Shown here: piece after piece, positions 1-20,658 of the stretch
How positions within the stretch are numbered: the stretch's first letter is position 1
How the letters are laid out: the number at the start of each line of letters is the position of its first letter
DNA from: a virus
DNA length: 20,658 nt
Reading direction: 5' to 3' (one strand)
IMG/VR virus record: IMGVR_UViG_3300025698_000074
Span: 1-20,658 of that record
The notes under the pieces: model-generated
What the model saw: only the letters and a program-made list of their open reading frames with translations
Told to the model about the DNA's origin: nothing
Database searches by the model: none
Made by a program: the position numbers and the translations under genes

Positions 1-2
1 TG

Positions 3-416
3 ACACTTTTTGTCAATAGTTGCACAACTTATAAAAGGTGTTTAAGTAAATTCCCACCCGTTACGGAAACGAATACTGAATATATCGAAACGATAAAGGT
101 CGATACAATTACCCTACCTGGAGACAGTTTAATAATAGAAACGGAAGTACCATGCGACGACTTCGATGTGATTACCGAAAATTCCGCACTTAGAAGCGAA
201 ATAAGCGTGTTAAACGGCAAATTAGTATCCAAGGTTACTTTAAAGCTAGATACTGTTTATATGCCCTCTAAAACGATATTCAAGACTAAGTATGTAAAAG
301 AGGTTGTAACGGTTAAGGAGTGTCCTAAATTTACACGGTCAATGGCATGGATCGGAGCGGGATTGATTCTGATTATTATTTTGTATGTGATCGCAAAAAT
401 TAAAAGAATTATTTGA
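3..416 (+). CDS. Probable unimolecular spanin (lysis lipoprotein), 5' end missing
   Basis: The frame is open from the left edge to TGA at 414-416, giving 137 visible residues with the start outside the window. The visible N-terminus reads LFVNSC, a plausible end of a lipoprotein signal peptide with the lipobox Cys at visible residue 7. A hydrophilic periplasmic-looking stretch follows, and the C-terminus is one hydrophobic helix (WIGAGLILIIILYVIA) ending in a basic KIKRII tail. A lipidated N-terminus plus a C-terminal inner-membrane helix in one small protein is the layout of unimolecular spanins such as T1 gp11, which join the inner and outer membranes in the last step of lysis of Gram-negative hosts. 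That role is inferred from architecture. It could instead be another phage membrane lipoprotein. No endolysin or holin is visible, but they would lie to the left. Confidence 0.5.
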   Translation, partial: TLFVNSCTTYKRCLSKFPPVTETNTEYIETIKVDTITLPGDSLIIETEVPCDDFDVITENSALRSEISVLNGKLVSKVTLKLDTVYMPSKTIFKTKYVKEVVTVKECPKFTRSMAWIGAGLILIIILYVIAKIKRII

Positions 417-443
417 CTTGTATTAATTTTTGTTGTATATTGC
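412..443 (+). promoter_or_regulatory. Predicted Bacteroidota-type promoter
   Basis: TTTG at 412-415, 20 bases, then TATATTGC at 436-443. This fits the -33/-7 layout of Bacteroidota sigma factors (TTTG, about 20 bases, TAnnTTTG), with TTGC replacing TTTG in the -7 box. It overlaps the stop codon of the spanin-like gene. The transcript would start near 450 and meet the terminators at 483-570. Confidence 0.45.
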
Positions 444-482
444 ATTCGTAAAGATTTTGAGTTTTTTCATGATGAATGTTTT

Positions 483-515
483 CCCCTGTTAGTCGTCCGA
501 TTAGCAGGGGTTTTT
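483..515 (+). terminator. Rho-independent terminator
   Basis: CCCCTGTTAGTC at 483-494 pairs with GATTAGCAGGGG at 499-510 (12 bp, two G-T wobbles, 4-base loop), followed by five T at 511-515. It would end transcription from the lysis gene and from the promoter at 412-443. Confidence 0.75.
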
Positions 516-545
516 ACCCTCAAGGTGGGACATCCTTGAGCTTAG

Positions 546-570
546 CCCCTCAATCGCAGAGGGGTTTTTT
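546..570 (+). terminator. Second rho-independent terminator, preceded by another hairpin
   Basis: CCCCTC (546-551) pairs with GAGGGG (559-564) and is followed by six T (565-570). Just upstream, CTCAAGG (519-525) pairs with CCTTGAG (534-540). TTGAG at 536-540 could instead pair with CTCAA at 549-553, which would break the terminator stem. The middle arm could therefore switch between two structures, as in an attenuator, though this may be chance. Confidence 0.7.
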
Positions 571-601
571 ATTAAGAATCGAAATAAATAAGCATTTACT
601 A

Positions 602-632
602 TTGACTTATATTAAAATATTACTTAAATTGC
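602..632 (+). promoter_or_regulatory. Predicted promoter of the permuted tmRNA gene
   Basis: TTG at 602-604, exactly 20 bases, then TAAATTGC at 625-632. Spacing and -7 box match the promoters predicted at 412-443 and 13198-13229. The start point would fall near 639, just before the first tmRNA strand. Confidence 0.5.
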
Positions 633-639
633 AAATTCA

Positions 640-956
640 AAAGTTCATTGATATTATGATGAGTATGTAAGACCGGGCTTCGATGCCCGCATCTCCACAC
701 TAATTGCCAATTAGTAACAAAACGGTATAACGAGCCTGCAAAACGTTTTTAGTCTTAATATATGCAGTGTAAGCACGGTAGATTAAGGAGTTTTTGGAAT
801 AAGGTAGGCATATGGGGGTGAAAGGTTTTGATTGCATGCAATATGTATAATGGAGAACTTGGAGAGCCAATAACTGGCAAATCAATTTCAATGTTTAATG
901 CACCGTTAAGAATGGTTGCATAAACCGCAAAAAATAGGAAGCGATATTCCTTAGTC
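640..956 (+). ncRNA. ssrA: Circularly permuted transfer-messenger RNA (tmRNA), phage-encoded
   Basis: tmRNA rescues stalled ribosomes: its tRNA-like end is charged with alanine and its short reading frame adds a degradation tag. Here the 3' part comes first. T-stem CGGGC (674-678)/GCCCG (685-689) encloses loop TTCGAT, abuts acceptor strand CATCTCC (690-696), then discriminator A697. After a 116-base linker comes the 5' part: acceptor strand GGGGGTG (814-820), then AAAGGTTTTGAT, resembling the conserved tmRNA D-region (GGUUUCGAC). The acceptor strands pair over 7 bp, the third pair being G816-U694, equivalent to the G3-U70 alanine identity pair. TTGCATGC (832-839) pairs with GTATGTAA (663-670) as P2, continued by TATAAT (846-851) with ATTATG (653-658). 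A tag frame is at 876-923. CCA is not encoded. Its own promoter and terminator flank it. The six-base T-loop and lack of an obvious PK1 pseudoknot are unusual. The alternative, an att site copying a host tRNA or tmRNA end, would not explain the matching 5' half. Confidence 0.75.
876..923 (+). other. tmRNA tag reading frame, GKSISMFNAPLRMVA
   Basis: GGC at 876-878 would be the resume codon, reading 15 codons to TAA at 921-923. The preceding bases TAACT and the first codons GGC AAA match my memory of Bacillus subtilis ssrA, where ATAACTGGCAAA begins the GKTNSFNQNVALAA tag. The encoded tag ends in Met-Val-Ala, hydrophobic as proteolysis tags usually are, though not the common LAA. A small hairpin TTGG (859-862)/CCAA (867-870) lies where PK1 would be expected. 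Another frame from 877 (ANQFQCLMHR) has a polar end and is less likely. Confidence 0.6.
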
Positions 957-985
957 AAGACCGGGTAGAAATATCCGGTTTTTTT
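957..985 (+). terminator. Terminator of the tmRNA transcript
   Basis: ACCGG (960-964) pairs with CCGGT (975-979), extended by weaker A-T and G-T pairs on both sides, and the right arm runs into seven T (979-985). It closes the transcript expected from the promoter at 602-632. Confidence 0.7.
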
Positions 986-1037
986 ATTTAGAACCTTTCC
1001 AAATTGTTACTAATTATGAAAATAATTAACAAAATAC

Positions 1038-1068
1038 TTGACTTGAATCGGTAAAAGCCTTATCTTTA
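1038..1068 (+). promoter_or_regulatory. Predicted promoter of the early operon
   Basis: TTG at 1038-1040, exactly 20 bases, then TATCTTTA at 1061-1068 (TAnnTTTG with the last base changed). The first start codon follows at 1092. The leader ends in TTAAAAACAAACATCATGA (1077-1095), which recurs at 2553-2571 before another small gene. Confidence 0.6.
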
Positions 1069-1091
1069 TATCATAATTAAAAACAAACATC

Positions 1092-1181
1092 ATGATACGC
1101 ACAACAGCACTCAAGCACTACAAAGAATTAAAATCAAAAGGAGTAAATGTTCAATTATTAACTAAATCGGATTTAAACTAA
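1092..1181 (+). CDS. 29-residue small protein, first gene of the early operon
   Basis: ATG at 1092 reads 29 codons to TAA at 1179-1181: a short, basic, mostly helical-looking peptide ending in QLLTKSDLN. I do not recognise it. Support comes from position: it sits 24 bases after a good promoter, its start context is repeated exactly before the gene at 2568, and it ends 5 bases before the next ATG. It could be a leader peptide or a small phage effector. No membrane segment or metal motif is visible. Confidence 0.45.
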   Translation: MIRTTALKHYKELKSKGVNVQLLTKSDLN

Positions 1182-1186
1182 ATATT

Positions 1187-1819
1187 ATGAAAACAATTTA
1201 CTTATTGACAACCGGAAAAGGATGGGAATCCTTTGATTATGATTCTGAAAACATAAAATCAGAATTGGAAAAAAGAAATATAATAATTGGAGACGGGGCA
1301 AAGATTGGACACAGGGCAAAGATTGGACACAGGGCAACGATTGGATACAGGGCAACGATTGGAGACGGTGCAACGATTGGATACGGTGCAGAGATTGGAT
1401 ACAGGGCAACAATTGGATACAGGGCAACAATTGGAGACGGTGCAACGATTGGAGACGGGGCAACGATTGGATACGGTGCAGAGATTGGATACAGGGCAAC
1501 AATTGGAGACGGTGCAACGATTGGAGACGGGGCAAAGATTGGACACAGGGCAACGATTGGATACAGGGCAACGATTGGAGACGGTGCAAAAGTAAAAACA
1601 TTATTCATTACCGGGTTACTGCATGCAGTTAATTGGTATGGAACTGAAATAATGCATATTGGATGCCATAAGAAAGAAATATCTTGGTGGAAAAAAAACT
1701 ATAAATTAATGGGAGAAAAAGAGGGATATTCGGAAGACGAGATAAAGGAATATTATCAATATATCCTGATTTGTGAAAAGCTTTATAAGAGTGGAAATTT
1801 AAAAACTTCAAAATCATGA
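1187..1819 (+). CDS. Hexapeptide-repeat left-handed beta-helix protein
   Basis: 210 residues in three parts. Residues 1-33 (start MKTIYLLTTGKGWESFDYDS) form a short N-terminal cap. Residues 34-135 are 17 uninterrupted hexapeptides of the type IGDGAT, IGYRAT, IGHRAK and IGYGAE. Residues 136-210 are a C-terminal domain containing HAVNWYGTEIMHIGCHKKEI and a helical end. Ile at every sixth position followed by Gly is the signature of the left-handed parallel beta-helix seen in LpxA/CysE-type acyltransferases. No transferase catalytic residues are evident, so it is probably a structural or binding solenoid. Phage proteins with this cap-helix-cap layout exist, as I recall, without known function. 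Its stop overlaps the start of the next gene (ATGA, 1816-1819). The near-exact DNA repeats make length change by slippage likely. Confidence 0.75.
   Translation: MKTIYLLTTGKGWESFDYDSENIKSELEKRNIIIGDGAKIGHRAKIGHRATIGYRATIGDGATIGYGAEIGYRATIGYRATIGDGATIGDGATIGYGAEIGYRATIGDGATIGDGAKIGHRATIGYRATIGDGAKVKTLFITGLLHAVNWYGTEIMHIGCHKKEISWWKKNYKLMGEKEGYSEDEIKEYYQYILICEKLYKSGNLKTSKS
1286..1591 (+). repeat. 17 tandem 18-bp repeats encoding the beta-helix
   Basis: Near-identical 18-bp units of the form ATTGGAGACGGTGCAACG, or ATTGGATACAGGGCAACG, run without interruption in the coding frame. Variation is confined mainly to the GAC/TAC/CAC codon, the GGT/GGG/AGG codon and the last codon. Higher-order blocks of units also recur, which suggests expansion by unequal recombination or slippage. 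Confidence 0.9.
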
Positions 1820-2262
1820 GTACTGAAATCAAGATAATGACAGAACTTGAATCATACTGGAAGGAATTATGCGAACGAGCCGATATAGAAGATAATCTTT
1901 CGAATCAACAGGATATTGTCACGCTTCGATACATATTCTACAATTATGCACGCAATCAGAAATTGGCAACTTTCCAAACAATAGGGGATATTGTAGGTAG
2001 GGATCATTCAACAGCCATAACAGGGTTGAAAACATACCATAAACTCATGTCATTTAATGATCCGTATCTGCTCCAAATGATAAACCGAGTTGAAAGTAAG
2101 AATAGCTACCAAGTTATAATTTGTCCGGTCTGCAAAGGATATGTTTTATTCGAACCCGTTCCTGTTCGGTCAGGATTGATTTACGGCCAACTTATCGGAA
2201 GGGGATATATCGTGAAATATCAGCATACGAAACCGATGGTAAAATGTGAATGTGAAAACTAA
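1816..2262 (+). CDS. DnaA domain IV-like DNA-binding protein with C-terminal zinc-type cysteines
   Basis: 148 residues. Residues about 30-80 resemble the DNA-binding domain IV of the initiator DnaA: FQTIGDIVGRDHSTAITGLK (53-72) carries the GRDHST signature that contacts DnaA boxes. No AAA+ ATPase domain is present, so it cannot act as a full initiator. The C-terminal part has C103-x-x-C106 and C144-x-C146, which could bind zinc. Free-standing DnaA C-terminal-like proteins occur in Bacteroidota phages, probably as DNA-binding regulators or to recruit or compete with host DnaA; the precise role is inference. The start overlaps the previous stop by ATGA, so the two genes are translationally linked. 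The DnaA-like assignment is firm; the function is not. Confidence 0.75.
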   Translation: MSTEIKIMTELESYWKELCERADIEDNLSNQQDIVTLRYIFYNYARNQKLATFQTIGDIVGRDHSTAITGLKTYHKLMSFNDPYLLQMINRVESKNSYQVIICPVCKGYVLFEPVPVRSGLIYGQLIGRGYIVKYQHTKPMVKCECEN

Positions 2263-2273
2263 ATAATTTAATC

Positions 2274-2474
2274 ATGGAAATAGATGTAAAAAAAGTAGTC
2301 GGTGAAATACCTCTGAGTGTTTATGGATACGCACACAAAGCAATTAAAGCACAACAAGAAGTATTAGAAGCGTTATATATCATGAAATCAACTATTGATA
2401 ATTGGGATTCTAATGAGTGCTTAGAACTGAATAAAGATCGAATGATTAAATATCTAAATAAGTTTGCGGAATGA
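2274..2474 (+). CDS. Small conserved-looking hypothetical protein, 66 aa
   Basis: Reads MEIDVKKVVGEIPLSVYGYA and continues as an amphipathic helical protein ending KDRMIKYLNKFAE. No membrane segment, cysteine pair or known motif is visible. It begins 12 bases after the DnaA-like gene, in the same operon, with start context AATCATGG typical of its neighbours. I do not recognise the family. Confidence 0.6.
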   Translation: MEIDVKKVVGEIPLSVYGYAHKAIKAQQEVLEALYIMKSTIDNWDSNECLELNKDRMIKYLNKFAE

Positions 2475-2514
2475 ATAAGTACTATGTAGAACGAATCTAA
2501 ACTAACCTATTGGG

Positions 2515-2545
2515 ATGCAACGTATTATTAAATTTTGTAAATTGC
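2515..2545 (+). promoter_or_regulatory. Possible weak internal promoter
   Basis: TAAATTGC at 2538-2545 equals the -7 box before the tmRNA, but the matching -33 position (2515-2517) reads ATG rather than TTG. It lies in the 93-base gap between two small genes, before the repeated leader ending at the ATG at 2568. Confidence 0.25.
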
Positions 2546-2567
2546 AGTATATTTAAAAACAAACATC

Positions 2568-2783
2568 ATGAAAAAAAATAAAAAACAAATGGTAAATAAA
2601 AATTACCAAGTATTAAATGTCGGGAATAGACTACACGTAGTATGTGAAGCAGAAACAAGACCTTATTACAGAACAGGGGGAAAAATACCGGAAGCGAATT
2701 ACATGAATAGTGGCATGGCATTGTGCGGAATAATAGACAGAGGGAAAACATTGGGAGACTGGAAAAAGAAAAACAATAAATAA
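2568..2783 (+). CDS. Small hypothetical protein, 71 aa
   Basis: Lysine-rich at both ends (MKKNKKQ... DWKKKNNK) with a beta-looking core (YQVLNVGNRLHVVCEAE) and two well-spaced cysteines. Unrecognised. The start at 2568 is preferred over the inner Met at 2589 because the 19 bases TTAAAAACAAACATCATGA around it also precede the gene at 1092. The stop lies 5 bases before the next gene. Confidence 0.55.
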   Translation: MKKNKKQMVNKNYQVLNVGNRLHVVCEAETRPYYRTGGKIPEANYMNSGMALCGIIDRGKTLGDWKKKNNK

Positions 2784-2788
2784 GTACC

Positions 2789-3058
2789 ATGGAAAAACTA
2801 ATAGATCAACTCAAAGAAATGTCGGACGAATCTAAACACCATGAATTTCTTCGAGGAAATATCTGGTACGACATCTGGTTCGTTTTTGATCGAATCGGTG
2901 CTTACGAAATCGGGGGCGAACCGGATGAGATACTTTCATGTCGCACTACTGACCGAATAGAAATTCATAAAATAGTTTGCTTCAAAGATAACGGCGAGGA
3001 GCTAAGGCCGGACTGGGCATTTGCGGAACAAATCGAGAGAAAATATAATCAAAATTGA
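2789..3058 (+). CDS. Hypothetical protein, 89 aa
   Basis: A soluble acidic protein beginning MEKLIDQLKEMSDESKHHEF, with an aromatic stretch GNIWYDIWFVFDRIG and several charged helices after it. No recognised motif. Its stop codon lies inside the left arm of the inverted-repeat element at 3057-3168, so the element begins where the gene ends. Confidence 0.6.
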   Translation: MEKLIDQLKEMSDESKHHEFLRGNIWYDIWFVFDRIGAYEIGGEPDEILSCRTTDRIEIHKIVCFKDNGEELRPDWAFAEQIERKYNQN

Positions 3059-3168
3059 ATATGAGTAATAGGCGATCAATAACGAAAACAAAATCGTTAA
3101 GTGTTGCGAAAGCATCATTGGTGAACCCCCGTTGATTAGAGGACGCTCGCAGTCTGTTACTCATATTC
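3057..3168 (+). ncRNA. Structured RNA candidate closed by a 15-bp inverted repeat
   Basis: GAATATGAGTAATAG (3057-3071) pairs with CTGTTACTCATATTC (3154-3168), 15 bp with one wobble. Inside, GATCAAT (3074-3080) pairs with GTTGATT (3131-3137) and encloses two hairpins: AACGA (3081-3085)/TCGTT (3094-3098), and a stem capped by a GAAA tetraloop (TGC-GAAA-GCA). A further small hairpin GAC (3142-3144)/GTC (3152-3154) competes slightly with the outer stem. The whole resembles a compact multi-branched RNA. I cannot assign a class; hammerhead core bases are absent. TATAATCAAAA occurs just outside on both sides (3044-3054, 3184-3194), so insertion is another reading. A 24-codon frame at 3061-3135 is judged incidental. 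Confidence 0.4.
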
Positions 3169-3203
3169 TTTATTAAAAACTTGTATAATCAAAACTAAAC
3201 ACC

Positions 3204-3428
3204 ATGGAAAAAGCATTGAAATTATTAAACAGGATTAGCCGTATAATAGACCTAAACATTTTTTATACGATAGACATTCGGGAATGTGCGTTAACACTGC
3301 AAGGACACGCTAAAACTGAATCTACAAATACTCTTGAGCGGTTCTTTTCTTTTGAATACAAAAATCAAATGCTTCAGGCTAAAAGATATATCTCAGGAAT
3401 AGAAATTGACGTTACATTAACACTATAA
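3204..3428 (+). CDS. Small hypothetical protein, 74 aa
   Basis: Begins MEKALKLLNRISRIIDLNIF and ends with a beta-like SGIEIDVTLTL. It appears to be an alpha/beta mini-domain in which a helix is followed by strands (FYTIDIRECALTLQGHAK). No known motif. Start context ACACCATGG. It follows the inverted-repeat element and precedes the 55-residue gene by 5 bases. Confidence 0.55.
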   Translation: MEKALKLLNRISRIIDLNIFYTIDIRECALTLQGHAKTESTNTLERFFSFEYKNQMLQAKRYISGIEIDVTLTL

Positions 3429-3433
3429 ACATC

Positions 3434-3601
3434 ATGAGACCAAACGTTAAACAGAACTTAAAAGAATCGTATCAGTTAGCATTTGATACCGCAGCGAACT
3501 CAGTAGAACGAAACAAACTGTATAAATCCGCACTGGATTTAGGGATAAAACTTGAAACACTCAATGAGAATTTTACCGGACTTAAAAACTTTATATCATG
3601 A
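3434..3601 (+). CDS. Small helical hypothetical protein, 55 aa
   Basis: ATG at 3434 (context AAACATCATGA) reads 55 codons to TGA at 3599-3601, overlapping the ERF gene start at 3598 by ATGA. The product (start MRPNVKQNLKESYQLAFDTA) is predicted to be all-helical and soluble. Unrecognised. The overlap and its place immediately upstream suggest translation coupled to the annealase. Confidence 0.5.
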   Translation: MRPNVKQNLKESYQLAFDTAANSVERNKLYKSALDLGIKLETLNENFTGLKNFIS

Positions 3602-4257
3602 TCTACACAAAAATTCAATCAGCAAGAAATTTAATCAAAGGGTACAAATTGAAGAAATTAGGCCATAATGATTATTCAAATTACGATTACTATACACCGG
3701 AGCAAGTGAATAAACTTGTTTTCGATGCCTGTACGGAAGCGGGATTATTTAACAAGTTCCAACTATTAAGAACCGAACTCGGACTAATGGCACAACTTGA
3801 AATTATAGACCTTGAAACTTCAGAAAAGGAATTATTTCAGATCGCTACCGAAATCCCTGAGATCAAAGCTACAAATGTAGCTCAACAATTAGGCGGAGCG
3901 GTAACTTATTCTGAGAGGTATCTTTTAATGATTGCTTACGACATCAAAGACAATAACCTGGACTTTGACAGTCAGGAACCTAAAGGGGATAAACCTCCAG
4001 GAAATGCTCCTGAGAAGAAATATGCCGAAGACGACCGTGAATGGCTTCAAAAGAAAACCTTTGACCTTGTTATCGCACAGATGAACGACAAGAAACCTAC
4101 AATGGTAGGATCTGTTCAATTTAAAGATAACCAGGAAATCTACAATTACGTGGATAAGAAATACAAGATGAAAAAGGAATACAGGGCGCAATTAAAAGGA
4201 ATGATTAACGCCGAAGTAGATGAATTTTTCGATAAGACCTTTGGTAAAACCGAATAA
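3598..4257 (+). CDS. erf: ERF-family single-strand DNA annealing protein
   Basis: 219 residues. The N-terminal two thirds carry ERF features: KKLGHNDYSNYDYYTPEQVN (20-39) and the family hallmark near GGAVTYSERYLLMIAYDI (99-116), equivalent to the G-S-A-x-T-Y-x-x-R-Y motif of ERF proteins, followed by an acidic stretch (DFDSQE). ERF proteins such as P22 Erf anneal complementary single strands to circularise or recombine phage DNA in the cytoplasm. The C-terminal part (about 140-219) is a charged helical tail, as usual for interaction with single-strand-binding protein or partners. No paired exonuclease is recognised next to it. The family call is confident; the symbol is used in the family sense. 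Confidence 0.85.
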   Translation: MIYTKIQSARNLIKGYKLKKLGHNDYSNYDYYTPEQVNKLVFDACTEAGLFNKFQLLRTELGLMAQLEIIDLETSEKELFQIATEIPEIKATNVAQQLGGAVTYSERYLLMIAYDIKDNNLDFDSQEPKGDKPPGNAPEKKYAEDDREWLQKKTFDLVIAQMNDKKPTMVGSVQFKDNQEIYNYVDKKYKMKKEYRAQLKGMINAEVDEFFDKTFGKTE

Positions 4258-4268
4258 AACTTAAAACC

Positions 4269-4715
4269 ATGACATCAATTCAGAAAATCAATGCACTACC
4301 TTCATCAAAAGATGAATTAAAGGATTTTGTAAGCATAGCAAAAGCTGAAATCCTATCAGGTAATCATAACCCATTACATATAGCAGGAATGCTAAAGATA
4401 ATGGAAGAAATTGTAAAAGAGATCCGTGCGGATGTTGAAGTTAAGAGATACATAGAAGATGAGGCCGAAAAATATGTTGAAAAAACTATTGACTTTGAAA
4501 AGTTCAAAATAACAAAGTCAGGCCGGTCGTCAAAAGACTATTCAATTTGTGGAGATAAGGTATATAACGACCTTGTTTCTGAAATGAGTACTCTTAAAGA
4601 GGTAATTAAGGCACGAGAGAAGATGCTTGACACAGGAATTAATCCGGATACCGGCGAAGAGTTCATAAAGCCTTTATCAAAATACCAATCAATAATCTCA
4701 ATCTCATTAAAATAA
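4269..4715 (+). CDS. Hypothetical protein downstream of ERF, 148 aa
   Basis: A soluble, mostly helical, charge-rich protein: MTSIQKINALPSSKDELKDF at the start, a central helix VKRYIEDEAEKYVEKTIDFE, then NPDTGEEFIKPLSKYQS before the end. I recall similar genes beside annealases in Bacteroidota phages without known function. By position an accessory recombination role is possible, but no motif proves it. The stop overlaps the next start (TAATG, 4713-4717). Confidence 0.6.
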   Translation: MTSIQKINALPSSKDELKDFVSIAKAEILSGNHNPLHIAGMLKIMEEIVKEIRADVEVKRYIEDEAEKYVEKTIDFEKFKITKSGRSSKDYSICGDKVYNDLVSEMSTLKEVIKAREKMLDTGINPDTGEEFIKPLSKYQSIISISLK

Positions 4716-4834
4716 TGAACACACAAAACCGAATCGTACCGAAAGACAAATCATACCGGCCGAAATTGTGGCTTACTATCCTTGTAGTTGGATTGGTAGT
4801 TTTAACAGTTTGTGTTGGACTTATATTCACTTAA
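4715..4834 (+). CDS. Single-pass membrane mini-protein, 39 aa
   Basis: ATG at 4715 overlaps the preceding stop and reads 39 codons to TAA at 4832-4834. Residues 1-17 are polar and basic (MNTQNRIVPKDKSYRPK). Residues 18-39 form one hydrophobic helix (LWLTILVVGLVVLTVCVGLI), so it should insert in the inner membrane with the N-terminus in the cytoplasm. Unknown role. Such mini-proteins in early operons sometimes act on host membrane functions, but nothing here shows this. Confidence 0.5.
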   Translation: MNTQNRIVPKDKSYRPKLWLTILVVGLVVLTVCVGLIFT

Positions 4835-4877
4835 AACCAAATCACACCCAAAGCTAAACGTAAATAAAAACAAAAAC

Positions 4878-5753
4878 ATGAAAACAATTAAAGGAGTAAA
4901 AGCATTTGAAAAAGGATTGAAATGTAAAGGATTTCAGTTTGAGGAAAACAAAGAATTTGTTCACAAAGGAGAATTAAAAATTTGTGAAAGTGGATTCCAT
5001 TTTTGCGAAAACCCATTAGACACACTTAATTATTATGATTTATGTAATTCGGATTTTGCGGAAGTAGAAGCCATTGGGGAGACGGAAAATCATAATAATG
5101 ACTCGAAAATTACAACCAACAAATTAAAGATTGGATTAAAGATTGATTTAAAAAGATTTATTGAATTGTCTTTTGAGTACATTTGGAATAAGACAAAAGA
5201 CAAAGCAAGTGGAGATTACAGCAAGTTAGCCATAAGTGGAGATTACAGCCAGTTAGCCACAAGTGGAGATAACAGCCAGTTAGCCACAAGTGGAGATTAC
5301 AGCAAGTTAGCCACAAGTGGATATTACAGCCAGTTAGCCACAAGTGGATATAACAGCCAGTTAGCCACAAGTGGAGATAACAGCAAGTTAGCCACAAGTG
5401 GATATAACAGCCAGTTAGCCACAAGTGGATATAACAGCCAGTTAGCCACAAGTGGAGATAACAGCAAGTTAGCCACAAGTGGATATAACAGCCAGTTAGC
5501 CACAAGTGGAGATTACAGCCAGTTAGCCACAAGTGGAGATAACAGCAAGTTAGAAATAAACGGGCAAAATTCAGTAGGTGCAAACATAGGCGTTAATGGC
5601 ATAATAAAAGGAAAAATAGGAACATGGATTACGCTTGCTGAATATGATTGTCAAGGGAAATGTCTCTGTGTGAAGTCTGCAAAAATTGATGGTAAAAAAA
5701 TAAAAGAAGATGTTTGGTATAAATTAGAAAACGGTAAATTCACAGAACATTAA
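4878..5753 (+). CDS. Nonapeptide-repeat solenoid protein
   Basis: 291 residues from ATG at 4878. An upstream in-frame ATG at 4812 is unlikely because it lies inside the membrane mini-gene, and 4878 has the operon's usual AAAACATGAAAA context. Residues 1-110 form a conserved-looking N-domain with KGVKAFEKGLKCKGFQFEEN and CESGFHFCENPLDTLNYYD, like an N-domain I recall from phage proteins (possibly DUF7666). Residues 111-227 are 13 perfect-register nonapeptides (SGDYSQLAT, SGYNSQLAT, SGDNSKLAT). The remainder is a C-terminal beta domain with two close cysteines (CQGKCLC) and WYKLENGKF. Repeats of this kind probably fold as a beta-solenoid. Function unknown; a DNA-mimic or surface-binding role is conceivable, but the repeats are only mildly acidic. 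Confidence 0.7.
   Translation: MKTIKGVKAFEKGLKCKGFQFEENKEFVHKGELKICESGFHFCENPLDTLNYYDLCNSDFAEVEAIGETENHNNDSKITTNKLKIGLKIDLKRFIELSFEYIWNKTKDKASGDYSKLAISGDYSQLATSGDNSQLATSGDYSKLATSGYYSQLATSGYNSQLATSGDNSKLATSGYNSQLATSGYNSQLATSGDNSKLATSGYNSQLATSGDYSQLATSGDNSKLEINGQNSVGANIGVNGIIKGKIGTWITLAEYDCQGKCLCVKSAKIDGKKIKEDVWYKLENGKFTEH
5208..5558 (+). repeat. 13 tandem 27-bp repeats in the solenoid gene
   Basis: Each unit reads like AGTGGAGATTACAGCCAG followed by TTAGCCACA. Variation is almost limited to GAT/TAT, TAC/AAC and CAG/AAG. The DNA identity exceeds what protein conservation needs, so the array is probably young or kept homogeneous by recombination, and its copy number may vary. Confidence 0.9.
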
Positions 5754-5816
5754 CTTTATCCGCAGGCTGAACAAGTTAAACCGTTAAGAGTTGGATTGAA
5801 TTAAAACTATTTAGAT

Positions 5817-5978
5817 ATGCAAACCGAATTAACCCTATTTGAATCCACCCCGACTAAAGGCGAGATAGTTTGTCGCCGGATAGTTCAGAGGTGCTTAGAA
5901 GCCGGAACAAGACCGAATAAGCGTACATTTAAAATGATATCTATTCATGAAATAATACTCAGGTATGGAAATGATTAA
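5817..5978 (+). CDS. Small basic hypothetical protein, 53 aa
   Basis: ATG at 5817 reads MQTELTLFESTPTKGEIVCR to TAA at 5976-5978. It is basic, with a probable helix-turn-helix-like content (CRRIVQRCLEAGTRPNKRTF), but too short to assign. It overlaps the start of the HNH gene at 5965 by 14 bases. Codon use is richer in G+C than that of the HNH gene, suggesting it belongs to the older phage backbone and that the HNH gene came in after it. Confidence 0.5.
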   Translation: MQTELTLFESTPTKGEIVCRRIVQRCLEAGTRPNKRTFKMISIHEIILRYGND

Positions 5979-6639
5979 TGAATTATATTTGCCTATACCG
6001 ATTAGGCGGATTGCTTATAATAAGGGAAAGTATTTTACAATTAATGAAATTGAAGCTATTGGTAGTTTATATCCTTTTATGAGTAATAATGAAATAGGTA
6101 AACAATTTGGAAGATCAGCAAGTTCGATAAAAAACTTAAGTAATAAATATGGGTGGATAAAAAATAATGAGTACCTTAAATCAAAACCAGGATGTTTTAA
6201 AAAAGGCGGGAAGGGATGGAATAAAGGAATTAAAAAATATATGGGAGCAAATAAAACGTCTTTTCACACCGGACACGTTCCATCTAATTTTAAAAAAGAA
6301 GGTACTATATCTTTGCGTTACCATTTAAGAGCTGGAATTAGTTATAAATACATAAAGGCTAATAAAAAATGGATCCTTTTACATCGCTATAATTGGGTAC
6401 AAAAATATGGTAAAATTCCTATTGGAATGGTAATTGCTTTCAAAGATAAAAACACTGATAATTGTGATGTAGAAAATTTAATGCTTATCTCCAGACAGGA
6501 AAATTTAAAACGTAATCTTAATAGAGAAAAGGCAATAGAAAAGATGAAGTTATTATGGAGGAAAGAAAAATTAAGATTTAATTATGGACTAAAGCCAATA
6601 ACTGGATTTGGTAAACTGTTAAATAATAATGCGAAATGA
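5965..6639 (+). CDS. HNH homing endonuclease with DNA-binding modules
   Basis: 224 residues. Residues 24-66 resemble a small helix-turn-helix (MSNNEIGKQFGRSASSIKNL). Residues 77-115 have the FKKG-x-x-WNKG type motif of NUMOD3-like nuclease modules. The core is HRYNWVQKYGKIPIGMVIAF followed by DKNTDNCDVENLMLISR, which matches the HNH_3 layout (HR-x-W, G-x-I-P-x-G, D-N-x-x-x-N-L). H140, N163 and N171 are present, but the usual HH after the central strand reads AF (158-159), so the catalytic site is atypical. The gene is markedly AT-rich compared with its neighbours and lies between two small overlapping genes, fitting a mobile homing gene. Such enzymes nick DNA at a target lacking the gene. Start at 5965; Met3 is also possible. 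Confidence 0.75.
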   Translation: MEMINELYLPIPIRRIAYNKGKYFTINEIEAIGSLYPFMSNNEIGKQFGRSASSIKNLSNKYGWIKNNEYLKSKPGCFKKGGKGWNKGIKKYMGANKTSFHTGHVPSNFKKEGTISLRYHLRAGISYKYIKANKKWILLHRYNWVQKYGKIPIGMVIAFKDKNTDNCDVENLMLISRQENLKRNLNREKAIEKMKLLWRKEKLRFNYGLKPITGFGKLLNNNAK

Positions 6640-6806
6640 AAATACTTGAACTAACTAAGCGCAGACCTTCAGGAATAAACACGTATCAGATCGTGAACGA
6701 ATCCGGTGAGCCTTGTATCGTTAAGAATAAAAACGGGTTCGTGGTCGATTACGGGGTGAGATTAATTAGAGAAATTAACTTAAATAATTTTGTTTTATTC
6801 AAATAG
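6636..6806 (+). CDS. Small hypothetical protein, 56 aa
   Basis: ATG at 6636 overlaps the HNH stop by ATGA and reads MKILELTKRRPSGINTYQIV on to TAG at 6804-6806. It looks like a small beta-rich domain (IVNESGEPCIVKNKNGFVVD). Unrecognised. Its higher G+C matches the gene at 5817 rather than the HNH gene, so the two may once have been adjacent. Its last codons overlap the promoter at 6789-6820. Confidence 0.5.
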   Translation: MKILELTKRRPSGINTYQIVNESGEPCIVKNKNGFVVDYGVRLIREINLNNFVLFK

Positions 6807-6820
6807 ATTTTGTATATTTG
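6789..6820 (+). promoter_or_regulatory. Strong consensus Bacteroidota promoter
   Basis: TTTG (6789-6792), 20 bases, TATATTTG (6813-6820): a full match to the -33/-7 consensus. The start point would be near 6827, some 127 bases before the methylase start, leaving room for the leader frame and hairpin at 6842-6943. Confidence 0.75.
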
Positions 6821-6841
6821 TTTTAGCAAATATAAAGTAAC

Positions 6842-6961
6842 ATGGATTCAATTAGACTTATTATTAACCAAAATAACCCTGCACCGGGCTGTTACTTCTA
6901 TCTCTATGTTAGTTGTATTTGCTCTCCTGGTGTGGGGTTTTTATATTTAATTTATGGGTGA
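6842..6961 (+). CDS. Possible 39-residue leader peptide
   Basis: ATG at 6842 (AAAGTAACATGG) reads 39 codons to TGA at 6959-6961, overlapping the methylase start at 6954. The peptide is hydrophobic and rich in Tyr and Cys (CYFYLYVSCICSPGVGFLYL). The whole attenuator hairpin at 6875-6939 lies within it, so translation would affect hairpin folding as in leader-peptide attenuation. It may also be a chance frame; there is no homology evidence. Confidence 0.3.
   Translation: MDSIRLIINQNNPAPGCYFYLYVSCICSPGVGFLYLIYG
6875..6943 (+). terminator. Attenuator-like terminator before the methylase
   Basis: AACCCTGCACC (6875-6885) pairs with GGTGTGGGGTT (6929-6939) over 11 bp with two wobbles, followed by a T-rich tail to 6942 and ATATTT. 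The 43-base loop is long. Lying between a strong promoter and the methylase, it could end part of the transcripts at about 115 bases and so limit expression. Confidence 0.5.
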
Positions 6962-7943
6962 ATTAGCAAAAATAAAATCATTTAGAACGGAACTTGCACT
7001 TGTAGAAACGTTTGAGGAAATGAAATTAATCGGTAATGCAGCTGAGGCGTATTTACAGTTAATGAAAAAACAAAAAGTATCTACTGATGCACAAAATGAA
7101 ATAGCTGAATTTATTGTTGAAGTTGAAGAAAAGAAAGGGGAATGGTTGGATGCTAACTATCCGCATGGAGGGCATGGATCAAATCAATATAAATGTGCAG
7201 AGGTATCAAATGATGACCTCAGCAAAATGCCAGCCACAAAAAAGGAATCTGCAAGGGCCAGGGCAATAAGCAAAGCACCTGAAGAAAAAAAGGAAGCTAT
7301 AAAGGAAGCCATAAAAAAGCAAGGTGGCGTTGTAACAGTTAATAAAATTTGTTCTGAATTAATAAAAGAAGAACGCAACAAACAAATTGAAGAACAAATT
7401 GAGGAAATATCTAAAACGGAATTAAGGATTAATGGCAAATATGATGTTATAGTAATCGACCCACCGTGGAACTATGGCAGAAAATATGATCCTGAAACAA
7501 GTAGAGTTGCTAATCCATATCCTGAAATGAACTTTGAAGAGTTGAGTAAATTGGAAATGCCAGCAGAAAATAACGCAATTATGTGGTTATGGAGTACACA
7601 GGCATTTATTTGGGATGCTAAAAAACTTATGGATATTTGGGGATTTGATTATAAAGCTATGTTAATATGGAATAAAGAAAATATGGGTATGGGTTATTGG
7701 TTAAGAATGCAATGTGAATTTTGTATACTTGGAATAAAAGGAAAACCAATTTGGAATAACACAAAATGGAGAGATATAATAACAGAACCACGGAGGGAAC
7801 ATAGCAGAAAACCTAAAATATTTTATCAAATGATAGATGAAATTTGTTTTGGTAAAAAAGCAGATTATTTCGGCAGAGAAAAACGCCCCGGATGGGATGT
7901 ATTTGGGAATGATATAAATAAATTCAATGAGTTGGCAAGATAA
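6954..7943 (+). CDS. MT-A70-family adenine-N6 DNA methyltransferase
   Basis: 329 residues. The C-terminal half is an MT-A70 domain: YDVIVIDPPWNYGRKYDP (163-180) contains the catalytic DPPW at 169-172, followed by FEELSKLEMPAENNAIMWLW and YKAMLIWNKENMG, with the S-adenosylmethionine site expected near the C-terminal REHSRKP and W-x-x-FG motifs. It would transfer a methyl group to adenine N6 in DNA. Residues 1-150 are a helical extension (AEAYLQLMKKQKVS, KKESARARAISKAPEEKKEA) as in many phage MT-A70 proteins, perhaps for DNA binding or site choice. It is the first main gene after the strong promoter and attenuator, and overlaps the nuclease gene by 17 bases. The likely use is protection from host restriction, marking of phage DNA or self-protection from the adjoining nuclease. 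Confidence 0.88.
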   Translation: MGELAKIKSFRTELALVETFEEMKLIGNAAEAYLQLMKKQKVSTDAQNEIAEFIVEVEEKKGEWLDANYPHGGHGSNQYKCAEVSNDDLSKMPATKKESARARAISKAPEEKKEAIKEAIKKQGGVVTVNKICSELIKEERNKQIEEQIEEISKTELRINGKYDVIVIDPPWNYGRKYDPETSRVANPYPEMNFEELSKLEMPAENNAIMWLWSTQAFIWDAKKLMDIWGFDYKAMLIWNKENMGMGYWLRMQCEFCILGIKGKPIWNNTKWRDIITEPRREHSRKPKIFYQMIDEICFGKKADYFGREKRPGWDVFGNDINKFNELAR

Positions 7944-8427
7944 AATACAGGTAAAAAAAGGAAATATAGGAGAATCTTATGTTAAATTATTCCTTGAAAA
8001 AATGGGATTTATAGTTTATGCGCCAATAACGGAAGGTTCTCATAAAATTGATTTTTTTGCACACCACGGAGATAAAAAAAATGTTATATCTATCGAAGCA
8101 AAAGCAAAAAAAAGAATGGCAATATATGAAGAAACAGGATTTAATTATAATGCTTATTTACATTATTTAGAGATACAAAAAAAACATAATATTCCAACAT
8201 ATATTTATTTTATAGATGAATTTGAAGAGTGTATTTATGGACAATGGTTAGAAAAATTAGGTGAAGGAATAATAAGAAAAAATGTTATTGTTTGGAATTT
8301 ATCGAAAATGCAATTTTTAAGATGGCTTACAAAAGATGAAATCGAAGAATTAAAAAAATATACCGCAAAAGATAATTATGATTATTCAAAAGTAAATAAA
8401 TATTTTTCAAAAAATGGCACTACGTAA
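7927..8427 (+). CDS. PD-(D/E)XK superfamily nuclease
   Basis: 166 residues. KKGNIGESYVKLFLEKMGFI (10-29) has the conserved first-helix Glu (E16), KIDFF supplies D42 and SIEAKAKKR supplies E57-x-K59. These are the active-site positions of the PD-(D/E)XK fold found in restriction enzymes, Holliday-junction resolvases and related nucleases. The remainder is unusually rich in Lys, Tyr and Ile. It overlaps the methylase by 17 bases and the replisome organiser by 14, so all three are one operon. Together with the methylase it could form a phage restriction-modification pair that cuts unmodified DNA, or it could be a resolvase or repair nuclease; sequence alone cannot separate these. Confidence 0.7.
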   Translation: MSWQDKIQVKKGNIGESYVKLFLEKMGFIVYAPITEGSHKIDFFAHHGDKKNVISIEAKAKKRMAIYEETGFNYNAYLHYLEIQKKHNIPTYIYFIDEFEECIYGQWLEKLGEGIIRKNVIVWNLSKMQFLRWLTKDEIEELKKYTAKDNYDYSKVNKYFSKNGTT

Positions 8428-9151
8428 CCAACCATATTTACCATTATACATTCAGGACTATTTAACTGATGAAAAGCTAAATATGTGTAGTTGGCAGACA
8501 CAAGGAATTTATATAAAAATACTTTGCATTTTACATAAACAAGAAAAGTATGGTATTATTTTGTTTAAACAAAAGGATAAACAAAACTTGAGCAAGCTAA
8601 ATGAATTTGCTTCCATTTTGATTCGTAATTTGCCATGCCAAAAAGAAGATATGATTTTAGCTTTAGAAGAATTAATTGAAAATAAAGTTTTAATAATTAA
8701 TGATAATATGCTAATACAAAAGCGTATGGTAAGGGATGGGGAGATAAGTGAAGCAAGATCGATAGCAGGTAAAAAAGGAGGTGGCAACCCTATTTTGTTT
8801 AAACAAAAAGATAAACTAATCCCTGAAGATGAATATGAAGATGAAGATATAAATAAAGATAAAGTAAATAATATAAATATTGTATTTGAAAACTTCAGAA
8901 CAGAATATCCCGGAATTAAGCGAGGTTATACAACTGAATTTGACAATTTCAAAAAGAAGCATAAAGACTGGAAAGATATTTTACCTTATTTACTTTTGAA
9001 ATTAGAAGATCAGGTAAAGCACCGGAGCAAAAAGGCCAGTTTCGGATCGTTCGTACCGGAATGGAAGAATTTACAAACGTGGATAAATCAAAGAAGCTGG
9101 GAAGAGGAGATAAATATAGAATTTAACAAACCGAATGCGGTAAAATTATAA
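8414..9151 (+). CDS. Replisome organiser (DUF1376-like replication protein)
   Basis: 245 residues. The N-terminus RNQPYLPLYIQDYLTDEKLN (4-23) followed by CSWQTQGIYIKILCILHKQ is the start of DUF1376/YdaU-type phage replication proteins, a winged-helix domain. A hinge AGKKGGGNP (118-126) and an acidic low-complexity linker (IPEDEYEDEDINKDK) follow. The C-terminal domain with KHKDWKDILPYLLLKLEDQ and WKNLQTWINQRSWEEE resembles the helicase-contacting region. Such proteins bind the origin and load the DnaB-type helicase, encoded here at 9398. Residues 49-56 and 127-134 are identical (ILFKQKDK), because a 26-bp DNA element occurs twice within the gene, probably as an origin. The stop is 5 bases before the next gene. 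Confidence 0.75.
   Translation: MALRNQPYLPLYIQDYLTDEKLNMCSWQTQGIYIKILCILHKQEKYGIILFKQKDKQNLSKLNEFASILIRNLPCQKEDMILALEELIENKVLIINDNMLIQKRMVRDGEISEARSIAGKKGGGNPILFKQKDKLIPEDEYEDEDINKDKVNNINIVFENFRTEYPGIKRGYTTEFDNFKKKHKDWKDILPYLLLKLEDQVKHRSKKASFGSFVPEWKNLQTWINQRSWEEEINIEFNKPNAVKL
8557..8582 (+). repeat. Palindromic iteron, copy 1 (candidate origin)
   Basis: TATTTTGTTTAAACAAAA followed by G and GATAAAC. Positions 8559-8574 are a perfect 16-bp palindrome, TTTTGTTTAAACAAAA. The 26-bp unit recurs 234 bp downstream with one change. It lies within the replisome organiser gene, as lambda O-protein sites lie within gene O. Confidence 0.6.
8791..8816 (+). repeat. Palindromic iteron, copy 2 (candidate origin)
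   Basis: The same 26-bp unit as at 8557, differing only at 8809 (A for G). The palindrome is at 8793-8808. It sits next to the AT-rich acidic-linker coding sequence (about 8820-8890), which could serve as a melting region. Confidence 0.6.
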
Positions 9152-9155
9152 AGCT

Positions 9156-9386
9156 ATGACAGATAAAGAATTTAAAGAAGCAAAAAAAGTGGCAGATGAA
9201 TTAGAAGATAAAATTGCGGCCATGCACTTTTCATTGGAATATGTTCAAATTGCAAAATTAGCAGAATTTGCAGCTACGGAAATAAGAACACAAATTCCAA
9301 TGTATATAGGCAATTTAAAAAACCCAAAGTGGAAATTGTATAATTATGTTGTTGCTTTGCTAAAAGATAGAATAAATGGTGCATAA
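9156..9386 (+). CDS. Small helical hypothetical protein, 76 aa
   Basis: Begins MTDKEFKEAKKVADELEDKI and is helical throughout, with no membrane segment or cysteines. It lies between the replisome organiser and DnaB with gaps of 4 and 11 bases. A role as helicase-loading or replisome accessory would fit the position, but there is no motif evidence. Confidence 0.6.
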   Translation: MTDKEFKEAKKVADELEDKIAAMHFSLEYVQIAKLAEFAATEIRTQIPMYIGNLKNPKWKLYNYVVALLKDRINGA

Positions 9387-9397
9387 CATTAAACAAA

Positions 9398-10684
9398 ATG
9401 GATAAATTACCCCCTCAAAATATAGAAGCTGAAGAAGCGGTACTTGGCGGACTGTTAATAGAGAATTCGCATCATGAGTATATTGACAGCATCCAGCCTG
9501 AATATTTCTATAAAATTCAGCATCAGGACATATTCAAAGTTATTCAGAAGCTATACAGGGAAAGGAAGGATATTGACATTCTAACGGTAACGGATGAATT
9601 AGGAAAATATGCTATTGAGATCAGTAAGTTACCTTCAAAGATCGGTGCAAGTTCTCATTTACCTGAACACCTTGCTATAATTATTGAGTATCATTTACGA
9701 AGGGAGCTCATCAAAAAAAGTACCGAATTGTATAATAATTCATTCGACAAAGGTGTGGATGTTGAAGATTTAATTCAAGACTTAACAAATACAAATATTG
9801 AACTATCAGGGTTAATTTATAAGAATTGCGAGATAAAGACTATTCGGGAAGTGGCTAAAAATTGTATCGAAAATGCACGAATACGAAAAGGTAAATTTGA
9901 TAATAACGAACCGTTTGGAATAAATATGCACTTGGGTAAACTCCAAAAAGTACTATCCGGTTGGCACAATGGAGAATTAACGATATTAGCAGCTCGCCCT
10001 TCAATGGGTAAAACGGCCTTAGCTTTACAATTCGCCACCCAGGCAGCACAACAAGGGTACAACGTGTTATTCGTTTCGCTCGAAATGAGTGCGGAGTTGT
10101 TAGTAGATCGGATCCTTACCGGCAAGTCAGAGGTGAATTCAGAAAAGTACAAAAACGGTGATGTAACGAATTTAGACATTTCGTATATAGAAAACTCAGG
10201 ATCAGAAATTGAGAGCTACCGGTTTAACATCGCAGATAAAGGCAGTATAAGTGTAGATCAGATTTATACAATGATAAAAAAGCACACTCCGGATATTGTA
10301 TTTATTGATTACATTCAACTTGTCAGCAAAGGCAAAGGAATGAAAACCGACAATAGAAACCAGGAAATAGGTTATATAAGCAGAAGATTAAAGGCAGCGG
10401 CTAAGGACTTCAATATACCTATTGTGGCATTATCTCAGTTAAACAGAGGAGTTGAATCCAGGACAAACAAACGACCTGTTTTAAGCGACCTAAGAGAGTC
10501 AGGAGACATCGAGCAAGATGCGGATGTTGTTATGCTGCTTTATCGGAATTCATACTATGATAAAGAGGATGTTAGCCTAATAATGGAGATCAATATAGCT
10601 AAGAATCGTAACGGCCGAACCGGATTTACCGAGTGCGAACACAACGAAAGTTTTACGGATTTTTTCGATATTAAAGAATTTTAA
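9398..10684 (+). CDS. dnaB: Replicative DNA helicase, DnaB family
   Basis: 428 residues, near the usual DnaB length (about 450). The N-terminal domain starts PPQNIEAEEAVLGGLL, typical of DnaB. The RecA-like domain has Walker A ARPSMGKTA (199-207), the switch region LFVSLEMSAELLVDRIL, Walker B VFIDYIQLV (301-309), QEIGYISRRLKAAAKDFNIP and ALSQLNRGVESR (344-355), then LRESGDIEQDADVVMLLYR (365-383). It forms a hexamer that unwinds DNA at the phage fork with ATP. It should work with the replisome organiser encoded just upstream. All expected motifs are intact. Base use is more balanced than in the AT-rich block before it, suggesting the mosaic boundary lies around 9390. Confidence 0.97.
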   Translation: MDKLPPQNIEAEEAVLGGLLIENSHHEYIDSIQPEYFYKIQHQDIFKVIQKLYRERKDIDILTVTDELGKYAIEISKLPSKIGASSHLPEHLAIIIEYHLRRELIKKSTELYNNSFDKGVDVEDLIQDLTNTNIELSGLIYKNCEIKTIREVAKNCIENARIRKGKFDNNEPFGINMHLGKLQKVLSGWHNGELTILAARPSMGKTALALQFATQAAQQGYNVLFVSLEMSAELLVDRILTGKSEVNSEKYKNGDVTNLDISYIENSGSEIESYRFNIADKGSISVDQIYTMIKKHTPDIVFIDYIQLVSKGKGMKTDNRNQEIGYISRRLKAAAKDFNIPIVALSQLNRGVESRTNKRPVLSDLRESGDIEQDADVVMLLYRNSYYDKEDVSLIMEINIAKNRNGRTGFTECEHNESFTDFFDIKEF

Positions 10685-10695
10685 AACCAAAGGAT

Positions 10696-11037
10696 ATGCC
10701 AATAAAACCAGAAAATAAAAAAAGGTATCCTAAAAACTGGAAGCAAATATCAGAGGATATAAGATTTAACAGAGCTGGAAATAGATGCGAAGTTTGCGGG
10801 GCTATAAATTATAGCTGGGTGAATAGAAAAAGCAGGGAAATATGTTTATCTGACGAAGATGATGCTATAAGAATAATTCTAACAGTAGCACACCTTGACC
10901 ACACTCCTGAAAATTGTGATTACTCAAATTTAAAAGCTATGTGTCAGAAATGTCATAACAATTACGATAAAACACACCGTAAGCAAACAATTAGGGATTC
11001 TCATAATGTCGGCCAATTATCATTAAATATTATATAA
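10696..11037 (+). CDS. HNH endonuclease-like protein
   Basis: 113 residues with a zinc-ribbon HNH layout: C31-x-x-C34 (RCEVCGA), VAHLDHTPENCDYSNLKAMC (64-83) with H66 and H69, and C83-x-x-C86-H87 (CQKCHNNYD). The usual order is AHLDH, N and CxxCH, and all are present, so it is probably an active metal-dependent nuclease. Phage HNH proteins of this size act in DNA packaging next to terminase or in recombination; here it follows DnaB and precedes NinG, favouring a replication or recombination role. The start is 11 bases after DnaB. Confidence 0.75.
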   Translation: MPIKPENKKRYPKNWKQISEDIRFNRAGNRCEVCGAINYSWVNRKSREICLSDEDDAIRIILTVAHLDHTPENCDYSNLKAMCQKCHNNYDKTHRKQTIRDSHNVGQLSLNII

Positions 11038-11047
11038 AACCAAAACC

Positions 11048-11329
11048 ATGACAGAACAAACAGAACAATTCAAACTCGACAAAATGCAGGATGTACTTGA
11101 AAGCTACATAAAGCATATTTCAGACACGTACATAGATCACGGCAAATGTGGTCTAATCATAAGCAGTCTCAGAAGCGCAGCGGACGACATACACGCGATT
11201 AGATTCGATAAGTCGATAAGTGAGAAGTTTATCGAGAAGGAAAAGGCTAAGGCCAATGCGGAGACTAAAACTGATGTTGATCCTAAAAAATTGCGGAGCA
11301 TGGAATGGCACAAATCAGGATCAAAGTGA
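11048..11329 (+). CDS. Hypothetical protein, 93 aa
   Basis: Soluble and charged: MTEQTEQFKLDKMQDVLESY at the start, a central RSAADDIHAIRFDKSISEKF, and a lysine/alanine-rich helical tail (EKEKAKANAETKTD). Unrecognised. The context AAAACCATGAC is usual for this phage. Its last codons overlap the small gene starting at 11305 in another frame. Confidence 0.55.
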   Translation: MTEQTEQFKLDKMQDVLESYIKHISDTYIDHGKCGLIISSLRSAADDIHAIRFDKSISEKFIEKEKAKANAETKTDVDPKKLRSMEWHKSGSK

Positions 11330-11439
11330 AAATAACATTTAAAAAGACAGATTATTCACGGACAATATGGAGATGGAATAAGAAGACTAAATATTTCTGG
11401 ATTCAGTATAAGTACTATTTATTAACTATACAGTTATGA
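11305..11439 (+). CDS. Very basic small protein, 44 aa
   Basis: ATG at 11305 reads MAQIRIKVKITFKKTDYSRT and continues with Trp/Tyr/Lys-rich sequence to TGA at 11437-11439. It overlaps the previous gene by 25 bases and the NinG start by ATGA, which supports a translated gene. High Lys/Arg and aromatic content would suit nucleic-acid binding. No family recognised. Confidence 0.45.
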   Translation: MAQIRIKVKITFKKTDYSRTIWRWNKKTKYFWIQYKYYLLTIQL

Positions 11440-11855
11440 AACCGAAACAAATTTATGCATCTACAGCCTGGAAATACTTTTCCCGATACGTATTACTGTT
11501 TTATTCAGACGGGCTTTATGTTAAGTGTTTCACGTCAGGGCAAATCCTTCAGATAAATAAGGCTAATTGCCATTGTGGTCATTTGATAAAAGTAACGGAA
11601 AGCGCAGCGACTATTTTTGACTTTACAAATGTAGGTGTTCAAAGTCTAAGCGAAAACCGATACCACGGAGGCAGACCGGATGTGATGCAAAGGAAACTTA
11701 TAGAGATTCACGGCCAAAAAGCGATCGACTTACTCTATATACGGAAGCATAACATTTGCCATTTAGACAATTTTACACTAACTTGTATTGCGATAGAATG
11801 GAAGGCTAAGTTTAACGAACTTTGCAAGACAAAAGGTAATCCCTGGAAAAAATGA
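11436..11855 (+). CDS. ninG: NinG/Rap-family recombination protein with altered zinc site
   Basis: 139 residues. STAWKYFSRYVLLFYSDGLY (9-28) followed by KCFTSGQ, CHCGHLIK (45-52), FDFTNVGVQSLSENRYHGGR (61-80) and the helix VMQRKLIEIHGQKAIDLL follow the NinG layout. In lambda, NinG/Rap is a structure-specific nuclease that resolves branched recombination intermediates. In the family two CxxC pairs bind zinc. Here they read C31-x-x-S34 and S70-x-x-E73, so three of four ligands are replaced; C45 and C47 might substitute. Activity is therefore uncertain. It overlaps neighbours at both ends and precedes DUF1367, an arrangement common in phages. Confidence 0.8.
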   Translation: MKPKQIYASTAWKYFSRYVLLFYSDGLYVKCFTSGQILQINKANCHCGHLIKVTESAATIFDFTNVGVQSLSENRYHGGRPDVMQRKLIEIHGQKAIDLLYIRKHNICHLDNFTLTCIAIEWKAKFNELCKTKGNPWKK

Positions 11856-12286
11856 ACTATCTACTTGTAACGAAAAAAGACGGTAAATTACTTCCTGCTT
11901 ACGACTCAGATCAGGGCAAATTTAACTTAATTCCTGATGGGGACGTAATTGTATGCGACCTTGAAGATAAGCGCAATTTGAAGCACCATAGGAAGTATTT
12001 CTCATTGTTAAACTTCGTATTTTGTCACATGACAGAGGAATTACATGAGAGAATATTCTCAGTAGAGATGCTAAGAGTTGAAATTGCAGTACGAACTGGA
12101 AATGTAGAAGTATTCTATACCTTTGATGGCAGAAGATGTTTATCGGCTAATAGCATCTCATTTGCAAACATGGGGCAAAAACGATTCGAGAGGGTATATT
12201 CAGATACGTTGGATATATGTTTGAAACATTACCTACCTGAGTCAAATCGGGAAGAGATTGAACTTGAACTAATAAACTTTATGTAA
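11852..12286 (+). CDS. DUF1367-family phage protein
   Basis: 144 residues. LEDKRNLKHHRKYFSLLNFV (37-56) followed by FCHM, then TGNVEVFYTFDGRRC and ANSISFANMGQKRFERVYSD (99-118) with TLDICLKHYLP reproduce the pattern of DUF1367 (H-R-K-x-F-x-L-x-N, then S-I-S-F, then a terminal helix). The family is found beside NinG in many phages and is thought to act in recombination; its biochemistry is not something I can state. It overlaps NinG by 4 bases. Its last 28 bases are part of a 32-bp sequence repeated 280 bp downstream. Confidence 0.75.
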   Translation: MNYLLVTKKDGKLLPAYDSDQGKFNLIPDGDVIVCDLEDKRNLKHHRKYFSLLNFVFCHMTEELHERIFSVEMLRVEIAVRTGNVEVFYTFDGRRCLSANSISFANMGQKRFERVYSDTLDICLKHYLPESNREEIELELINFM

Positions 12287-12290
12287 ACCA
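12259..12290 (+). repeat. 32-bp direct repeat, left copy
   Basis: TGAACTTGAACTAATAAACT and the following 12 bases (to 12290) recur exactly at 12539-12570. This copy encodes the C-terminus ELELINFM and stop of the DUF1367 gene. Confidence 0.9.
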
Positions 12291-12324
12291 GTCAGCAATT
12301 ATTGCTGGCGCAATACTTACCAAA

Positions 12325-12504
12325 ATGGAAAAAACATTTAAAACGATTGATGAATTAATCAAAGAAAATGATTCATTTATTTCCGCAATTCCTAATTATT
12401 TGGGCATTAATTTATGTAGCACGAAAGGAATAGAATATGAACGAAGAAAAGACGGACAATTAAAGTCTTTAAAGATTTTATTTTTACCAATTAAACATAA
12501 ATGA
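12325..12504 (+). CDS. Small hypothetical protein inside the 280-bp insertion, 59 aa
   Basis: ATG at 12325 reads MEKTFKTIDELIKENDSFIS and ends LFLPIKHK at TGA 12502-12504. It appears to be a small alpha/beta domain. Unrecognised. It is the only substantial gene between the two 32-bp direct repeats, so it may be cargo of the insertion. A hairpin (CAGCAATTATTGCTG, 12293-12307) lies just upstream, directly after the left repeat. Confidence 0.5.
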   Translation: MEKTFKTIDELIKENDSFISAIPNYLGINLCSTKGIEYERRKDGQLKSLKILFLPIKHK

Positions 12505-12566
12505 GAAAATTAATCGAAAAACAACAAAATTCATTATCTGAACTTGAACTAATAAACTTTATGTAA
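12501..12566 (+). CDS. Short frame ending in a copy of the DUF1367 C-terminus, 21 aa
   Basis: ATG at 12501 overlaps the previous stop by ATGA and reads MRKLIEKQQNSLSELELINF to ATG TAA. The last residues ELELINFM repeat the end of DUF1367 in the same frame because of the direct repeat. It may be a remnant of duplication rather than a working gene. Confidence 0.3.
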   Translation: MRKLIEKQQNSLSELELINFM

Positions 12567-12570
12567 ACCA
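12539..12570 (+). repeat. 32-bp direct repeat, right copy
   Basis: Exact copy of 12259-12290, starting 280 bp later. The two copies bound the region holding the 59-residue gene. The next gene starts 8 bases after this copy. Confidence 0.9.
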
Positions 12571-12577
12571 ATAAGAG

Positions 12578-13051
12578 ATGAAAACAAACCCAAAGTTTAA
12601 TTCAGAAAAAGAAGCTATTACATATATTCGTAATATTACTCCTCCTACTATTAGACCAGCAAAGAACTCAAAAAGAATAGTGATAGAACCATTTGTAAGC
12701 AATCATGCTTTTAAGGCTGTTACGGAATCCATAGGGAAACAATTATATTTATTAGAAGAAAACCATTATGAAATGAAAACAAACAGATCCCAATTAACAG
12801 ATGAACAAAGTTATGAGATTGCTAAGAAGTTTTATAGCTATTGCCTGCTAACTCAAGACGACAAACCATTTCTTGCTTCAAAGGCAATACCATTAATATT
12901 CAATGAATGTTTAAAATTCAAACTACCGAATGATGAGGAAATTAAACAATCAGTTCCTTATCCGAATCCAATATCAACAAGTCAAGTATTTAAAAACATG
13001 GGATTTATAAAAGGTGCGAGATGGTTAATAAATAAACTAAATAAGAGATGA
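12578..13051 (+). CDS. Hypothetical protein, 157 aa
   Basis: Begins MKTNPKFNSEKEAITYIRNI and is soluble, with mixed helices (DEQSYEIAKKFYSYCLLTQD, KNMGFIKGARWLINKLNKR). No motif I recognise. The start context AATAAGAGATGA is repeated before the next gene (13041) and again at 13163, so these starts share a common initiation sequence. It overlaps the membrane gene at 13048 by ATGA. Confidence 0.55.
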   Translation: MKTNPKFNSEKEAITYIRNITPPTIRPAKNSKRIVIEPFVSNHAFKAVTESIGKQLYLLEENHYEMKTNRSQLTDEQSYEIAKKFYSYCLLTQDDKPFLASKAIPLIFNECLKFKLPNDEEIKQSVPYPNPISTSQVFKNMGFIKGARWLINKLNKR

Positions 13052-13173
13052 GAGCAAAGCGATTACTAATAAACCTCTTTATATGGTGTATATTAATTCT
13101 CTTTATATTAATACTACTAATTATCAACTTGCAAGAAAAATTTGTAAGTTCATTTAAAACCAATAAGAGATGA
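13048..13173 (+). CDS. Single-pass membrane mini-protein, 41 aa
   Basis: Reads MRAKRLLINLFIWCILILFI and continues with LILLIINL as one strong hydrophobic helix, then a short polar tail ending KTNKR. The basic N-terminus suggests it remains in the cytoplasm. The start AATAAGAGATGA overlaps the previous stop. Unknown role; it is the last gene before the late promoter. Confidence 0.5.
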   Translation: MRAKRLLINLFIWCILILFILILLIINLQEKFVSSFKTNKR

Positions 13174-13197
13174 AAATAGAACCGAATTAAAAATAAA

Positions 13198-13229
13198 TTT
13201 GCATTTGTTAAAAACATATTTTAACTTGC
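13198..13229 (+). promoter_or_regulatory. Predicted promoter of the terminase/late operon
   Basis: TTTG (13198-13201), 20 bases, TAACTTGC (13222-13229). A small leader hairpin AAAGAC (13239-13244)/GTCTTT (13251-13256) follows. GAGG at 13274-13277 may help select the GTG start at 13283. Confidence 0.55.
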
Positions 13230-13282
13230 ATCATAATAAAAGACAAAAAGGTCTTTAATTATTATTTAACTGCGAGGTAACT

Positions 13283-13558
13283 GTGGGAAATTTAAAACCG
13301 TTCAAAAAAGGCAATGATCCACGAAGGAATCTAAAAGGTGCACCAAAGATGCCAGACCTTAAAGAAGCTATTGCGGATGTAATAGGTGAAGATGGGGTAA
13401 GGGCAATACTTAAAGGTGTTCAGGCAAGAGCCAAAAAGGGAGATGTTAAGGCAGCGGACTTATTACTCGATAGGTTTTATGGAAAGTTAAAGACTGAAAT
13501 GGATTTAAACATACCTTCCGAAATAGTTATTAATCTCAAAAAGGGTGCAAAAGGTTGA
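13283..13558 (+). CDS. terS: Terminase small subunit-like protein (DUF5681-type N-terminus)
   Basis: 91 residues from a GTG start. The N-terminus GNLKPFKKGNDPRRNLKGAP is the DUF5681 motif (F-x-K-G-x-x-x-N-x-K-G-x-P) found at the start of many small terminase-like proteins. A helical region, LKEAIADVIGEDGVRAILKG and VKAADLLLDRFYGK, follows. By family and by position directly before the large subunit it should recognise packaging sites on phage DNA. It is short for a small subunit, so the DNA-binding part may be reduced. The stop overlaps the next start by 14 bases. Confidence 0.7.
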   Translation: MGNLKPFKKGNDPRRNLKGAPKMPDLKEAIADVIGEDGVRAILKGVQARAKKGDVKAADLLLDRFYGKLKTEMDLNIPSEIVINLKKGAKG

Positions 13559-14708
13559 AGCTGACATTATCTATGGTGAAGTATTCGAACAGACTTTAAC
13601 AGCGCACGAAAGCGGTAAGAAAGTCATTATACACAAAGGCGGAACAGGATCAGGTAAGACAGAAGACATAATTATATTCCTGGCGTTCGTTATCGCATCA
13701 AAACAAAAAAATCAAATCATTACAATAGTATCAGAATCACGACCGCACCTTGACATCGGAGCAGTAAGGATACTAAAGAAGTACATCCTAAAGGCAGGGT
13801 TAAGTCTATTCACAAAGTTTAATGAATCTTCAGGTAGATGTGTATTCTTAAATACAGGCTCTATAATTGAGTTCTTTTCAGCAGACAGGATCGAGAAGGC
13901 ATTGGGAGCAAGAAGAAACTGGCTCTTTGGAAACGAAATAAACTCACTAAAAGAAGCGGTATGGGACGAACTCGCAAGAAGATCAGAGCACGTAATAGCA
14001 GATTTCAACCCGACAGTTCAGTTCTGGCTTGAAGACTGGATACAAAACTATAATGATGTAATTATTATTACATCGAATTACCTAAGCAACCCTAACCTTC
14101 CTGACTTCGAGAGAGAGCGTATAAAGAAGCGTGCTGAAAGAGATACTAACTTTAAACGTATCCATATAGATTGTGAATACGGAGGCTTAGAAGGGCTTAT
14201 TTACCCTAATTGGAAGTATGGCGACTTCGATGAATCACTACCGCATCAGTTTGGCCTTGACTTCGGTTTTCACCCCGATCCGGATGCAATGGTAAAAGTT
14301 GCTATAAACAAGAAGCTGAAGTTAATGTATCTGCATGAGTGCTTTTATAAAACGAATCAGTTAGTATCTGATCTTATATTGAATGTGGCACGAACAGTAA
14401 AATCGCACGAACTTATAATTGCAGACTCAGCATCTCCAAGAATGATAGCAGAATTAAGAAATCAGTTTAACATCAAAGGAGTTGTAAAGAAAGCCGGAAG
14501 CGTGGTCGAAGGGATAAGACTAATGCAGGATTACGAATTGATAGTTACTAAAGAAAGCGTTAACTTGGTCAAGGAACTAAGAAACTATATCTGGAGCGAT
14601 CGTAAAGCAGGCATCCCGATAGACGCATTTAACCACTTACTCGATCCTTCACGGTATGTTGTTCAATCGCACGATGCGAACGGAGGCCACCAGATATGGA
14701 GAAGGTAA
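13545..14708 (+). CDS. terL: Terminase large subunit
   Basis: 387 residues from a GTG start overlapping the small subunit by 14 bases. The ATPase has Walker A GGTGSGKT (32-39), an adenine-region TIVSESRPHLDIGAV and a Walker B-like RRNWLFGNEIN (124-133) with catalytic Glu E131. The nuclease domain has FGLDFGFHPDPDAM (237-249; D239), LIIADSASP (290-298; D294) and AFNHLLDPSRY (361-371), matching the three acidic positions of the RNase H-like fold, with the last motif altered from the usual H-x-x-D-A-x-R-Y. It cuts and pumps DNA into the procapsid. Length fits PBSX-type enzymes. It overlaps the next gene by 13 bases. No portal gene follows, which is unusual. Confidence 0.93.
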   Translation: MQKVEADIIYGEVFEQTLTAHESGKKVIIHKGGTGSGKTEDIIIFLAFVIASKQKNQIITIVSESRPHLDIGAVRILKKYILKAGLSLFTKFNESSGRCVFLNTGSIIEFFSADRIEKALGARRNWLFGNEINSLKEAVWDELARRSEHVIADFNPTVQFWLEDWIQNYNDVIIITSNYLSNPNLPDFERERIKKRAERDTNFKRIHIDCEYGGLEGLIYPNWKYGDFDESLPHQFGLDFGFHPDPDAMVKVAINKKLKLMYLHECFYKTNQLVSDLILNVARTVKSHELIIADSASPRMIAELRNQFNIKGVVKKAGSVVEGIRLMQDYELIVTKESVNLVKELRNYIWSDRKAGIPIDAFNHLLDPSRYVVQSHDANGGHQIWRR

Positions 14709-15343
14709 AGCCAATACATAGATTGACGTTATTTGATATGTTTAAATATCCTGAGTTGTATTCAGGACTCGCAGAAGGCTTAACAGAACTGCCATTACCG
14801 GATATATTAAAGATAGGTAAAAAAGAATTTACCATACCGGAAGATATGGCGGAGCTTTCACGGAAGATATGTTACGGCCAGAGACAGTATTTAGCACGCA
14901 AAGAAGATAATGACTTCGGGATTATAATCAGGTGCATAGGTGGATATTACTACCCTGAATACTTTAATACAGAATGGGATGATGAAAAGGTTTGCATCTT
15001 TTCAGAAAAAATCTTACCTTGCAAAGTAATAGAAGCGTATCCGGTGAGTTTACATTTGGTTACATTGCTAAGCGAGTTAGTCATTAACGAACAGAAACTA
15101 TTACATCGTGAACCGTCAAAGATAGAACTTGCAGCAGGGATAGAGAAGTTGGATGTTTTTGCAGAGCTTAACGTACTTGATTTCTTAAGGGATGCGATGA
15201 AATGTACGGTTAAGGAAGTTCTATTAACACCGTATAATGAATGTTTAGTAAGATTGTTAAACGCTAAAGAGATCATGGATTATCAGGAACGATATTATAA
15301 ATTACAAGCTGAGGAATTAGAAATTAAATCTAAAAAAAGATGA
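14696..15343 (+). CDS. Hypothetical protein directly after terminase, 215 aa
   Basis: Begins MEKVKPIHRLTLFDMFKYPE and is soluble. The middle part is beta-rich (FGIIIRCIGGYYYPEYFNTE) and the C-terminal half is helical (LDVFAELNVLDFLRDAMKCT), ending with a Lys/Glu-rich coiled segment (YKLQAEELEIKSKKR). It overlaps terminase by 13 bases. Its place would suit a portal or packaging accessory, but it is far too short for a portal and shows no such motif. I do not recognise it. Confidence 0.6.
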   Translation: MEKVKPIHRLTLFDMFKYPELYSGLAEGLTELPLPDILKIGKKEFTIPEDMAELSRKICYGQRQYLARKEDNDFGIIIRCIGGYYYPEYFNTEWDDEKVCIFSEKILPCKVIEAYPVSLHLVTLLSELVINEQKLLHREPSKIELAAGIEKLDVFAELNVLDFLRDAMKCTVKEVLLTPYNECLVRLLNAKEIMDYQERYYKLQAEELEIKSKKR

Positions 15344-15513
15344 AAACATTTAAAAAATTTATCGGTTATTTTATTATCGTAACCTTTTTTATTGGGTTGA
15401 TAATTTTTACCTGCATAGGAATGGGTACAGAAAAAGCGTTAATATGCTGGGGGCTTGCATTAGTTGGGACAGCAATTATTACAGCAGCAACATTTTTAAT
15501 TATTGATAACTAA
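15340..15513 (+). CDS. Two-helix membrane mini-protein, 57 aa
   Basis: ATG at 15340 overlaps the previous stop by ATGA. After MKTFKKFIGY come two hydrophobic segments, FIIVTFFIGLIIFTC and ICWGLALVGTAIITAATFLI, joined by a short GMGTEKA turn, and the end IDN. Two helices with a tight turn resemble a hairpin such as class II holins have, but the location among virion genes gives no support and the protein may have another membrane role. Confidence 0.5.
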   Translation: MKTFKKFIGYFIIVTFFIGLIIFTCIGMGTEKALICWGLALVGTAIITAATFLIIDN

Positions 15514-15524
15514 AAACCAAAAGA

Positions 15525-15869
15525 ATGGAACTAATTATTCAAGATCGTTACGAAAAAATGCAATGTAGTATATACATTAAAGAACAAAGAGGTAGTCATA
15601 CTGTAATAATTGGTTATGACGGTGAAAATTTAACAGAGCATATTTTAACAAATACGCCAGAAGCGATTGATATTAAACCATTACTTGTCATTCCTATTAG
15701 TATGAAAGATGCACTTATTAAAGCATTTATCAGTGAGGGAGCGAAAAACAATTTAAGAACTGAAAATGAAAATTTGCTTAAGGGTAAATTAGAAGCAACA
15801 GAATTACATTTAAAAGATATGAGGGAATTTTCACAAAAATTACTTGATAATAAATTATTAAAAAATTAA
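15525..15869 (+). CDS. Hypothetical phage protein with C-terminal coiled coil, 114 aa
   Basis: The N-terminal part MELIIQDRYEKMQCSIYIKE and HTVIIGYDGENLTEHIL is beta-rich. The C-terminal part (about residues 60-114), with NLRTENENLLKGKLEATELH, forms a probable coiled coil. I recall similar genes in late regions of Bacteroidota phages, without known function. It lies 11 bases after the membrane gene and 3 bases before the next. Confidence 0.6.
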   Translation: MELIIQDRYEKMQCSIYIKEQRGSHTVIIGYDGENLTEHILTNTPEAIDIKPLLVIPISMKDALIKAFISEGAKNNLRTENENLLKGKLEATELHLKDMREFSQKLLDNKLLKN

Positions 15870-15872
15870 AAA

Positions 15873-16046
15873 ATGATAGCAGAAGTAAAACCAGGCGGAA
15901 TGATAATGTTAGAGAGTCAATCCGGCGCAGAAAGTAATACGTTACAACAATTCGTTAAGAGCATGGCTGTTGACAGTGCAGGGTTTATGAAGTGTTGCGG
16001 GCGTAAACAATGTGCATTTGAAATAACCTTAAAAGATGATAGCTGA
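15873..16046 (+). CDS. Small cysteine-containing hypothetical protein, 57 aa
   Basis: ATG at 15873 reads MIAEVKPGGMIMLESQSGAE and ends with FMKCCGRKQCAFEITLKDDS at TGA 16044-16046. Three close cysteines (CC-x4-C) are notable in so short a protein, but there is no clear metal site. It overlaps the next gene start (16036) by 11 bases. Confidence 0.5.
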   Translation: MIAEVKPGGMIMLESQSGAESNTLQQFVKSMAVDSAGFMKCCGRKQCAFEITLKDDS

Positions 16047-16548
16047 AACACTTAAGACGATACTAACTGACTCAGGGTGTACTTACGTAATTTACGAATC
16101 GGATAAGATTTCAAACCTATTCGTAGATGAAGGTACTCAGGACGATGTTGTGGGATTAATCATACAGCCTAATAACTTAAATTTGCTTGTACGTGCCAAC
16201 GCTATCCTCGAACAATACCCACCGTATTTTATCGAAGTACTTAAACAGGTACGAGTTGAGGACACGGCAGATAATAACGAGGCTGTATTCCAAGAGCTAC
16301 TTGACATTTGCAAGGAGATAATTGTCAGGTTGATTGCAGAGGGGTTGTTTAAAACACTCATGCCTTTGACGGTTAATAAAATCCTTGAGAACAAATACGA
16401 TGCTAATGTAATAGGCTGGTCAATGCCTTTAGAGCTGACACGATTACTAAATGAGAGCAGACTGCCTTGTCTTTCGGTCGCTTGTGTAGTAGAACACGCA
16501 GGATGTGCAGATGCGCTTACAGACGATTTTGGAGAAATAATAACATAA
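16036..16548 (+). CDS. Probable neck or tail-completion protein, 170 aa
   Basis: Begins MIAETLKTILTDSGCTYVIY followed by ESDKISNLFVDEG, an N-terminal helix then strands, continuing with GLIIQPNNLNLLVRANAILE and long helices. Helix-strand proteins of this size between terminase and tail genes are often tail terminators or neck proteins that join head to tail, which is my inference from order and size. No catalytic or metal motif is visible. The gap to the next gene is 4 bases. Confidence 0.5.
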   Translation: MIAETLKTILTDSGCTYVIYESDKISNLFVDEGTQDDVVGLIIQPNNLNLLVRANAILEQYPPYFIEVLKQVRVEDTADNNEAVFQELLDICKEIIVRLIAEGLFKTLMPLTVNKILENKYDANVIGWSMPLELTRLLNESRLPCLSVACVVEHAGCADALTDDFGEIIT

Positions 16549-16552
16549 AATT

Positions 16553-17299
16553 ATGGCAACACTAAGAACAGCATTAAAGCAATTACATCCGTTAAAGGAT
16601 AGTATAGAAAACAATCAGATCGCAGATGTGATAGGTAACAAAACCGATTCATCTTCGGTAACGGTATCGAATGATACTAAGTCATTAATAACCTATCTAA
16701 AGAGTATCTGGAATTATGTAATATCCGTATTTTCATATACCGCAAAGATTGACAGTGCCGCCACGCTGGGGCTTGTTGGTACGTATAATTCGGCAGCATA
16801 TAGAATACATGAACTTGAGAAGCATTTCCATAATTACGAACGTTGGTTTGGATTGGCGGTAATACCAAACGGAACTATTCACAGGGCAGATGCATTAAGC
16901 CTTTATACGAATATTTTTCAGATACAACCATTTCAGATTATATCAGGGAATGACAATTATGGGTTATGGGTGCAAGTATTAGGATCAGCAGACACACCGT
17001 TTTATGACGGGAATGTGTATTATGATTTTCATAAAGTTCAGATTGTGGACTCAGGATCAACGAATGAGAAATGCGTTATCCAATGCGCATGGGGAGACGA
17101 TGCAGATGCAGCAGTCTTGAATAAGGACTACAGTACATTTACGTATCTAACACCAACGAACCAGGCAGCAGAAACAGGAATAGATGTAATGATGCCACGC
17201 GTAGTAGTTGGCACAAAAATATGGATGCGATGTTTAGCTATTGACGATAATGCGATAACATTAGATTTCTATATAGGTGAACACGGATACCAAGGATAA
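16553..17299 (+). CDS. Probable virion structural protein, 248 aa
   Basis: Residues 1-75 are polar and helical (MATLRTALKQLHPLKDSIEN, NDTKSLITYLKSIWNYVIS). About 76-110 includes AYRIHELEKHFHNYERWFGL. The rest is beta-rich (FQIISGNDNYGLWVQVLGSA, VYYDFHKVQIVDSGSTNEKC, PRVVVGTKIWMRCLAIDDN, TLDFYIGEHGYQG). A helical anchor followed by a compact beta domain fits a decoration, fibre or other surface protein of the particle. The name is by analogy only; no family is certain. Confidence 0.5.
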   Translation: MATLRTALKQLHPLKDSIENNQIADVIGNKTDSSSVTVSNDTKSLITYLKSIWNYVISVFSYTAKIDSAATLGLVGTYNSAAYRIHELEKHFHNYERWFGLAVIPNGTIHRADALSLYTNIFQIQPFQIISGNDNYGLWVQVLGSADTPFYDGNVYYDFHKVQIVDSGSTNEKCVIQCAWGDDADAAVLNKDYSTFTYLTPTNQAAETGIDVMMPRVVVGTKIWMRCLAIDDNAITLDFYIGEHGYQG

Positions 17300-17317
17300 A
17301 CTTAAAAATTTAAAATT

Positions 17318-17530
17318 ATGAAAAATGTATTTTTTGTATTTGTAGTAGTATTGTTTTTTGGTGGAGCTTATTTTATGGGAAATTACGCAATGGGTACTAT
17401 CAATGACAGCATAGGAACTCAGATAGTATCTTCATTCTGTGGAGTTGTATTATGGTTATTAATAGGATTGATTGTATTTATTACTATTGGCATATATAAA
17501 TTTATTGGCATATTGTTGAGTAAGAAATAA
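17318..17530 (+). CDS. Two-helix membrane protein, 70 aa
   Basis: MKNVFFVFVVVLFFGGAYFM forms the first hydrophobic segment and VVLWLLIGLIVFITIGIYKF the second, with a polar link containing GTINDSIGTQ and the end LLSKK. A second small two-helix protein within 2.2 kb is notable. Its stop overlaps the next start (TAATG, 17528-17532), so it belongs to the same operon. Unknown function. Confidence 0.6.
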   Translation: MKNVFFVFVVVLFFGGAYFMGNYAMGTINDSIGTQIVSSFCGVVLWLLIGLIVFITIGIYKFIGILLSKK

Positions 17531-17973
17531 TGATACCCGACCTTAAACCGGAACTAAAGAATCTTATCGAAGAAATAAGCAAGAAGAATATGTATTCAGG
17601 AAATAAGATACCTGATTCGATAATGAAGTTATTCGAGATTATTGAGACAGATGGCATGATAGGAATTCTGGTTCCGTATTGGATAGGAGCATTACAGCGT
17701 GGACGCGGAGCAAGGAAGAGCAATAAAAGCTCCGGACTCGAAGATAAGATTTACAGGTGGATGCGTAAACGTAATATGTTCAAGTCTAAAACTGCTAAAG
17801 GCAAAAAGAACGAAGCGAGGTATTTGACATGGTATATAAACAAGTACGGTAATCAGCAATTCAGGAGTAAGGTGTTTGTTGACATTTACGAAACCGAAAG
17901 GAAGAAAACTATTGAAGATATAAACAAGAAATTCTCATTAAGCATATCAAAAATAACAATGGAGGTAATTTAA
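17530..17973 (+). CDS. Basic helical protein, probable tail or neck accessory, 147 aa
   Basis: Starts MIPDLKPELKNLIEEISKKN. GMIGILVPYWIGALQRGRGA then a Ser/Lys-rich segment and YRWMRKRNMFKSKTAKGKKN give high positive charge. AR-YLTWYINKYGNQQFRSKV leads to a terminal helix. Similar proteins occur, as I recall, in structural gene clusters of Bacteroidota phages, suggesting a minor virion protein. A GGAGGT sequence in its last codons (17961-17966) lies 8 bases before the next ATG. Confidence 0.55.
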   Translation: MIPDLKPELKNLIEEISKKNMYSGNKIPDSIMKLFEIIETDGMIGILVPYWIGALQRGRGARKSNKSSGLEDKIYRWMRKRNMFKSKTAKGKKNEARYLTWYINKYGNQQFRSKVFVDIYETERKKTIEDINKKFSLSISKITMEVI

Positions 17974-17974
17974 A

Positions 17975-18937
17975 ATGCCAACTTATACGTTAATATCGAC
18001 ACCAGCCTGTTATCTCATGACAAGCCCTGAAGTAGTATTCAGGTGGGTTGCAACAGAGAGTCCTAATATCTTCAGATTGTTAAGACAAGACTGGCTTGTT
18101 AATTCAGAAGCCAATGCAGGCGGATTCCTTCAGGTAGTAGTTGACGGCGCATTCTCAGGACTCGAAGACGACGATATACAATTATACAACGAAACCAACG
18201 AAGAGGTTCTCACAGGCACGATAACAGGCGTAGCAGGCACGACAATAACAACTGACATCGCTTGGGTTGCGGGAACGGTCATAACCTATTTGAATGACAA
18301 TACTCTTTACCAGGGATTCTACTTTGAAGGCAGATTAACGATTAACGGGATACTCGAAGCATTGACAATTTACGCAAGCACGGATAAGTTCGGATATGCA
18401 GATATTGACGTTTCAGGATTATTAAGGATACAAACATCACGTGCTAAAATAGGAAGTTATACAACCGACCTTGCAGCAGAGACGGTAAAGTCAGGAAGGT
18501 TTTCATTTGAATACAGGCCATGTTGGTACGGAAGCGATGAGGGATGGATACCAGAGGGCGGATCAGTTTCTCCACCTTCAGATGAGATCATGTGGTATTA
18601 TGCCGAAGCGGTAAGGTCAATAGAACAAGGATCGAACCTTCAGGAATACGTTCCGGATGAGAGCAGTGATGCACCGTTTTTTAATGAGTTCACACGACCT
18701 GTTTATTTCTATGGATTGCCATTTGACATATCTTTTATCTTACCGGCACTCACAGCAGGAACAGATATAACGATCACAAAGAAAATATTTAACTCTGTTA
18801 ATACCCAAATCGGAGCAGATGAAGTTACGGTTGTGAATGTGGACGACCTAAGCGGGTACGTAAACTCATTGAATATCGCACAGGCTTCAATACCTGAAGG
18901 GGCTTCGTATATTTTATTAACAGTAACACTACCTTAA
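17975..18937 (+). CDS. Probable tail-tip or baseplate protein, 320 aa
   Basis: Almost entirely beta by appearance. The start is MPTYTLISTPACYLMTSPEV and the centre includes GTITGVAGTTITTDIAWVAG, DVSGLLRIQTSRAKIGSYTT and FSFEYRPCWYGSDEGWIPEG. The C-terminal third has TAGTDITITKKIFNSVNTQI and ends EGASYILLTVTLP. Together with the FISUMP protein whose ATG overlaps its stop (TAATG), it is best explained as part of the tail tip or a fibre base. No enzymatic motif is visible. The assignment rests on composition and gene order. Confidence 0.45.
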   Translation: MPTYTLISTPACYLMTSPEVVFRWVATESPNIFRLLRQDWLVNSEANAGGFLQVVVDGAFSGLEDDDIQLYNETNEEVLTGTITGVAGTTITTDIAWVAGTVITYLNDNTLYQGFYFEGRLTINGILEALTIYASTDKFGYADIDVSGLLRIQTSRAKIGSYTTDLAAETVKSGRFSFEYRPCWYGSDEGWIPEGGSVSPPSDEIMWYYAEAVRSIEQGSNLQEYVPDESSDAPFFNEFTRPVYFYGLPFDISFILPALTAGTDITITKKIFNSVNTQIGADEVTVVNVDDLSGYVNSLNIAQASIPEGASYILLTVTLP

Positions 18938-20658
18938 TGGAAGTTTGTGGATACGATAAGAGAGATTTATTTATTCGCATAGGATTGAAATATCCTTGCG
19001 CCGGTTATTATATTCGGTGGTATTACAACGGCTGGCATCATTGGCTGTTTATCGCAGGAGAGCAAAACGTAATTACTGAAGGCGAAAACTACCGTACATT
19101 AGGAAAAAGGAAAATAGGCATCGGAACGGGAAACATCGTGCTAAGCGAAGTTACAGCGATACGGACTATATTACTATCTACTGAGATACAAATCTACACC
19201 GACACGGGATGGGTAAGTGTATATATCGATCCGTCTTCAATGATAATTTACGACAACGGAATAAATGGTTACGAAGTTGAATTAATAGTAACGATAGGAA
19301 GCCGTGAAATATCTTATAACGGTTATAGCCCTGTTGTTTACGTTCCTATTGTTCCACCGACACCTGATCCTGATCTGTGCGAGATGGTAATAGGTACTCA
19401 GATTTGGGCGTGCAAGAACTATGAGAGCAAATTCCCGGGATCTGCTGTCTTTAACAATGACGAAACGAACAGAGATATTTACGGCGGGATATACAAGTGG
19501 GATCATATAATGACACCCGGATTCACCCCTACCGGATGGCGTGTACCTTCGGACACCGACTGGAATACACTTATCGCATTCTTAGGAGGAGCAGCAGTAG
19601 CAGGCGGACACCTAAAAGAATCGGGTTTAACTCACTGGCTTAATCCAAATACGGATGCGGACAATTCGAGCGGGTTCGCTGCACGTGGAGCGGGATACTG
19701 GAATTATACATTAGGTACGTTTTTCGGACTTAAAGAAGTTTCAAGATTGTTTTCTTTAACAGGAGTGCTTGCAAAAACAGTACGACTTGAATATGATTCA
19801 GCGAGCGTTTCTTTTGAAGCAGTATTAAGAGACTGGGGCTTTCCGGTGAGATTGATTAAGGAAAGTTTCCCGTTGAATGATTTAGATTTAAACGGATACA
19901 CTTCAATTATCATAGGTACTCAGGAATGGATCATAGAAAACTTCAGGTGTACTAAATACGCAGACGGTACGGTTATTCCGAACTTAGCGGACGACACTAT
20001 TGACGATTGGTTTTTGCCTTCTGTTGACTTACTAAAAGCAGCGTATGATAATCTTCATGCGTTTGGAGTTGGAGGATTTATAGATGAACTCTACTGGACT
20101 TCTACTGAAGACTCTGCATCATGGTCAAGAACAGTAAATTTTAGGACTGGAAGCACAGGAGTATCAAACAAGCCAATAGCAAGAAGAGTAAGGGCTTGTA
20201 GGTCATTTGTTGCAGGCGCAGGAGATTACGCATTAAGAGATTTAGGACAGGCAGGCGGATTAATATTTTATATTGATGGAACTACTTATTACGAAGCAGC
20301 CCCTGAAGATCAAAGCGCAGGTAAAGCATGGAGTAATATAGTTTCTACTTTAATTGGCACAACAGGAACGGCAATAGGAACAGGGCAGGCGAATACGGCT
20401 GCTATAATAGGACAGGCAGGTCATATAGATAGCGCAGCTAAACTTTGTGATGATCTTATCTCAGGTGGATGGGAAGATGACACCGAAGGGGCTTATTGCG
20501 CTTACGATAATGACACGGCAAACATCGCTTTATACGGATTGCTTTATAACTGGTTTGCTATTGATAACGCTTTAGAATTAGCATACCTTGAAAGAAACGG
20601 GGTTCAGGAAATCGGGTGGAGAGTACCGACAGATGCGGACTTTACCACGCTTATAAAT
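18937..20658 (+). CDS. Multi-module FISUMP/DUF1566 receptor-binding-like tail protein, 3' end missing
   Basis: 574 codons are visible and the frame is still open at the window end. Residues 1-133 are a beta-rich N-domain and 134-148 a proline linker (VPIVPPTPDPD). A first FISUMP module follows (about 149-310), with IGTQIWACKNYESK, GWRVPSDTDWNTLIAFLGG, GGHLKES and SSGFAARGAGYWN. A second module (about 322-426) has IGTQEWIIENF but a DUF1566-like end (DDWFLPSVDLLKAAY, YWTSTEDSASWSRTVNFRTG, RRVRACRSF). A third segment (about 427-515) has GGLIFYIDGTTYYEAAPEDQ and GTGQANTA. A fourth module starts near 518 (ALYGLLYNWFA, GWRVPTDADF). These domains have a C-type-lectin-like fold and bind surface ligands. 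Tandem arrays suggest a host-recognition protein. Cysteines are few. Confidence 0.8.
   Translation, partial: MEVCGYDKRDLFIRIGLKYPCAGYYIRWYYNGWHHWLFIAGEQNVITEGENYRTLGKRKIGIGTGNIVLSEVTAIRTILLSTEIQIYTDTGWVSVYIDPSSMIIYDNGINGYEVELIVTIGSREISYNGYSPVVYVPIVPPTPDPDLCEMVIGTQIWACKNYESKFPGSAVFNNDETNRDIYGGIYKWDHIMTPGFTPTGWRVPSDTDWNTLIAFLGGAAVAGGHLKESGLTHWLNPNTDADNSSGFAARGAGYWNYTLGTFFGLKEVSRLFSLTGVLAKTVRLEYDSASVSFEAVLRDWGFPVRLIKESFPLNDLDLNGYTSIIIGTQEWIIENFRCTKYADGTVIPNLADDTIDDWFLPSVDLLKAAYDNLHAFGVGGFIDELYWTSTEDSASWSRTVNFRTGSTGVSNKPIARRVRACRSFVAGAGDYALRDLGQAGGLIFYIDGTTYYEAAPEDQSAGKAWSNIVSTLIGTTGTAIGTGQANTAAIIGQAGHIDSAAKLCDDLISGGWEDDTEGAYCAYDNDTANIALYGLLYNWFAIDNALELAYLERNGVQEIGWRVPTDADFTTLIN

Follow-up and report, generated by a model that had tools for sequence, protein, structure and literature searches.

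A little-known phage family seems to carry its replication start signal within the gene of the protein that reads it. The window, i.e., the whole stretch of 20,658 nucleotides of a virus record that was analyzed, contains two copies of a DNA repeat within a putative replication initiator gene, and we consider it highly probable that these are the initiator's own binding sites in its coding sequence and that they jointly make up the core of the phage's replication origin. Across the related genes, the putative sites form two clusters, one in the sequence coding for the predicted DNA-binding domain and the other in the sequence coding for the interdomain linker, and the two clusters change in sequence together. 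Judged by sequence, the case for a DNA signal rests on these relatives and not on the window genome.

The sequence TTTTGTTTAAACAAAA occurs exactly twice in the record, which is the whole virus entry (Table 1), and no third place within two mismatches of it was found anywhere in the window. Dinucleotide shuffles yielded a mean of 0.08 matches, and two copies appeared in none of the 100 shuffles. The 26-bp units containing the palindromes (8557-8582 and 8791-8816) are offset by 234 bp, or 78 codons, differ solely by G/A at 8575/8809, and both lie in one frame of the organizer ORF, where ILFKQKDK is encoded twice. The earlier note had described the region 8557-8816 in just these terms, from the 16-bp palindrome and the single mismatch to the shared frame and the repeated peptide, and our analysis confirmed all of them. 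The DNA repeat of the window gene is only weakly exceptional and is for the most part explained by the repeated peptide: the best 16-nt repeat matched at 16/16 positions, compared with a mean of 14.6 and a maximum of 16 in 20 synonymous-codon shuffles, and 26 positions matched over 28 nt, compared with a maximum of 24 in 10 such shuffles. Because the peptide is also repeated, the window alone is a weak witness for a DNA signal. At site 1, TAAACAAA stands 12 bp past the half-site at 8567. A search for a further cluster across the window gave one chance-like AACAAA pair at 7381 and nothing else. The GC skew, which had been proposed as a check, showed no turn near 8.5 kb, and the origin reading gets no support from it.

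Table 1. Features of the organizer gene and its surroundings in the window
Feature	Position	Strand	Basis and remarks
Replisome organizer/replication initiator gene, 245 aa	8414..9151	+	ORF; remote PHROG 13246 and DUF1376 matches; DnaB gene downstream
N-terminal domain, residues 1-123	8414..8782	+	Winged helix by AlphaFold2 prediction; presumed to read the iteron DNA
Site 1	8557..8585	.	Palindrome 8559-8574 plus third half-site TAAACAAA at 8579
Site 2	8791..8819	.	Palindrome 8793-8808 plus degenerate third half-site TAAACTAA; interdomain linker
AT-rich stretch	8830..8892	.	Directly past site 2; 87% A+T over 60 nt (8833-8892); candidate unwinding element
C-terminal domain	8861..9148	+	Common to organizers with unrelated N-domains; presumed replisome-recruiting part
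DnaB-type replicative helicase gene	9398..10684	+	Pfam DnaB_C, E 1.5e-83

A comparison of the whole window protein with Pfam found no family at E up to 0.1. The PHROG 13246 profile ('replisome organizer') was matched at E 0.0083 by the whole protein, at E 0.0044 by its N-part, and at E up to 0.01 by nine of the 11 members of alignment A2 (best E 2.3e-7); the label of replisome organizer given by the earlier note is therefore fair, but the match of the window protein is remote. Filing the protein as DUF1376/YdaU (PF07120) was rejected, since it scored 14.9 bits against a curated cut-off of 30.1; 66 of 92 members match this family at E up to 1, with a best E of 0.00022. The DnaB-type helicase encoded downstream is the likely partner of the organizer. 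The window also contains an HNH endonuclease gene (5965-6639; HNH_3, E 3.6e-15) upstream of an MT-A70-type methyltransferase gene (6954-7943), and a gene for a small protein (1816-2262) with a weak DnaA C-terminal (helix-turn-helix) match that is under the cut-off (E 6.9e-05). Tandem arrays were found in two further genes: an 18-bp array at 1286-1589 within a gene for a hexapeptide (left-handed beta-helix) repeat protein (1187-1819; Pfam Hexapep, E 1.4e-21), and a 27-bp array at 5206-5553 (12.9 copies, 93% matches), the source of an ATSGDYSQL-type repeat, within a gene for a DUF7666 protein (4812-5753).

Relatives were collected from viral contigs and GTDB genomes using the window protein and then alignments of its first 150 residues as queries. 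The searches gave 12, 10, 22, and 80 overlapping loci, the last figure being the best 80 of 87 viral relatives; the 111 entries comprised 96 distinct genes, or 95 after removal of L046, a broken 36-aa ORF. The weak matches L047 and L048 and the duplicate loci L015 and L024 were excluded from use. A dyad was scored when no more than two of the 12 fixed letters of TTTTGYNNNNRCAAAA were mismatched, and co-change was tabulated for the 82 genes with both dyads, with 13 of the 95 left out under this strict rule. Among 50,697 annotated phage records, no close relatives were found and only two weak matches, in Versailles and Pam1, whose self-repeats were not above those of synonymous shuffles. A search of plasmids found no close relatives of the organizer.

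The dyad TTTGYNNNNRCAAA was present at both places in 82 of the 95 related organizer genes. The two copies are in different reading frames in 74 of these 82, so that differing peptides are encoded by the same DNA dyad. The shared frame pointed out by the earlier note is real in the window but misleading as a clue, being an exception found in 8 of the 82. Site 1 is nearly always read in one frame, as ILLKQKDKQ, and site 2 is read in another frame in the 74 genes, as FAKAK, FAQAK, or FVKTK; LLKQK at site 1 and FAKAK at site 2, for example, arise from the same DNA. When the two regions were compared over 28 nt, their best match was one base off frame in 80 of the 95 genes which, together with the frame of site 2, argues that DNA is what is kept. 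In 85 of the 95 genes, the gene's own 28-nt repeat exceeded those of all 10 synonymous-codon shuffles.

The dinucleotide preceding CAAA was equal at both sites in 80 of the 82 genes, with related genes taken as separate (AG/AG in 63; AA/AA, the type of the window, in 10; GG/GG in six; and TA/TA in one), and the sole disagreeing genes were L089 and L113. Among the 68 genes with the peptide LLKQ at site 1, a lysine codon AAG was paired with G at site 2 in 63 genes, and AAA with A in the other five; i.e., the synonymous codon followed the site-2 base in 68 of 68, the share of AAG among the other lysine codons of these genes being 26.8%. On a tree of the N-domain constructed without the site-1 peptide, 13 changes of type fell on site 1 and 11 on site 2. 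Well-supported changes were those between L125 (GG/GG) and its sister L126 (AG/AG) and between L127 (AG) and the adjacent L031, L062, and L066 (AA); since the tree is mostly unresolved and these are the only two well-supported independent pairs, a tree-corrected sign test cannot reach significance. The alignment columns tracking the site type most strongly, 50-56 and 124-127, are those for which site 1 supplies the codons or that adjoin site 2. Position 30 is Q/H in all 10 AA-type genes; however, it is also Q in 13 AG-type genes, and we therefore claim no recognition residue. These results show that the putative DNA signal itself has been kept and has varied in parallel at both of its places in the gene. 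The relatives thus present the opposite of a peptide kept without its palindrome, the pattern that the earlier note had named as contrary to its proposal: the dyad is kept in different frames and its variants agree.

The earlier note had considered the palindromes to be iterons. Repeated sites are indeed present, but their unit is smaller than the 16-bp palindrome: the real unit is a putative half-site, [A/G]CAAA, that recurs at 11-12-bp intervals; in most cases, a single inverted copy at the upstream end produces the palindrome. In the 95 genes, the spacing between successive [AG]CAAA motifs was 12 bp in 236 cases and 11 bp in 39, compared with approximately 4-5 cases each in codon shuffles. 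At least two such half-sites were found in the first region of 75 and in the second region of 82 of the 95 genes, and the spacing of the two clusters was 223-313 bp. The site types found were AAGCAAA, AAACAAA, CGGCAAA, and TACAAA. L023 (3001-3909) contains 15 AGCAAA half-sites, in arrays of six and nine with 11-12-bp steps that fall in all three frames, and in L121 each place contains three copies of CGGCAAA.

Most of the 13 genes lacking one or both dyads still contain direct half-site arrays. The array is absent from L073, L123 has a dyad in the linker only, and L044, L115, and L118 have site 2 only, L115 and L118 with linker-only arrays of five CGGCAAA and four TCGCAAA. These exceptions indicate that site 1 is not universal and that site 2 is more regular than site 1. 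A T5orf172/MUG113 domain is located in the linker of L054 (2001-3104) and L102 (2001-3002), after the GG motif but before the site-2 array, i.e., between the iteron clusters; despite this insertion, L054 keeps its unusual TTTGTTTCAGCAAAA at both places.

The dyad TTTGYNNNNRCAAA was found 162 times in the 77,077 bp of the 96 genes, compared with 8 times in 360,904 bp of flanking sequence, and the pattern read backwards was found 0 times inside the 96 genes and 4 times in the flank. The dyad was absent from seven genes that share the C-terminal domain of the window protein but have other N-domains, showing that the putative sites track the N-terminal domain rather than the C-terminal one. The AT-rich sequence that the earlier note had placed next to the iterons is present beside site 2, where it includes an imperfect 18-bp tandem repeat at 8832-8877, and recurs in 80 relatives: the 60-nt segment 40-100 nt past site 2 had a median A+T percentile of 0.945 within the gene (n = 80), compared with 0.654 past site 1. 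Other 60-mers of the window are equally AT-rich. Repeated specific sites in the initiator's own coding sequence and an AT-rich stretch beside them are two features by which an intragenic iteron origin would be recognized, and both were found here.

The main rival to this reading, which we regard as unlikely, is that the sites are operators that the initiator binds to repress or roadblock its own transcription, with the origin elsewhere. The transcription unit of the initiator itself contains the sites, with site 1 lying 145 bp into the gene, and a co-change between operators at the DNA level would look identical. However, pairs of direct half-sites hardly ever occur in the 200-300 nt ahead of the genes (3 of 95), it is specifically site 2 that the AT-rich stretch follows, arrays of up to nine half-sites suit iterons better, and systems of like architecture are origins. 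Promoter-like matches in 6500-10800 were no commoner than in shuffles (16 versus 20.1), which, with the rarity of the upstream pairs, speaks against a promoter/operator reading.

An AlphaFold2 model of the N-domain, made with a 92-row alignment (A4, i.e., 92 of the 95 genes, excluding L041, L054, and L102), predicted a winged helix with a mean pLDDT of 82. The structural matches listed first were the N-domains of RepA_N initiators (4pql, 5kbj, 4pt7, and 4pta; Z 6.3-6.8 over 89 residues), directly followed by CRP-type proteins (Z 6.0-6.3), with the DnaD N-domain at 5.6. The RepA_N rows lead the 738 Foldseek matches, yet they are not separated from the CRP-type rows; the best E was 0.1, and no match was found at E up to 0.001. 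Comparing the N-domain profile with the sequences of solved structures gave no matches, and RepA_N (PF06970) was not among the best 25 of 60 Pfam families for the 92 members. Within the DNA-binding domain, the part encoded by site 1 comprises strand 48-50 and a loop modeled with low confidence, where relatives tolerate insertions. The C-domains are exchanged downstream of site 2.

An independent case of a related layout was observed in ydaU of the Escherichia coli K-12 Rac prophage (L131, 820-1677), in which TGTTCAAACA occurs three times, at locus positions 1212, 1245, and 1268, the last copy being inverted and in another frame. All three copies are within the ydaU linker, and none was found elsewhere in the 3.7-kb locus. 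The prophage gene L134, which has nearly the same N-domain as ydaU and a DnaT-type C-domain, keeps all three, and L132, which has the C-domain of ydaU and another N-domain, contains no TGTTCAAACA. The matches of ydaU across E. coli genomes break at approximately 485-506 of the gene, just past the TGTTCAAACA sites. Rac has an active origin, oriJ (PMC3945230). The TGTTCAAACA sites in ydaU are candidates for an origin in Rac or its relatives. DUF1376/YdaU thus resembles the window family in its N-domain, which is a remote match, and in its repeated linker sites in two frames; in contrast, the three sites of ydaU form one cluster, whereas the window family has two. Another organizer with an unrelated N-domain (L012, 4611-5537) contains AAACGACC-type linker repeats with 11-12-bp steps in more than one frame.

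These exchanges raise the possibility that the sites are recombination targets, either short homologies or the site of a recombinase or endonuclease, for exchange of the N- and C-domains. The replacement of C-domains past site 2, the breaks in the ydaU matches, and the T5orf172 domain inserted ahead of site 2 in L054 and L102 would fit such a role. Nevertheless, we consider it very improbable, as site 1 is in the middle of the N-domain, away from the exchange point, a fixed 11-12-bp pitch and co-changing clusters are not needed for exchange, and differences in the sites between lineages would hinder it. Scarcely credible is the explanation that the Lys/Gln-rich motif ILFKQKDK is simply used twice, with the DNA palindrome arising as a side effect. 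This would almost suffice for the window, where the copies are in frame and synonymous shuffles are often near-equal, and LFKQ also occurs twice in L001 and L049, but it fails on the relatives, in which the frames and peptides of the two copies mostly differ, the site-1 lysine codon follows the site-2 base, the repeats exceed codon shuffles, and the L023 array passes through every frame.

An origin within the initiator gene has precedents. In phage lambda, the origin is located mid-gene in O, and its inverted-repeat iterons are next to an AT-rich tract (PMC7466680, PMC6022878); the parallel with lambda O drawn by the earlier note was borne out in the architecture of initiator gene, iterons, and AT-rich stretch. 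The lambda iterons, however, are four 18-bp units in one cluster, 20-24 bp apart in the NC_001416 annotation, whereas the half-sites described here recur every 11-12 bp and form two clusters. The winged-helix N-domains of pSK41 Rep and pTZ2162 RepA are described as binding Rep boxes central in the rep gene; in the same account, the origin DNA of RepA_N plasmids encodes the linker, their C-domain is genus-specific, and the N-domain plus ori of pPR9 was exchanged as one unit (PMC5703833). Unlike those plasmid systems, the gene described here is a phage gene with a DnaB neighbor, and it has a second array inside the DNA-binding-domain coding sequence, which is found neither in lambda O nor in RepA_N plasmids. 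In SPP1, oriL lies within gene 38 and has direct repeats and an AT-rich unwinding element (PMC6316719). The likeness to gp38/oriL is thus one of described layout, with repeats and an AT-rich element in an initiator gene; SPP1 has a second origin, oriR, whereas no second site cluster was found elsewhere in the window.

Taken together, the system appears to work like an intragenic iteron origin and displays the testable sequence features of that kind. The N-terminal winged helix would bind the half-sites, as a dimer on the dyad and as additional monomers on the direct half-sites. Protein bound at site 2 may then melt the AT-rich stretch, and the exchangeable C-terminal domain would bring in the DnaB helicase. 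As some genes lack site 1, this cluster is probably accessory; it may serve to nucleate binding, to form a loop with site 2, or to restrain re-initiation. The location of the sites within the gene would keep the initiator and the origin together as one transferable module.

A search of the open-access literature found no paper on intragenic iterons in this organizer family or in YdaU. As far as that literature goes, the family, its putative second cluster among the codons of the DNA-binding domain, and a layout that is shifted in frame and co-changes over approximately 95 genes are new. We also favor, with less assurance than the origin itself, a broader rule: in a large phage and prophage initiator family (95 distinct genes from viral contigs and metagenome-assembled genomes), the origin would consist of two intragenic iteron clusters, one of them in the sequence of the reader domain, with protein and site forming a cis-linked module downstream of which the C-domain is exchanged, and this rule would extend to Rac YdaU and L012.

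One stretch of DNA would thus be under two constraints, coding for a DNA-binding domain and containing the presumed binding site of that domain. The site types with their matching N-domains offer a ready set for studying how a winged helix picks its site and, if the reading is true, the natural site variants would constitute a table of protein-DNA recognition. The swap of C-domains past the linker cluster suggests that a reader plus its origin moves as one part between phages. The replication origins of most uncultivated phages are unknown; here, a candidate origin can be located from the sequence of the initiator gene and, if the reading is true, the origins of many uncultivated phages would be readable straight from that gene.
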